From NCBI GenBank assembly GCA_947493325.1, contig CANLQI010000001.1, forward strand, positions 1,255,375 through 1,319,374: 64,000 nt of DNA, in the 5' to 3' direction. A program made the position numbers and the translations under genes. The DNA is from an uncultured Sphingomonadaceae bacterium (GTDB taxonomy: Bacteria; Pseudomonadota; Alphaproteobacteria; Sphingomonadales; Sphingomonadaceae). This document shows, one piece after another, positions 1 to 64,000 of this stretch. Each line of letters begins with the position of its first letter. Position 1 is the stretch's first letter. A model generated the notes under the pieces. That model was given only the letters and a program-made list of their open reading frames with translations, ran no database searches and had not been told where the DNA came from.

Positions 1-191
1 ATGAGATATTTGAAGGCCGCGTGCACGGCTCTCTGACTTGGCCGCCGCGCGGCACGCTCGGCTTTGGCTATGACCCGGTTTTTGTGCCAGAGGGCCGTGA
101 TCAGACTTTTGCCGAGCTTGACCCTGCACAAAAACACGCAATGAGCCACCGTGCAGATGCCTTTGCCAAGCTCGTAGCCGCCTGTCTCTAG
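1..191 (+). CDS. rdgB: RdgB/HAM1 non-canonical purine NTP pyrophosphatase, C-terminal part
   Basis: Only the end of the gene is in the window; the frame is open from the left edge (first full codon at base 3) to TAG at 189-191. The last 62 residues include [12 protein letters not shown] and the ending [10 protein letters not shown], both typical of the C-terminal half of RdgB/HAM1 enzymes. The family hydrolyses dITP, dXTP and related abnormal nucleotides to monophosphates and keeps them out of DNA. It lies 44 bases ahead of hemW on the same strand. The rph-rdgB-hemW order is common in alphaproteobacteria and supports both calls. Confidence 0.93.
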
Positions 192-235
192 ACCCTGCTC
201 GACTTGAACCGGCAAAGGCGCATAATGTGCACGAC

Positions 236-1378
236 ATGACCCCGCCCCTCGCACTCTATATTCATTGGCCGTTTTGCGTTTCAAAATGCCCGTATTGCGA
301 TTTTAACAGCCATGTCCGCGAAAGCGTGGATCAGCAACTATGGCTGGACGCGCTAATGGCCGATATGCGGCATGAAGCCGCGCTGACAAAGGGTCGCACC
401 CTGGGATCCATATTTTTCGGTGGCGGCACACCCTCACTTATGCCGCCCGCGACAGTGGAAGCGCTGATTGCACAGGCCGAAAAGCTATGGGGGTTTGCGG
501 GAAATATCGAAATCACTCTGGAGGCCAATCCGTCATCGGTGGAGGCTGCGCGGTTTGCGGATTTGGCCAAGGCAGGCGTGAACCGGGTTTCGTTGGGGCT
601 TCAGGCCCTGGACAATGAGGCGCTCGCTTTTCTGAGCCGCGCGCATGATGTTGATGAAGGTCTGGCGGCGCTCGATACTGCGCAACAGCATTTCGCCCGC
701 GTCACATTCGACCTGATTTATGCGCGCCCAGACCAGCGCGCCAAAGAATGGGAAGCGGAGCTCACCCGCGCGCTGTCATTTGGAACGACGCACCTGTCAC
801 TCTATCAGCTCACCATTGAGCCGGGCACGCGCTTTGCCACTCTGGTCAGACAGGGCAAGTTTACACCTGCCGATGACGATGAAGCCGCCGACCTTTACGC
901 GCTGACACAGGATATGACCCGCGCCGCCGGACTGCCCGCCTATGAAATCAGCAACCATGCCGCACCTGGACAAGAAAGCGCGCACAACCTCGCCTATTGG
1001 CGGTATCAGGACTATATTGGTATCGGCCCCGGCGCGCATGGACGGCGGTTGAATGAGGCCACACAGCGGCATAAAAAGCCCGAAAACTTCCTTTCCGCGA
1101 TTGCGCGCAATGCTAATGGGCTGGCGCATGAAGACGCGCTGGATAACCGCACACAGGCCGTGGAAGCGTTGCTGATGGGTCTGCGCCTGCATGAAGGCGT
1201 TGATCTGGACGCACTGGCAAGCCGGTTCGGACTGGTACAGGATGAGATGATTGATTGGGATGCTTTTGCCAAATTGCGCGATATCGGCCTCATCAATTAT
1301 GGCGAACCACGCCTTACGGTTACGCCAAGCGGCATGCCGCTGCTGGATGCGATATTGCCGGAGATAGTGAATCTCTGA
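236..1378 (+). CDS. hemW: HemW, radical SAM heme chaperone
   Basis: 380 residues from ATG at 236. A GTG at 227 is in frame but leaves only three extra residues, and I prefer the ATG because the conserved protein begins LALYIHWPFC. The radical SAM cysteines CVSKCPYC are at residues 14-21. GGGTPSL and the later HNLAYWRYQDYIGIGPGAHG are hallmarks of HemW rather than of true coproporphyrinogen dehydrogenase HemN, which has an extra N-terminal cysteine. Known family members bind heme and a 4Fe-4S cluster and insert heme into respiratory proteins in the cytoplasm. Many databases still label such proteins oxygen-independent coproporphyrinogen III oxidase. It probably shares a transcript with rdgB. 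Confidence 0.93.
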   Translation: MTPPLALYIHWPFCVSKCPYCDFNSHVRESVDQQLWLDALMADMRHEAALTKGRTLGSIFFGGGTPSLMPPATVEALIAQAEKLWGFAGNIEITLEANPSSVEAARFADLAKAGVNRVSLGLQALDNEALAFLSRAHDVDEGLAALDTAQQHFARVTFDLIYARPDQRAKEWEAELTRALSFGTTHLSLYQLTIEPGTRFATLVRQGKFTPADDDEAADLYALTQDMTRAAGLPAYEISNHAAPGQESAHNLAYWRYQDYIGIGPGAHGRRLNEATQRHKKPENFLSAIARNANGLAHEDALDNRTQAVEALLMGLRLHEGVDLDALASRFGLVQDEMIDWDAFAKLRDIGLINYGEPRLTVTPSGMPLLDAILPEIVNL

Positions 1379-1396
1379 TCGCCTCACGGCGATACG

Positions 1397-1484
1397 CGGC
1401 ACCAGCCCGCTCCCCCTCCCAACCTCCCGATATGCTAACAGGATATGTTATCGGGAGGTTGGGAGGGGGAGCGGGCTGGTGCCG
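1397..1484. repeat. Perfect 36-bp inverted repeat, 16-base loop
   Basis: Bases 1397-1432 and 1449-1484 are perfect reverse complements, separated by 16 bases. The arm is very rich in C on one side and G on the other (it contains CTCCCCCTCCCAACCTCCCG). There is no T-run after the stem, so it is not a classical intrinsic terminator, although the hairpin would be very stable in RNA. It lies 18 bases after the hemW stop and 75 bases before xerC. Confidence 0.9.
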
Positions 1485-1559
1485 TTGCATTTCAATGCAT
1501 AAAGCGAACCAAAACGCCTAGCATTTGAGCCAGACTCCTAACTCTGCTAGGCTCAGGCC

Positions 1560-2471
1560 ATGGCAGAGACAGCACGCGCCCTGATTGAAAGCTGGAGAAA
1601 GCATCTGGCGCACAGCCGGCGGCGTTCGGAGCATACGATACGCGCGTATATCGCCACAGCAGAGCGATTGTGCGCTTTTTTGGGTCCGCATTGGGGCGGT
1701 CCTGTTACCATTGCCGCACTCACAAATATCCAGGCATTGGATATGCGCGCCTTTCTGGCTGAACGGCGGCAGGATGGCCTTACCAATGCCAGCACCGCGC
1801 GCGAATTATCCGCGATGCGCGCATTCCTGAAATTCGCCATTTCATTGAGCGACACGCCCGATGCCAGCGTGCCGCGCCTGCGCGGCCCCAAGATAAAACG
1901 CGGCCTTCCCCGTCCGGTCTCACCGGATGAGGCCATGAACCTTGCCGAAACGATATCCGAGCGTGATGCCCCCGCATGGGTGCAGGCACGTGATCTGGCC
2001 GTATTGCTGCTGCTCTATGGCGCGGGCCTGCGTATCAGCGAAGCGACTGGCCTCACAGGCGAAATATTACCGCTGGGTGATACACTCAGGCTTACCGGTA
2101 AAGGCGGCAAGGTACGGATCGTGCCGATATTGCCGCAGGTGCGCGAAGCGGTGGGAAATTACGCGCAGCTATCACCGCACCCCATCAGCAAAGACCAACC
2201 GATATTCCGCGGTGTACGCGGCGGCGCGCTCTCGCCTGCCCTAATCCGCCGCGCCGTGCAAAATGCCCGCACTGCACTCGGCCTGCCCGACACAGCCACA
2301 CCGCATGCGCTCCGCCACAGCTTCGCCACGCACCTCCTCGGCGCAGGCGCAGACCTGCGCAGCCTGCAGGAGCTGCTCGGCCATGCAAGTTTAAGCTCGA
2401 CGCAAATCTATACCAAGGTTGATGCGGCATTGCTGCTGGATGTGTATGAAAATGCCCATCCTCGGGCTTGA
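1560..2471 (+). CDS. xerC: Tyrosine recombinase XerC-type
   Basis: 303 residues, the usual length of chromosomal Xer recombinases. The N-terminal SAM-like core-binding domain spans about residues 5-95, followed by the catalytic domain. The catalytic set is visible: Arg158 (GAGLRISE), Lys181 (GKGGK), His249 and Arg252 (HALRHSFATHLL), His275 (LLGHASLS) and Tyr284 (TQIYTKV). Xer proteins resolve chromosome dimers at dif together with a partner. XerC rather than XerD is my inference. Nothing here suggests a phage or integron integrase. An 8-bp inverted repeat (1516-1523 with 1545-1552) sits just before the ATG. Confidence 0.9.
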   Translation: MAETARALIESWRKHLAHSRRRSEHTIRAYIATAERLCAFLGPHWGGPVTIAALTNIQALDMRAFLAERRQDGLTNASTARELSAMRAFLKFAISLSDTPDASVPRLRGPKIKRGLPRPVSPDEAMNLAETISERDAPAWVQARDLAVLLLLYGAGLRISEATGLTGEILPLGDTLRLTGKGGKVRIVPILPQVREAVGNYAQLSPHPISKDQPIFRGVRGGALSPALIRRAVQNARTALGLPDTATPHALRHSFATHLLGAGADLRSLQELLGHASLSSTQIYTKVDAALLLDVYENAHPRA

Positions 2472-2478
2472 TCCGTGC

Positions 2479-2553
2479 TCCTGCGAAAGCAGGAGTCCAG
2501 GGCTATAAACGCAGCGGCAACGAGTAGCGCTCTGGATTCCTGCTTTCGCAGGA
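2479..2553. repeat. REP-like inverted repeat between convergent xerC and gshB
   Basis: Two 25-base arms (2479-2503 and 2529-2553) are complementary with two G-T type mismatches. Each arm is itself a small palindrome around CCTGCGAAAGCAGG. It starts 8 bases after the xerC stop and ends 10 bases before the gshB stop. The same family recurs at 39071-39149 and 51610-51685. Repeats of this type are widespread in alphaproteobacterial spacers, and here it may also serve as a two-way terminator. Confidence 0.85.
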
Positions 2554-2563
2554 ATACTGAAAG

Positions 2564-3511
2564 TCAGGATAGCCGCCCCTCAATCGCGTCCCAGATCATG
2601 CTGGCGCAATCTACCCCGTTGAAATCATCGATAGCGACAATACCCGTGGGCGATGTCACGTTGATCTCGGTAAGCCATTCGCCGCCGATTACATCGATAC
2701 CGACAAAAATCAGCCCGCGTTTCTTGAGCTCCGGCCCCATGGCGGCACAAATGCGCTGTTCTTCTTCGGTAAGCTCGGTTTTCTCTGCATAGCCACCCTG
2801 CGCCAGATTGGAACGGAACTCGCCCTCGCCCGGCTTGCGGTTGATGGCACCTGCGACTTCACCGTCAATCAGCACGATCCGCTTGTCACCGCCGCTGACC
2901 GAGGAGAGGAACTGCTGCACCATGTGCGGCTCACGCCAGGTCAGGTTGAACATTTCCATCAGCGCGGAAAGGTTCTCTCCATCTTCGCCGATGCGGAAAA
3001 TCGCCTTGCCGCCATTGCCGTGCAGAGGCTTGATTACAACATCGCCGTAGCGCTGTTGAAAATCGCGTACATCATCCACGCTGCGCGTAATCATGGTTGG
3101 CGGCATAAATTCCGCATAGTCGAGCACAAACACTTTTTCGGGCGCATTGCGGACCGATACCGGGTCGTTCACGACCAGAGTTTCGCCCGCAAGCCGTTCC
3201 AGCAGGTGCGTTGCGGTAATATATCCCACATCAAAGGGGGGATCCTGCCGCATCAGCACAACATCGATATCGCGGCCAAGGTCAAGCTTGACCGGATCGC
3301 CCGCCGTATAATGATTGCCTTCCACCCTCTGCACGGTCACTGGCTGCGCAACAGCGGATACCCGGCCCGCTTCATAGCTGAGCGTTTCCACATCATAATG
3401 AAACAGTTCATGTCCGCGTGCCTGTGCTGATAGCATCAGGGCAAAGCTGGAATCCCCCTTGATATTGATGCTGTCCATCGGGTCCATCTGCACGGCTATT
3501 TTCAGGGGCAT
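2564..3511 (-). CDS. gshB: Glutathione synthetase
   Basis: 315 residues, normal for bacterial GshB. The N-terminus MPLKIAVQMDPMDSINIKGD, the segment IDVVLMRQDPPFD, and the ATP-grasp core VIKPLHGNGGKAIFRI with the downstream LTEINVTSPTG are diagnostic. It ligates glycine to gamma-glutamylcysteine with ATP in the cytoplasm, the last step of glutathione synthesis. It is the third gene of an rsmI-yraN-gshB unit common in alphaproteobacteria; the 138-base gap before it carries a degenerate inverted repeat and a duplicated TTTATTGCGGGG, so it may also have its own promoter. Confidence 0.97.
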   Translation of the reverse strand: MPLKIAVQMDPMDSINIKGDSSFALMLSAQARGHELFHYDVETLSYEAGRVSAVAQPVTVQRVEGNHYTAGDPVKLDLGRDIDVVLMRQDPPFDVGYITATHLLERLAGETLVVNDPVSVRNAPEKVFVLDYAEFMPPTMITRSVDDVRDFQQRYGDVVIKPLHGNGGKAIFRIGEDGENLSALMEMFNLTWREPHMVQQFLSSVSGGDKRIVLIDGEVAGAINRKPGEGEFRSNLAQGGYAEKTELTEEEQRICAAMGPELKKRGLIFVGIDVIGGEWLTEINVTSPTGIVAIDDFNGVDCASMIWDAIEGRLS

Positions 3512-3546
3512 TGGTTCACTTTCTTTATTGCGGGGCCTTTATTGCG

Positions 3547-3633
3547 GGGCATCCTTCGGCACGCTCAGGATTAACGGAGGATTTTGTCAGCGCAGACTCA
3601 GACCGTTAGTATTGCGCCTGTCGAAATACGTCC
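3547..3633. repeat. Degenerate inverted repeat upstream of gshB
   Basis: Arms at about 3547-3577 and 3603-3633 are imperfect reverse complements. They carry the CTTCGGCACGCTCAGG / CCTGTCGAAATACG type core that resembles the element at 22661-22733. It fills most of the yraN-gshB gap. Confidence 0.6.
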
Positions 3634-3649
3634 ACCAGTATCGCACAGC

Positions 3650-4009
3650 CTAACCGCCATGCCAGACATTGGGAAGATGGTGCGGCAATCGCCAGGGTGC
3701 AAGCAGCATCACATCAATTCGGATATCTTCACCATTTTGCGCATATTTAGGCGCCAGAATGGATGCTGCAGCCGCGACCCGGCGCAAGCGATATTCGTCA
3801 ATCGCATCGCCCAGCGCCGCCTTTGTTTTGCGCGCCTTAACTTCGACAAAAGCAACAGTTCTGCCCCGCCGGGCCACCAGGTCCACTTCACCGCGCGGCG
3901 TTTTGATGCGCTGGCCCAGTATCCGCCAGCCATGCAGACGCAGCCACCATGCGGCTTTCGTTTCCGCACGGCGGCCTGCACTTTCAAAGGCCTTGCGTGC
4001 TTCAGTCAT
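3650..4009 (-). CDS. yraN: YraN/UPF0102 family nuclease-fold protein
   Basis: 119 residues from ATG at 4009. A much longer open frame continues upstream, but that part runs antisense to nothing recognisable and lies wholly inside rsmI in another frame. The ATG at 4009 overlaps the rsmI stop by 8 bases (ATGACTGA), which points to translational coupling. The motif GEVDLVARRGRTVAFVEVKA is the restriction-endonuclease-like core (D, E-x-K) of the UPF0102 family. The start, EARKAFESAGRRAETKAAWWL, also fits. Its biochemical role is not established. The neighbours rsmI and gshB are the standard context. Confidence 0.92.
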   Translation of the reverse strand: MTEARKAFESAGRRAETKAAWWLRLHGWRILGQRIKTPRGEVDLVARRGRTVAFVEVKARKTKAALGDAIDEYRLRRVAAAASILAPKYAQNGEDIRIDVMLLAPWRLPHHLPNVWHGG

Positions 4010-4865
4010 TTTTGAGTGTAAGCGCCTGTGAATAAAGCTGCTTGCGGTCCGCACCATATTTACGGGCGACTTCACCTGCTGCTTTGCTGGTCGACATATT
4101 TTGCATCGCTTCCACGAGCGCTGCCGCAATGATTTTCGGATCGGTAACTTTGTTATCTTCCAAGGGAGGAGCAACCGTAACAACAATTTCTCCTTTCGGC
4201 GGCGCATTTTTATATTGAGCCGACAGAACGCTTAATTTACCCGTAACGGTCTCCTCGAATTTCTTGCTTATCTCGCGCGATATGGCGGCTTCACGATCCC
4301 CCAGTACTTCGGCCATCTGCTCCAGACATGCAGACAGCCGCGGGCCGCTTTCATAGAAAACGAGCGTGGCATGCAACATTTTCATGCTTTCCAGCTCGCG
4401 TGCCCGCGCAGCCGGTTTGGAAGGCAAAAAGCCTGCAAACATAAATCGGTCGGTCGGTAATCCTGACAAGGTCAGTGCAGAAATAACGGCGCTGGGCCCC
4501 GGCAGTGTTGTTACCGCGATGCCAGCCCCCCTTGCGTCTTTCACAAGTTTATATCCGGGATCGGAAATCAACGGCGTCCCGGCATCACTGACCAGTGCAA
4601 TCGCCTGATCGCGCATTTTCTGGAGCAGCACAGCGCGGTCCTGCGGCTTGCTGTGGTCGTTATAACGCACCATTTTTGCGTCAATTTTCAAATGATGTAA
4701 CAATTTGCCCGTGACACGGCTGTCTTCACAGGCAATAAGGTTGCATCTGCGCAATATATCGGCAGCGCGCGGCGTTAAATCGCCAAGGTTACCGATTGGC
4801 GTGGCAACAATATAAAGTCCTGCAGGAAGATGGGTTTCTGCATCAGGGTCGTAGGTTCGGGCCAT
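4002..4865 (-). CDS. rsmI: 16S rRNA (cytidine1402-2'-O)-methyltransferase RsmI
   Basis: 287 residues from ATG at 4865; an in-frame ATG at 4901 exists but adds residues unlike the family. The SAM-dependent tetrapyrrole-methylase fold is recognised by LYIVATPIGNLGD near the start, IACEDSRVTGKLL, VSDAGTPLISDPGYKLV and TLPGPSAVISAL. RsmI 2'-O-methylates C1402 of 16S rRNA in the ribosomal P site. The gene is transcribed divergently from the LppC-like lipoprotein gene with only about 40 bases between start codons, so the two promoters must lie very close or overlap the coding regions. Confidence 0.95.
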   Translation of the reverse strand: MARTYDPDAETHLPAGLYIVATPIGNLGDLTPRAADILRRCNLIACEDSRVTGKLLHHLKIDAKMVRYNDHSKPQDRAVLLQKMRDQAIALVSDAGTPLISDPGYKLVKDARGAGIAVTTLPGPSAVISALTLSGLPTDRFMFAGFLPSKPAARARELESMKMLHATLVFYESGPRLSACLEQMAEVLGDREAAISREISKKFEETVTGKLSVLSAQYKNAPPKGEIVVTVAPPLEDNKVTDPKIIAAALVEAMQNMSTSKAAGEVARKYGADRKQLYSQALTLKND

Positions 4866-4904
4866 ATTATGTGCATGGACCAAAAAGGGAGTAAGCGGCA
4901 AGTC

Positions 4905-6137
4905 ATGAAACAGTTTGAGGGAAATTTTGTGAACACGGATACGGCAGTGAGCAGGCCGGGCAAACGTTCTGTCATAGGGCGCGTGGCCGGGCTGCTGGCG
5001 CTTATGACGCTAGCCGGTTGCGAAACGTTACTGCCCAAAGGACCAGCAGAAACGCAAGGGCCGGTTGAACAGCCCACAGAGACAGCGCCGCCCGTGGACG
5101 AACCGATTACCGGCGCGCTTCCTACGGATACAGAACGCCACCGTGTTGCCCTATTGCTACCGCTATCGGGCAAAAACAGGGGCATTGGACAATCGCTTGC
5201 CAATGCCACAACGCTGGCATTGCTGGATACCAAGGCGGAAAACCTGCGCATCACCAGCTATGACACGGCCAAGGGCGCGAAAGCGGCGGCACAAAAAGCG
5301 ATTTCGGACGGCAACCGGCTTATTCTTGGACCCCTGCTCAGTGAAAATGTCATTGCAGCGGCTGAAGTCGCCAATCCCGCGAATGTTCCCATCATTAGCT
5401 ACTCCAATGATATCGGGATCGCGGGCGGCAATGTTTATCTGCTCGGTTTTATGCCCAACCAGTCAATTGACCGCGTGGTGAAATATGCCCGTTCGCAGGG
5501 CATGTCGCGCTTCGCCGGACTTGTGCCAAACGGTACTTACGGCCAGCGCGCATCTTCACAATTGCTGCAGTCGGTAAAGGATGCGGGCGGCACTGTTGTA
5601 ACACTGCAAAAATATAGCCGCACGGCCGCGTCAATGCGCTCTGCGGTGCAGCGTATGCAGCAGGACAGTGCCTATGACGCCATATTGATTGCTGACAGCG
5701 GCAAAATGGCCATCAATGCACAGCCTATAATCCGCCGAAATGGCGGGGCTAATGCGAAGATACTTGGGACCGAGCTCTGGAACACGGAGTCTTCGCTGGC
5801 GACCAACGCCGGTATGCGCGGAGCATGGTTTGCAAGCGTTCCCGACAATCTCTACCGCCAATATGCCACAAAATATCGCGGTATGTTCGGGTCGAATCCA
5901 TACCGGCTTTCCAGCCTGGGTTATGACAGTGTTCTTTTGACGATTCGCATCGCCCGAGATTGGAAAGTCGGACAGTCTTTCCCTGTGCAGAAATTACAGG
6001 ACAAGGGCGGTTTTGTTGGTCTGGATGGTGCATTCCGCTTTACGGATAAGGGCACTGCGGAGCGCGCGCTTGAGGTACAGGAAGTGAGCAGCGGCACATT
6101 TACCATAGTGTCCCCCGCCCCGCGCAGCTTTAAATAA
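4905..6137 (+). CDS. LppC-like lipoprotein, penicillin-binding protein activator family
   Basis: About 410 residues from ATG at 4905. A GTG at 4929, preceded by GAGG, is an equally plausible start. A signal peptide ends in the lipobox LMTLAGCE (Cys39), so it should be lipidated in the envelope. From about residue 80 a type I periplasmic-binding fold begins (HRVALLLPLSGKNRGIGQSL), with LILGPLLSENVIAAAEVA typical of the LppC/LpoA C-terminal domain. LpoA in E. coli activates the peptidoglycan synthase PBP1A; whether this shorter alphaproteobacterial form does so is unproven. Its place opposite rsmI-yraN is conserved. The last 21 bases around its stop are duplicated downstream. Confidence 0.85.
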   Translation: MKQFEGNFVNTDTAVSRPGKRSVIGRVAGLLALMTLAGCETLLPKGPAETQGPVEQPTETAPPVDEPITGALPTDTERHRVALLLPLSGKNRGIGQSLANATTLALLDTKAENLRITSYDTAKGAKAAAQKAISDGNRLILGPLLSENVIAAAEVANPANVPIISYSNDIGIAGGNVYLLGFMPNQSIDRVVKYARSQGMSRFAGLVPNGTYGQRASSQLLQSVKDAGGTVVTLQKYSRTAASMRSAVQRMQQDSAYDAILIADSGKMAINAQPIIRRNGGANAKILGTELWNTESSLATNAGMRGAWFASVPDNLYRQYATKYRGMFGSNPYRLSSLGYDSVLLTIRIARDWKVGQSFPVQKLQDKGGFVGLDGAFRFTDKGTAERALEVQEVSSGTFTIVSPAPRSFK

Positions 6138-6163
6138 AGACTCCCCGCGCAGCTTTAAATAAA
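6118..6163 (+). repeat. 21-bp tandem duplication over the lppC stop codon
   Basis: The 21 bases at 6118-6138, which encode the last residues PRSFK and the TAA stop, recur exactly at 6143-6163 with a 4-base spacer. Confidence 0.85.
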
Positions 6164-6176
6164 ACTGTGACAACAC

Positions 6177-6209
6177 AAAAGGCCGCTCCATCAAACGGGG
6201 CGGCCTTTT
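6177..6209. terminator. Bidirectional intrinsic terminator
   Basis: AAAAGGCCGCTCC, a 7-base loop, then GGGGCGGCCTTTT. The stem has one G-T pair and is flanked by A and T tracts, so it can end transcription of both the lppC-like gene and the convergent aldolase gene. Confidence 0.85.
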
Positions 6210-6229
6210 CATGCTGACTGGTTGTAGGT

Positions 6230-6883
6230 TTAACCGATATTCTGGCCGGTTGCTTCCCAGTCTTTGAGGAAACCCTCAATACCCTTGTCGGTCAGGACAT
6301 GTTTAAAAAGGCCGCGAATGACGTTTGGTGGCATGGTGGCGACATCGGCGCCAAGCCGAGCGGATTCAAGCACATGAACCGGGTTGCGGATGGAGGCCAC
6401 CAAAATTTCCGTATCAAACATATAATTGTCGTAAATCAGGCGGATATCATCAATTAATTTCATGCCGTCAAAACCATTATCATCGTGCCGGCCCACAAAT
6501 GGCGAAATGAATGATGCCCCCGCCTTTGCCGCAAGCAGCGCCTGATTCGCGGAAAAGCAGAGTGTCACGTTGACCATTGTCCCTTCGCCGGTAAGCGCCT
6601 TGCAGGTTTTCAGGCCATCAATCGTCAGCGGCACTTTGATACAGACATTATCCGCAATCTTGCGCAGGACTTCAGCTTCTTTCATCATCGTATCGTGGTC
6701 AAGCGCCACCACTTCAGCAGAAACGGGGCCGTCTGTCAGGCCGCAAATTTCCTTCGTAACTTCCATAATGTCACGGCCCGATTTCTTGATCAGGGACGGA
6801 TTGGTTGTGACGCCGTCCACCATTCCTGTCTTGGCAAGATCAGCTATTTCGGAGGTATCGGCGGTATCAACAAAAAATTTCAT
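6230..6883 (-). CDS. Transaldolase / fructose-6-phosphate aldolase family protein
   Basis: 217 residues from ATG at 6883, the standard length of the short FSA/TalC-type transaldolases; the ATG at 6901 is less likely. It begins [16 protein letters not shown]. The Schiff-base lysine is in [14 protein letters not shown], and [13 protein letters not shown] is a family signature. Members either transfer dihydroxyacetone units in the pentose phosphate pathway (transaldolase) or cleave fructose 6-phosphate. Sequence alone does not separate the two with certainty. It stands alone, with a terminator after it and about 100 A/T-rich bases before it that probably hold its promoter. Confidence 0.93.
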
Positions 6884-6999
6884 ATGCGGCGGCCCTTTCA
6901 ATATGTGTTTCGGGAATAGTTATAGAACGAGCGCGCGCTATAGCAATGCACCGAAATGTTATTTTGCTTTGTGTAAGGATATTACGTAAGCTGCCAATT

Positions 7000-7680
7000 C
7001 TAGAGGACCCCCGTACCAAACACACCAATTAACAGCGGATCATTGGTGCTGCGGGGATTGGCGCGAATATTTGCCTCTTCTGCGCCTATGGCTTTCCATA
7101 TCGCATCATCGGCGCGCTGCGATATATCGCTTGCCAATCCGGCGAAGTCTATACCTGTGGCCGCGCCCAGTGCGCGGCTAATGATGCCATCATCAAACAG
7201 GCGCAGGCCCTCACCTATGCCGGGCACCATGGCATCCACAAGCGCGCGGCCCATATTCTGCCGGAGATAGGCTGTCGCCGCTTCCGGTCCGCCGCGCACC
7301 AATGCGGCGGCATCGGCAATACCGATGTTGCGGACAGCGTCTGCCACCAGCGGCGCAGCACGCTCTGCGCCTTTCTCTGCCGCCCGGTTAACCTGCTTCT
7401 GCAGCGATCGCCGAAATGCACCGCTTTGCAATATGGCAGAAGCAATACTGCCAGCACCCGATCCACCCAGCTCTCTAGGCAAATCGATACGCGCAAGCTG
7501 ACTGTCATAAAAACCGCCAGGTTGCAGCAAGGCGGCAAAGGCACTTTGCGAGGAAATCGTCAACAAGCGGCGGATTGCATCGGTCAGGCTGAAACCGGGC
7601 AGGGATGCGCAGCCAGGGACTGCCAGCAAGGTCAAGGCCCCTCCTGCACCGATCAGGCGGCGGCGGTTTATCATATGCAT
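7000..7680 (-). CDS. DUF4197 family lipoprotein
   Basis: 226 residues (224 if the ATG at 7674 is used). The N-terminus has paired arginines, a hydrophobic stretch and the lipobox LLAVPGCAS (Cys24), with RR before it. It should be exported and lipid-anchored. The rest matches DUF4197 by its helical pattern: LTDAIRRLLTISSQSAFAALL near the start and a C-terminal end with DDAIWKAIGAEEANIRANP. No function is established for the family. It is divergent from priA across a 96-base spacer. Confidence 0.85.
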   Translation of the reverse strand: MHMINRRRLIGAGGALTLLAVPGCASLPGFSLTDAIRRLLTISSQSAFAALLQPGGFYDSQLARIDLPRELGGSGAGSIASAILQSGAFRRSLQKQVNRAAEKGAERAAPLVADAVRNIGIADAAALVRGGPEAATAYLRQNMGRALVDAMVPGIGEGLRLFDDGIISRALGAATGIDFAGLASDISQRADDAIWKAIGAEEANIRANPRSTNDPLLIGVFGTGVL

Positions 7681-7776
7681 TAAATATCTCCCAATTATCC
7701 ATTCAGTCTACAGCATATTTTTCCAAAATCCACATCCCTGCATGACGATTAGGATTTGCTGCCCTATATCATCAAA

Positions 7777-9942
7777 ATGAATCGCGTCCGCCTGCTCCTT
7801 CTGAATGCCGCACTGGGTCCATTGGACTATAAAGTGCCAGGTGGCATGAAGGTTCAACACGGCTCGATCGTAACCGCGCCGCTCGGCCCGCGGGAGATAA
7901 CCGGCATCGTTTGGGAAGCGGATTTTTTTGACGTAGAGGACGCGCCTGCCGAAAAACTGCGGCCTATACGTGAAGTCCTGGACGTCCCACCGCTTCGGCC
8001 AGAGCTGCGCCGTTTGATCGAATGGACAGCGGATTACTATCTCGCCAGCATGGCCTCCGTCGCCCGCATGGCCCTGTCATCCAGCGCAGCGTTAAAAGGC
8101 AGCCTGACAATTACCGAATATCGTCTAAGCGGTGAAGAACCAAAGCGTATGACGCCGCAAAGGAAAAAGGTTTTTGATACCCTGCAAGGTGAGCAGGCAA
8201 CGGTACGCGAACTTGCGGAAATGGCGGATGTATCAGATGGCGTAATTCGCGGATTGGTAAATGCGGGATTGATGGAAGCCATCAGTGTAAGTGTAGACAG
8301 ACCCTATCCGCTACCATTGCCTGACTTTGCGCCGCCTGACCTGTCAGAGACACAGGAAAAAGTCGCAAGCGTCATGCGAAAGGCAGTCAAATCGAACGAG
8401 TTTCAACCCTTTCTGCTCGACGGTGTGACGGGTAGCGGCAAAACGGAAGTCTATTTCGAAGCTGTCGCAGAAGCATTGCGGCAGAATAAACAGGTGCTTG
8501 TCCTACTTCCGGAAATTGCACTCACACAGCCTTTTTTGAAACGATTTGAGGCACGGTTTGGCGTGCCGCCGGTGTGTTGGCATTCGGGCCTCAAACAGGC
8601 CGAGCGCCGCCGCGCATGGCGCGCCGCCGCCAAAGGCCGCGCCTGTGTGGTAATTGGTGCGCGCTCTTCATTGTTCCTGCCCTATGAAAATCTGGGCCTG
8701 ATTATAGTCGATGAAGCGCATGAAACCAGTTTCAAACAGGAAGATGGCGTACGGTACAATGCGCGCGATGTTGCGGTGATGCGAGCACAGTTTGAAAGCT
8801 TTCCGGTTGTTCTCGCCAGCGCCACGCCGGCGATAGAAAGCCGGCATATGGCACAGCTTGGGCGTTACGAGCTACTTGAACTCCCATCGCGTTTCGGCGG
8901 AGCAACGATGCCGGATCTGGAAGCCATCGACCTTACGCAGGATCCACCCGAACGCGGCAAATGGATCGCACCGCCGCTGGTCGAGGCATTGCAGGAAACA
9001 CTGGATAAAGGCGAGCAATCGCTCCTTTTTCTTAACCGCCGCGGTTTTGCACCGCTCACGCTGTGCCGCACCTGCGGGCACCGGTTCCAATGCCCGAATT
9101 GTACCGCATGGATGGTGGAGCACCGTCTTGTTGCACGGCTCGCCTGCCATCATTGCGGGCATGTCATGCCCCCGCCCGAAGCCTGTCCCGAATGCGGAGA
9201 GAAAGATTGCCTGGTTGCCTGCGGTCCCGGTGTCGAACGTATTGGCGATGAGGTGGCAACGCTTTTTCCCGATGCCCGCGCGGCCATTATTACCTCGGAC
9301 ACAATCTGGTCGCCCGAAAAAGCCGCGCAGTTTGTGGCCAATGTCGAAAATGGCGTGATTGATATCATTATCGGCACACAGCTTGTCACCAAAGGCTATC
9401 ACTTTCCGAATCTGACACTGGTGGGCGTGATTGACGCCGATATTGGCCTGGAGGGCGGCGATCTGCGTGCGGCCGAACGTTCATTCCAGCAAATCGCGCA
9501 GGTAGCCGGACGTGCCGGGCGCGCCAAAAAGCCGGGCCGGGTGTTTATCCAGACGCGCAGTCCGGGCGCACCTGTGATTGATGCGCTTGTGCGCGGTGAC
9601 CGCGAAGCATTTTATGCCGCCGAAACGGAAAGCCGCCGCACCGCCGGTGTGCCTCCATTTGGAAGACTCGCCGCGATCATCATATCGTCAGAGGACAATC
9701 AGGAAGCATTGGAGACAGCGCGTGCCATCGGCGGATGCGCGCCTGCTGCCGATGGACTTTATGTGTACGGCCCGGCCCCCGCACCGCTCGCCATGCTGCG
9801 CGGCCGGCATCGTCACCGCCTGCTCGTCCATGCAGGACGCACCGTTGAAATGCAGAAGATCATTCGCGACTGGCTATCGCAAATCGAATGGCCCCGCGGC
9901 GTGCGCGTCGCTGTCGATGTCGATCCCTACAGCTTTGTGTAA
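7777..9942 (+). CDS. priA: Primosomal protein N' (replication restart helicase PriA)
   Basis: 721 residues from ATG at 7777; an in-frame TTG at 7756 has AGGA too close to it to act as a ribosome site. An N-terminal 3'-DNA-binding domain (RVRLLLLNAALGPLDYKVP) is followed by a winged helix, then the helicase with Walker A GVTGSGKTE near residue 222 and DEAH near 312. Eight cysteines in CRTCGHRFQCPNC and CHHCGHVMPPPEACPECG form the two zinc sites inserted in the helicase core. PriA recognises stalled forks and loads the replicative helicase. It is transcribed alone, ending 61 bases before the membrane protease gene. Confidence 0.97.
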   Translation: MNRVRLLLLNAALGPLDYKVPGGMKVQHGSIVTAPLGPREITGIVWEADFFDVEDAPAEKLRPIREVLDVPPLRPELRRLIEWTADYYLASMASVARMALSSSAALKGSLTITEYRLSGEEPKRMTPQRKKVFDTLQGEQATVRELAEMADVSDGVIRGLVNAGLMEAISVSVDRPYPLPLPDFAPPDLSETQEKVASVMRKAVKSNEFQPFLLDGVTGSGKTEVYFEAVAEALRQNKQVLVLLPEIALTQPFLKRFEARFGVPPVCWHSGLKQAERRRAWRAAAKGRACVVIGARSSLFLPYENLGLIIVDEAHETSFKQEDGVRYNARDVAVMRAQFESFPVVLASATPAIESRHMAQLGRYELLELPSRFGGATMPDLEAIDLTQDPPERGKWIAPPLVEALQETLDKGEQSLLFLNRRGFAPLTLCRTCGHRFQCPNCTAWMVEHRLVARLACHHCGHVMPPPEACPECGEKDCLVACGPGVERIGDEVATLFPDARAAIITSDTIWSPEKAAQFVANVENGVIDIIIGTQLVTKGYHFPNLTLVGVIDADIGLEGGDLRAAERSFQQIAQVAGRAGRAKKPGRVFIQTRSPGAPVIDALVRGDREAFYAAETESRRTAGVPPFGRLAAIIISSEDNQEALETARAIGGCAPAADGLYVYGPAPAPLAMLRGRHRHRLLVHAGRTVEMQKIIRDWLSQIEWPRGVRVAVDVDPYSFV

Positions 9943-10003
9943 TGACGATGAAAAGCCACATTAATTCTTGTACTGGCACGGACTGCCTGTCAGATACAGC
10001 CGC

Positions 10004-11551
10004 ATGAAATGGTTACTTGCTTTGTGCGCTCTGGTAATGAGCACATTTTTATTGTCGCCCAGCCCCGCCTTGGCAGACCCCGAAGATATTTCGGCAGCAA
10101 GCCGTTCGGTGGTACGTGTTGTGCTGGTCGCGCGTGATGGCGAGCGGGTATTTTTTGTGGGGCACGGCAGCGGAGTGATGGTCGCGCCCAATAAAGTGCT
10201 CACCAATGCGCATGTGGTGGAACCGGTGCGTGAAGACCAGAGCATTTTGATCGGCATCATCCCTTCACAGGGCCGCAAAAGCTATGGCGGCAAGCTTATA
10301 TCCTATTCGCCCGCCAATGATCTTGCCCTCATCGAAGTGCAGAACGGCCGCCTTCCGCCCGCAACCATTTACAGCGCACAGCCGCGTGATGGCGCGAATG
10401 TGGTCGCAATCGGCTATCCTGCGTCGGTCGACCGGGCGCAGGGGTTGCAGATTAATGACCTCATCACACCCATGGCGCCCGTCAAAACGCCAGGCGTGAT
10501 ATCCGGCGGGCGCACATCGCGGGAAATGGATACATTGCTGCACACGGCGCCAATCGCCAGCGGCAATAGCGGTGGGCCTTTGGTGGACCCGTGCGGACGC
10601 GTGGTCGGGGTTAACAGCTTCGGCTCGCTGTCAGACGGCAATGACGCCGAATTCGGGTTTGCCGTTTCCGCACGCGAGATCACTGAATTCCTGCGCAATG
10701 CAAAAGTGCCGCTGCGCTTGTCCGGTTCCCCCTGCCGTTCTGCTGCCGAGCTCAGCCGCGAAGAAGAAAAACGGCAACAGGCCGAACTGCAGCGGCAGGC
10801 CGAAATCGACCGTATTGCCAATGCGGAGCAGCAACTGGCCCGCGAAAACGCAGAACGCACGGCAGACATGGAAATCATGACATCGCGCGAAAACCATATG
10901 GCGCTGGCGGCTTTATTGCTGGCACTGGCAACTTTGTCCGCAAGTGCAGGCGGCCTTCTGTTTGAGCGCGCGCAGCGCAACCTCTCCATTGGCGCCGCAG
11001 CTGGTGCGCTATTCCTGCTGACCGGTGCGGTTATTGCTTTTGTAACGCGGCCCGGTTTCGCCGAGCGCGAAGATCGCATTGCCGAAATCATGGCGGAAAC
11101 AACACCTGCCCAAAACAATCTGGCGCAAAGTTTCAGCGGTGATAACCTGTGCAAACTCAATGTGGAGCGCAGCCGTGTGACTGTCAGTAAACTGACGGAA
11201 ATCGAGCTCAACTGGAATGATAGCGGCTGCATTAATGAGCGCACACAATATGGCCGCGAGGGCGCAAGCTGGGCACGTATATTTGTCCCCAATTCAGAGC
11301 AGACGGTATCCATAAACAGCTTTAACCCACAAAAAGGCGAATATCGCACCGAGCGTTATCTGCTCGGCATGGATGCGATGGAAAAGGCACGCGGTATTCG
11401 GAAACGTTATGCCAACAAGGCGTGTACTGCAGATACCGCCAAGCTCACAGAGCTGGAAGACATGCAAAAAGCACTGCGCCAGGTACTGCCTGCGCACCCG
11501 AACGAAGTGCTGGTTTATGAGTGCGCGGCAAATAAAGCGGCAAATGAGTAA
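10004..11551 (+). CDS. Trypsin-like serine protease with coiled coil and two membrane helices
   Basis: 515 residues from ATG at 10004, which starts a clear signal peptide (MKWLLALCALVMSTFLLS...PALA). A chymotrypsin/HtrA-like domain follows with His70 (TNAHVV), Asp106 (NDLALI) and Ser189 (GNSGGPL), so the triad is intact. No PDZ domain is seen. Residues about 250-300 are rich in E, Q, R and A and look like a coiled coil; two hydrophobic helices lie at about 299-320 and 328-348. The last 150 or so residues form a region I do not recognise, with several cysteines. The protease and the unknown domain should both face the periplasm. It converges on ada with only two bases between stop codons. Confidence 0.8.
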   Translation: MKWLLALCALVMSTFLLSPSPALADPEDISAASRSVVRVVLVARDGERVFFVGHGSGVMVAPNKVLTNAHVVEPVREDQSILIGIIPSQGRKSYGGKLISYSPANDLALIEVQNGRLPPATIYSAQPRDGANVVAIGYPASVDRAQGLQINDLITPMAPVKTPGVISGGRTSREMDTLLHTAPIASGNSGGPLVDPCGRVVGVNSFGSLSDGNDAEFGFAVSAREITEFLRNAKVPLRLSGSPCRSAAELSREEEKRQQAELQRQAEIDRIANAEQQLARENAERTADMEIMTSRENHMALAALLLALATLSASAGGLLFERAQRNLSIGAAAGALFLLTGAVIAFVTRPGFAEREDRIAEIMAETTPAQNNLAQSFSGDNLCKLNVERSRVTVSKLTEIELNWNDSGCINERTQYGREGASWARIFVPNSEQTVSINSFNPQKGEYRTERYLLGMDAMEKARGIRKRYANKACTADTAKLTELEDMQKALRQVLPAHPNEVLVYECAANKAANE

Positions 11552-11553
11552 GC

Positions 11554-12576
11554 CTACCCGGTCTTTTCCGCTTCAAGCAGCTTCTCTTTGATCTCCAGCC
11601 CATAAGCATAACCGCCCATGCTGCCGTCGCTGGCAATCACGCGGTGGCACGGGATCAGCACGGCGATATTATTCGCGCCATTGGCAGAACCTGCGGCGCG
11701 ATAGGCTTTGGGCTTGCCAACTGCTGCTGCAAGCTCGGCATAGCTGCGCGTTTCGCCGGGCGGGATTTTCTGCAACTCAGCCCACACGGCTTCCTGAAAT
11801 GCGGTCCCCTGCACATCCAGTGGGATATGGCTTGCATCGCTAGGGCGCTCGACCGCAGCCACAACATCGGCCACGAGCGCCGCAAATTCAGCGCCGCCTT
11901 CATCAAGCGTGGCAGCCGGAAAACGCGCGCGCAGCTCCGCCTCGCCCTCATTAAACGAAAGACGGCACACGCCTTTATCCGTTGCGGCGACAAGCATCCT
12001 GCCAAGATATGTATCGACCACGCTCCAGTGTATTACCGCGCCCTGTCCGCCGTTTTTCCATGCACTTGGTGACATACCCAACCTCTTTTCATTATCCCTG
12101 TAAAATGCCGATGGCCCGGAATATCCGGCGTCATATATGGCATCGGTTACTCGGGTTTCACCCGATAATTCCTGCCTGGCCTTGTCTGCCCTTAAACCGC
12201 GGGCATAGGCAGCCGGAGACACGCCCAGCTTACGCTTGAACACCCGCTGAAAATGCGTTTCGGAATATCCGACAGCTACAGCCAGTGTTTTAAGTGCAAT
12301 GCGCTCATGCGCGCTCTCAATCATCGTCACAGCCTTGGCAACTGCTGCCTCGTCACGCGAAACATGGCCGGGTGCGCATCGCTTGCATGCACGCAGCCCA
12401 GCGGCTTCTGCCTGTTCGGGTCCGGCAAAAAACCGCACATTCTTCCGCAATGGATGCCGCGCGGCACAGGACGGACGGCAATAAATTCCGGTGCTGAGCA
12501 CGCCCGTCACGAATTGCCCATCATAATTTTTGTCGCGGCGCTGCACCGCAGCCCATGCTGTATCTGGATCAATCAT
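11554..12576 (-). CDS. ada: Ada: methylphosphotriester/O6-methylguanine-DNA methyltransferase and regulator
   Basis: 340 residues from ATG at 12576; the longer frame to 12657 adds unrelated residues. The N-terminal zinc domain has GIYCRPSCAARHP and ACKRCAPG, whose four cysteines bind zinc and accept methyl groups from phosphotriesters. An AraC-type helix-turn-helix follows (LAVAVGYSETHFQRVFKRKLG). The C-terminal methyltransferase domain carries the acceptor cysteine in IPCHRVI. In E. coli the methylated protein switches on the adaptive response to alkylation. Here no alkA or alkB gene is adjacent, so its targets, apart from possibly itself, are unknown. Confidence 0.95.
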   Translation of the reverse strand: MIDPDTAWAAVQRRDKNYDGQFVTGVLSTGIYCRPSCAARHPLRKNVRFFAGPEQAEAAGLRACKRCAPGHVSRDEAAVAKAVTMIESAHERIALKTLAVAVGYSETHFQRVFKRKLGVSPAAYARGLRADKARQELSGETRVTDAIYDAGYSGPSAFYRDNEKRLGMSPSAWKNGGQGAVIHWSVVDTYLGRMLVAATDKGVCRLSFNEGEAELRARFPAATLDEGGAEFAALVADVVAAVERPSDASHIPLDVQGTAFQEAVWAELQKIPPGETRSYAELAAAVGKPKAYRAAGSANGANNIAVLIPCHRVIASDGSMGGYAYGLEIKEKLLEAEKTG

Positions 12577-12868
12577 TTCGCACCTGTTCAAGAGTATCTT
12601 CATAGAAGCATAACTATATAATCGAAAGGCCCAGCGCTTCCCGTTTCTTGCGTTCAAACATTTTATTTCAGAAGTGCTTGCGCATGCGTACCATTATGTC
12701 CCGAATGTTTGTAAATAGACCATCTCGCACGGATGCTTTCAAATCTTTCTGTTCACCGTCTTGCAATGCAGCATAAGGGGTGCTAGCAGCCGCGCGAGAC
12801 AAGGCGCTTTTGACGAGGCGCTGCTTGATAAGTCTTGTCTGAAATCTTGTGATAAAGGGATTAAACGC
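12577..12868. promoter_or_regulatory. Divergent ada / atp operon spacer
   Basis: This 292-base spacer must hold the promoters for ada (leftward) and the atpHAGDC operon (rightward). I can see a possible leader stem, AGACAAG (12797-12803) with CTTGTCT (12834-12840), and an AAAGGGA ribosome site at about 12854-12860 before the atpH GTG. I cannot assign -35/-10 boxes with confidence, and no separate gene is evident. Confidence 0.5.
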
Positions 12869-14961
<2,093 letters not shown>

Positions 14962-14984
14962 GGCCAGTTTGAACAGGAGCCATC

Positions 14985-15860
14985 ATGGCATCTCTTAAAG
15001 AACTAAAAGGTCGGATCGCCTCGGTTAAGTCAACCCAGAAGATCACCAAGGCCAAGCAGATGGTTGCCGCCGCCAAGCTCCGCAAGGCGCAGGCAGCGGC
15101 AGAAGCAGCGCGCCCCTATGCCGAACGGCTGGAAGGCGTCATGGCTTCGCTCGCATCCAAAGTGACCATCAGCGAATCTTCGCCAAAACTTCTCGCTGGC
15201 ACAGGCACGGACGAAACACACCTGCTGATCGTCTGCAATTCGGACCGCGGCCTTGCGGGCGCATTTAACGCAAATATTGTTAAAGCCGCACGGGCAAAAG
15301 CTGTGGAGCTTGAAGCGCAGGGCAAGAAAGTCCTGTTCTATCTGGTGGGCCGCAAGGGTCGTCCGGTTATCAAACGCGCTTACCCGAACCAGATTGTAAA
15401 ACATTTCGATACAAGCGGGCCTGGTTCACCGGGTTTTGAAGAAGCACAGGCGATTTCCAAGGAAGTCCGGACAATGTTCGAGGACGGCCAGTTCGATGTG
15501 GCCCATCTCTTCTACTCAGAATTCAAATCCGCATTGGTGCAGGATCCTGTCGGCCGTCAGATTATTCCGGTGGCACTTGAAACAAGCAACGCCGAAGATA
15601 GCGGCGCGGCTGTGGAATATGAGCCCGATGAGGAAGAAATCCTCGCCGAATTGCTCCCCCGCAACGTGACCACGCAGGTTTTCGGTGCATTGCTGGAAAA
15701 CAACGCCTCCGAACAGGGCGCGTCGATGACGGCAATGGACAATGCGACCCGTAATGCCGGCGATCTGATCGACGGTCTCACCATCGAATATAACCGCAGC
15801 CGTCAGGCCGCGATCACCACCGAACTCGTTGAAATCATCTCCGGCGCAGAAGCGCTGTAA
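14985..15860 (+). CDS. atpG: ATP synthase F1 gamma subunit
   Basis: 291 residues. The N-terminal helix [20 protein letters not shown] and the C-terminal helix [21 protein letters not shown] form the rotating coiled-coil shaft, and [16 protein letters not shown] is a family signature. It lies between atpA and atpD, preceded by an AACAGGAG ribosome site. Confidence 0.98.
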
Positions 15861-17327
<1,467 letters not shown>

Positions 17328-17333
17328 ATATCT

Positions 17334-17462
17334 TAGCCCCTCTCCTTTGGGGGAGGGGTTGGGGCGGGGAATTATAGACCCGTCCCTAAATTCGCTACGC
17401 GAGCGATATTTTAATAAATATCGCCACCACCCCTTCCCCCTCCTCTAAAGAAGAGGGGCTTA
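17334..17462. repeat. Imperfect long inverted repeat in the atpD-atpC spacer
   Basis: The left arm 17334-17364 (TTAGCCCCTCTCC...) and the right arm 17430-17462 (ending AGAAGAGGGGCTTAA) are imperfect reverse complements. Inside lies a perfect 9-bp hairpin (17403-17411 with 17416-17424, loop TAAT). It fills most of the spacer, leaving 13 bases before the atpC start. Confidence 0.85.
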
Positions 17463-17475
17463 ATGGCAGAAGAAC

Positions 17476-17733
17476 ATGGCACTACATTTCGAACTCGTAA
17501 CACCTGAAAAGCTCATCCGCAGTGAGGATGTCTATATGGTACAGGTTCCCGGCAGCGAAGGTGAATTCGGTGTTCTCGAAGGCCATGCGCCGATGATGTC
17601 GACCATCCGTAATGGCGCGGTCAGCATCTTTGCGAGCGAAGGCGCAGAAGCCGAGATCATTGAAATTGAAGGCGGTTTTGCCGAAGTCAATGAAAAAGGT
17701 CTCACTATCCTGGCCGAGCGTATCGCGGCTTAA
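17476..17733 (+). CDS. atpC: ATP synthase F1 epsilon subunit
   Basis: 85 residues: the N-terminal beta-sandwich only ([23 protein letters not shown] ... [19 protein letters not shown], split here by omission). Many bacterial epsilon subunits are about 130-140 residues and carry a C-terminal helical pair that can inhibit ATP hydrolysis. That pair is missing here, as in several alphaproteobacteria. A strong terminator follows. Confidence 0.96.
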
Positions 17734-17762
17734 CAGCGATAGCATTTGATATTTTATACAGG

Positions 17763-17789
17763 CGGCGCGATATCTATCGCGCCGTTTTT
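17763..17789 (+). terminator. Intrinsic terminator of the atp operon
   Basis: A perfect 10-bp stem (17763-17772 with 17775-17784, CGGCGCGATA/TATCGCGCCG) is followed by TTTTT, 29 bases after the atpC stop. Confidence 0.93.
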
Positions 17790-17908
17790 ATATGAAGCAG
17801 GCAGCAAATGCTGTTTGCCTGATTAGTAAATTATAAAAGTTTCTGCGCTATTCACCGTTTCACATGGCTGGGTCCCTCCCAAAGCTATTAAGCAAATGGT
17901 GAAATTAT

Positions 17909-19420
17909 ATGAGTGCATTTGGCAGGAAAAACGGATTTTCCGAACATAAGAACGAAACTTCCTTTGGTGTCGCAAAACCAATGCATAATGACGGGAAAAA
18001 TAAAGCCCCCCGGAAATCAGATGGCTTGCCCGGCGGCGCACAATTCCCGGATATCGGCGAAGTAGCCATTACGGATGAGGCAGGAATCGGTGATGCCATG
18101 TCCCGCCTCACCGACCGCGCAAATGCTGTAAACACGCCCGATGCAGAGCTTGAGGGATTTGATGCATCTGTACATAAAATCAAGGAACAGGTGCTTCCTC
18201 GGCTGCTGGAGCGTGTTGATCCAGAAGCGGCGGCTACGCTCACCAAAGACGAGCTTTCCGAGGAATTCCGCCCCATTATCATGGAAGTGCTTGCCGAACT
18301 GAAGCTCACGCTCAATCGGCGTGAACAATTTGCACTCGAAAAAGTATTGATTGATGAACTGCTCGGTTTCGGCCCGCTCGAAGAATTGCTGTCCGACCCA
18401 GACATCAGCGACATCATGGTGAATGGTCCGCAGCAAACCTATATCGAAAAAGGTGGCAAGCTGCAGGTTGCACCTATCCAGTTCCGTGATGAAGAGCATC
18501 TTTTCCAGATTGCCCAGCGCATTGTGAGCCAGGTCGGCCGCCGCGTGGACCAGACCACACCGCTTGCCGACGCGCGGCTTAAAGATGGCAGCCGCGTCAA
18601 CGTGATTGTCCCGCCACTATCGCTTAAAGGTACGGCGATTTCCATTCGCAAGTTTTCCGAGAAGCCGATCACGCTCGATATGCTCAAAAACTGGGATTCG
18701 ATGAGCGATAAAATGTGCACTGCCCTCAAAATCGCGGGCGCGTGCCGGATGAATATTGTTATTTCGGGCGGTACCGGATCGGGTAAGACTACCATGCTCA
18801 ACTCGTTGTCAAAAATGATTGATCCGGGCGAGCGCGTGCTGACCATTGAGGATGCTGCCGAGCTTCGTCTGCAACAACCACACTGGCTGCCGCTCGAAAC
18901 GCGCCCACCCAATCTGGAAGGCAAAGGCGCTATCACTATAGGCGACCTTGTCAAAAACGCCCTGCGTATGCGCCCCGATCGTATCATCCTGGGTGAGATA
19001 CGCGGCGCGGAATGTTTCGACCTGCTGGCTGCCATGAACACCGGCCACGATGGCTCTATGTGTACGCTCCACGCCAACAGTCCGCGCGAATGCCTGGGCC
19101 GTATGGAAAACATGATCATGATGGGTGACATCAAGATCCCGAAAGAGGCTATTTCACGCCAGATTGCCGAATCTGTCGACCTGATCGTTCAGGTAAAACG
19201 CCTGCGCGACGGTTCACGCCGCACCACCAATATTACCGAGGTTATCGGGATGGAAGGCGATGTAATCGTGACGCAGGAACTGTTCAAATTCGAATATCTG
19301 GACGAAGACGCAGACGGTAAAATTACAGGCGAATATCGTCCATCAGGCCTGCGGCCCTATACACTGGAAAAAGCGCGGCAATACGGATTTGAACAGCCAT
19401 ATCTGGAGGCATGTCTGTAA
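17909..19420 (+). CDS. CpaF/TadA-type secretion ATPase, solitary
   Basis: 503 residues. Roughly the first 60 are polar and probably disordered. The CpaF N-terminal helical domain (LLGFGPLEELLSDPDISDIM) and the ATPase core follow, with Walker A GGTGSGKTT at 287-295, a Walker B region GEIRGAECFDLLAAMNTGHDG and Asp/His boxes. CpaF ATPases power Flp/Tad pilus assembly at the inner membrane. None of cpaB, cpaC, cpaE, tadB, tadC or a pilin gene is within reach in this window, so the partner genes must be elsewhere, or this copy does another job. It is preceded by the atp terminator and has its own roughly 120-base upstream region. Confidence 0.9.
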   Translation: MSAFGRKNGFSEHKNETSFGVAKPMHNDGKNKAPRKSDGLPGGAQFPDIGEVAITDEAGIGDAMSRLTDRANAVNTPDAELEGFDASVHKIKEQVLPRLLERVDPEAAATLTKDELSEEFRPIIMEVLAELKLTLNRREQFALEKVLIDELLGFGPLEELLSDPDISDIMVNGPQQTYIEKGGKLQVAPIQFRDEEHLFQIAQRIVSQVGRRVDQTTPLADARLKDGSRVNVIVPPLSLKGTAISIRKFSEKPITLDMLKNWDSMSDKMCTALKIAGACRMNIVISGGTGSGKTTMLNSLSKMIDPGERVLTIEDAAELRLQQPHWLPLETRPPNLEGKGAITIGDLVKNALRMRPDRIILGEIRGAECFDLLAAMNTGHDGSMCTLHANSPRECLGRMENMIMMGDIKIPKEAISRQIAESVDLIVQVKRLRDGSRRTTNITEVIGMEGDVIVTQELFKFEYLDEDADGKITGEYRPSGLRPYTLEKARQYGFEQPYLEACL

Positions 19421-19627
19421 TTAAGCGCCTTTCAGCGCAAGACTGGCGGCGAAAACGGCTGCAAGTACGGATAGCACCAATATGAGCGTCCATGGCATAA
19501 AGCCGACTTGGTCGACATCCATGCGGTTGTTTCGGCGGCGTTCGGCAAACGATGCGATAATCGCAACCACAATAGCACCAACCGCAATACCGCCCCAAAA
19601 ACCGAGGCTGTCCAGAAAATCCAGCAT
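19421..19627 (-). CDS. 68-residue membrane protein, unknown
   Basis: The protein has two hydrophobic segments (FWGGIAVGAIVVAIIASFA and WTLILVLSVLAAVFAASLAL), joined by a basic, polar loop ERRRNNRMDVDQ. I do not recognise a family. Its stop codon abuts the cpaF stop with no spacer, and it lies 9 bases after the end of the region upstream of mmsB's stop, so it faces cpaF and lies just ahead of mmsB on the same strand. Codon use looks like its neighbours', and the regular two-helix pattern argues for a real gene. Confidence 0.65.
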   Translation of the reverse strand: MLDFLDSLGFWGGIAVGAIVVAIIASFAERRRNNRMDVDQVGFMPWTLILVLSVLAAVFAASLALKGA

Positions 19628-19636
19628 GGCCGTATT

Positions 19637-20518
19637 TTAACTGTCTTCCAGCGCCTTGATAATCGCCGAAAAATCGAGTCCCTGACTATCGGCCTCTACA
19701 AAAGCTTCGTAAATTGCCGTGGCGCGCTCGCCCATTGGCACTTCTGCACCTGATGCCTGTGCCGCTTCCATCGCAAGCCGCATGTCTTTCAGCATCAGCG
19801 CCGCTGCAAACCCGCCTTCATAGCCATTATCTGCCGGGCTTTGCGGGCCGACACCGGGAACCGGGCAATAGCTTGTCATCGACCAGCTCTGGCCCGATGC
19901 CTTGGAGCTGATGTCGTAGAAATTTTGCAGATCAAGGCCGAGTTTCTTGGCCAGAACAAATGTCTCACATGTCGCGGCCATGGTCGAACCGAGCAGCATA
20001 TTGTTGCAGATTTTCGCGGCCTGCCCTGCCCCGTTGCTACCTGCATGAATCACCGCCTTGCCCATGTCAGACAGGATCGGTTCTGCGCACGCAAAGCCCT
20101 GCTTGCTGCCGCCCACCATGAACGTCAGCGTGCCGCCATTGGCTGCGGCTATACCGCCAGACACCGGCGCATCAACCGGAATGAGCCCCTTGGCATCAGA
20201 CATGGTCGCCACATCTTCTGCACTGCCCACGTCGATCGTAGAACAGTCAATGACCAGCGTGCCGGGCGAGCCTGTCATGACGATATCATATTCATAGACC
20301 TTGCGGACATGTTCACCCGCAGGCAGCATGGTTATGACCACTTCCATACCGCGAATGGCTTCGGCGGCATCGCTCACAGGATGGCAGCCCGCTTCACCGG
20401 CCCGTGCCAATGCTTCGCCTGACAGGTCGAAGGCATACACCTCATGTCCCACTTTTGCGAGATTGGCAGCCATCCCGCCGCCCATATTGCCAAGGCCGAT
20501 AAATCCGATTTTTGCCAT
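19637..20518 (-). CDS. mmsB: 3-hydroxyisobutyrate dehydrogenase
   Basis: 293 residues. The NAD-binding start IGFIGLGNMGGGMAANLAK, the DAPVSGGIAAANGGTLTFM substrate loop, and the catalytic lysine in GQAAKICNNMLL define the beta-hydroxyacid dehydrogenase family. It oxidises 3-hydroxyisobutyrate to methylmalonate semialdehyde in valine breakdown. As the last gene of the mmsA...mmsB unit, its role is strongly supported by context; the other family members (tartronate semialdehyde reductase and similar) are less likely here. Confidence 0.93.
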   Translation of the reverse strand: MAKIGFIGLGNMGGGMAANLAKVGHEVYAFDLSGEALARAGEAGCHPVSDAAEAIRGMEVVITMLPAGEHVRKVYEYDIVMTGSPGTLVIDCSTIDVGSAEDVATMSDAKGLIPVDAPVSGGIAAANGGTLTFMVGGSKQGFACAEPILSDMGKAVIHAGSNGAGQAAKICNNMLLGSTMAATCETFVLAKKLGLDLQNFYDISSKASGQSWSMTSYCPVPGVGPQSPADNGYEGGFAAALMLKDMRLAMEAAQASGAEVPMGERATAIYEAFVEADSQGLDFSAIIKALEDS

Positions 20519-20540
20519 GTCGCTCTCCGTTTTCTTTCCA

Positions 20541-20700
20541 ACCTCTCCCTTGAGGGAGAGGAATATGGAGACTTGCCAGCTTGCTGGCTAGTCGTAATTG
20601 GTGAGGGTGTTCTGCTTTTCGACAACGTGAAGCCCCTCACCCACTGCGACTAGGCAACAAGTTGCCAAGTCTCGTCGCCCTCTCCCCGTCGGGGCGAGGA
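20541..20700. repeat. Long composite inverted repeat, mmsB/enoyl-CoA hydratase spacer
   Basis: Left (about 20541-20607) and right (about 20631-20700) arms align as imperfect reverse complements over some 65 bases. Local palindromes include CCTCTCCCTTGAGGGAGAGG at the outer end of the left arm and nested GCCAGC...GCTGGC and GGCAAC...GTTGCC pairs. It fills the 188-base spacer. Confidence 0.85.
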
Positions 20701-20706
20701 TGTCCA

Positions 20707-21483
20707 CTATTTCCCCGTCCACTTACCGGCACGTTTTTCGACAAATGCCGCCATGCCCTCGCTTTGGTCTTCGGTGCCGAAAAGGCCGTGGAACAAGCGG
20801 CGTTCAAACTGCACGCCCTGCTGCAATGTCGTTTCAAACGCCACATCGACCATTTCTTTGACGGCAAGTGTTGCCAGCGGTGCCATTGCCGCGATTTTCG
20901 ATGCGGTTTTGACCACTTCCTCCACCAGATCATCTGCCGGTACTATGCGTGCCACAAGCCCGCTCCGCTCGGCTTCCTCCGCATCCATCATGCGTCCCGT
21001 CAGGCACATGTCCATGGTTTTCGCCTTGCCAATCGCGCGTGCCATACGCTGCGACCCGCCCATACCCGGGGTCACGGCCAGTTTGATTTCAGGCTGGCCG
21101 AACTGCGCGCTATCCGCGGCAATGATGAAATCGCACATCATCGCAAGCTCGCATCCGCCGCCCAGCGCATAGCCCGCCACTGCGGCGATAACCGGCTTGC
21201 GCGTTGCGGTCACACGGTCATAGCCGGCAAAGAAATTGCCGCCATACATTTCGGCAAAACCCTGCGAAGACATTTCCTTGATATCCGCGCCTGCTGCAAA
21301 AGCTTTCTCGCTGCCCGTAATTACGGCGCAGCCCTGGCTGTCATCGCCGTCAAATGCTTCCAGTGCGGCGATCAGGTCAGCCAACACCTGACTGTTCAGC
21401 GCATTCAGCGCCTTGGGCCGGTTGAGCGTGATAAGCGTGACCCGGCTACGCTGTTCGACAAGAATTGTTTCATAATCTGACAT
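20707..21483 (-). CDS. Enoyl-CoA hydratase
   Basis: 258 residues, normal for short-chain enoyl-CoA hydratases. It shows the oxyanion-hole motif [11 protein letters not shown] and the [19 protein letters not shown] segment, with a glutamate positioned as in classic hydratases ([19 protein letters not shown]). It likely hydrates methacrylyl-CoA to 3-hydroxyisobutyryl-CoA in valine degradation, given its neighbours, though crotonase-family members have broad substrates. Confidence 0.93.
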
Positions 21484-21502
21484 GTTTAAGTTCCTCTAAT
21501 GC

Positions 21503-21589
21503 GTCACTCTGAACTTGTTTCAGAGTCCAGAGCTATATGTGTTATCGTTTCAATTACCGCTCTGGATGCTGAAACAAGTTCAACATGAC
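21503..21589. repeat. Inverted repeat between two crotonase-family genes
   Basis: Arms 21503-21533 and 21559-21589 (31 bases) are complementary with a few mismatches and share the core GAACTTGTTTCAG/CTGAAACAAGTTC. This is a different family from the other spacer repeats. Confidence 0.85.
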
Positions 21590-21600
21590 AGTTATAAAAT

Positions 21601-22647
21601 TTAATCCAAAGGCTTCCATGCCTCACCCGCAGGTAAAGACGCAAATATTTCATCCAGCATGGCGTCCGTAACACCTTCAGGCGTAGACGGATTCCATTTT
21701 GGGTCATGGTCCTTATCCACAATAAGCGCGCGTACACCCTCGATAAAATCGTGCCGGGTCACGACCCGCGCGCCGATGGCATATTCCTGTGTCATTTGGG
21801 CAGTGAAATCGGGCATGTCCGCGCCTTCTTTCAACTGGCGCAGCGCCACCTTGCACGCCTGCGGCGATTTTGTGCCCAGCGTATCACGCTCTTTCATCGC
21901 CCAGTCGGAACCATCAGCTTCCAGTGCAGCGAGTATCTCTTCATAGTCATCACTGGCGAACAGGCGGTTGATATTGTCCATATTGCCGATGATACGTGCA
22001 TCCGGCGGTGTCACAGATAGCTGCCCCAGCGTGCCGCTGATCCGGTCAGGGTTGATGGCGATACGGTCCTTTGCTTCCTGCAGCGATTCTGCGGGCACAT
22101 AATGCGTGGCCAGACCCAGCGCATAACATTCCGCGCCATCGAGCCGTGCGCCAGTCAGCGCAAGAAACTGCCCGATGCGTCCGGGCAGCCGCGGCAAATA
22201 CCACCCACCGCCCACATCGGGAAACAGGCCGATGCCAGTTTCAGGCATGGCAAAACGCGTATTTTCTGTCGCCACGCGAAATTTGGCCGGCTGCGATATA
22301 CCCACACCGCCGCCCATGGTGATACCGTCCATAAAGGCGATAACCGGCTTGGGATAATAGAATAAGAGGTGATTTAGCTGATATTCCAGATGGAAAAATG
22401 CGCGCGCTTCTATGCCGTCTTTCGCGCCGCTCTCCGCCAACATACGGATGTCTCCGCCCGCACAGAAACCGCGGCCTTCGGCATGGTCGATCATTACCGC
22501 CTCAACAGCATCGTCATCACGCCATGTGAGCAGCATATCGGCCATCGCCCGGCACATAGGGGTGTTGAGCGCGTGCAGCGCCTTGGGCCGGTTCAGGCGG
22601 ATCAGGCCCACGCGGTTTTCGGTTTGGGTAATGATGTCGTCGGTCAT
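21601..22647 (-). CDS. 3-hydroxyisobutyryl-CoA hydrolase
   Basis: 348 residues from ATG at 22647. The open frame extends to 22743, but that stretch is the translation of a spacer repeat (PFDKLRANG-like) and is not part of the protein. The crotonase fold is recognised by EGRGFCAGGDIRML, MGGGVGIS and MPETGIGLFPDVGGGWYL; the longer C-terminus fits HIBCH rather than a hydratase. It removes CoA from 3-hydroxyisobutyryl-CoA in valine breakdown. It follows the acyl-CoA dehydrogenase gene after 104 bases. Confidence 0.92.
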   Translation of the reverse strand: MTDDIITQTENRVGLIRLNRPKALHALNTPMCRAMADMLLTWRDDDAVEAVMIDHAEGRGFCAGGDIRMLAESGAKDGIEARAFFHLEYQLNHLLFYYPKPVIAFMDGITMGGGVGISQPAKFRVATENTRFAMPETGIGLFPDVGGGWYLPRLPGRIGQFLALTGARLDGAECYALGLATHYVPAESLQEAKDRIAINPDRISGTLGQLSVTPPDARIIGNMDNINRLFASDDYEEILAALEADGSDWAMKERDTLGTKSPQACKVALRQLKEGADMPDFTAQMTQEYAIGARVVTRHDFIEGVRALIVDKDHDPKWNPSTPEGVTDAMLDEIFASLPAGEAWKPLD

Positions 22648-22660
22648 GTTTAACCTATAT

Positions 22661-22733
22661 CCGTTAGCCCTGAGCTTGTCGAAGGGCGTTGCGTAATATG
22701 TTGGACGTGCTTCGACAGGCTCAGCACTAGCGG
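22661..22733. repeat. Inverted repeat upstream of the hydrolase gene
   Basis: Arms 22661-22690 and 22704-22733, about 30 bases with some mismatches, carry the common core TGAGCTTGTCGAAGGG / CTTCGACAGGCTCAG. This is the widespread repeat whose translation gives the familiar SAEPVEARP / PFDKLRANG peptides. Confidence 0.88.
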
Positions 22734-22751
22734 GATTTTTCAATGGTATAT

Positions 22752-23897
22752 TTACTGCCGCAGCATTTCCCGGGCGACAATCATGCGCATTACCTGATTG
22801 GTACCCTCAAGGATCGAATGCACGCGCAGGTCGCGCCAGAAACGCTCGATTGGATAGTCCTGTAAATAACCATAACCGCCAAAGAGTTGCAGCGCATCGT
22901 TGACAATTTTCGAACCATTATCGGTGGCAAGCCGCTTCGCCATGGCGGCGAACTTGGTCTTGTCGGGCGCGCCCGCAGTGACTTTCGCTGCCGCCATATA
23001 GAGCAGCGCCCGTGCGGCTTCGAGATCGGTTGACATATCGGCCAGCGTGAACTGTGTATTCTGAAAATCCGAGATCCGCTTGCCGAACTGTTTGCGGTCC
23101 CCCGTATAGGCAATCGCCTCGTCCAGACAGCGTTGCGCACCGCCCAGCGAACAGGCGCCAATGTTCAAACGTCCGCCATCCAGCCCCATCATCGCAAAAC
23201 GGAAACCATCACCTTCCGCGCCGACACGGTTTTCCACCGGCACGCGGACATTGTCGAATGTCACTTGCCGTGTGGGCTGTGAGTGCCAGCCCAGTTTCTT
23301 TTCATTTGCGCCGAAACCGACGCCTTCCATGTCCTTTTCGATGACAAGGCAGCTAATGCCCTTGGGGCCATCTTCGCCGGTGCGCACCATTGTGACATAG
23401 ACTTCATTCTCACCCGCGCCGGAGATAAACTGCTTCGACCCGTTCACGACATAATGGTCACCGTCCAGCACTGCCTTGGTCTTAAGCGCCGCCGCATCTG
23501 ACCCGCTGCCCGGCTCGGTCAGGCAATAGGACGCGATTTTGTCCATACCGATCAGATCGGGCAGGAACCTGTCCTTCACCGCCTGATCGCCGAACGTGTC
23601 AATCATCCAGCTCGCCATATTGTGGATTGAGATAAAAGCCGATGTGGAGGGGCAGCCATAGGCCATCGCCTCCATGATCAGCGCGGCTTCCAGCCTACCA
23701 AGGCCAATGCCGCCCGATTCCTCGCTCACATAGATGGAGGCAAAGCCAAGCTCCGCCGCCTTGCGGATAGTGTCGCGCGGGAAATGATGATCTTCATCCC
23801 ATTGCGCGGCATGCGGCGTAATTTCATCCGCCGTAAACTTGCGCGCCATATCCTGAATCGCAAGCTGGTCTTCGGTAAGTTCAAACTGGTTTGTCAT
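22752..23897 (-). CDS. Acyl-CoA dehydrogenase, probably isobutyryl-CoA dehydrogenase
   Basis: 381 residues, typical of short/branched-chain acyl-CoA dehydrogenases. FAD-binding CLTEPGSGSDAAALKTKA, substrate-side QFISGAGENEVYVTM and the C-terminal LQLFGGYGYLQDYPIERF are present; the catalytic glutamate sits in SILEGTNQVMR. It should oxidise isobutyryl-CoA to methacrylyl-CoA, passing electrons to ETF. Substrate assignment rests on the surrounding valine genes. Confidence 0.93.
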   Translation of the reverse strand: MTNQFELTEDQLAIQDMARKFTADEITPHAAQWDEDHHFPRDTIRKAAELGFASIYVSEESGGIGLGRLEAALIMEAMAYGCPSTSAFISIHNMASWMIDTFGDQAVKDRFLPDLIGMDKIASYCLTEPGSGSDAAALKTKAVLDGDHYVVNGSKQFISGAGENEVYVTMVRTGEDGPKGISCLVIEKDMEGVGFGANEKKLGWHSQPTRQVTFDNVRVPVENRVGAEGDGFRFAMMGLDGGRLNIGACSLGGAQRCLDEAIAYTGDRKQFGKRISDFQNTQFTLADMSTDLEAARALLYMAAAKVTAGAPDKTKFAAMAKRLATDNGSKIVNDALQLFGGYGYLQDYPIERFWRDLRVHSILEGTNQVMRMIVAREMLRQ

Positions 23898-23932
23898 GTC
23901 CCAACTTTCAAATGAATATTATGCAATCCACG

Positions 23933-25435
23933 TCACCCCATCGTCGGAATAACAAATGCGTCCTTATTGTCACCGCTCGCGGTACCGTCGGGCCAGCGCT
24001 GGGTGATGGTTTTCGTCTTTGTCCAGAACCTTACGCCTTCCATGCCGTGCTGGTTGATGTCGCCGAAAGCTGAACGCTTCCAACCGCCAAAGCTGTGATA
24101 GGCAACTGGCACCGGGATCGGCACATTGATGCCAACCATGCCGACATTGACACGGTGCGCAAATTCGCGCGCTGCGTGGCCATTGCGGGTAAAGATAGCA
24201 ACGCCATTGCCATATTGATGCTGGCTCGGCAGTGCGAGTGCCTCTTCAAACGTTTTGGCGCGCACCATTTGCAGCACGGGGCCGAAAATCTCTTCCTTAT
24301 AGCTTTCCATGTCAGGCTTCACATGATCGAACAGGCTGGGGCCGATAAAAAAGCCTTCCTCATGCCCCTGCAGTGTGAACCCGCGGCCATCGACAACAAG
24401 CTCCGCACCTTCATCCACACCGGTCTGGATCCAATTTTCCACCCGCTGTTTATGCGCCGCGTTTACCACGGGACCATAATGCGCTTCGTCATCGGTAGAA
24501 ATGCCGACGCGCAGCACTTCCATGGCCGGGATCATCTTTTCGCGCAGCCTGTCCGCAGTTTCGTCACCCACTGGCACTACCACCGGCAACGCCATACAGC
24601 GCTCACCCGCCGAGCCGAAAGCCGCACCGGAAAGGTCGGTCACTACCTGATCTAGGTCTGCATCGGGGAGCACGATACCATGGTTTTTCGCACCGCCCAT
24701 GGCCTGCACACGCTTGCCCGCCGCCACGCCGCGCTGATAGACATAATGGGCGATATCGGAAGACCCAACAAAGCTCACCCCGCCAATCGCCGGATGGTCG
24801 AGTATCGCATCCACCATTTCCTTGTCGCCGTGCAGGCATTGCAAAATACCCTCCGGCAAACCGGCTTCCAGCATCAGTTCAACAAGCCGCACCGGGCAAC
24901 TCGGGTCGCGCTCAGACGGTTTCAGGATAAATGCATTGCCCGTCGCAATCGCCGGGCCAAACATCCACATCGGGATCATCGCGGGGAAATTGAACGGTGT
25001 AATACCCGCGCCAATCCCCAGCGGCTGACGCATGGAATAGACATCAATACCGGGGCCCGCGCCCTGCGTATATTCACCTTTCAGTGCGTGCGGAATGCCG
25101 CAGCAGAATTCAATGACTTCCAAACCCCGTTGCACGTCGCCCTTGGCATCGGCAATAACTTTGCCATGTTCGCGCGACAGCATCGCCGCCAGCTCATCCA
25201 TATTGGCTTCGACCAGTTCCTTGAATTTGAACATCACGCGCGCGCGGCGCTGCGGGTTGGTCGCGGCCCATGCGGGCTGCGCCGCCAATGCCGCGTCCAC
25301 TGCCGCGTCCAGTTCGGCCTGCCCGCCTAGCGTCACCTGCGCTTGGACATTGCCCTGATTGGGGTCGAATACATCGCTGGTTCTGTTGGAAGTAGATGCC
25401 GGGTTGGCGGCCATGACATGGGATATTGTGCGCAT
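23933..25435 (-). CDS. mmsA: CoA-acylating methylmalonate-semialdehyde dehydrogenase
   Basis: 500 residues. The aldehyde dehydrogenase fold is clear, with catalytic Cys280 in GSAGERCMALPV and the family-specific ITPFNFPAMIPMWM. It converts methylmalonate semialdehyde to propionyl-CoA using NAD+ and CoA, the last step of this part of valine catabolism. It is first in a five-gene unit (mmsA, acyl-CoA dehydrogenase, hydrolase, hydratase, mmsB) and is separated from the divergent DMT transporter by a 282-base spacer likely to hold both promoters. Confidence 0.95.
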   Translation of the reverse strand: MRTISHVMAANPASTSNRTSDVFDPNQGNVQAQVTLGGQAELDAAVDAALAAQPAWAATNPQRRARVMFKFKELVEANMDELAAMLSREHGKVIADAKGDVQRGLEVIEFCCGIPHALKGEYTQGAGPGIDVYSMRQPLGIGAGITPFNFPAMIPMWMFGPAIATGNAFILKPSERDPSCPVRLVELMLEAGLPEGILQCLHGDKEMVDAILDHPAIGGVSFVGSSDIAHYVYQRGVAAGKRVQAMGGAKNHGIVLPDADLDQVVTDLSGAAFGSAGERCMALPVVVPVGDETADRLREKMIPAMEVLRVGISTDDEAHYGPVVNAAHKQRVENWIQTGVDEGAELVVDGRGFTLQGHEEGFFIGPSLFDHVKPDMESYKEEIFGPVLQMVRAKTFEEALALPSQHQYGNGVAIFTRNGHAAREFAHRVNVGMVGINVPIPVPVAYHSFGGWKRSAFGDINQHGMEGVRFWTKTKTITQRWPDGTASGDNKDAFVIPTMG

Positions 25436-25717
25436 GTAATTGCTCCTGCTTATGTCTTTTCCCCATTATGCGCTTTGTAATAAAATTACTCAAGCGTTGT
25501 GAGACGGTTTATCCATCTGATGAGTCATATAATACAGTACCGGATTGAATATCATGTGACAGGTAGAAAATACTGTCCTACATCACGCCGGAAAGCTATG
25601 CAGCCATCCTAAGACAATTTCCCTACTTCCACCCGGGAAAAATCCAACATTGGCGGGAAATAAGGCTTTCTAGGTGCGAAGCAATACGAAGCTAAGGAAT
25701 ATTGCGGCCATATAATC

Positions 25718-26632
25718 ATGGAAAATACACCCAAGATAAAACCACAAAATCGTCCCCTGCCGGGGATACTCGTGAGGCTGCTCGCGATCGCCAGTCTCGC
25801 CTGCATGTTCGTGTGCGTTAAACTCGCGGCGGAGCGTGGTACACATATTATCGAACTGCTTTTCTACCGTCAGCTTTTTGCGCTTGTTCTTCTGCTACCC
25901 TTCTTTCTCGCCGGACCGGGGCTTGCCGCGCTTAAGACAGATTATCCCAAACTGCATATCAGTCGGATGATTGTCGGCCTGACCGGCATGGGTTTCAATT
26001 TCTGGGCCGTGTCCCTGCTCCCCCTCGCCGAAGCCACCACCATCGGCTTCATGGTGCCGATATTCGCGACACTGCTGTCAGTAATACTGCTGGCCGAATG
26101 GGTGGGCATCCATCGCTGGGCAGCCATCTTGCTCGGATTTATTGGCGTATTGATCGTCGTGCAGCCGGGCGACGGGCACATTCCCCTGTTCGGTGCTGTG
26201 ATCGCCTTAACCGGCGCACTGCTTACAGCATGGGTCAGCGTTCTGATAAGGCAACTGGGCCGTACGGAAAAACCGGCGACTACGGTTTTCTGGTTCACCG
26301 TATCCTCGCTTCCGCTGCTGGGCGCGGCTATGCTGTATTTCGGGCAAGCGCATGACGCCCAGACATGGGCATTAATTGCAGGTGCAGGCCTGTTTGGCAG
26401 TATCGGACAATTGACGCTGACAGCATCACTCCGGCTTGCGCCCGTATCGACCATATTGTCGATGGATTACACCAGCCTGATCTGGGCAACGCTGTTCGGC
26501 TATCTGATCTGGAACAGCTGGCCGGGACCCAGCACATGGATCGGGGCACCCATTATTATCGGATGCGGCTTATATATTGCGTGGCGCGAACACCGGTTAA
26601 GCCTGTCAAAACCTGCCAATATCCCCGAATAA
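25718..26632 (+). CDS. DMT-superfamily (EamA) transporter
   Basis: 304 residues with about ten hydrophobic helices and two EamA halves. Signatures include LLFYRQLFALVLLLPFF, AEATTIGFMVPIFATLLSVI and the second-half DYTSLIWATLFGYLIWNSWP. Members export metabolites or amino acids across the inner membrane; the substrate cannot be read from sequence. Two arginine-rich cytoplasmic ends fit the topology. It is divergent from mmsA. Confidence 0.88.
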   Translation: MENTPKIKPQNRPLPGILVRLLAIASLACMFVCVKLAAERGTHIIELLFYRQLFALVLLLPFFLAGPGLAALKTDYPKLHISRMIVGLTGMGFNFWAVSLLPLAEATTIGFMVPIFATLLSVILLAEWVGIHRWAAILLGFIGVLIVVQPGDGHIPLFGAVIALTGALLTAWVSVLIRQLGRTEKPATTVFWFTVSSLPLLGAAMLYFGQAHDAQTWALIAGAGLFGSIGQLTLTASLRLAPVSTILSMDYTSLIWATLFGYLIWNSWPGPSTWIGAPIIIGCGLYIAWREHRLSLSKPANIPE

Positions 26633-26724
26633 ATTGCTGTTTAAATTATAGAATAGGTTTTTTACCTGTGTAAAAACTCTGCGCATTATTTGCTTTTCCG
26701 CCGCACAACTGCCATCTTCATCAT

Positions 26725-27357
26725 ATGGGAATTATTGAACTATTGGGCGTCGCCGGCAGTGTCAGTCTTTTATCGGGCTGGCGGCTGTATCTCACCATAT
26801 TTGCAACAGGCCTCGCCATGTATAGTGGCTGGATCGACCTGCCGGAAAACCTGAAAGTACTGGATGCGCTGGGCAACCCGTGGGTTATCGGCATTAGCGC
26901 GGTCGGCGCAGCCGCAGAATTTTTCGCGGATAAAGTGGCTTGGCTCGACAGTGCGTGGGACACGCTGCATTCGATCATTCGTCCTGTGGGCGGCGCATTG
27001 CTGGCGCTCGCCGTGGTCGATGCGTCCGATCCGGTGTGGCAGGTGATCACTTTCCTTCTGGGCGGCGGCGCAGCATTTATGAGCCACGCGACTAAGGCCA
27101 GCGCGCGCACGGCGGTCAATGTCAGCCCCGAACCGGTCAGCAATATGGTGGTGTCCACTGGCGAAGATATTGCCACCGGCGGTTTATTGTTCCTTGCGCT
27201 AGCCAACCCTGAAATCGCCATATTGGTGGCCCTGGCCCTGGGCGCGCTCACAGTCTATCTCTTCTTCCTCGCCCGCCGTATATGGAAAAAGGTGCGCGGT
27301 ATCTTTCCAGAGGGCCGGTTTGATCCTGAGCCGCCTGAAAATACCGGCCAGGGATAG
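26725..27357 (+). CDS. DUF4126 membrane protein
   Basis: 210 residues with several membrane segments, beginning MGIIELLGVAGSVSLLSGWR. The pattern LYLTIFATGLAMYSGWIDLP followed by FADKVAWLDSAWDTLHSI matches DUF4126, a family of unknown role. A helix-rich C-terminus ends in polar residues. It starts 92 bases after the transporter stop and converges on the acyl-CoA synthetase, with 9 bases between stops. Confidence 0.82.
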   Translation: MGIIELLGVAGSVSLLSGWRLYLTIFATGLAMYSGWIDLPENLKVLDALGNPWVIGISAVGAAAEFFADKVAWLDSAWDTLHSIIRPVGGALLALAVVDASDPVWQVITFLLGGGAAFMSHATKASARTAVNVSPEPVSNMVVSTGEDIATGGLLFLALANPEIAILVALALGALTVYLFFLARRIWKKVRGIFPEGRFDPEPPENTGQG

Positions 27358-27366
27358 TTTCGCTAA

Positions 27367-28935
27367 CTAGTTGACCCCGCGTTCCTTGCCTTCCCAATAG
27401 GGTGCGCGTAGTTCGCGGCGCAGTATTTTGCCGCTGGCATTGCGCGGCATTTCGGCAATGACATCGACAGATTTGGGCGCTTTGAAAGCCGCGATCTGGC
27501 CGCGGGCATGGTCGATAATCGCGCTTTCATCAATTGTGCAACCGGGGCGCGGTACGACCACCGCTTTGACGCATTCGCCCCATTTTTCATCCGGGACACC
27601 GATAACTGCGACTTCCAGCACATCGTCATGCCCGAAAATCGCGTTCTCGACTTCGGCAGGATACACATTTTCACCACCTGAAATAATCATGTCTTTCACG
27701 CGGTCCTGAATGAAAATATAGCCATCCTCATCCAGATAGGCCGCATCGCCGGTGAGCAACCATCCATCCGCATCAACAGTTTCGGCCGTCTTGTCCGGTT
27801 TGTTCCAATATTCGATCATGTTGAGCGGACTGCGCGTGGCTATCTCACCCACGTCTCCGGGTGGGAGCGTCTCTCCTCTTTCCCCCACGATTTTCACTTC
27901 AACACCCGGCAAAGGCTGTCCAGCGGAGCGCATGCGCGCATTGCCCGCCGGGTCATGGTCTTCGGCCTGTAGCATGGAAAACGTGCCTGTCGTTTCGGTC
28001 ATGCCATAATGCTGACAAAAGCCGCATCCCATAACATCCATCGCCTGACGCAATAGTTCCAGCGGCATTGGCGCGGCACCATAATGCATATATTTCAGGC
28101 GGGAGAAATCTGTACCCGCGGCTCTCGGGTGCGTAATCATCATCTGGACCGCAGTTGGAACCAGAAACATTTGCGTCACACCCGCCTCAACGGCATCCAA
28201 TACTGCATCAGGCGTAAATTCCGGCAAGACGCGCGCGCCTACGCCAGCGTAGAAACCATGTGCGAAATATCCGGAACCTGCAATATGCGCGACTGGCATA
28301 ATCACTGCCATCTGATCATCTGCGTCAATTTTGGCCCAGCCCCAGCCTTTTTCTTCCAGCGGCTCGCGCAGTGAGAACAGATTATAATTGCTTAGCAAGG
28401 CACCTTTGGGACTGCCGGTCGTGCCCGAAGTATAGAGCTGCAATACACAGTCATGCGGATTTGCGGTCGGCACGTCTCCCTCCGGCTGTCCGGCCAGCCA
28501 GTCGGCAAGGTCCGGAAAGAGATTGCTCTCTCCGTCACACAAAATGGTACGCAATTCGCGGCAATTTTCTTTCACATCGTTCGCCATAGCGGCAAAATCA
28601 GGTTCACAGATCAGCAACTGCGCTCCGGTATCATTCAGTATATAGGAAATTTCCGACGGGGACAGCCGCCATCCGATCGGTACCATCACCATGCCCGCCC
28701 TGCTCGCCGCAAGGAAGAGCATCGCGTAGGTCACGCTGTTTTTACCAAGCCAGGCAATGCGTGTACCGCGTGCAAAACCGGCACCGGTAAGTGCCGCCGC
28801 CCATGAAGACGTGGTTTGCGCCAGTTCCTTGTAATTAATTTCACGCTGCGCATCGCTCAACGCGATATGTGACCCGCGTTCTTCTGCCCAGTAATCAACA
28901 CAGTTGTGCAGGCTATCTCTTTTTATATCCGCCAT
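27367..28935 (-). CDS. AMP-forming acyl-CoA synthetase
   Basis: 522 residues from ATG at 28935; 11 extra residues from 28968 look like noise. AMP-binding motif LYTSGTTGSPKGALL is at about 168-180, with YGMTETTG, LTGDAAYLDEDGYIFIQDR and the C-terminal catalytic lysine in NASGKILRREL. It adenylates a carboxylic acid and transfers it to CoA. The chain length is not predictable from sequence; the neighbouring valine genes are across another operon and do not settle it. Confidence 0.92.
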   Translation of the reverse strand: MADIKRDSLHNCVDYWAEERGSHIALSDAQREINYKELAQTTSSWAAALTGAGFARGTRIAWLGKNSVTYAMLFLAASRAGMVMVPIGWRLSPSEISYILNDTGAQLLICEPDFAAMANDVKENCRELRTILCDGESNLFPDLADWLAGQPEGDVPTANPHDCVLQLYTSGTTGSPKGALLSNYNLFSLREPLEEKGWGWAKIDADDQMAVIMPVAHIAGSGYFAHGFYAGVGARVLPEFTPDAVLDAVEAGVTQMFLVPTAVQMMITHPRAAGTDFSRLKYMHYGAAPMPLELLRQAMDVMGCGFCQHYGMTETTGTFSMLQAEDHDPAGNARMRSAGQPLPGVEVKIVGERGETLPPGDVGEIATRSPLNMIEYWNKPDKTAETVDADGWLLTGDAAYLDEDGYIFIQDRVKDMIISGGENVYPAEVENAIFGHDDVLEVAVIGVPDEKWGECVKAVVVPRPGCTIDESAIIDHARGQIAAFKAPKSVDVIAEMPRNASGKILRRELRAPYWEGKERGVN

Positions 28936-28987
28936 TTCCGCTCTCCGTTTTGCCCAAGCGTAAGGCAATTGCAGTCGAGGTCAACAA

Positions 28988-29626
28988 TTAGCTTCTTCGA
29001 TATACCAGCGATAAGTTATTTGCAGGCATCTTTATCATCTGCTCTCTAATAAACCCATGCATTCTGGCCAGAGCGTCCATATCTGCGAGATTGCGCAGCC
29101 CCCAATCAGGATTGCGCGATTTGAGTGACTGGTCAAACGCAAGATTGCTGGGTGCAGTCTCGATATCGGCTGAAATATATGGCCCGTATAGATAAAGCGG
29201 ACCACCTTGCGGCAAGACTGCAGATGCACCGCGAAACAGCGCCTCACTCGCGGCCCATGGCGATATATGCACCATATTGATGCATAATATGGCATCCGCT
29301 TGAGCAACTGGCCAGCTATCCTGCATCACATCAAGCTGCACCGGTGTCAGTATATTCCTGGCCCCCGCCTCATCTGCCCATGCCGCAATTGAACGGCACG
29401 CTTCGGCGGATACATCGCTCGGCTGAAATTGCAGATGCGGAAAGACATTTGCAAAATATGCGGCATGCTCACCTGACCCACTTGCTATTTCAAGTATAAG
29501 TCCTGCCTTAGGCAGAACATCTTTCAGCACATCGGTTATCGCATCGCGGTTGCGCAGCGTGGCAGGCGCATGTTTTCTCGCCTCTGGTCCTCCGGTTTTG
29601 CTATCCCATGCGTGTGAATCGGCCAT
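28988..29626 (-). CDS. DUF938 family, SAM-dependent methyltransferase fold
   Basis: 212 residues from ATG at 29626, which begins ADSHAWDSKTGGPEARKHAPATLRN-type sequence; the longer frame to 29674 is not family-like. The SAM-binding motif is LILEIASGSGEHAAYFA. The family (DUF938) has the class I methyltransferase fold but its substrate is not established. It lies 52 bases upstream of the acyl-CoA synthetase gene on the same strand. Confidence 0.85.
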   Translation of the reverse strand: MADSHAWDSKTGGPEARKHAPATLRNRDAITDVLKDVLPKAGLILEIASGSGEHAAYFANVFPHLQFQPSDVSAEACRSIAAWADEAGARNILTPVQLDVMQDSWPVAQADAILCINMVHISPWAASEALFRGASAVLPQGGPLYLYGPYISADIETAPSNLAFDQSLKSRNPDWGLRNLADMDALARMHGFIREQMIKMPANNLSLVYRRS

Positions 29627-29695
29627 GCCTGTCTTTCCGGGCTGTAATTCGGTCGCAGTGACACTACATGGCATATAGACGGAAACAAAGGGGCC

Positions 29696-30178
29696 ATGAT
29701 GATCCGCGAAAAGAACCAGCCTGTAAAACCCGATATACGTTTTCCGCCGCCGCTGATGTTTCTGGGTTTTATCCTGCTGGGTCTTGCGGCCGATAGACTG
29801 CTCGGCCTTCCGTCAATTGCACAAATGCCAGAATTACAGTGGTTTGGCGGAGCGATAATCGCCGCAGCTGTTGCCCTTATCATCATTTCCCTCGGCCTGT
29901 TCCGGGCATCGGGCGAAAATCCCGAGCCATGGACGCCCACCGCCACGATTATCGCACGCGGACCCTATCGCCACACGCGTAACCCCATGTATCTGGCCAT
30001 GCTGATGATTCAGATTGGCTCCGCGCTCTGGTTTAGCAGCGCGGGCATCCTGTTCTTTGTGCCGATGGCATTTATCGCTGCCGACCGCTTTATCATCTGC
30101 AAGGAAGAGGCCTATCTGGAAAAGACGTTCGGCATTGCCTACCGGAATTATTGCCAGCGTGTACGCCGCTGGCTCTGA
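29696..30178 (+). CDS. Isoprenylcysteine carboxyl methyltransferase-like membrane protein
   Basis: 160 residues with at least four hydrophobic helices. The cytosolic signature GPYRHTRNPMYLAMLMIQIG and the ending EKTFGIAYRNYCQRVRRWL are typical of the ICMT/phospholipid methyltransferase-like family in bacteria, which bind SAM at the membrane. The bacterial substrates are mostly unknown. It runs divergently from DUF938 and converges on gcvPB with one base between stops. Confidence 0.85.
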   Translation: MMIREKNQPVKPDIRFPPPLMFLGFILLGLAADRLLGLPSIAQMPELQWFGGAIIAAAVALIIISLGLFRASGENPEPWTPTATIIARGPYRHTRNPMYLAMLMIQIGSALWFSSAGILFFVPMAFIAADRFIICKEEAYLEKTFGIAYRNYCQRVRRWL

Positions 30179-30179
30179 G

Positions 30180-31754
30180 TCAGACTGCGTCCTGAGTTTC
30201 CTTATAGACGAGAACCGGCTTGCGCGCCGCCAGTGTTTCATCCAGACGACGCCGCGGTGCATGATGCGGTGCGGCTTTCAGCTTCGCATCACCTGATTTT
30301 GCTGCCGCAACTATGTGACGAAGGGCGCCGACGAATTCGTCAATCGCCTCCTTGCTCTCTGTCTCAGTCGGTTCAATCAGCATCGCGCCATGCACTACCA
30401 GCGGGAAATACATGGTCATCGGGTGGAATCCCTCGTCTATCAAACCCTTGGCAATATCCAGCGTCGTGAAGCCTTCTGCAAAGCCTTTATCGGAAAACAA
30501 CGCTTCATGCATGCAGTAGCCGGAAGGCGCAAAAGGCGCATCCAGAACGTCTTCCAATGACCTCAGGATATAGTTGGCGTTTAGCACTGCGTCTTCGCTC
30601 ACCTGTTTCAGGCCATCCCCGCCATGGCTGAGCATATAGGTGAGCGCGCGGGTGAACATGCCCATCTGGCCATGAAAGGCCACCATACGCCCGAAACTTT
30701 GCGCGTGGTGCTCCTCGGCATTTTCTTCCTCGACCAGTTTATATGTATCGCCCTGTTTCTCCACGAAAGGCAGCGGTGCGAACGGTTCGAGCGCTGCGGA
30801 AAAAACCACAGGTCCGCTGCCGGGGCCGCCGCCGCCGTGCGGGGTGGAAAACGTTTTGTGCAGGTTGATATGCATCGCATCAATGCCAAGGTCGCCAGGG
30901 CGCACCTTGCCGACAATCGCGTTAAAATTTGCCCCATCACAATAGACGAAACCGCCCGCATCGTGCACCGCATCCGATATTTTTTTCATATCCCGCTCAA
31001 ACAGGCCGCATGTGTTCGGATTGGTAATCATCACGCCCGCCACATCAGGCCCAAGCCGCGCTACCAGCGCATCCAGATCGACACGCCCTTCTTTCGTCGC
31101 GGGAATATCTTCCACTTTATAGCCGGCAAAGGCCGCAGTCGCGGGGTTCGTGCCGTGCGCGCTTTCGGGCACAAGAATCACTTCACGCGCATCGCCGCGC
31201 GCTTCAAGCGCAGAGCGTATCGCCAATATGCCGCACAATTCGCCGTGCGCGCCTGCCTTGGGTGACATCGCTATGGCTGGCATACCGGTGAGCGTTTTGA
31301 GCCAGGTCGCCAGTTCATCAATGACCTGATAAGCACCCTGAACCGATTCCTGCGGCTGTAATGGATGAATATCCGCAAAGCCCGGCAGGCGGGCCATTTT
31401 CTCATTAAGCCGCGGATTATGCTTCATCGTGCATGAACCCAGCGGGAAAAAGCCCAGATCAATGCCATAGTTGAAACGGCTCAGCCGTGTGTAATGCCGT
31501 ACGGTTTCAGATTCGGACAGGCCCGGCAAACCGATAGTCTCGCTGCGCTCCAGTCCGCCAAGCCGTGACTTGGCATCGGGTATATCCGGCAAATCAACGC
31601 CCGTACGGTCAATGCTGCCGCTTTCGAATATCAGTTTTTCTTCCAATATCAGCGCGCGATTGCCGGTAAATGTCGCATTTGCACCCTTCGTCCCGATATC
31701 TTGTATTCTGACATCTTCGCTGCGCGTCGGGCGACCCTGATTATTCATGCTCAT
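30180..31754 (-). CDS. gcvPB: Glycine dehydrogenase (decarboxylating) subunit 2
   Basis: 524 residues. The PLP-binding lysine is in [20 protein letters not shown], and [16 protein letters not shown] and [11 protein letters not shown] are typical of the split P-protein's second half. With subunit 1 it decarboxylates glycine and passes the aminomethyl group to the H-protein lipoyl arm. It is the last gene of the glycine operon and overlaps gcvPA by 4 bases. Confidence 0.97.
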
Positions 31755-33109
31755 GGCAAAATCTCCCCAAGCGCGGAGACCAGTGCGTCGACATCCTCAT
31801 CCGTACATGTTTCCGTGACTGTAACCAGCATGGCATGCGACAGTGCGTCTTCCTGCGGATACAGCCGTCCCAGCGAGACACCGCCCAAGATAGAGCGGCT
31901 CGCCAGTTCGTGTACGGCTTCGCGCGCATTCACGGGCAATATAACTGTGAATTCATTGAAAAAGCTCTTGTTGAGGATGTTGACGCCCTCGATTTGGGAA
32001 AGCCTGTCTGCAGCGACAATTGCCTTGGCATGGTTAAGCTGTGCCAGATCCCTTAGACCGCGTTCACCAAGCAACGTCATATGAATTGAGAAAGCCAGCG
32101 CGCAAAGCCCTGAATTTGTACAGATATTGGATGTCGCCTTCTCGCGGCGAATATGTTGTTCCCGCGTCGAAAGCGTAAGCACAAAGCCGCGCCTGCCTTC
32201 CGCATCCACAGTTTCACCACACAGACGTCCGGGCATTTGCCGCACATATTTCTGCTTACATGCAAATAGCCCGACATATGGCCCGCCAAATTGCAGGCCA
32301 ACACCAATGGATTGCCCTTCGCCCACGACAATGTCCGCGCCCATTTCGCCGGGGCTTTTGATCGCGCCCAGTGCGACCGGCTCGGTCACAACTGCGATAA
32401 GCAGCGCGCCCGCTTCCTGCGTCTTGGCCGCAAGCGCCGTTAAATCATCCATCCGGCCCAGAATATCAGGGTATTGCACCACCACACAGCTTGTATCGCC
32501 ATCAACGGTTTCGATCAGGTCTGCAATATCCGTATCCACTGACAGTTCAGGTACCGCTGATTGCAGCTCATCCCCTGTAAAATGGGCCATGCTGTTGGCA
32601 ACGGAGACATAATGCGGGTGTAGTCCAGAAGACAGCAGCGCCTTTTTACGCCGCGTAATCCGCCTCGCCATAACAATGGCTTCCCAGCACGCTGTCGATC
32701 CATCGTACATCGACGCATTGGCCACATCACAGCCAAATAGCCGTGCAACCTGTGTCTGGAATTCGAACAGTACCTGCAACGTGCCCTGCGCAATTTCCGG
32801 CTGATACGGCGTATAGGCCGTCAGGAACTCACCCCGTTGAATCAGATGATCCACACTGGACGGAACATGATGGCGATACGCCCCTGCACCCAAGAAAAAC
32901 GGCATGTCCCCTGCCACGAGATTCTTGCCGGCCAAGCCATGCATATGCCGTTCCACGGCCATCTCGCTGGCATGGCCTGGCAAATCATGGATGGGGCCAG
33001 TCAGCCGTGCTTCAGCAGGTACATCCGTAAACAGATCATCGACCGTATCAGCGCCAATTTTGGCAAGCATGGCAGTGCGGTCATCAGGTGTCAGGGGCAG
33101 ATAGCGCAT
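31751..33109 (-). CDS. gcvPA: Glycine dehydrogenase (decarboxylating) subunit 1
   Basis: 452 residues, starting [39 protein letters not shown] and [17 protein letters not shown] are typical of the GcvP N-terminal half. The two-piece P-protein is the arrangement seen in sphingomonads and Gram-positives, in contrast to the single about 950-residue protein of enterics. It lies 36 bases after gcvH. Confidence 0.97.
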
Positions 33110-33145
33110 GTTTTTCCTTCATGGAATGATAATTAAAAGCCGGAA

Positions 33146-33517
33146 TCAAAGGTTGGCGACAAATTCCTTGTACGCCGCTTCATCCATCAAGCCTTCCAGC
33201 TGACTGGTATCGGAAAGGTCGAGTTTGAAAAACCAGCCCTCACCTTCAGGGTCAGTGTTCACGAGCGACGGGTCATCCGTCAGCGCCGCATTGCCCTCGC
33301 TCACCGTGCCGGATACGGGCGCATAGACATCACTGGCGGCTTTCACGGATTCAACCACGGCGGCATCATCACCCTTACCGAGCTCTTTGCCGCTTTCCGG
33401 CACTTCGACAAACACCACATCGCCCAGCTGTTCCTGGGCATAATCGGTAATGCCGACAGCAGCATTATTGCCATCAACATCTATCCATTCATGATCCTCG
33501 GTGAAATAACGGCTCAT
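33146..33517 (-). CDS. gcvH: Glycine cleavage system H protein
   Basis: 123 residues; the lipoyl-lysine is Lys59 in [12 protein letters not shown]. The start [16 protein letters not shown] and the [18 protein letters not shown] strand are textbook H protein. It shuttles the methylamine group between the P, T and L proteins. It overlaps the gcvT stop by 4 bases, so the two are probably translationally coupled. Confidence 0.98.
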
Positions 33518-34674
33518 TTTACTTTTCCTCTCCTGTGATATTTATTCGCTATAAATGGCATTTTGGTAACTTTCATGGACACGCGGCGACCGCGTAATTC
33601 AGCTTCCAGCAAAGTGTCCGCCGCAGCAAATTCAGCCGCGACATAGCCCATCGCAATCGGCGCGCCGACGCTGGGTGCAAAACCACCCGATGTGACCTTG
33701 CCGACTTCGCTATCACCGCTGAAAATTGGCGCGCCTTCGCGCACGGGAAGCTTTCCATCGATTGAGAAACCAACAAGCTTGCGCGCAGGGCCATCGGCCA
33801 GCGCTTTCAAAATGCGCTCGCTGCCGTGGAAGCCGCCTTCCTCGCGCCGTGTTTTTGATATGGCAAAGCTGGCATTGCCCTCAACAGGGTCCGTGCTGGG
33901 GTCCATATCATGCCCATAAAGCGGCAATCCAGCCTCCATACGCAGCGAATCCCGCGCGCCCAGACCAATCGGTTTCACCTCAGGCTGCTCCAGTAAAGCA
34001 TTGGCCAGCGCCTCCACATGTTCAGCGGGCACTGAAATTTCAAAACCATCTTCACCGGTGTAGCCAGAGCGGCTGATACCAAGCCGCACACCGTTCCATA
34101 AAAACGGGCCGGCTTCCATGAAATAGAGATCGCCTGGCACTGGCCAGCCATCCTGCACAGGCTCAACGCCAATCTGCGTCAATGCATGTGCAGCTTTCGG
34201 CCCTTGCAGCGCAAGCAAAGCAGCTTCTTTCATATGATCGAGATCAATGGCATCCGGCAGATGCGCACGCATAAAAGCGATATCTTCATGCTTCACTGCA
34301 CCATTGACGACGATATAAAGATTATGCCCGGTATTGGTGATCATCATGTCATCCAGAACGCCGCCATCTTCAGCAAGCAGCAGCGAATAGCGCATCTTCC
34401 CGGCCTTTAATGCGGAAATATCACCCGGCACGATCGCTTCCAATGCTTCAGCGGCGCCTTCGCCAATCAGCTGTAGCTGCCCCATATGCGACACATCGAA
34501 AAGACCGGCATAATCACGAGTCCACAGATGCTCCGCCATAATGCCTTCATATTGAATCGGCATTTCATAGCCGGCAAAGCTGACCATACGTGCGCCCTGT
34601 ACACGGTGCCAGGCATCCAGCGGCAGTTTCTGATCCTGCATCGGCGCAGTATCTAAATCATTTTGATCGGGCAT
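33514..34674 (-). CDS. gcvT: Glycine cleavage system T protein (aminomethyltransferase)
   Basis: 386 residues from ATG at 34674, preceded by AGGAG. An upstream ATG (34746) is rejected because it lies inside the riboswitch. [25 protein letters not shown], the tetrahydrofolate-site [12 protein letters not shown], and [11 protein letters not shown] are diagnostic. It releases ammonia from the H-protein intermediate and makes 5,10-methylene-tetrahydrofolate. It is first in gcvT-gcvH-gcvPA-gcvPB, controlled by the glycine riboswitch. Confidence 0.97.
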
Positions 34675-34732
34675 ATTCGGCTCCTGATGACATGTGACAG
34701 ACAATTGAGACGCGCAAACACGCCAATTATCT

Positions 34733-34945
34733 GCCCCCTCTGTCACGGAACCTGAGAGTTTTCATGGAGTTGCTTTGACAAGCGCCGCCATTTACCCCTT
34801 CGGTGGAATGGAAATCTCCATTCGCTTTCCAGAGTGCCTGTTGCCAATGCGGTCCATTTACACCTGAGAGTTTCCGGGGCGGTTGCTCCTTCGGTGGCTA
34901 CTGGCTGGATCTATATCCGTCCAATAACGCTCTCCCGCATTACCA
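34733..34945 (-). ncRNA. Tandem glycine riboswitch
   Basis: Read on the minus strand, this leader shows two copies of the glycine-aptamer core: GGGAGAG near 34935, then CCACCGAAGGAGCAA with AAACTCTCAGGTG for the first aptamer (about 34846-34945), and CCACCGAAGGGGTAAA with AAACTCTCAGGTTC for the second (about 34733-34839), separated by a few bases. Glycine binding turns on the glycine-cleavage operon in known examples. It ends about 60 bases before gcvT, leaving room for an expression platform. The rest of the 354-base gap (34946-35028) is the end of the upstream spacer and probably carries the promoter; I see no gene. Confidence 0.95.
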
Positions 34946-35028
34946 TGCTGCGCCGTTTCCAGCACATCAAGCATGCCGGTTTTTGACGAAAGCGGCGGCA
35001 GAGTCAATCCGCATATGCGTGCAAAAGA

Positions 35029-35682
35029 CTATTTTGCCGCCAACGCCCAAATATTGGGGTTTTCATGGCAAAAATCACCATTTTTTGACATATGAAAGAG
35101 CTTTAATGCCGCGTCCGCAACATCATCCGCGTCAACCGAACGATATTTTTTTAGCGAACCCTGTAATAATATGTCGGTGAACGGGCTTGCGACTATTGCA
35201 AGTGATTCGCCCAAGCGAAATGCGCCTTGGCGATCTCCTTTCAGCAATCCGGGGCGAATAATGTCGAGCCGGTCAAACCCGCAGTCTTTCAGGGCGTTCT
35301 CCGCTTCGCCTTTTGCTTTAAGATAAAATGAAGAGGCATTCGCATCCGCCATGGTGGATGAGATGGAAATGAAATGTCTGGTTCCTGCAGCTTTGGCCGC
35401 CTGTGCGACTGCCTGCACCAGTTCCAGATCGACAGCGCGAAACGCGGCCCTGGAACCGGCCTGTTTGATTGTTGTCCCGAGCGCACAGAATACGGCACCA
35501 GGTTTGATGGAATTTATCGCGTCAGGCCAATCCTCACTGTCATGGACATGCTGTATGTGATTGCCCTCACCACTCTTTCTGCGCGTGAGCGTGTGCAGAT
35601 CAAAATCTCCGTGCATCGCGGCCTGTTTCACAAAGCTGCTGCCCACCAACCCTGTTGCGCCCACCACGAGTATCTTTTTCAT
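35029..35682 (-). CDS. NAD(P)-binding oxidoreductase, HTATIP2/YbjT-like
   Basis: 217 residues. The Rossmann start KILVVGATGLVGSSFVKQA binds NAD(P); ISISSTMADANASSFYLKAKGEAE has the Y-x-x-x-K pattern of extended short-chain dehydrogenases, and LDIIRPGLLKGDR fits the atypical SDR (HTATIP2/YbjT) group. Substrate unknown. It ends 84 bases before the riboswitch, and lies 15 bases after dgt on the same strand. Confidence 0.87.
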   Translation of the reverse strand: MKKILVVGATGLVGSSFVKQAAMHGDFDLHTLTRRKSGEGNHIQHVHDSEDWPDAINSIKPGAVFCALGTTIKQAGSRAAFRAVDLELVQAVAQAAKAAGTRHFISISSTMADANASSFYLKAKGEAENALKDCGFDRLDIIRPGLLKGDRQGAFRLGESLAIVASPFTDILLQGSLKKYRSVDADDVADAALKLFHMSKNGDFCHENPNIWALAAK

Positions 35683-35697
35683 ATACCCGCACTCCCG

Positions 35698-36876
35698 TTA
35701 AACATTGCTTAGTCCGTCCGGCAACTTTCCGGCATATTTCCTATATTCGCGTACAGCGTAGCGATCGGTCATACCGGCCACGAAATCGGCGATATGCCGG
35801 CTTCGGCCCGGTTCAGAAGTGGGCAGTTTTGCTTTCCAGTCAGCTGGGAGACACCCGGGATCGCTTGCATAATGGTGCATCAATCCGGCAACAATTTCGC
35901 GCGCCCTGTCGGCGGCCGCTTTTTGTTCGGGGTGGAAATACAGGTTCGCATACATGAATTTTTTCAGTTCCCTCTCCCGCATGCCCATATCGCCTGAAAA
36001 ACCCGCGATCATTATTACCGCATTCCGCGCATCGTCAGGGCTTTTGATCTTATGCTGCGCGATACGCGCCTGTGTGGACGTCACCACATCATTCACCATC
36101 AATCCAATCTGGCTACGCACCAGCTCGCGCAGCTTCATCTCTTCGCTGGCATGGGGATATTGTGCAGCCACCGCATCCCATTGCGTCGCGATCATGGGCT
36201 GTTCGAGCAGCTGTTCCAACGACAGGAAACCCGCCCGGATGCCATCGTCTATATCATGATTGTCATAGGCGATATCATCAGCCACCGCCGCGACCTGCGC
36301 CTCAAGTGAAGGCCATTTATCAAGGTCAAAATCATATCCGTCGTTGAGTGCCGCAAGAGCCCAGGTCGGTTTCGCGACGGGGCCATTATGCTTGGCCAGC
36401 CCTTCCAGCACTTCCCAGCTGAGATTCAGGCCCGGCCAGTTTGGATAGGGGCACTCGAGCTGCATCAAAGTGCGCAGTGTCTGCGCATTATGGTCGAAAC
36501 CGCCATGCTCTGCCAGTGCCTCTTGCAGCGCATCTTCACCTGCATGACCAAAGGGCGGATGCCCTATATCATGGGCCAGACAGAGCGCTTCTGTCAGATC
36601 TTCGTCCAACCCCAATGTCCGCGCAATCGTGCGTCCGATCTGTGCGACTTCCAGACTATGCGTCAGGCGGACACGGTAATGGTCCCCATCAGGCGCCACA
36701 AAAACCTGTGTCTTATGGCGCAGACGGCGAAAAGAGATGGAGTGGATAATCCGGTCGCGGTCTCGCTGAAATGCCGTACGCGCCCCGCGGACCATGCCCA
36801 TTTCTTCTGAATACAGACGGCCGCGGCTTTGGTGTGGGTTGGAAGCATAGCTGGCCCGAATGATATTATTATCCAT
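35698..36876 (-). CDS. dgt: dGTP triphosphohydrolase-like protein
   Basis: 392 residues. The HD-domain metal site is seen as His73 (THSLEVAQIGR), His102-Asp103 (LAHDIGHPPFGH) and a later Asp in DDIAYDNHDIDDG. Start: MDNNIIRASYASNPHQSRGR. Dgt-type enzymes hydrolyse dGTP (or other dNTPs) to nucleoside and tripolyphosphate. Most alphaproteobacterial members are the Dgt-like type 2 group; their physiological substrate is not certain. It is the middle gene of a loose minus-strand series. Confidence 0.93.
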   Translation of the reverse strand: MDNNIIRASYASNPHQSRGRLYSEEMGMVRGARTAFQRDRDRIIHSISFRRLRHKTQVFVAPDGDHYRVRLTHSLEVAQIGRTIARTLGLDEDLTEALCLAHDIGHPPFGHAGEDALQEALAEHGGFDHNAQTLRTLMQLECPYPNWPGLNLSWEVLEGLAKHNGPVAKPTWALAALNDGYDFDLDKWPSLEAQVAAVADDIAYDNHDIDDGIRAGFLSLEQLLEQPMIATQWDAVAAQYPHASEEMKLRELVRSQIGLMVNDVVTSTQARIAQHKIKSPDDARNAVIMIAGFSGDMGMRERELKKFMYANLYFHPEQKAAADRAREIVAGLMHHYASDPGCLPADWKAKLPTSEPGRSRHIADFVAGMTDRYAVREYRKYAGKLPDGLSNV

Positions 36877-36913
36877 GCGGGTCTGCTCCCTGAAATGGCC
36901 GGATGAACGTTTA

Positions 36914-37609
36914 TTATGCCTCGCTCAATATCCAGTCAACCGCTGCATCCGCATGAATACGCGCGCCATTATAGATAGGCAGAATATTGGCATCCGAATT
37001 CACGATCATTTCCAGCTCGGTGCAACCCAGCACAATCGCATCCACATCTTCCTTGCCGATATTGGTTATAAAGGTTTTCAGCAAACGCTCGGAATCGCGC
37101 GATGCCTTGCCCAGCATCAGTTCGGAATAAATGACCCTGTCAATCCCGTCGACACGGTCCATATGCGGCGGGATCAGGCTGATGCCATGGCCAATCAGAC
37201 GCTGGCGATAAAAACTTTCGGTCATGACGCGCCGCGTTCCCAGAAGGCTGGCTTTTTTGATGCCATCCACTTTCATTTTTTCGCCCACACAATCGGCAAT
37301 ATGCAATATCGGAATGGACACAGCCCCGGCCACGTCGTCATAGACTTTGTGCATCGAATTGGCGGCGATAATGATGGCAGTGGCGCCGCTGTCTTCAAGC
37401 CGTTTTGCCGCGTCCTGCAGCACGGACGATGCATTTTCCCATTGCTCGGCTGTTTCCAGATTGGAAAGCTCGCAAAAATTCAGGCTTTCGATGGCCAGCG
37501 GCGCGCTGCACATTTCGCTGACACGTTTGCGTACCTGCATGTTGATACGCTCATAATAACTGCGGGTGGAAATCCAGCTCATTCCCCCGATAAGGCCCAT
37601 TTTCCGCAT
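36914..37609 (-). CDS. Aspartate/glutamate racemase family protein, first cysteine absent
   Basis: 231 residues. The fold is clear from KMGLIGGMSWISTRSYYE and from VLGCTELEMIV (Cys196, second catalytic position). At the first catalytic site, where cofactor-independent racemases usually have Cys before Asn-Thr, the sequence is IAANSMHKVYD, that is Ala82-Ala83-Asn84. E. coli YgeA has Thr there and is stereospecific, so lack of the first cysteine need not abolish activity, but Ala offers no side-chain base. It may be a one-base enzyme, a lyase-like homologue or inactive. It lies just before pntB, 3 bases after its stop. Confidence 0.8.
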   Translation of the reverse strand: MRKMGLIGGMSWISTRSYYERINMQVRKRVSEMCSAPLAIESLNFCELSNLETAEQWENASSVLQDAAKRLEDSGATAIIIAANSMHKVYDDVAGAVSIPILHIADCVGEKMKVDGIKKASLLGTRRVMTESFYRQRLIGHGISLIPPHMDRVDGIDRVIYSELMLGKASRDSERLLKTFITNIGKEDVDAIVLGCTELEMIVNSDANILPIYNGARIHADAAVDWILSEA

Positions 37610-37612
37610 ATA

Positions 37613-39184
37613 TCAGTCCAAATTCTTCACAATTTCCTCAACCATTTTCTTGGCGTCGGAAAGTAGCATCATTGTATTGTCCATATAGAAAACTTCATTA
37701 TCAACGCCCGCATAGCCGACCCCGCCCATGGAACGTTTGATAAAGAAAATCGTCTTGGCCTTGTCGACATCAAATACAGGCATGCCGTATATCGGCGAGC
37801 CTTTATCGGTTTTCGCCGCCGGGTTCACAACATCGTTCGCGCCAATGATGAAGGCCACATCCGCCTGTGCGAACTCACTATTGATATCTTCAAGCTCGAA
37901 CACCTCGTCATAGGGCACATTAGCCTCTGCGAGCAGGACGTTCATATGCCCCGGCATCCGCCCCGCCACCGGGTGAATGGCATATTTGACATTCACCCCC
38001 TCTTCTTTCAGCGCATCGGCCATTTCACGCAGCACATGCTGCGCCTGCGCCACCGCCATGCCATAGCCTGGAATAATGATGATATTTTCCGCCTGCTTCA
38101 TCATATATGCGGCGTCCTCGGCGGATCCGCGTTTCCATGGACGGTCGATTTTTTCGCCCTTTTCTCCGCCGCTGGCATCCGCGCCAAAACCGCCGGCGAT
38201 CACGCTGATAAAGCTGCGGTTCATCGCGCGGCACATGATGTAGGACAGAATTGCACCCGACGACCCCACCAGCGCACCTGTGATAATCATCGCCGTATTG
38301 CCCAGTGTAAAGCCCATGGCCGCCGCTGCCCAGCCCGAATAGCTGTTAAGCATCGACACAACGACGGGCATATCCGCGCCGCCGATGGGAATGATGAGCA
38401 GAAAGCCGATCAAGAAGCTGAGCACTGTGATCCAGATAAACAGTTGTCCCTCACCCGCACCACCCGCGGAAGATAGCGTATAGGCGGCAATCATGCCGAG
38501 TATGGCAGCAAGCACGCCCAGATTGATGAAATGCCGCAACGGCAGAAGTATCGGCGACCCGGACATATTGCCGTTGAGTTTCAGGAAAGCGATGACCGAA
38601 CCGCTGAATGTAATCGCGCCAATAGCAGCGCCTAGCCCCAGTTCAACGCGGCTGATAGCGAGTATCTGCCCTGCGCTATCGGTGATACCGAATGCGCCGG
38701 GATTGAGCCACGCCGCAAGCCCGACCAGCACAGCGGCCAAACCCACCAGTGAGTGAAAACCGGCAACAAGCTGCGGCATGGCCGTCATCGCAATCTTACG
38801 CGCAATAGTAAAACCAATCAGCCCGCCGACAATGATCGCGCCGACAATTTCGTAAATATTGGCAAGGTCGTGCGTTATCAGCGTGGTGATAACTGCAATC
38901 GCCATGCCGAACATACCATAGCGGTTGCCTGCACGGCTTGTTTCCGGTGAAGACAGTCCACGCAGCGCCAGAATGAAAAACACACCCGCCACCAGATAGG
39001 CCAAAGCCACCCATGGATTGACCGGCGTAGCGTCTCCGCCCGCGGCCATTGCGGGGGTAGCTATCATAGCCGTCGCCCCTGCGAAGGCAGGGGCCGTTAG
39101 CAATTTCAAACTATGGCAGATAGCGGCCCCTGCCTTCGCAGGGGCGACGCACAATTTAGCAAGACCGGCGAAAATACCCATCAT
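37613..39184 (-). CDS. pntB: NAD(P) transhydrogenase subunit beta
   Basis: 523 residues from ATG at 39184, which overlaps the pntAB stop (ATGA) and so supports this start. The conserved protein begins only near residue 57 (VNPWVALAYLVAGVFFILAL) with about nine membrane helices, then the NADP-binding domain with GYGMAVAQAQHVLREMAD and INVGVA-like NADP contacts (GANDVVNPAAKTDKGSPIYGMP). The first 50 residues contain the translation of a spacer repeat (APAKAGAA ... APAFAGATA). The enzyme couples proton entry to NADPH formation. Confidence 0.92.
   Translation of the reverse strand: MMGIFAGLAKLCVAPAKAGAAICHSLKLLTAPAFAGATAMIATPAMAAGGDATPVNPWVALAYLVAGVFFILALRGLSSPETSRAGNRYGMFGMAIAVITTLITHDLANIYEIVGAIIVGGLIGFTIARKIAMTAMPQLVAGFHSLVGLAAVLVGLAAWLNPGAFGITDSAGQILAISRVELGLGAAIGAITFSGSVIAFLKLNGNMSGSPILLPLRHFINLGVLAAILGMIAAYTLSSAGGAGEGQLFIWITVLSFLIGFLLIIPIGGADMPVVVSMLNSYSGWAAAAMGFTLGNTAMIITGALVGSSGAILSYIMCRAMNRSFISVIAGGFGADASGGEKGEKIDRPWKRGSAEDAAYMMKQAENIIIIPGYGMAVAQAQHVLREMADALKEEGVNVKYAIHPVAGRMPGHMNVLLAEANVPYDEVFELEDINSEFAQADVAFIIGANDVVNPAAKTDKGSPIYGMPVFDVDKAKTIFFIKRSMGGVGYAGVDNEVFYMDNTMMLLSDAKKMVEEIVKNLD
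39071..39149. repeat. Palindromic repeat inside the pntB 5' coding region
   Basis: Arms 39071-39096 and 39124-39149 are a perfect 26-bp inverted repeat with 27 bases between. Each arm is palindromic around CCCCTGCGAAGGCAGGGG. It is the same family as at 2479-2553 and 51610-51685, but here it lies in frame within pntB and is translated. Confidence 0.92.
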
Positions 39185-39465
39185 TTCCGCTCCTTTTTCT
39201 TGTACATGGCCAGCATGCGTTCAGTTACCGCAAAGCCGCCAAAGATATTGATACTCGCCATCACGACAGCGGCGAGGCCCAGATATTTGGCCACAAGCGA
39301 TCCCGCCTCCGCGCTGGCAATCAGCGCCCCGACAATAATCACCGAACTGATCGCATTGGTCACCGCCATCAGCGGCGTATGCAGCGCCGGGGTGACAGAC
39401 CAGACGACATAATAGCCCACAAAACAGGCCATGACGAAAATTGAAAGGATTGATATAAAGTCCAT
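39181..39465 (-). CDS. pntAB: NAD(P) transhydrogenase subunit alpha part 2
   Basis: 94 residues with three or four membrane helices (ILSIFVMACFVGYYVVWSVTP; TPLMAVTNAISSVIIVGALI). It is the separate membrane part of the alpha subunit, as in Rhodospirillum and other alphaproteobacteria. It overlaps pntB by 4 bases, and follows the PH-domain gene by 9 bases. Confidence 0.94.
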   Translation of the reverse strand: MDFISILSIFVMACFVGYYVVWSVTPALHTPLMAVTNAISSVIIVGALIASAEAGSLVAKYLGLAAVVMASINIFGGFAVTERMLAMYKKKERK

Positions 39466-39474
39466 AAGGATGCC

Positions 39475-39834
39475 CTAACGATGAAGTTTATCGGCCATAA
39501 GTTTCTGCATGCCGGAAACATCAGAGTTTTTGGCAATTTTAAATTGAATGGGGTCGCGGCCTGACAGGTATATTTTGATTTCCGCATCCAGATCAAACGT
39601 GCCGGCACTTTCAATGGAATATGCATTGATAGAACGGTAAGGCACTGTCAAATATTCTTTTTTACTGCCCGTCAGACCCTGAACGTCAATATAAATCACG
39701 CGCCAGTCCGTAAACGCAATCCAGTCACGAACTGTTTTGAACACGACCAATACGTCTTCACCTTCGGTCAGGACATGACTGTGCGCTTCTATAAATGCTG
39801 ACGGGTCAGCAGCGCTTGCATTTAACAATCCCAC
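39475..39834 (-). CDS. PH-domain protein within the transhydrogenase operon
   Basis: 119 residues from GTG at 39834. The start shares one base with the pntAA stop (TAGTG), so the two are tightly coupled. The pattern EGEDVLVVFKTVRDWIAFTDWRVIYI and KKEYLTVPYRSINAYSIES is characteristic of bacterial PH-like domains (bPH_1 group). The role of these soluble domains is mostly unknown; no membrane helix or signal peptide is seen. Its place between pntAA and pntAB hints at a link to the transhydrogenase, but I cannot show one. Confidence 0.85.
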   Translation of the reverse strand: MGLLNASAADPSAFIEAHSHVLTEGEDVLVVFKTVRDWIAFTDWRVIYIDVQGLTGSKKEYLTVPYRSINAYSIESAGTFDLDAEIKIYLSGRDPIQFKIAKNSDVSGMQKLMADKLHR

Positions 39835-40964
39835 TATGCCCCCTCACTTAACAGTCTCTCGTTCACAACCTGGCCATCTCTAGTCAAGCGGATCGCGTCG
39901 CCTATCTCTTCATCCAAAACGGGGCCACCCTTCTCTTCATCCCAGAAGGCGGAGAGAAAGTTGTAGATGTTGCGTGAAAACAGCGCAGATGTATCGGCGG
40001 CAAGGCGGCTGGGCACATTTTTGTGACCCACGATTTTTACGCCATGCTTTTCAACGACCTTACCTGCTACAGCACCTTCGACATTGCCGCCCTGTTCAAC
40101 TGCGAGATCGACGATCACACTGCCCGGTTTCATGGTCTGTATTTGCGCATCGCTTATCAGCCGCGGTGCGGGACGCCCGGGAATCAGCGCAGTCGTAATG
40201 ACAATATCCTGTTTGGCGATATGGCTGCTGACCAACTCCGCTTGCGCTTTTGTATATTCATCCGACATTTCGGTGGCATAGCCGCCTGTGCCTTCGCCTT
40301 CTATGCCGGCAACATCTTCGACGAAGATCGCTTTTGCACCCAGGCTTTCAATCTGCTCTTTTGTCGCGGCGCGGACATCCGTGGCGCTGACCTGTGCGCC
40401 CAATCTGCGCGCCGTGGCAATGGCCTGCAGTCCTGCAACGCCCACGCCCATCACAAAACAGCGCGCGGCGGATACCGTGCCCGCCGCGGTCATCATCATC
40501 GGAAATGCGCGGCCATATTCGGCGGCGGCATCCAATACGGCCTTATAGCCGGAAAGATTGGACTGTGATGACAGGATATCCATCGACTGCGCCCGCGTGA
40601 TACGCGGCATGAATTCCATTGCCAAGGCCTCTATGCCCAATTCCGCATAAGCGTCTACGCGCTTGCGCTCACCAAACGGATTGAGGCTGGCAGCCAGCCA
40701 TGCGCCTTTTTTCACGCCTTTCAGGCTATCAGGTGCAGCGCCCTGAACGCCCAATATGATATCTGCACCCTGAATTGCAGGAGCGCGCGCCTCGATCTTT
40801 GCGCCCGCTTCGCTATATTCTGCGTCGGCAATATGGGCGGTCTCGCCCGCACCTGTCTCAATCGCTATCTCTGCGCCTAGTTTGATGAACTTCTTCACCG
40901 TTTCCGGTGTGGCGGCAACCCGAAGTTCGCCCTCGGCTTGTTCTTTCAGGACAGCGATTTTCAT
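39834..40964 (-). CDS. pntAA: NAD(P) transhydrogenase subunit alpha part 1
   Basis: 376 residues. The NAD(H)-binding domain I is shown by MKIAVLKEQAEGELRVAATPE, GVGVAGLQAIATARRLGAQVSATD and TALIPGRPAPRLI. It binds NADH on the cytoplasmic side and passes hydride to the beta subunit. It begins the pntAA - PH gene - pntAB - pntB operon and lies 48 bases after the small cytochrome oxidase subunit gene. Confidence 0.96.
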   Translation of the reverse strand: MKIAVLKEQAEGELRVAATPETVKKFIKLGAEIAIETGAGETAHIADAEYSEAGAKIEARAPAIQGADIILGVQGAAPDSLKGVKKGAWLAASLNPFGERKRVDAYAELGIEALAMEFMPRITRAQSMDILSSQSNLSGYKAVLDAAAEYGRAFPMMMTAAGTVSAARCFVMGVGVAGLQAIATARRLGAQVSATDVRAATKEQIESLGAKAIFVEDVAGIEGEGTGGYATEMSDEYTKAQAELVSSHIAKQDIVITTALIPGRPAPRLISDAQIQTMKPGSVIVDLAVEQGGNVEGAVAGKVVEKHGVKIVGHKNVPSRLAADTSALFSRNIYNFLSAFWDEEKGGPVLDEEIGDAIRLTRDGQVVNERLLSEGA

Positions 40965-41012
40965 GGGCGCACTTTCAATTCAATGGCAGCTTGATTAGCA
41001 ATGGATCGGCGA

Positions 41013-41138
41013 TCAACCAGCGATCAGCAACACGACGAATGCGGTAACGATGATGGTTGCAACTGTGCCCCATTTCATCAATCCGATAAAACCGGAATAG
41101 GTTTTTTCCGCTGCTTTATAATCATTGCCCGATGACAT
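41013..41138 (-). CDS. aa3-type cytochrome c oxidase subunit IV
   Basis: A 41-residue protein read from ATG at 41138 to TGA at 41013-41015. It begins MSSGNDYKAAEKTYSGFIGL, followed by MKWGTVATIIVTAFVVLLIAG, a single membrane helix. The pattern of a short polar N-terminus with Y-x-x-A-x-x-T-Y-x-x-F and one helix is that of bacterial aa3 oxidase subunit IV. It packs against the oxidase core, and its function is unclear. No other oxidase gene is nearby. It lies 48 bases before pntAA. Confidence 0.85.
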   Translation of the reverse strand: MSSGNDYKAAEKTYSGFIGLMKWGTVATIIVTAFVVLLIAG

Positions 41139-41261
41139 TTTTCACCCTTTCTGTCAGTTACACTTTGCCGGACTGTAGTGGCATGATGGGGCTGGCTCAA
41201 GCACCCATTTGTGATAAATGTGCATAATGGCGCGGCTTGTTCTGGAAGTTTGCACCAACCG

Positions 41262-42356
41262 TCAGCTTGACGTAAGGGCCGCATCGCGCAATCCACGCCA
41301 CACGTTCAGGGATTGCAGCGTTTCCGGCACATCATGCACGCGGATAATGTGCGCGCCCGCATCCATGGAAGTCTGCGCGAGACATAAAGAACCGGCGAGC
41401 CTCTGGTCACTGGGCACTTCATGCGACAATGCGCCAATCATACGCTTGCGGCTCGCCCCGAATAATATCGGCAGGCCAAGCGCATGAAATATAGTTAAAT
41501 TATTGATAAGTAGTAAATTATCACGAAGAGATTTGCCAAAACCAATGCCTGGATCAACAATGATATTTGTGCGCCGCACACCCGCGGCAACGGCAGCTTC
41601 TATCCTTGCCTGTAGATGATCGAAAACGTCTGTCACAACATTGCCATATCCATCATGCTGATGTGGATCTGTACCTGATGACGGACTGTGCATCAATATA
41701 ACCGGACAGCCTGCCTGCGCCACAATTTCTAAAGCGCGCGGGTCATGGGACAGTGCGGATATATCATTCACAATATGTGCCCCGGCTTCGAGCGCAGCCT
41801 CCATAACGGCAGCTTTGCGGGTATCGACTGAAATAATCGCTCCACCTGCAGCCAGTTTTTCGACTACTGGGACAACACGCGCGATTTCATCGCCTTCCCA
41901 AATGGCGGGCGCCCCCGGGCGTGTGGATTCGCCGCCAATATCAATGATGGCTGCGCCCGCCTCTGTCATGGCAAAGCCAGCGTCAGCCGCAGCAGAAAGG
42001 TCACCATCAAAACGCCCGCCATCGGAAAAACTATCCGGCGTCATATTCAATATGCCCATGATCTGCGGTTGATCGAAACGGATTGTTCTGCTGCCAACTA
42101 TCATCGGCGCATGGTTTCTGGACAGATTTGCAAATTGTGCCTGCGCAATCTGTGCCAGTGCGTCCGGAAGTTTGCACAGCGCATTTTCAAAATCGGAAAC
42201 GGAAGTGAGCATCCGGCTCTGCAGCTTACCGTTGTCATATACGGCAATTTCCAGGATATGACACCAGACCAGCGTCCCGCCTAGACGGATGCAGTCGCCT
42301 TCGTACATCTGCGGGCTCTGCGCCATGCCTATAGGACGGACATAGACACGGTTCAT
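41262..42356 (-). CDS. folP: Dihydropteroate synthase
   Basis: 364 residues from ATG at 42356, preceded by AGGAG. The first about 95 residues are an unusual N-terminal region (RVYVRPIGMAQSPQMY ...) not found in E. coli FolP. The catalytic TIM barrel starts at IMGILNMTPDSFSDGGRF and carries IDIGGESTRPGAP, NDISAL and DPGIGFGKS. It joins p-aminobenzoate to dihydropterin pyrophosphate in folate synthesis and is the target of sulfonamides. It lies 16 bases after the ccrM stop on the same strand, so the two are probably cotranscribed. Confidence 0.95.
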   Translation of the reverse strand: MNRVYVRPIGMAQSPQMYEGDCIRLGGTLVWCHILEIAVYDNGKLQSRMLTSVSDFENALCKLPDALAQIAQAQFANLSRNHAPMIVGSRTIRFDQPQIMGILNMTPDSFSDGGRFDGDLSAAADAGFAMTEAGAAIIDIGGESTRPGAPAIWEGDEIARVVPVVEKLAAGGAIISVDTRKAAVMEAALEAGAHIVNDISALSHDPRALEIVAQAGCPVILMHSPSSGTDPHQHDGYGNVVTDVFDHLQARIEAAVAAGVRRTNIIVDPGIGFGKSLRDNLLLINNLTIFHALGLPILFGASRKRMIGALSHEVPSDQRLAGSLCLAQTSMDAGAHIIRVHDVPETLQSLNVWRGLRDAALTSS

Positions 42357-42372
42357 GGTTTGCTCCTGCGAC

Positions 42373-43705
<1,333 letters not shown>

Positions 43706-43734
43706 ACCCCCTTAAAAAACGTGAAATTCGTGCG

Positions 43735-44307
43735 TCAGATCAGCGATAATTGCGCGACAGGCGAAAAAGATTTGCGGTGATATGGCGTGGCACCGTGGTT
43801 GCGCAGCGCCGCCATATGTTCGGCGGTGCCATAGCCCTTGTTGCTCTCCCATCCATAGTGCGGATGGTCCTTCGCAGCGTTCCGCATCATCGCGTCACGT
43901 GTTTCCTTGGCAATGATTGAGGCTGCGGAAATACAAGGATGAATGGCATCACCGCCAACAACCGCTTCCGCCGAATAAAGCCATGGTGGCAAGCGATTGC
44001 CATCCACAAGGACGTGATCGGGCGTGTTTCGCAATGCTTCCACCGCGCGGGTCATGGCGCGCATCGTCGCATGCAAGATATTGATCTCGTCAATTTCTTC
44101 AACGGACGCAATACCGACGCCAAACGAGCATTTCGCGCGGATTTGAATTTCCAACTCCGCGCGGCGCTTTGCGGTGAGTTTCTTGCTGTCATCCAGCCCG
44201 GCAATACCGTGGCCATGCGGCAGGATAACGGCGGCAGCCACAACCGGCCCAGCCAACGGACCCCTGCCCGCTTCATCTACACCTGCGATAATTTTCCCTC
44301 TCTCCAT
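43735..44307 (-). CDS. rnhB: Ribonuclease HII
   Basis: 190 residues. It begins with the active-site segment [20 protein letters not shown] (Asp11-Glu12), with later VDGNRLPPW and [11 protein letters not shown]. RNase HII removes single ribonucleotides embedded in DNA. It lies just upstream of ccrM in the same direction, 213 bases before its start, and runs divergently from the sugar dehydrogenase gene. Confidence 0.96.
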
Positions 44308-44432
44308 GGCTCATCGCTAGCCATCACAGGGAACAAATGCCAGACAAATAGATTATCAGACTAAACATATTTGAAAACTGCACTACATATATAGACAACA
44401 ACACACCGGACCAGTCCGAACAGGAGATTACC

Positions 44433-45605
44433 ATGTACCGCCTTGCTTCCGCCGCCATTCTGCCATTCATCCTCGTGGCCTGTACCGCCAGCAACGGAAA
44501 TGCCGCAAGCGGTGAAAGCGAAGGCGCGCAAACCGCCACTATTTCGCCTGTCGACGGCCCTGCCTTTACCAAGAATGAAATGGGCACATTTGAAGAGCCA
44601 TGGGCCATGACTTTCCTGCCAAATGGCATCCTGCTGATTACCGAAAAAGAAGGCACCGTTAAATTTGTTGACACCAAGTCAGCGCCGCAGCGGATTGGCA
44701 GCATAAGCGGCGTTCCCGAAGTCGATTATGGTGGTCAGGGCGGTCTGGGTGATATTGTGCCTGCGCCCGATTTTGCTGACAGCAATATGGTCTATCTGAG
44801 CTGGGCCGAAGCGGGTGAAGGCGACACGCGCGGCGCTGTGGTCGGACGTGCCAAACTGGTGCTGGATGAAGCGGACGCGGGCCGTCTTGAAGATATGGAA
44901 ATTGTCTGGAAACAATATCCCAAGGTTACGGGCCGCGGCCATTATTCGCACCGCATCGTCTTTTCCCCCGACGGCAAATATATGTATATCGGATCGGGCG
45001 AGCGGCAGAAATTCGACCCTTCGCAGGATATGCAATCCAATATGGGCAAGATCGTCCGGCTTCATCCCGATGGCAGCGTACCTGAAGACAATCCTTTTGC
45101 TGACCAGGGCGGCGTGACTGCGCAGATCTGGTCGCTGGGCCACCGCAATATATTGGGCATGGCTTTCGATAGTGAGGGCCGCCTGTGGAATCAGGAAATG
45201 GGACCGAAAGACGGTGACGAACTCAATCTTGTCAAAAAAGGCGAGAATTACGGCTATCCGATTGTTTCCGAAGGCGTGCATTATGATGGCGAGAATATTC
45301 CCAACCACGACACCCGCCCCGAATTTGCCGCACCCGCCGTGGCATGGGTACCAACGATCGCACCTGCAGGGCTGATTTTCTATACCGGCGATAAATTCCC
45401 GGCATGGCAGGACAGCGCCTTTATCGGCGGCCTGCGTAGCGAGGCGCTGATCCGCGTCAGCTTTGACGGCGAAAGCGCCAAGGAAGCCGAGCGGTTTGAA
45501 ATGGGCGCACGTATCCGCGAAGTCGAACAGGGACCGGATGGCAATATCTGGATACTGGAAGATGGCGAAGGCGCGAAGCTCTATAAAATCACTCCTTCTC
45601 AATAG
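44433..45605 (+). CDS. PQQ-type sugar (glucose/sorbosone) dehydrogenase lipoprotein
   Basis: 390 residues from ATG at 44433, with AGGAG upstream. A signal peptide ends in the lipobox ILVACTAS (Cys17), so it should be anchored in the envelope. The beta-propeller is recognised by FEEPWAMTFLPNGILLITEKEG, GHYSHRIVFSPDGKYMYIGSG, HRNILGMAFD and NQEMGPKDGDELNLV. This group of Asd/soluble-glucose-dehydrogenase-like proteins binds PQQ and oxidises aldose sugars. The precise sugar is not predictable. It converges on the extensin-like gene 18 bases ahead. Confidence 0.88.
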   Translation: MYRLASAAILPFILVACTASNGNAASGESEGAQTATISPVDGPAFTKNEMGTFEEPWAMTFLPNGILLITEKEGTVKFVDTKSAPQRIGSISGVPEVDYGGQGGLGDIVPAPDFADSNMVYLSWAEAGEGDTRGAVVGRAKLVLDEADAGRLEDMEIVWKQYPKVTGRGHYSHRIVFSPDGKYMYIGSGERQKFDPSQDMQSNMGKIVRLHPDGSVPEDNPFADQGGVTAQIWSLGHRNILGMAFDSEGRLWNQEMGPKDGDELNLVKKGENYGYPIVSEGVHYDGENIPNHDTRPEFAAPAVAWVPTIAPAGLIFYTGDKFPAWQDSAFIGGLRSEALIRVSFDGESAKEAERFEMGARIREVEQGPDGNIWILEDGEGAKLYKITPSQ

Positions 45606-45623
45606 GTTACTGGCGCGGTAGAG

Positions 45624-46370
45624 TTACCGGCACACGGCTTCGCCCAAAAGACCCCGGTCCGTCTGGTCAAAATGGAAATGGTCCGCATGGGCTGCATTAT
45701 AATCGGGTGACAGCACTGTTCCAAAAAGGTCACATGCGCCATCGCGGACAGAGACAAGAAACTCTGATTTCGCCGTGCCCTTGCCCCAGTCGCGCCGGAT
45801 ATTGACAGTGCGCCCGTCTGCCAAATCGAATGCCGCAATATCGATGGCATTTCCGGTCGCATGTTGGCTCCACCTGCCCTCACTGCGGCCATAAACACGG
45901 CGGCAGCTATAGGAACCATAATGCCGGATGCGTATCACCGCCGAGCCGAGCAGACGCTCCGCTTCGGGTTTCAAAACGCGCCATTCCCACAGTGCCATTG
46001 CCGCAACGACCGGACAGGATGGCGCCACATCGGAAGGCTGATAGCGAATGGCAAGCGCGCCGCCGCGATTTGGCCGGATCAGATTATCCGCGTGACATTC
46101 ACGCTGCCCCTGCGGCGGCAATGCTGTATATTTAACCTCTGCATCGTCCAGTAACGCGGTGCATTTTTGATTGTCATGGCCCAATGCGCCGAGTTTGTTG
46201 ACTGTGAAAGGTCCAACAGGATCTGCGAGATTGAGCTGCGTCCAGGGCGCAATCTCGGGATTATTTTCGGCATAATACCAGCCAAACGCCAAAACTGCAG
46301 CGAGCAATGCCCATTGCAGCAACCTCTTGATGCGGGCCTTGCGGCGACGCCGGGCATATTTGCTCGCCAT
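45624..46370 (-). CDS. Extensin-like family protein
   Basis: 248 residues. The N-terminus is strongly basic (ASKYARRRRKARIKRLLQ) with a membrane helix (WALLAAVLAFGWYYAE), then a periplasmic domain with the family pattern HYGSYSCRRVYGRSEGRWSQ HATGNAIDIAAF, and a histidine pair DHFHFDQ. It resembles D-Ala-D-Ala peptidase-type metalloenzymes (the extensin_2 family), with conserved His and Asp residues. The function is not established, and a cell-wall role is likely. It follows DUF1499 by 7 bases. Confidence 0.85.
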   Translation of the reverse strand: MASKYARRRRKARIKRLLQWALLAAVLAFGWYYAENNPEIAPWTQLNLADPVGPFTVNKLGALGHDNQKCTALLDDAEVKYTALPPQGQRECHADNLIRPNRGGALAIRYQPSDVAPSCPVVAAMALWEWRVLKPEAERLLGSAVIRIRHYGSYSCRRVYGRSEGRWSQHATGNAIDIAAFDLADGRTVNIRRDWGKGTAKSEFLVSVRDGACDLFGTVLSPDYNAAHADHFHFDQTDRGLLGEAVCR

Positions 46371-46377
46371 AAATCCG

Positions 46378-47172
46378 TCAGTTTGCCGAGAACGATACCT
46401 TTAGATCAGCCAGAAGTTCACGCACGCGCTTTGCATTCACGCCCAGATCACTCAGCCCGATGCGCGAAACCGAGCGGATGTCGACAATCGTCTCGCCCTC
46501 TTTCTCGCCCGATACAATGCGCAGTACCACATCATCCTTGAATTTGAGCAGCGCCACAGTGTCTGTCGCCTCAATCCGGCCTTCAGCGGCATCCGCAGTG
46601 GCAATTTCCCAGCCGCCTTGTTTTATCAGCGCTTCGGCTTTGGCAAAAACTTCGTCCGTGGGGGCCTGCAACGTCAATGTCTGGATGTCGCCATAGGCAT
46701 TCTGATGCATTTTCATCCAGCGTTCGCGCGCATCCATACCGCGAAATTCCGGGTCTTTATGCCCTGGCATATTCTGTAAATTATCCTTGCGCAGTTCCAG
46801 CACTGCAAACGCAGGCGGATTTTCCAGGTCCGTTGTGATGTCATGGATCATTGGCAGCGAGCGCGCCTTGGATATCTGTGTACCGATATAGCCGACATAG
46901 CCGCCTGCAAGTAACATACCGAGCAATGCAACCAATATGATCCTTTTGCCGGCTTTCAGGTAGCGCAAGACCGTATATAGACCGATAAGCAGAGCAGCGA
47001 TACCAATGAAGAACGCGTATCTGAGCGCCGCCATGCCATCCATTTTGGCCCACCAGCCCTCACCTGCCCCGATAGCGCCAATAAGTGCCATGGCAACACA
47101 TGCCACGCCCAGCAACAGTGTTAGCCGGGATAGCCATATCGACCAGTGCAATCTTTTCGGTGTATCATTCAT
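46378..47172 (-). CDS. DUF1499 membrane protein
   Basis: 264 residues from ATG at 47172. The first part has three or four membrane helices (LSRLTLLLGVACVAMALIGA; YAFFIGIAALLIGLYTVL; ILVALLGMLLAGGYVG). The C-terminal about 130 residues match DUF1499, which has the conserved EGETIVDIRSVSRIGLSDLG and an extended basic tail. Role unknown. It is divergent from the MFS transporter across 108 bases and is cotranscribed with the extensin-like gene. Confidence 0.83.
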   Translation of the reverse strand: MNDTPKRLHWSIWLSRLTLLLGVACVAMALIGAIGAGEGWWAKMDGMAALRYAFFIGIAALLIGLYTVLRYLKAGKRIILVALLGMLLAGGYVGYIGTQISKARSLPMIHDITTDLENPPAFAVLELRKDNLQNMPGHKDPEFRGMDARERWMKMHQNAYGDIQTLTLQAPTDEVFAKAEALIKQGGWEIATADAAEGRIEATDTVALLKFKDDVVLRIVSGEKEGETIVDIRSVSRIGLSDLGVNAKRVRELLADLKVSFSAN

Positions 47173-47280
47173 TATCAAGTCCCCGTGCCCAATCTGCAAT
47201 TTTCCCTTTCCTGAAGTCTTGCCCTGCCATTGTCAAACACTCCCTGCCCGGATAGGGCAGTCACCCGCATTGCCGCGGCA

Positions 47281-48558
47281 ATGGATACGAATATGGATGA
47301 CACACAAAGCATCATGACCCCGCGCCAACGCAAAATGGCGACCACATTCGTGCTTGTCACGGTTTTCATCTATTCCATGGGCTTTGGCATCATCATGCCC
47401 GTGCTGCCCGACCTGATTATGGAATTGGAGGGCATATCGCTGTCCGAAGCCACGCTGATCGGCGGATATCTGGCGGCGTCCTATGCATTGTTTCAGTTCC
47501 TGCTGGGGCCATTGATAGGCAACTTGAGCGACAAATACGGGCGGCGGCCGATATTCCTGCTCTCATTGCTCGGTTTCGGTATCGATTATGCACTCATGGG
47601 CTTTGCACCCAATATCATCTGGCTGTTTATCGGCCGTTCCATCGCGGGCGGACTGGGCGCAATATTCGGCCCCGCTAATTCCGCCATGGCTGATATGAGC
47701 AGCGGTGAAGACCGCGCCAAGGGCTTTGGCCTGGTCGGTGCAGCGTTCGGCATCGGTTTTATCGTCGGGCCTGCACTGGGCGGTTTGCTGGGCGATATCA
47801 GCACGCGGGCACCGTTTTTTGTGGCATCGGGCCTTGCCATCATCAATTTCCTGTTCGGACTGTTTGCATTTCAGGAAACTCTGCCCAAAGAAAAAAGGCG
47901 TACGTTCCAGTTCAGCCGCGCCAATCCGGTGGGGGCGCTCGCCAATCTGCGCAAATATCCATCCATTCTGGGGATCGCCCTCGCCTATTTCCTGTGGATG
48001 CTGTGCACTTCCATTTATCCGTCCACATGGGCCTATTATGCGCCTGCACAATTTGGCTGGGACAGCAAGACGGTCGGCTATTCGCTGGCATTAGTGGGGC
48101 TGAGCATGGCGCTGGTACAAACATTCGTGCTGGGCCGCAGTGTTGCCAGATACGGCGAACGCAAGACGGTCATTATCGGCATCAGCGCCGCGATATGTTT
48201 CCTGCTCTGTTATACAATCAGCACGAGCGCCACTCTTGCCTTTGTCGTATGTGCGCTCGTCGGTGTGCAGGGGATGGTGATGCCCAGCCTGAATGCCATG
48301 ATGTCCCGGCGCATCCCCGACAATATGCAGGGCGAGTTGCAAGGTTTTAACGGCAGCATGGGGGCGCTAGCGACACTGGCCGCGCCGCTTGTCTACAACA
48401 CGGCCCTGTCGCATTTCACTGCGCCAGAGCGGTCCGCCCAATTTGCAGGCGCACCTTTCGCAATAGCCGCAGCGGTTGCGGTTCTGACGCTTATCATCGT
48501 GTTTCGCCTGAAACCTGCCGATAAAATACGCAAAAAGCTAAAAGATGCGGCTGCATAG
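47281..48558 (+). CDS. Major facilitator superfamily transporter (TetA/Bcr-like)
   Basis: 425 residues from ATG at 47281 (ATG at 47293 and 47314 are alternatives). It has 12 hydrophobic helices; the loop motif [19 protein letters not shown] after helix 2 and the second-half equivalent are typical of the drug:H+ antiporter-1 family. [10 protein letters not shown] in helix 1 resembles TetA-type tetracycline exporters, but the substrate cannot be named. It has no repressor gene beside it. Confidence 0.88.
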
Positions 48559-48596
48559 CCTCGACAAAGCCGCAAATTCCGCCTATCCGCGCGCAT

Positions 48597-48642
48597 CCAA
48601 TATTAAACAGGCCAATATTTAAGTAGGTCAATATTAAGCAGG
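48597..48642. repeat. Three tandem imperfect 15-16 bp repeats
   Basis: The units CCAATATTAAACAGG (48597-48611), CCAATATTTAAGTAGG (48612-48627) and TCAATATTAAGCAGG (48628-48642) follow one another without gaps, directly ahead of the GNAT gene. The last unit supplies the putative ribosome site AGCAGG. Confidence 0.8.
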
Positions 48643-48654
48643 AAAGCATCGCTC

Positions 48655-49167
48655 GTGATAGAACTTATCCCCCTTGCCGAAATTCCTGCCGACTGGACTG
48701 AGGAGCTTCTGGACCGCGCATTCGGTGCAGATCGGCGCAAGCGTACAGCCTATAAGGTGCGCGAGGGCCTTGAAGAACTGGGCGCTCTCAGCTTTGCCGC
48801 AGTTGACGGCGAGCGCCATCTGGCGGGAACCATACAATGCTGGCCGGTCATGCTCACGGAACCGGATGGCAAAACGCATCCGATGATAATGGTGGGACCG
48901 GTAGCCGTATTACCCGAAAAGCAGGGCGAGAATATTGGTAAAAAACTGATGCGCAAAACGCTCGACACGTTGGCTGCAAACGAAAGCCTGCCGCTCGTCA
49001 TGGTGGGTGATCCTGAATATTACGACCGCTTTTTCAGCTTTAGCGCAGACCGGACAGGCGGCTGGGACCTGCCCGGACCTTTTGAAAAACACCGCCTGCT
49101 CGTACGCGCGCGCGAGGGGCAGGAATTGCCCGCAAAAGGCATGCTGGGACCCTGGAAACGCGGATAG
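48655..49167 (+). CDS. GNAT-family N-acetyltransferase
   Basis: 170 residues from GTG at 48655. The acetyl-CoA-binding core VGPVAVLPEKQGENIGKKLMRKTL has the Q-x-x-G-x-G/A pattern (QGENIG). It continues VMVGDPEYYDRFFSF, which is typical of the YhbS-like group. The target of acetylation is unknown. A GTG start is used with weak ribosome pairing in the repeat just upstream. Confidence 0.87.
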   Translation: MIELIPLAEIPADWTEELLDRAFGADRRKRTAYKVREGLEELGALSFAAVDGERHLAGTIQCWPVMLTEPDGKTHPMIMVGPVAVLPEKQGENIGKKLMRKTLDTLAANESLPLVMVGDPEYYDRFFSFSADRTGGWDLPGPFEKHRLLVRAREGQELPAKGMLGPWKRG

Positions 49168-49233
49168 TCGCGCGCGATTGTCACAATAGGGCTTTGCTCT
49201 GGCTCTGCGGCATATTATCTTGCATAGACAGAT

Positions 49234-49812
49234 ATGCCTTACGAACCGCCTCCCGAAATTGCATCGCTCTCGCTCACCGAAATTGGCGAGTTGATTGCGC
49301 AGCGCAAATTGCCACCCGTCGAAAGCTGGAACCCTGAGCGTAGCGGCGATAGCGAGATGCGGATCGCCCGTGATGGCAGCTGGTTTCATCAAGACGCGCC
49401 CATCACCCGGCCCGCCATGGTACGGGCGTTTTCTTCAGTGCTGCGCAAAAATGAGGATGGGACGTATATGCTTGTCACGCCTTATGAAAAACTCAGCATA
49501 GAAGTGGAAGATGCGCCCTTTATCGCCGTTGATGTCACAAGCGAGGGTGAAGGCCAAAATAGAGTCCTCGCATTTCGGCTCAATACCGATGATCTGGTTG
49601 TTGCCGGAGCGGACAACACCCTCACTATCAATCAGCAAAACGGCAAACCTGCGCCCTATCTGCATGTGCGCGGCGGGCTGCAGGCGCGGATAACCCGCGC
49701 GGTATTTTATGAGCTGGCCGAATGGGCCATAATTGAAAAGAATAATATTTATAATGAGTCGGTTGGACTTTGGAGTTCAGGTAAATTCTTTGCTTTTGAG
49801 GAGGCTGCATGA
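49234..49812 (+). CDS. DUF1285 protein
   Basis: 192 residues. Conserved DUF1285 features are visible: WNPERSGDSEMRIARDGSWFHQ near the start and TPYEKLSIEVEDAPFIAVDV in the middle. It is a soluble protein of unknown role. The gene overlaps the nudix gene by 4 bases (ATGA) and forms the usual alphaproteobacterial unit DUF1285-nudix-cca. Confidence 0.88.
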   Translation: MPYEPPPEIASLSLTEIGELIAQRKLPPVESWNPERSGDSEMRIARDGSWFHQDAPITRPAMVRAFSSVLRKNEDGTYMLVTPYEKLSIEVEDAPFIAVDVTSEGEGQNRVLAFRLNTDDLVVAGADNTLTINQQNGKPAPYLHVRGGLQARITRAVFYELAEWAIIEKNNIYNESVGLWSSGKFFAFEEAA

Positions 49813-50405
49813 GCCTTCATAGCCGCCTTTCACGGGCATTGGATGACAATATTTCGGCACGCGGGACCATCCGCGATGAACGGCATTTTTTCGAAGCGGC
49901 GCAGCAGTTGACCCCTGCCGCTGTGCTGATTCCCATCACGGACCGTACAGAGCCGGGCGTCATTCTGACCCAGCGCCCATCGAATATGCGCAGCCACCCC
50001 GGGCAAGTCGCTTTTCCGGGCGGAAAAATTGACCCCGAAGACGCAGATGCAATGGCAGCCGCACTGCGTGAAGCCGATGAAGAGCTCGCAATTCCTGGCG
50101 ATAGCGTCGATATCATCGGTACAGTCGATGAATATTATAGCGGCAGCGGCTTTGCGATTACGCCGGTTTTGGGTGTTGTACCGCCCGACCTCCCCCTTAA
50201 ACCCAATCCTGCCGAGGTAGAGGACTGGTTTGAAGTGCCACTCGGCTTTATACTTGATCCGCAAAATCTGATGGAAAGGTCAGCAATGTGGCAGGGGCGC
50301 AAACGGCAATATTACGAAATACTATGGCAGGACCGCCGTATATGGGGCGTCACTGCAGGCATTATCCACAATCTGGCCGCGCGTCTGGAATGGCCGCATG
50401 ACTGA
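49809..50405 (+). CDS. Nudix hydrolase, CoA pyrophosphatase type
   Basis: 198 residues. The nudix box is at about 71-93: GGKIDPEDADAMAAALREAD EE, with G, E, R, E-E in place; the inserted residues after the first Gly-Gly and the DEELAI end are typical of NudL-like CoA pyrophosphatases. These cut CoA or its derivatives to 3',5'-ADP and phosphopantetheine. It is in the middle of the DUF1285-nudix-cca unit and overlaps cca by 8 bases. Confidence 0.88.
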   Translation: MSLHSRLSRALDDNISARGTIRDERHFFEAAQQLTPAAVLIPITDRTEPGVILTQRPSNMRSHPGQVAFPGGKIDPEDADAMAAALREADEELAIPGDSVDIIGTVDEYYSGSGFAITPVLGVVPPDLPLKPNPAEVEDWFEVPLGFILDPQNLMERSAMWQGRKRQYYEILWQDRRIWGVTAGIIHNLAARLEWPHD

Positions 50406-51603
50406 TATAGTTCCGCAAATACGTGATGCAAAATGGTTTGAACGCAGCGATTTGAAAGCGCTGGTGGCCGCACTTGACCCGGACGGCGGCCTCACCCGCT
50501 ATGTCGGCGGCGCCGTGCGCGACACGCTGCGCGGTGCAGACGTCAATGATATTGATATGGCAACGATATTAAAGCCCGAGATAGTCATGGAACGGCTCAG
50601 ATCACATGATATCAAAGTTGTACCGACTGGCATTGAACACGGGACAGTGACGGCGGTGCTCCCCGATGGCCCCGTTGAAATCACGACATTGCGCCGCGAT
50701 GTTTCGACAGATGGCCGCCGTGCAACCGTCGCGTTCAGCGACGATTGGAAAGAAGATGCGGCACGCCGTGACTTCACGATAAATGCTCTTTACCTCGACC
50801 CATATACGCGTGAAATATACGACTATTTTAATGGACAAAACGATCTAAAAGCAAATATGGTCCGGTTTATCGGTTCTGCCGAACAGCGTATCAAGGAAGA
50901 CTATTTGCGCATTATGCGTTTCTTCCGCTTCACCGCGCGTTTTGGCATAGGTGACCCTGATGCAGAAGTCCTGGAAGCCTGCACAGCGCATGCGGCAGGC
51001 CTTAAATCCCTATCGCGCGAACGTATAGCGGATGAGTTGCTCAAGCTGCTTGGCACCGATGATCCACGCATGGCGGTAATACAGATGCAGAAGGCAGGGA
51101 TTTTTTCCAATATCATCAGTGAGATTGATGAAGATGTTGCGATGAAATTAGAGCATTTAATCGTCCGGGAAAAAACGCATAATATATCACCATCCGCCAT
51201 TCGCCGCCTGATAGCCTTGCTGCCCAAAGATGCGGAAAAGTCAGGTAAAATCGCGAAAAAACTGCGCCTGTCCAAAAAGCGGCAGCGCGCCGTGGTGGAC
51301 CGGCTCACCGCAGATGTACCAACTGCAGACAACATCCGGGCGCTCGCTTATTCTCTGGGCACGGAAGCGGCCCGCGATATTGCATTGCTATTTGCAAGCG
51401 ATACCAAAGTAGCGGCAAGCCTCGAAAAGCTGGAAGGTTGGCAGAAACCCGACTTTCCCCTCACCGGCGGCGATTTGATTAAAATGGGTCTGGAGCCAGG
51501 GCCTATTGTGTCCGAAACCCTTGCGAAAGTGGAGCAAGCCTGGATGGATGAGGGATTTCCGGATACAGCCCGTGTAAAAGAACTGGCTGAGGCCGCAATC
51601 TAA
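50398..51603 (+). CDS. cca: CCA tRNA nucleotidyltransferase family
   Basis: 401 residues. The nucleotidyltransferase head shows YVGGAVRDTLRGADVNDIDM with Gly-Gly at about 37-38 and the Asp-x-Asp metal pair at 51-53; the RRD motif of the CCA/polyA polymerase family follows (AARRDFTINALY). The C-terminal helical domain binds tRNA. It adds CCA to tRNA 3' ends. The alphaproteobacterial form is often listed as polyA polymerase, but the position and size fit the CCA enzyme. The spacer after its stop carries an inverted repeat. Confidence 0.9.
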   Translation: MTDIVPQIRDAKWFERSDLKALVAALDPDGGLTRYVGGAVRDTLRGADVNDIDMATILKPEIVMERLRSHDIKVVPTGIEHGTVTAVLPDGPVEITTLRRDVSTDGRRATVAFSDDWKEDAARRDFTINALYLDPYTREIYDYFNGQNDLKANMVRFIGSAEQRIKEDYLRIMRFFRFTARFGIGDPDAEVLEACTAHAAGLKSLSRERIADELLKLLGTDDPRMAVIQMQKAGIFSNIISEIDEDVAMKLEHLIVREKTHNISPSAIRRLIALLPKDAEKSGKIAKKLRLSKKRQRAVVDRLTADVPTADNIRALAYSLGTEAARDIALLFASDTKVAASLEKLEGWQKPDFPLTGGDLIKMGLEPGPIVSETLAKVEQAWMDEGFPDTARVKELAEAAI

Positions 51604-51609
51604 CAACTT

Positions 51610-51685
51610 GTCATTCCTGCGAAGGCGGGAATCTTTTACAGTCTGGCGCTATATTGCGCGAGATTCCCGCCTTCGCGGGAATGAC
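51610..51685. repeat. REP-like inverted repeat between cca and parC
   Basis: Arms 51610-51634 and 51661-51685 (25 bases) match with one mismatch; core ATTCCTGCGAAGGCGGGAAT. Same family as at 2479-2553 and 39071-39149. It fills the gap between the convergent cca and parC genes, so it may stop both. Confidence 0.9.
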
Positions 51686-51690
51686 GGCAT

Positions 51691-54012
51691 TTAATCAAAC
51701 TTCCCGCTTTTCGGGAACCCTGTGGGCGGCATACGCCCTGCTGCGCCGCGGGCCACGCGCCACATGGTCAGGTCATTTTCCGTCCGCGTGCGGCCTGTAT
51801 CCCCGCCCATGGGCCAGCTGAGGCCCTCCTCGAGTTTGAAAACGGTCGCATCTGACAGTCCGCCGTCTTTATAGCGTTGCAGCATGACCCCCTGCCCTTT
51901 GGCCATTTCTGGCATTTCCGACATTGCAAATACAACGAACTTGCGGTTTTCACCGATGGCGGCGACATGGTCCGCGCCTTCAGGAATTTCCCGCACGACC
52001 AGTAACTGGGCATCGCCTTTCAGGTTGGCGACCTGGCGTCCCTTTTTGGTCTCCGCGACGACATCAGCCACTTTGGCAATAAACCCGCGTCCCCAGGTCG
52101 AGGCAATCAACAGCCTTGCATCCGGATCAGCAACCATCAGCGCAATCGGCTCTGCGCCCGGCGCGATATCGACCATGGACCCCACAGGCTCACCAAACCC
52201 GCGCGCACCGGGCAGTTTATCCGCGCCAATCGTGTAGAAACGGCCATTATCGCAGGCCATCAGCAGTTTGTCGGTCGTCTGCGCGTGGAAAGCATAAGCC
52301 GGGCCATCGCCTTCCTTAAACTTCGACAGATCGGGTTTGGCGAGGTCCACATGGCCCTTCATCGCCTTGATCCAGCCGCGCTGCGACATAATGACGGTAA
52401 CCGGCTCTTTTTCGATCATCGCTTCCAATGGAATATCGCGCGCTGGCCCCTGTTCGCTATGCGTCGTGCGGCGTTGGCCAAGCGCGGTGTCCTGACCATA
52501 ATCTTTCAGCAACGCCTTCAGGTCTTTCTTAAGCCGCGTCCGCTGCCTGCCCGGACTGTCGAGCAGTTTTAGAAGTCCGTCCTTTTCTTTAAGCAGCTTG
52601 TCCCGCTCAGTGCGCAGTTCCATTTCTTCGAGCTTACGCAGCGAGCGCAGCCGCATGTTGAGGATGGCTTCGGCCTGACGGTCTGTAAGCTTGAACTCCG
52701 CCATCATGATCGGTTTGGGTTCATCTTGCGTGCGGATAATCTCGATAATCCGGTCGAGATTGAGGAAAGCGATGATATAGCCTTCGAGCAGTTCCAACCG
52801 CGCATCGATTTTATCAAGCCGGTGCTGCGAACGGCGTATGAGTACCTGTATCTGATGCCGTATCCAGCTGGTGAGTAGCGGTTTGAGGCCCATGACGCCA
52901 GGCGTATTGGTTTCATCCAGCACATTAAGGTTGAGAGAGAACCGGTTTTCCAGATCAGTCATACGGAACAGGCTGTCTTTCAGCACATCTATATCGACAT
53001 TACGGTTCTTGGGTTCCAGCACAATGCGAATTTGCTCATCAGACTCATCGCGTACATCGGCGAGGATCGGCAGTTTCTTGTCCGCGATCAGGCTGGCAAT
53101 CTGCTCAATCAGTTTGGATTTCTGCACCTGATAGGGAATTTCGGAGATGACAAGCTGCCATTGGCCATTGCCCAGTTTTTCGATACCGTCATCGTCCAGC
53201 CATGCCCCTGTCTCTGCGTCACGTCCGGTTGAATAGCGCGCCCGCACGCGAAATGCGCCGCGGCCCGTTTCATAAGCTTCGGAAATGGAATCCATGCTGT
53301 CGGCCAGTAACCCGCCCGTGGCAAAATCCGGCCCCCTGAATATTTCCATCAGTTCCGCATGCTCGGCTTTCGGTTTGTCGATCAGTAGCAGCGCCGTTTC
53401 AATCACTTCAGCGGCATTGTGCGACGGGATACTGGTGGCCATGCCCACCGCAATCCCGCTGGCGCCATTGGCAAGCAGGTTCGGGAACAGGCCGGGCATG
53501 ATAACCGGCTCTTCATCCTCGCCATTATATGTTGGGCGGAAATCAGTCGCATCCTGGTCAAGACCGCGCATCAGTTCAATAGCGGTTTTCGTCAGGCGCG
53601 CCTCTGTATACCTGTAGGCGGCGGCATTATCGCCGTCGATATTACCGAAGTTGCCCTGCCCGTCGACCAGCGGATAGCGTAGCGCAAATGTCTGCGCGAG
53701 GCGGACCATCGCGTCATAGACTGACTGGTCACCGTGCGGGTGGTATTTACCGATCACGTCACCGACCACGCGCGCGCATTTTTTATATCCGCTGTTTGGA
53801 TCCAGTTTGAGCTGCCGCATCGCCCAGAGCAGGCGGCGGTGCACGGGCTTCAGGCCATCACGCAAATCGGGGAGCGAGCGCGCCGTGATGGTGGACATGG
53901 CATAGACAAGATAGCGCTCTGACAAAGCGCCATCAAATGGGGTGTTTACAATCTGATCAAGGGGATCTTCTGGCATATCGCCATCCGCATCGGCATCGAT
54001 AACATCACTCAT
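51691..54012 (-). CDS. parC: DNA topoisomerase IV subunit A
   Basis: 773 residues. The catalytic Tyr135 is in AAYRYTEARL, and the quinolone-target region is HPHGDQSVYDAM, where the E. coli Ser80 position is Gln96 and Glu84 is Asp100. The length and the lack of the GyrA C-terminal beta-propeller repeat pattern support ParC rather than GyrA. It decatenates daughter chromosomes with ParE, which is not in this window. It converges on cca. Confidence 0.95.
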   Translation of the reverse strand: MSDVIDADADGDMPEDPLDQIVNTPFDGALSERYLVYAMSTITARSLPDLRDGLKPVHRRLLWAMRQLKLDPNSGYKKCARVVGDVIGKYHPHGDQSVYDAMVRLAQTFALRYPLVDGQGNFGNIDGDNAAAYRYTEARLTKTAIELMRGLDQDATDFRPTYNGEDEEPVIMPGLFPNLLANGASGIAVGMATSIPSHNAAEVIETALLLIDKPKAEHAELMEIFRGPDFATGGLLADSMDSISEAYETGRGAFRVRARYSTGRDAETGAWLDDDGIEKLGNGQWQLVISEIPYQVQKSKLIEQIASLIADKKLPILADVRDESDEQIRIVLEPKNRNVDIDVLKDSLFRMTDLENRFSLNLNVLDETNTPGVMGLKPLLTSWIRHQIQVLIRRSQHRLDKIDARLELLEGYIIAFLNLDRIIEIIRTQDEPKPIMMAEFKLTDRQAEAILNMRLRSLRKLEEMELRTERDKLLKEKDGLLKLLDSPGRQRTRLKKDLKALLKDYGQDTALGQRRTTHSEQGPARDIPLEAMIEKEPVTVIMSQRGWIKAMKGHVDLAKPDLSKFKEGDGPAYAFHAQTTDKLLMACDNGRFYTIGADKLPGARGFGEPVGSMVDIAPGAEPIALMVADPDARLLIASTWGRGFIAKVADVVAETKKGRQVANLKGDAQLLVVREIPEGADHVAAIGENRKFVVFAMSEMPEMAKGQGVMLQRYKDGGLSDATVFKLEEGLSWPMGGDTGRTRTENDLTMWRVARGAAGRMPPTGFPKSGKFD

Positions 54013-54085
54013 GCCATTTCAGATAACAGCGCGCTTTCAAAGATGCGAGTGGTGATAAACATAAATTGGGGAAAAATGTGGATGC

Positions 54086-54439
54086 TCATCTTTCCGGGCG
54101 CGTCCATATCCATGTACTGGTGACAATCGCCACGGCAATCGGGATAAGCGACATCGGCCATGCAAGCATCCATAAGCCGAGCGCGATGCTGAACGCGAAT
54201 GCTATCGTGGAGGCCCATTTGCCTTTGCGGCTGATAGCGCGGCTTTCGCGCCATTTGCGAACGGATGGTCCAAAATGCGCATGGTTTACGATCCAGTTTT
54301 CCAGCTGCGTGTTGCTTTTCGCAAAACAAAATGCGGCCAAGATCATAAACGGCACGGTGGGCAAGAGAGGCAATGCAATGCCAATGATACCCAGGCCAAA
54401 GGACACGGAACCCAGCATGAAAAAGAAAGTGCGAGTCAT
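54086..54439 (-). CDS. DUF454 (YbaN-like) membrane protein
   Basis: 117 residues from ATG at 54439; the longer frame from 54487 is less likely. It has three or four hydrophobic helices and the family pattern GIIGIALPLLPTVPFMILAAFCFAKSN, followed by basic NHAHFGPSVRKWRE. It belongs to the YbaN/DUF454 group of inner-membrane proteins with no settled role. It lies 73 bases upstream of parC's start. Confidence 0.85.
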   Translation of the reverse strand: MTRTFFFMLGSVSFGLGIIGIALPLLPTVPFMILAAFCFAKSNTQLENWIVNHAHFGPSVRKWRESRAISRKGKWASTIAFAFSIALGLWMLAWPMSLIPIAVAIVTSTWIWTRPER

Positions 54440-54487
54440 AATGACATATTTCCCGAAGCAAATGTACATGGGCCAGGAAACCGGCAC

Positions 54488-54928
54488 TTAATCAAACCAG
54501 TATGCGGGAATACGCACGCCCTCCCGCTCATTATCCCAGATAATCGACATGATCCACCAGCGCGCACCATCATTCCACAAATGTATCATATTGATGCCGC
54601 GAAATAATATGTCAGTACTATCCGGCGTTTCGCGCGCTTCATAGGCGGAAAACACATGTGCAATCTGACCAAATTTCTGTGTTTTGCGCGCCGTTTCGAT
54701 TTCGTAAAACGACCTGCCTGCCAGCATTGGTTTCGTGGCTTCTATAAATTCCTCAAGGTCAAATGTATAAGCGACATTGCGCCCGTCCTCGGCCCGTGTT
54801 CGCGTGATCAGGGCGTCAGCATGGTACAATTCGCGCTCACGTTCCCAATCCTGCCCGCCGGGTGGTCCGGAAATACAAACATATAAGGCGCGTATGATAT
54901 CATCAATCTGGCTATATGTGGCAGTCAT
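54488..54928 (-). CDS. SnoaL/NTF2-like small protein
   Basis: 146 residues from ATG at 54928. The cone-shaped NTF2-like fold is suggested by DWERERELYHADALITRTRAE, FDLEEFIEATKPMLAGRSFY and the ending WWIMSIIWDNEREGVRIPAYW. Such proteins are often isomerases, dehydratases or binding subunits, and the specific activity is unknown. It precedes the DUF454 gene on the same strand with a 48-base gap to its preferred start. Confidence 0.78.
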   Translation of the reverse strand: MTATYSQIDDIIRALYVCISGPPGGQDWERERELYHADALITRTRAEDGRNVAYTFDLEEFIEATKPMLAGRSFYEIETARKTQKFGQIAHVFSAYEARETPDSTDILFRGINMIHLWNDGARWWIMSIIWDNEREGVRIPAYWFD

Positions 54929-55062
54929 CGTGGCTTTTCCTCTTTCCATCTGGCTTGTCGCACAATAAGCACGCTGTCAATTGCGCCGCCATCGCCATTG
55001 GATTATAGCAACCTTTCCTTTACTGGCTCATCGTCCGAGTCTTTTACTGTCAGGAAACATCT

Positions 55063-55845
55063 ATGTCCCGTCGCCGCCAGATATATGAAGGCAAAGCCAA
55101 AATCCTGTATGAAGGCCCGGAGCCCGGCACTATCATCCAGTATTTCAAGGATGATGCAACCGCGTTCAACGCGCAAAAGCGCGGGACCATCAATGGTAAA
55201 GGCGTCATAAACAACCGCATCAGTGAATATGTTTTTACGCAGCTACAGCATATCGGCATCCCGACACATTTCGTGCGCCGCCTGAACATGCGTGAGCAAT
55301 TGGTGCGACAGGTGGAAATCGTGCCCATTGAAGTGATTGTACGCAATGTGGCTGCTGGCTCGATTTGCAAGCGGCTCGGCCTGACCGAAGGTGACCCGCT
55401 TCCCACCACACTGATTGAATATTGCTACAAAGACGATGATCTGGGCGACCCCCTGATTGCAGAGGAACATATCGCCTGTTTCAACTGGGCCAGTGCCGAT
55501 GAAATGCAGGATATTTCCTCCATGGCGATCCGTATCAACGATTTTATGTGCGGCATGTTCGCGGCTATTGGCATTCGCCTGATCGACTTTAAGCTCGAGT
55601 TCGGACGGTTGTTTGAAGGTGATTTTTCACGCATCATTCTGGCCGATGAAATCAGCCCGGATGGTTGCCGCCTGTGGGATATGGAGAGCAATGAGAAGCT
55701 CGACAAAGACCGTTTCCGCCGCGACCTTGGCGGCGAAGTCGAGGCGTATCAGGAAGTCGCCCGCCGCCTGGGTCTTCTACCCGAAGATGTCAATAATAAC
55801 GATGTCGTGGATCTCGATAGCCAGCGTAAAAAGCGCGGAAAGTAA
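55063..55845 (+). CDS. purC: Phosphoribosylaminoimidazole-succinocarboxamide synthase
   Basis: 260 residues. It shows [11 protein letters not shown] at the start, then [34 protein letters not shown] and [10 protein letters not shown], all SAICAR synthetase signatures. It joins aspartate to CAIR in purine synthesis. The usual partners purS and purQ lie 3 kb downstream on the same strand, with a large M16 peptidase gene in between. Confidence 0.98.
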
Positions 55846-55908
55846 GGCGCTGCTCTTACAAGAAATTACCCTCTTGTAAGTCCCTGGCAATATTGCTTCA
55901 CTGCGGCC

Positions 55909-58815
55909 ATGATATCTTTTTATAAGCCGCTTCGCCTGCTCACCATAATTTCACCTGTATTGCTGACAGCATGCGCGATTCCGCCCCCGCAAACAGCTGC
56001 GCCAGCGTCACAAACAATGGCGGCGACACCGGCCTACCCGCAAGCAGTGGCAGCAGCATGGGGCTTTGATAAAAGCGACCTTCAGCCTGACCCTGCGGTA
56101 CGTTACGGCGTATTGGACAATGGGATGCGTTATGCGGTCCGCCACAACGAAACGCCCAAAGACAGCGCAGTTGTCCGCCTGGTTTTCGATATTGGCTCTA
56201 TGGCTGAGGAAGAGGACCAACGCGGCCTTGCCCATTTTACCGAACATATGGCGTTTAACGGCACCACAAATGTATCCGAAGGCGAAATGGTCAAGATACT
56301 CGAACGTTATGGCCTTGCTTTCGGCGCCGATACCAATGCTTTTACCAGTTATGACCGCACCGGCTATACGCTCGATCTACCCAATGTGGAACCAGAACTG
56401 ATAGATACTGCCCTGTTTCTAATGCGCGAAACGGCAAGCGAAATATTATTCGAACCCGAAGCCGTCGACCGTGAACGCGGTGTCGTGCTTGCGGAAATGC
56501 GCACCAGAGATGGCTATTCCCGACGCAGTTTTGAAAACCGCATAAAATTCCTTCTGCCCGATACAAAGCTGGCTTCACGCAGTCCAATTGGCACGGAAGA
56601 GGTTCTGAAAAACGCCCCTGCCACCCGGCTTCGTGACTTTTACGAGAAATATTACACCCCGGCGCGTGCGACGCTTGTTGTGGTCGGCGATATTGATGTG
56701 GATATGCTGGAAAAACAGATCAAACAGAAATTCGGCGACTGGAAAGCGAAAAATGGAGAAGCGCCTGATCCCGGTTATGGTAATATCGATTGGAACCGCA
56801 AAGGCCTGAGCAACGAGTTTACAGACCCTGCGCTAGGCGAAAATATACTTCTCGTATCATTGTCTCCCTATATCAAGCGCCCTGACACAGCAGCAGAACG
56901 CCGCCAGAACCTATTACGCAATATCGGTTATTCCATCATCAACCGGCGCATCGGCCGTGCCATACGTAGCGGGAAAATGCCTTTTACCAGCGCCGGGATT
57001 GGCAGTAGCGATATTTTTGAAATCGGTCGCCAGACGGCGATGACAGTATCTGCCAAAGATGGCGATCTCGCAGAAGGATTGGCCGCAGCCGAAAAGATAT
57101 TCCGCACCGCGCTGACTTACGGATTTACGGACAGAGAAATTGCCGAGCAGATCGCAAATTATCGCACTGGACAGGAAAATGCCGTCAAAGCAGCCGATAC
57201 ACGGCGCAGCAGCGGCTTGGCACAGGCGTTACTCAATGCCGCCACATCCGATAGCATTGTCACAACGCCGCAAAGCAGCCTTGCACGTTTTAACGCATCG
57301 GTTCCGCTCATTACCGCAGAAAACGTGCTTGCTGCATTGCGCAAGGATTTTTCGGAGCCTGAAAATCCGCTTATCCACGTCACAAGCAAAACCGGCGTAA
57401 AAGGCGGCCCCGAAGCGTTACGCAAAGTCTATCTGGCAAGTCGCAGTGAAAAGATAGAGCCACCTGAAGATGATGGCTTTGAGGAATTTGCCTATTCGGA
57501 TTTTGGCCCATCAGGGAAAGTCGTGAATGACGGGCGTATAGAGGATTTGGGCATTCGGACCGTAACGTTCGAAAACAATGTCCGGCTGAATATAAAGCAG
57601 ACCGATTTTGAAGACGACACAGTGCGCATATCGCTGCGCATCGATGGCGGTGAACTGCTTGACACAAAAGAAAATCCGCATGCCACATTGTTGATGAATA
57701 TATACAATAGCGGCGGTCTTGAGGCGCACAGCGTCGATGACCTGCTAAGCCTGTTGGCCGGACGTTCCGTAACATTCAGCTTTGGTGCCGGCGCGGACTA
57801 TTTCGGCGGCTATGTGGCCACTACGCCGGATGATATGGAACTGCAATTGCAGTTGTTGGCCGCTTATATGACAGCGCCGGGTTACCGCGAAGAGGCGCTG
57901 GTGCGTTACCGCAAGTCCATACCCAATTTCTATGCCCGTCTGAACGCAACGCCGGGGTCTGCACTTGGCAATCAGCTGGGTGGTATATTATCTGACAATG
58001 ATCCGCGTTTCAGCATGGCCCCGCGAAAAGCTTTTGAAACCGCCGATTTCGATATGCTGCGTGCCGCAATTTCGGAACGATTACAAAATGGCGCCATCGA
58101 AATAGGTATTGTGGGCGATATCAGTGAAGAAGATGCGATTGTCGCAATTGCCAAAACCTTTGGCGCGCTTCCCGAAAGAGAGAATGCATTCCGGACATAT
58201 GATGAAAACCGCATCCGTGCTTTTACATCTGACCGCACTGTGCGGCGCGCTTATCATACCGGTAAGGAAAATCAGGCCATCCTGAACCTTTACTGGCCGA
58301 CCACAGATGATGAAGATCATAAGCGTGATGCAAGCCTGTCCATACTTTCAAGTATCTTACGGCTGCGGCTGACAGATAGTTTGCGTGAAGAGCTGGGCGC
58401 AGCCTATTCCCCTGGGGCTTCCTCTTTCACATCATCACTTTACCCTGACTACGGATATCTTTCCATCGGCAGCAGTGTCGATTTCCAGGATCTGGACAAG
58501 GTTTATGAAGCCATTATCAAAATTGTCACGGATATTCGGGAAACTCCTCCAACTGCCGATGAAATGGACCGTGCCCGCAAACCGATACTGGAAGGCATTA
58601 TCGACGCACGCCGCGAAAACGGACGTTGGGTAAGGCTTGTGGATGAAGCGCAAAGCGAGCCGAGCGCACTGGTGCGTTTCCGCGATGCAGAAAGCGTATA
58701 CAGGTCCGTCTCTCCGCAAGATGTCAGCGCCATGGCACGGACATATTTGCAACCGGAAAATGCCCTGCGCATCGAAGCTGTGCATGAAAGCAAAAAACCG
58801 GCAAACGGGCAGTGA
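55909..58815 (+). CDS. M16-family zinc metallopeptidase lipoprotein, two-domain
   Basis: 968 residues from ATG at 55909, 63 bases after purC. A signal peptide ends in LLTACAIPP (lipobox Cys21), so it is probably anchored in the envelope. The inverted zinc motif HFTEH is at 109-113, with downstream ERGVVLAEMRTRDGYSRRSF holding the further glutamate ligand. The C-terminal half is a second M16 unit with no HxxEH motif, as in many pitrilysin-like pairs fused in one chain. It may degrade peptides at the cell surface. Its place between purC and purS is unusual. Confidence 0.93.
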   Translation: MISFYKPLRLLTIISPVLLTACAIPPPQTAAPASQTMAATPAYPQAVAAAWGFDKSDLQPDPAVRYGVLDNGMRYAVRHNETPKDSAVVRLVFDIGSMAEEEDQRGLAHFTEHMAFNGTTNVSEGEMVKILERYGLAFGADTNAFTSYDRTGYTLDLPNVEPELIDTALFLMRETASEILFEPEAVDRERGVVLAEMRTRDGYSRRSFENRIKFLLPDTKLASRSPIGTEEVLKNAPATRLRDFYEKYYTPARATLVVVGDIDVDMLEKQIKQKFGDWKAKNGEAPDPGYGNIDWNRKGLSNEFTDPALGENILLVSLSPYIKRPDTAAERRQNLLRNIGYSIINRRIGRAIRSGKMPFTSAGIGSSDIFEIGRQTAMTVSAKDGDLAEGLAAAEKIFRTALTYGFTDREIAEQIANYRTGQENAVKAADTRRSSGLAQALLNAATSDSIVTTPQSSLARFNASVPLITAENVLAALRKDFSEPENPLIHVTSKTGVKGGPEALRKVYLASRSEKIEPPEDDGFEEFAYSDFGPSGKVVNDGRIEDLGIRTVTFENNVRLNIKQTDFEDDTVRISLRIDGGELLDTKENPHATLLMNIYNSGGLEAHSVDDLLSLLAGRSVTFSFGAGADYFGGYVATTPDDMELQLQLLAAYMTAPGYREEALVRYRKSIPNFYARLNATPGSALGNQLGGILSDNDPRFSMAPRKAFETADFDMLRAAISERLQNGAIEIGIVGDISEEDAIVAIAKTFGALPERENAFRTYDENRIRAFTSDRTVRRAYHTGKENQAILNLYWPTTDDEDHKRDASLSILSSILRLRLTDSLREELGAAYSPGASSFTSSLYPDYGYLSIGSSVDFQDLDKVYEAIIKIVTDIRETPPTADEMDRARKPILEGIIDARRENGRWVRLVDEAQSEPSALVRFRDAESVYRSVSPQDVSAMARTYLQPENALRIEAVHESKKPANGQ

Positions 58816-58897
58816 TTGGGCTTGCTCCCCGCGCGCAATCGCTATAGCAGGAAAGCCATATAGCGATCCACAGCGCACAGGAGCGGCGGTAATTGCC

Positions 58898-59146
58898 ATG
58901 AAAATACGCATATTCGTGACACTGAAAAATGGCGTTCTCGACCCGCAGGGCAAGGCCATCCACCATTCTTTGGAAGGTTTGGGCTTTTCGGGTATAAATG
59001 ACGTACGCTCTGGACGGCTTATCGAAATGGATGTGGACGACAATGTCAGCGATAATGATATTGATGCAATGTGCCGCAAATTGCTCGCGAATATGGTGAT
59101 TGAAAATTACCATATCGAGAAAGTATCTGAAGGCGCCGATACATGA
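58898..59146 (+). CDS. purS: Phosphoribosylformylglycinamidine synthase subunit PurS
   Basis: 82 residues from ATG at 58898 with CAGGAG ahead. A much longer frame begins at 58637, but it lies inside the M16 gene in another frame and is spurious. [18 protein letters not shown], and the strand [12 protein letters not shown], are typical. PurS links PurL and PurQ in the FGAM synthase complex. It overlaps purQ by 4 bases (ATGA). Confidence 0.97.
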
Positions 59147-59817
59147 AATCGGCGGTCATAACTTTCCCGGGATCTAACTGTGATCGCGATATGGCGGTCG
59201 CCATTGAAAAAACAACGGGCAAGGCCCCGGCACGTATCTGGCATGGCGAAAGCCAGCTTCCGGGCAATTTCGACCTGATCGCGGTTCCCGGCGGTTTCTC
59301 CTATGGTGATTATCTACGCAGCGGTGCGATGGCTGCGCGCTCGCCGATCATGAACGCCATTGTCAAGGCGGCAGAGCATGGCACAGCCATATTGGGTGTG
59401 TGCAATGGATTTCAGATATTGACGGAGTCATTGCTGCTTCCAGGCGCGCTTATGCGGAATGCGGGTATAGATTTCGTATGCCGCGAAGTACCGCTTATTG
59501 TCGAAAATACGGGTTCCAGCTTTACCAAGGCCTATCAGCAAGGTGAGCAGATCATCATTCCGGTGGCGCATCATGATGGCAATTATTTTGCCGACGATGA
59601 AACGCTCGATAGGTTGGAGGGCGATGGCCGCGTCGCTTTTCGCTATGCCGAACCAGTGAACGGATCGGCGCGTAATATTGCGGGCATATTAAACGCTAAA
59701 GGCAATGTACTGGGCATGATGCCGCACCCCGAACGCCATATTGAGACGCTGCAGGGCGGGACCGATGGCGTGCGCTTGTTCAAATCACTCGCGCAGTCAC
59801 TGCTAGAAGCAGTTTAA
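59143..59817 (+). CDS. purQ: Phosphoribosylformylglycinamidine synthase subunit PurQ
   Basis: 224 residues. This is a class I glutamine amidotransferase: the nucleophile Cys is in [11 protein letters not shown], and the catalytic His-Glu pair is in [11 protein letters not shown]. The first residues, [17 protein letters not shown], are the PurQ signature. It supplies ammonia to PurL. purL is not in the window; purS-purQ without purL next to it is a common alphaproteobacterial arrangement. Confidence 0.98.
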
Positions 59818-59859
59818 TCGCCAAACCTGACTGGATGCCAAAACTGCTTGACGCCAGAG

Positions 59860-61683
59860 CTATTCCACAGTGACAGATTTCGCCAGATTGCGGGGCTGAT
59901 CCACGTCCGTGCCTTTTGCGACGGCCACATGATAGGCAATCAGCTGCACCGGAACCGCATAGACGATCGGTGCGATCAACGGGTGTACTTCGGGCATTTC
60001 AATCGTGGCCAACGCACCCTCGCCCGCCGCAGCAATGCCTTTTGCATCGGAAACCAATATGACTTTACCGCCACGCGCCTGCACTTCCTGCATGTTCGAT
60101 ACGGTTTTCTCAAACAGCGGACCTGATGGCGCGAGAACGATCACCGGGACATGTTCATCAATCAGCGCGATCGGGCCATGTTTCATTTCACCCGCCGCAT
60201 AACCTTCGGCATGTATATAGCTGATTTCTTTCAGTTTTAATGCACCTTCAAGCGCCATTGGGTATTCCGGGCCGCGGCCCAGATACAATACATCGCGCGC
60301 CGGGGCGATAAGATGCGCCATGGCCGCAATGTCATCGTCATGCTCCAAAGCCGCGTTCATGGCTGCGGGTGCTTCGGCTAAGTGCTCGACGATCTCGCGC
60401 TCTTCATCTGCCGTAAGTTTGCCTTTGTCACGTGCAAGATTAGCGGCAAAAGCGGCCAGCACCGCAAGCTGGCAGGTAAACGCCTTGGTTGACGCAACAC
60501 CAATTTCAGGGCCCGCATGTGTCGGCAACAGCAAATCGGCTTCACGCGCCATGGAACTCGTCGGAACATTTACGACAACGGCAATTTTCTGGTTTTCGGC
60601 TCGCGCATAGCGCAACGCAGCCAGAGTATCAGCTGTCTCGCCGGATTGGCTAATAAACAATGCCAAGCCGCCGTCTTCCATCACAGGTTCGCGGTAGCGG
60701 AATTCAGATGCAACGTCGAGATCCACGGGAACGCGCGCAAATTGTTCAAACCAGTATTTGGCCACCATGCCCGCATAAAAGCTGGTGCCGCATGCAACGA
60801 TAGTGATACGGCGGATTTCCGACAGATCGAAGTCCATATCAGGCAGCGCCACCTGCTCTTCGAGTGGGCGCAGATAACTTTGTAGCGTCTGCGCCACCAC
60901 AATCGGCTGTTCAAAAATTTCTTTTTGCATGAAGTGGCGGTGGTTGCCCTTTTCAATAGCCTGGCTCGACGCACCGGAAATGGTTATTTCGCGTTCTACT
61001 TCATTGTTGTCCGCGTCATAAATCTGCACATCGCTGCGTGAGAGAACTGCCCAGTCACCTTCCTCCAGATAACAGATTTTCTGTGTCAGCGGCGCGAGTG
61101 CTATAGCGTCCGAACCCAGATAATTTTCGCCTTCGCCAATGCCGACCACCAATGGTGAACCCAGTCTGGCACCAATCAGCAAATCATCATGGTCATTAAA
61201 CAGAATAGCCAACGAAAATGCACCGCGAAGGCGTGGCAATACAGCTTTTACGGCTTCAATCGGCTCCGCCCCGTTCTGCAATTCACGGTCGATGAGATGG
61301 CCGACAACTTCCGTATCAGTCTGACTCACAAAAATGCGGCCATTTTCCTCAAGCTCCTCGCGAAGTTCTTTGAAATTCTCGATAATGCCATTGTGCACTA
61401 CGGATACATCACCGGCCAGATGCGGATGGGCATTGTCCTGTGTCGGCGCGCCATGTGTGGCCCAGCGCGTATGCGCTATGCCAGCCAGTCCGCTGATAGG
61501 ATGTGATTTTACCCGTTCCACCAGATTGCTCAGCTTACCTTCGGCACGGCGGCGTTCCAATTTGCCATCCACCAATAAACATATGCCGGAACTGTCATAT
61601 CCCCGATATTCCAGACGCTTCAAACCATCGATAAGACGATCCGATACTTCTTCCGTCCCCAAAATACCGATAATACCGCACAT
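59860..61683 (-). CDS. glmS: Glutamine-fructose-6-phosphate aminotransferase (isomerizing)
   Basis: 607 residues. The N-terminal nucleophile Cys2 is in MCGIIGILGTEEVSD; two SIS domains follow (ACGTSFYAGMVAKYW, ISQSGETADTLAAL, STKAFTCQL). It makes glucosamine 6-phosphate for cell wall and lipopolysaccharide. It is transcribed after glmU with 6 bases between them, so the two hexosamine genes form an operon. It converges on purQ across 42 bases, where I see no strong terminator. Confidence 0.98.
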   Translation of the reverse strand: MCGIIGILGTEEVSDRLIDGLKRLEYRGYDSSGICLLVDGKLERRRAEGKLSNLVERVKSHPISGLAGIAHTRWATHGAPTQDNAHPHLAGDVSVVHNGIIENFKELREELEENGRIFVSQTDTEVVGHLIDRELQNGAEPIEAVKAVLPRLRGAFSLAILFNDHDDLLIGARLGSPLVVGIGEGENYLGSDAIALAPLTQKICYLEEGDWAVLSRSDVQIYDADNNEVEREITISGASSQAIEKGNHRHFMQKEIFEQPIVVAQTLQSYLRPLEEQVALPDMDFDLSEIRRITIVACGTSFYAGMVAKYWFEQFARVPVDLDVASEFRYREPVMEDGGLALFISQSGETADTLAALRYARAENQKIAVVVNVPTSSMAREADLLLPTHAGPEIGVASTKAFTCQLAVLAAFAANLARDKGKLTADEEREIVEHLAEAPAAMNAALEHDDDIAAMAHLIAPARDVLYLGRGPEYPMALEGALKLKEISYIHAEGYAAGEMKHGPIALIDEHVPVIVLAPSGPLFEKTVSNMQEVQARGGKVILVSDAKGIAAAGEGALATIEMPEVHPLIAPIVYAVPVQLIAYHVAVAKGTDVDQPRNLAKSVTVE

Positions 61684-61689
61684 ATTCTT

Positions 61690-63045
61690 TTAACCCTTAT
61701 TCTTTTTTGCAAGCATAGCGTCACGAAAACGCTTGGCCCAGCCTGCTTTTTCTTTTTGTTCCGCGCGCACCAGCGCCAATGCGTCGTCTGCTACATCCTG
61801 CGTTACCGTTGCGCCAGCCCCAATGATAGCGCCTTTGCCAATTTTGACAGGGGCGACAAGAGAGCTGTTGGAGCCAACAAATGCGCCCTCCCCGATTTCG
61901 GTGCGATATTTGAAATATCCGTCATAATTGCAGGTGATCGTTCCGGCTCCGATATTTGCGCCTGCACCAATATCCGCATCACCCAGATATGTGAGGTGGC
62001 TCGCCTTTGCGCCTTTGCCAAGCGTGGCTTTCTTCATTTCCACGAAGTTCCCGATCTTTGCGCCTTCTTTCAGAACCGCACCTAGCCGCAACCGGGCAAA
62101 TGGTCCTGCCGCAGCGCCAGATTCCATTGTGGCACCGCTCACATGACTGAAACCATGAATAGTCGCACCATCGGCAAGTGTGACGCCCGGACCAAAGATC
62201 ACATGGGGTTCAACAGTCACATCTCGGCCCAATATAGTATCATGGGCAAACCACACCGTTTCAGGTGCAATCAGCGTCACGCCCGCCGCCATGGCTTCGG
62301 CGCGGCGATGCTCCTGCCAGCTTGCCTCGACCTGCGCGAGTTCGGCGCGGCTGTTTACACCGGCTACTTCCCATGCATCTGCTTCAATGACCGCGCTGGG
62401 GCGCTTATCCCCGGCCGCAAGACCTACAATGTCCGGCAGATAATATTCACCGGCAGCATTATCATTTCCGACTCTGTCCAGTAAATCAAACAGATCGGCA
62501 GAACGCACCGCCATCAATCCGCTATTGCATAAATTGACAGCGCGTTCAGTTTCACTGGCATCTTTGAATTCGACCATCTTCTTGATAATGCCATCGCTAC
62601 CCGCAATAATGCGGCCATAGGCGGCCGCTTCATCCGGGCGAAAACCCAGGACGATTGTGCCTAAAGCGGCTTCCGTCTGTAATCGCGCAATCATGGCAGC
62701 CATGGTTTCTGTACGTACAAGCGGCACGTCACCATATAGAATCAGTACATCGCCATCAAAGCCCTTTAGCGCATCCTGCGCCATCTGCACGGCATGGCCT
62801 GTGCCAAGCTGCTCGGTCTGATGCGCAATTTCGATATCGCGGCCCGCAACACTTGCTTCGACCTGCTCACTTCGCGCGCCCACGACAACGACAGTCTTGG
62901 CCGCCCCAAGTTCGGCAACTTTATCCAACAAATGATGAAGCATCGGGCGACCCGCAATCGGATGCAGCACTTTATGTGTATCCGATTTCATCCGGGTTCC
63001 CTGCCCTGCTGCCAATATGATTGCAGCCAGCGGCCTGTTACGCAT
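61690..63045 (-). CDS. glmU: Bifunctional N-acetylglucosamine-1-phosphate uridyltransferase / glucosamine-1-phosphate acetyltransferase
   Basis: 451 residues. The pyrophosphorylase domain starts AAIILAAGQGTRMKSDTHKVLH, and the left-handed beta-helix of the acetyltransferase half shows repeated hexapeptides (IGNFVEMKKATLGKGAKASHL, GANIGAGTITCNYDGY). It makes UDP-GlcNAc for peptidoglycan and lipopolysaccharide. It starts 89 bases from gph, which is divergent. Size and domain order are normal. Confidence 0.98.
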   Translation of the reverse strand: MRNRPLAAIILAAGQGTRMKSDTHKVLHPIAGRPMLHHLLDKVAELGAAKTVVVVGARSEQVEASVAGRDIEIAHQTEQLGTGHAVQMAQDALKGFDGDVLILYGDVPLVRTETMAAMIARLQTEAALGTIVLGFRPDEAAAYGRIIAGSDGIIKKMVEFKDASETERAVNLCNSGLMAVRSADLFDLLDRVGNDNAAGEYYLPDIVGLAAGDKRPSAVIEADAWEVAGVNSRAELAQVEASWQEHRRAEAMAAGVTLIAPETVWFAHDTILGRDVTVEPHVIFGPGVTLADGATIHGFSHVSGATMESGAAAGPFARLRLGAVLKEGAKIGNFVEMKKATLGKGAKASHLTYLGDADIGAGANIGAGTITCNYDGYFKYRTEIGEGAFVGSNSSLVAPVKIGKGAIIGAGATVTQDVADDALALVRAEQKEKAGWAKRFRDAMLAKKNKG

Positions 63046-63134
63046 GTGTTTTCCCTCTTAAACTTTATTCAATAGTTGTCCCATGGCACGAAGGGCTTGC
63101 TTATTCCAGTCTGTTCAGGCCATGAGCGCGATCT

Positions 63135-63836
63135 ATGGCAAAATTTCCTTTTGATATTGTCGGATTTGATCTTGATGGCACGCTGTTGGATACAAGTGCA
63201 GAGCTTACCGCTTCGGTCAATTACACACTCAAAAAAGCAGGCAGGGAGCCGCTTACACAGGCAGAGGTCAGGCCAATGGTCGGTCTTGGTGCCAAATATA
63301 TGCTGGATATAGGTTTCAAGAAAGCGGGCGCAGTTGATGAAGATACGCTTAAAAAATATCTGCGTATATTATTGGAACATTATGGGGACAATCTGGGCAC
63401 TGCATCGCCGCCCTATGAAGGATTGTTGAACGCCATGGCCAAATTGGACGATCTGGACGTTAAAATGGCCGTTGTCACAAACAAGTTTGAAGGATTCGCT
63501 GTAAAACTTCTTAGTGAGGTCGGTATGATTGACCGTTTTAAATGTGTCATTGGCGGCGATACGATGGGCAAGGGTTTTTCCAAACCGCACCGCGCGCCTA
63601 TTGATGAAATGGTCAAACGCTGCGGCGGCGGGAAAGCAGTTTTTATTGGTGACAGCGTCTATGATGTAATGGCTGCGCATAGTGCCAGCATTCCGGCCAT
63701 CGCGGTTAGTTTCGGGTTTTTGCATCAACCTGTTGAAACCTTAGGTGCGGACAAGATCATTCATCATTATGATGAACTTATGCCCACACTTGAAACATTG
63801 ACGACATATTCACGCGATAAAAAGCCACTCGCATAA
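63135..63836 (+). CDS. gph: HAD-family phosphoglycolate phosphatase-like
   Basis: 233 residues. HAD motifs are FDLDGTLLDTS at the start, VTNKFEGFAVKLL (motif II region), and GDSVYDVMAAHSA (motif IV). The cap and length fit Gph, which removes phosphoglycolate arising from DNA repair, though other small-molecule HAD phosphatases are possible. A membrane-protein gene follows with a 28-base gap. Confidence 0.88.
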   Translation: MAKFPFDIVGFDLDGTLLDTSAELTASVNYTLKKAGREPLTQAEVRPMVGLGAKYMLDIGFKKAGAVDEDTLKKYLRILLEHYGDNLGTASPPYEGLLNAMAKLDDLDVKMAVVTNKFEGFAVKLLSEVGMIDRFKCVIGGDTMGKGFSKPHRAPIDEMVKRCGGGKAVFIGDSVYDVMAAHSASIPAIAVSFGFLHQPVETLGADKIIHHYDELMPTLETLTTYSRDKKPLA

Positions 63837-63864
63837 GTCCGGCCGGACTGTGTATAGGAGCGAT

Positions 63865-64000
63865 ATGGCACAAGAGATATCTCCCTTGCAGAAACCCGGG
63901 CGCATACTTCTGGCGGCAGCGATTATCATCACCGGCGCAATGGGAATTTCCTATGTCGGCAGCAATGTCGAGCGGTTTATCATCACGCTGTCGGCAGGTC
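63865..64000 (+). CDS. Membrane protein, cut off by the window edge
   Basis: An open frame starts at ATG 63865, with AGGAG at 63856-63860, and stays open to the right edge. The first 45 residues begin MAQEISPLQKPGRILLAAAI and hold one likely membrane helix (ILLAAAIIITGAMGISYVG). Too little is present to name it. It is probably cotranscribed with gph. Confidence 0.7.
   Translation, partial: MAQEISPLQKPGRILLAAAIIITGAMGISYVGSNVERFIITLSAG

Follow-up and report, generated by a model that had tools for sequence, protein, structure and literature searches.

How does a palindromic repeat come to lie in frame within the 5' end of a gene for a conserved bioenergetic enzyme, and what becomes of the protein segment that it encodes? 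The question arises at the pntB gene of an uncultured Sphingomonadaceae bacterium, in a 64,000-nucleotide stretch of contig CANLQI010000001.1 (hereafter the window). The pntB start codon (ATG, 39182-39184) overlaps the pntAb stop codon (TGA, 39181-39183) as ATGA, and a sequence-only reading of this DNA had placed a perfect 26-bp inverted repeat in frame between this coupled ATG and the PntB core. Both the coordinates and the reading proved correct: translation from 39184 runs through the element as VAPAKAGA...APAFAGAT, and the outer 26 nt of the two arms match perfectly (Table 1). As scanned, the arms span 39071-39099 and 39121-39149 (29 nt each, 97% complementary, with 21 nt between them). 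A single arm forms a hairpin of its own with a CGTC tag, an 8-bp stem and a 4-nt loop (GCCCCTGC-GAAG-GCAGGGGC), so two small palindromes in inverted orientation make up the whole element. A core 18-mer occurs with no mismatch at 39076-39093 and 39127-39144, and at up to three mismatches the whole window contains three matches to it, compared with 0.05 per shuffle. Folding of the RNA of this region (171 nt) predicts a roughly 25-bp hairpin, with an energy of -87.1 kcal/mol (z -5.95; equalled by 0 of 200 shuffles). Because of the palindrome, a 77-residue antisense open reading frame (ORF; 39018-39251, + strand) encodes a nearly identical peptide, and a PntB search returned it as a self-match on the opposite strand. 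Between pntAa and pntAb, at 39475-39834, is a gene with a bacterial PH domain (PF08000, E = 6.1e-36).

Table 1. Features of the pntB locus (window positions) and of three soluble enzymes of the same genome that carry the repeat in frame (locus positions).
Feature	Position	Strand	Remarks
pntB, NAD(P) transhydrogenase beta subunit, 523 aa from the coupled ATG	37613..39184	-	PF02233, E = 7.8e-191, residues 60-520
pntAb (4TM subunit)	39181..39465	-	PF12769, E = 6.2e-36
AAGGAG, Shine-Dalgarno-like, 5 nt upstream of the coupled ATG	39190..39195	-	also pntAb coding sequence
Signal-peptide-like presequence, 47 codons	39044..39184	-	ends TPAMA before AGGD; putative cleavage, from the AxA motif
CGTC-tagged REP inverted dimer, 79 bp	39071..39149	-	codons 12-38 of pntB from 39184, in frame
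5' arm (pntB sense): CGTC tag, 8-bp stem, GAAG loop	39124..39149	-	encodes VAPAKAGA
Inter-arm spacer, 27 nt	39097..39123	-	by eye similar to the spacers of the L262 and L282 dimers
3' arm, inverted copy	39071..39096	-	encodes APAFAGAT
Alternative ATG (codon 40), directly past the element	39065..39067	-	AGGGG of the element upstream
Class I tRNA synthetase, reads as isoleucyl (IleRS)	L256 10-2592 (G000:C1:177472-181872)		two CGTC REP dimers in frame
Helicase_C_2 helicase	L307 2-2575		in-frame REP dimer, hydrophilic register
Carbamoyl-phosphate synthase small chain	L319 1536-2879		in-frame REP dimer between its two domains, hydrophilic register

The element is a member of a large repeat family of the genome, which comprises 2.57 Mb in 8 contigs. 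A 24-nt arm consensus gave 234 matches at up to three mismatches (115 forward, 119 reverse), compared with two (1 + 1) for a reversed-pattern control, and the first 40 stretches sampled around copies contained 18 inverted dimers, 8 with a tag-to-tag length of 78 bp. It resembles the CGTC-1 REPs as presented in the main text of Di Nocera et al. (2013, PMC3733652) in its CGTC tag (or TGTC, CCTC in that class), present on both window arms; in the 8-bp stem and 4-nt loop; in forming inverted dimers with a spacer of 20-100 bp; in occurring in many copies in alphaproteobacteria, some of them in frame within genes; and in the lack of a dedicated RAYT transposase, none having been reported there for the class. 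The same text describes A-T pairs at stem positions 1 and 2 as "almost invariably" present and a tail that is mostly CCA, both being usual rather than strict traits; unlike such copies, the window copy has G-C and C-G at the first two stem positions, where many other copies in the genome start AT, and has no unpaired CCA tail, its arm continuing with CG. We considered a resident RAYT as the mobiliser and rejected it, since PF01797 had no match in this genome, and matches in 5 of 14 control genomes. Rfam families gave eight matches up to E = 1, all under their gathering scores and mostly microRNA hairpins, which we judged to be chance.

Two genomes of the same genus (G001 and G002), with PntB cores 96% and 94% identical to that of the window, lack the element. 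The distance from the pntAb stop to the equivalent of residue 51 is 66 nt in both and 147 nt in the window, a difference of 81 nt; we used this junction spacing in place of a MAFFT alignment of window and sisters, which misplaced the leader and was set aside. Together with the genome-wide family, the shorter sister junctions uphold the earlier claim that the repeat inserted into coding sequence with the frame kept, and point to a recent event; the comparison with related strains lacking the repeat, suggested in the same reading, reveals a plain signal-peptide-like start. At this position the sisters read MRMLFAGASALLFATPAMA-AG, which resembles a Sec signal peptide, and the window reads MMGIFAGLAKLC, then the element, then AMIATPAMA-AGG.

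Since the element lies upstream of the AxA motif, inside the leader, the mature enzyme is probably free of the insert. Judged from the sequence, the repeat is probably translated within a Sec-type leader ending in TPAMA, and it likely lengthens this discarded leader and not mature PntB. The view that the palindrome creates a new protein segment is therefore unsupported in that wording, and residues 1-51 have pLDDT values under 50 in an AlphaFold model of this PntB, built from 30 sequences (mean pLDDT 69.8, pTM 0.51). In the signal-peptide prediction that had been proposed, made here with simple rules of low specificity, the window leader passes a Sec test (a hydrophobic stretch, with small residues at -3 and -1); the sisters look Sec-like. 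Nine helices of at least 19 residues precede the nucleotide domain in the model. The NADP domain of PntB is cytoplasmic, so that nine membrane helices would leave the PntB N-terminus on the periplasmic side, a location that suits a signal peptide. Among solved bacterial PntB structures, the chains containing the membrane part begin to align at residues 3 to 5 of their own sequence, and are thus without such a leader.

The explanation that we favor, and hold to be probable by a modest measure, is that a CGTC-tagged REP dimer from a large genomic family entered pntB at its 5' end without breaking the frame, and that its site lies within a cleavable Sec-type leader, which begins at the ATG overlapping the pntAb stop. 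We infer that ribosomes would read the element in the frame that makes both arms hydrophobic, that the longer leader would retain a hydrophobic stretch before TPAMA and still send the periplasmic PntB N-terminus outwards, and that signal peptidase would remove leader and element together, leaving the mature enzyme unchanged. Retention would then reflect low cost, close to neutrality, rather than a new function. The hairpin, which begins 35 nt past the coupled start codon, could hinder translation, and this counts against the explanation.

Translation might instead begin past the element, at codon 40 or 46, making the element an untranslated hairpin between pntAb and pntB. We regard such a start as possible but unlikely. 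The ATG at codon 40 follows the element's AGGGG (-5.7 kcal/mol, compared with -6.9 kcal/mol for the coupled ATG); PntB of many relatives starts just ahead of the core, with no leader; and Di Nocera et al. (2013, PMC3733652, main text) suspect that many N-terminal CGTC-1 copies are extragenic. We discarded Shine-Dalgarno strength as proof of the coupled start, because AAGGAG encodes the PntAb tail and also precedes downstream-start junctions (e.g. L036). The overlap of the stop codon had been taken to argue that the coupled start is used; this argument is weakened by the double role of AAGGAG. Against initiation at codon 40, only MIATPAMA would be left ahead of the AxA site, and the leader is conserved at the codon level in sister genomes. 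From the ATG through the AxA motif, sisters L022 and L023 differ by 6 synonymous and 0 nonsynonymous changes (one of them has an extra leading M, which we trimmed off); two more close pairs lacking the element gave synonymous/nonsynonymous counts of 5/0 and 6/0, and the remaining element-free pairs 4/2, 8/2, 6/5, 8/5 and 8/6. Differences that are synonymous only support use of the coupled start in relatives: it is very probably used in the sisters and, by extension from them, would also be used in the window.

To see how often such inserts occur, we examined 209 pntAb-pntB junctions (197 distinct) in three draws. The first comprised 30 loci out of 56 matched relatives plus the genome itself, and the second 79 usable loci of the 80 best (L111, without pntAb, was dropped); the queries for both contained the element peptide. 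The third, whose query did not, took 100 of 381 matched genomes: 80 in score order, skipping those already included (L131-L210), and a final 20 (L211-L230), for which further rows were skipped and which lean to long open frames, a bias for which we also give counts without them. Starts are coupled at 148 of the 197 distinct junctions, a class that by definition is open through the stretch, and 51 of these 148 contain the motif of a signal peptide (P, a small residue, any residue, A, then A or S). In-frame repeats occur at 16 of the 197 junctions, namely at 16/51 coupled junctions with the motif compared with 0/97 without it. When the biased last 20 are left out the counts are 12/46 and 0/84, and among the 80 junctions in score order (7/80 with repeats) they are 7/30 and 0/41. 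A strict hairpin scan alone found 9/51 and 0/97 (p = 4e-5), against a background of 7 in 209 pntAb coding regions. Our first motif pattern could match the PAKAG and PAFAG of the element itself; a rerun without G in the last place left the sets unchanged.

Thirteen of the carriers have a CGTC REP (L021, L025, L070, L142, L143, L145, L159, L182, L192, L213, L223, L226 and L229), some recognized by eye from the peptide; L070 is a Qipengyuania flava record (DSM 16421). In the other three (L067, L071 and L166, by eye) a second palindromic repeat family, read as SLR...ASLLAMT, occupies the same position in the PntB leader. All 16 carriers have a PAxA[AS] motif after the element, 7 or 9 residues before the core. 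The hydrophobicity rule is passed by 15 of the 16 (all but L070), and also by 66 of 132 other coupled starts; as many of these are short and make implausible leaders, its specificity is low. Where the start lies downstream, 15/49 junctions contain an arm in the interval from the pntAb stop to the core, mostly in the spacer, as initiation past the element would have it. In L068, L093, L119 and L125 the first in-frame start codon comes before or within the 3' arm; the arms there are likely, but not certainly, untranslated. In L061 (Stakelama marina) and L075 (a MAG), the spacer between pntAb and pntB is filled by G+C-rich palindromic repeats of yet other kinds.

The usual arms read VIPAKAGI (5') and WIPAFAGMT (3') in the one frame of three that is hydrophobic in each; for the usual 3' arm one frame ends in a stop, and the remaining frames are charged. 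The hydrophobic-type register of the 3' arm is used by 8/8 strictly detected coupled arms compared with 6/13 downstream-start arms (p = 0.018), and this uniformity in the coupled class, set against the mixture in the downstream class, argues against an untranslated element. Counted by lineage, partly by eye, the 3' arm is in the same register in 11 of 11 CGTC lineages (0.0005 if each had a chance of one half), and its peptide is hydrophobic in 10 of the 11, with mean hydropathy from 0.9 to 1.6. The exception, L223/L226, uses the usual 3' register but reads PRIKSGVT (mean hydropathy -0.4), which counts against the explanation that we favor; its other open frame, TPDQVRGD, is more hydrophilic still. 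These two loci read the 5' arm in a different register and contain no in-frame ATG between element and core, only GTG or TTG, a point against initiation past the element. They show a weak excess of synonymous change in the element (18/53 sites vs 21/124, p = 0.017). The 5' arm register did not differ significantly between coupled and downstream-start junctions (5/7 vs 4/12, p = 0.17).

The repeat is read differently in soluble proteins of the same genome. Among 80 stretches with 146 arms, 39 ORFs of at least 130 aa contain an arm, many of them probably shadow ORFs. We scanned 20 of the 39 with Pfam and matched 7 (2/10 and 5/10); the count omits one degenerate arm, in an ORF for a glycyl-tRNA synthetase beta chain. 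Clear in-frame dimers were found in a class I tRNA synthetase (two dimers), a Helicase_C_2 helicase, which we take to be DinG-like, and the carbamoyl-phosphate synthase small chain. All four dimers inside these soluble enzymes are in hydrophilic registers (e.g. RHSGESRN, DPGFRRGD), and the register common to the 11/11 CGTC lineages at PntB is used by 0/4 of them. In PrmC, a beta-propeller protein and a NUDIX protein, arms occur only ahead of the domains and are possibly extragenic.

Does the recurrence reflect many insertions, or one? A quick PntB tree (128 rows, LG+G4, 39/125 inner branches open) included 20 rows that we chose to add, 11 of them carriers and 9 relatives lacking the element; L179 and L183 are absent from it. 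A branch with support 96 separates all 16 carriers from the 14 spacer cases that the tree includes. L143/L145 is one event and L223/L226 probably one, leaving likely about a dozen independent insertion events. A single ancestral insertion in the clade, followed by gene-conversion overwriting and many losses, would account for the similar insert position among carriers, for the recurrence of ATGACGATG at the 3' edge in several, and for the apparent homology of L223 and L226. We consider it very improbable: on the tree, with its purposely added rows, the fewest changes come to 15 for 16 carriers, the second repeat family sits at the same place in three of them, and in the window the arms are nearly perfect and the sisters' leader is uninterrupted.

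Arms are also concentrated at this junction whether or not they are translated, occurring at 17/108 short pntAb-pntB junctions compared with 3/85 between pntAa and pntAb and 10/107 in the 250 bp after pntB. This fits either an insertion preference or an RNA role, in which the element would be kept as a hairpin, either protecting the upstream pnt transcript against decay from its 3' end or adjusting the translation of pntB, the protein reading being a tolerated by-product. The very stable fold of the RNA is in keeping with such a role, as are L143 and L145, two species in which leader and element DNA are identical save one base next to a diverged stretch (codons 10-41, 0 synonymous and 1 nonsynonymous differences; next stretch, 7 synonymous); no codon-level selection on the element is seen in this pair, for which recombination and RNA-level constraint are both candidate causes. 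Insertion preference would give equal enrichment, and both same-genus genomes and 35 of the 51 coupled junctions with the motif lack the element, which leads us to rate the RNA role as improbable, slightly below initiation past the element.

Returning to a translated, low-cost insert in a removed leader, we tentatively put forward a broader proposal, which we think somewhat more apt to fail than to hold: that the PntB signal peptide in one Sphingomonadaceae clade is a recurrent landing pad, where dimers of at least two families, in about a dozen independent insertions, are translated and survive in one register, hydrophobic in all but one of the CGTC lineages. A selfish palindrome would thereby come to serve a signal peptide as a functional hydrophobic segment, only to be discarded afterwards, with protein context sorting the frames, hydrophilic ones persisting in soluble enzymes.

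In-frame REPs and a repeat-derived signal peptide are already known; in the literature searched, their repeated occurrence at a single gene and the choice of register there look new, and it is for these that the window element, an ordinary REP by sequence, is unusual. Rickettsia palindromic elements (RPEs) were reportedly described by Ogata et al. in work from 2000 and 2002. As the cited accounts portray them (PMC2229807, PMC3733652), RPEs are likewise palindromic repeats kept in frame in conserved protein genes, and the R. conorii CGTC-1 repeat is equated with RPE-6 (PMC3733652). The window element differs in its host, a member of the Sphingomonadaceae and not Rickettsia, and mostly in sequence, the link being one of class through CGTC-1/RPE-6; known RPE examples lie within enzymes (e.g. 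guanylate kinase), whereas the window element probably lies in a removed leader. Among CGTC-1 REPs, in-frame copies in genes are known, and the main text of PMC3733652, which doubts translation of many N-terminal copies where the window copy is probably translated, nowhere names transhydrogenase or pnt. The Yersinia RU-2/YPAL repeat in YPO1552 is described as one repeat-derived signal peptide (Delihas, 2007, PMC2759123), in a single small putative exported protein according to that account; here the host is a conserved bioenergetic enzyme, the repeat a REP dimer, and the pattern recurs across a bacterial family. In titles and opening abstracts of the open-access literature, with subscription papers mostly outside this scope, we found no report of REPs in PntB or of repeated capture by one signal peptide. 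The junctions turn a single anecdote into a countable natural experiment, in which the same kind of repeat is found many times at one site and its reading frame is sorted by what the protein segment must do. Whether N-terminal REPs are translated, and why intragenic REPs are tolerated, thus becomes testable in cultured species such as Qipengyuania flava.

Other repeat-related features were seen in passing. The tRNA synthetase gene in L256 also carries a third, different repeat-like insert (SPLSFRGGAGGGGLPDS...HPNPSPKGEGL), and a separate hairpin repeat, GCTCCTGCGAAAGCAGGAGC (e.g. window 2478-2495), has 21 identical copies among the G000 places listed. The prmC gene (L253 104-1039) may take its start codon from a REP, at the ATGACG with which the repeat ends.
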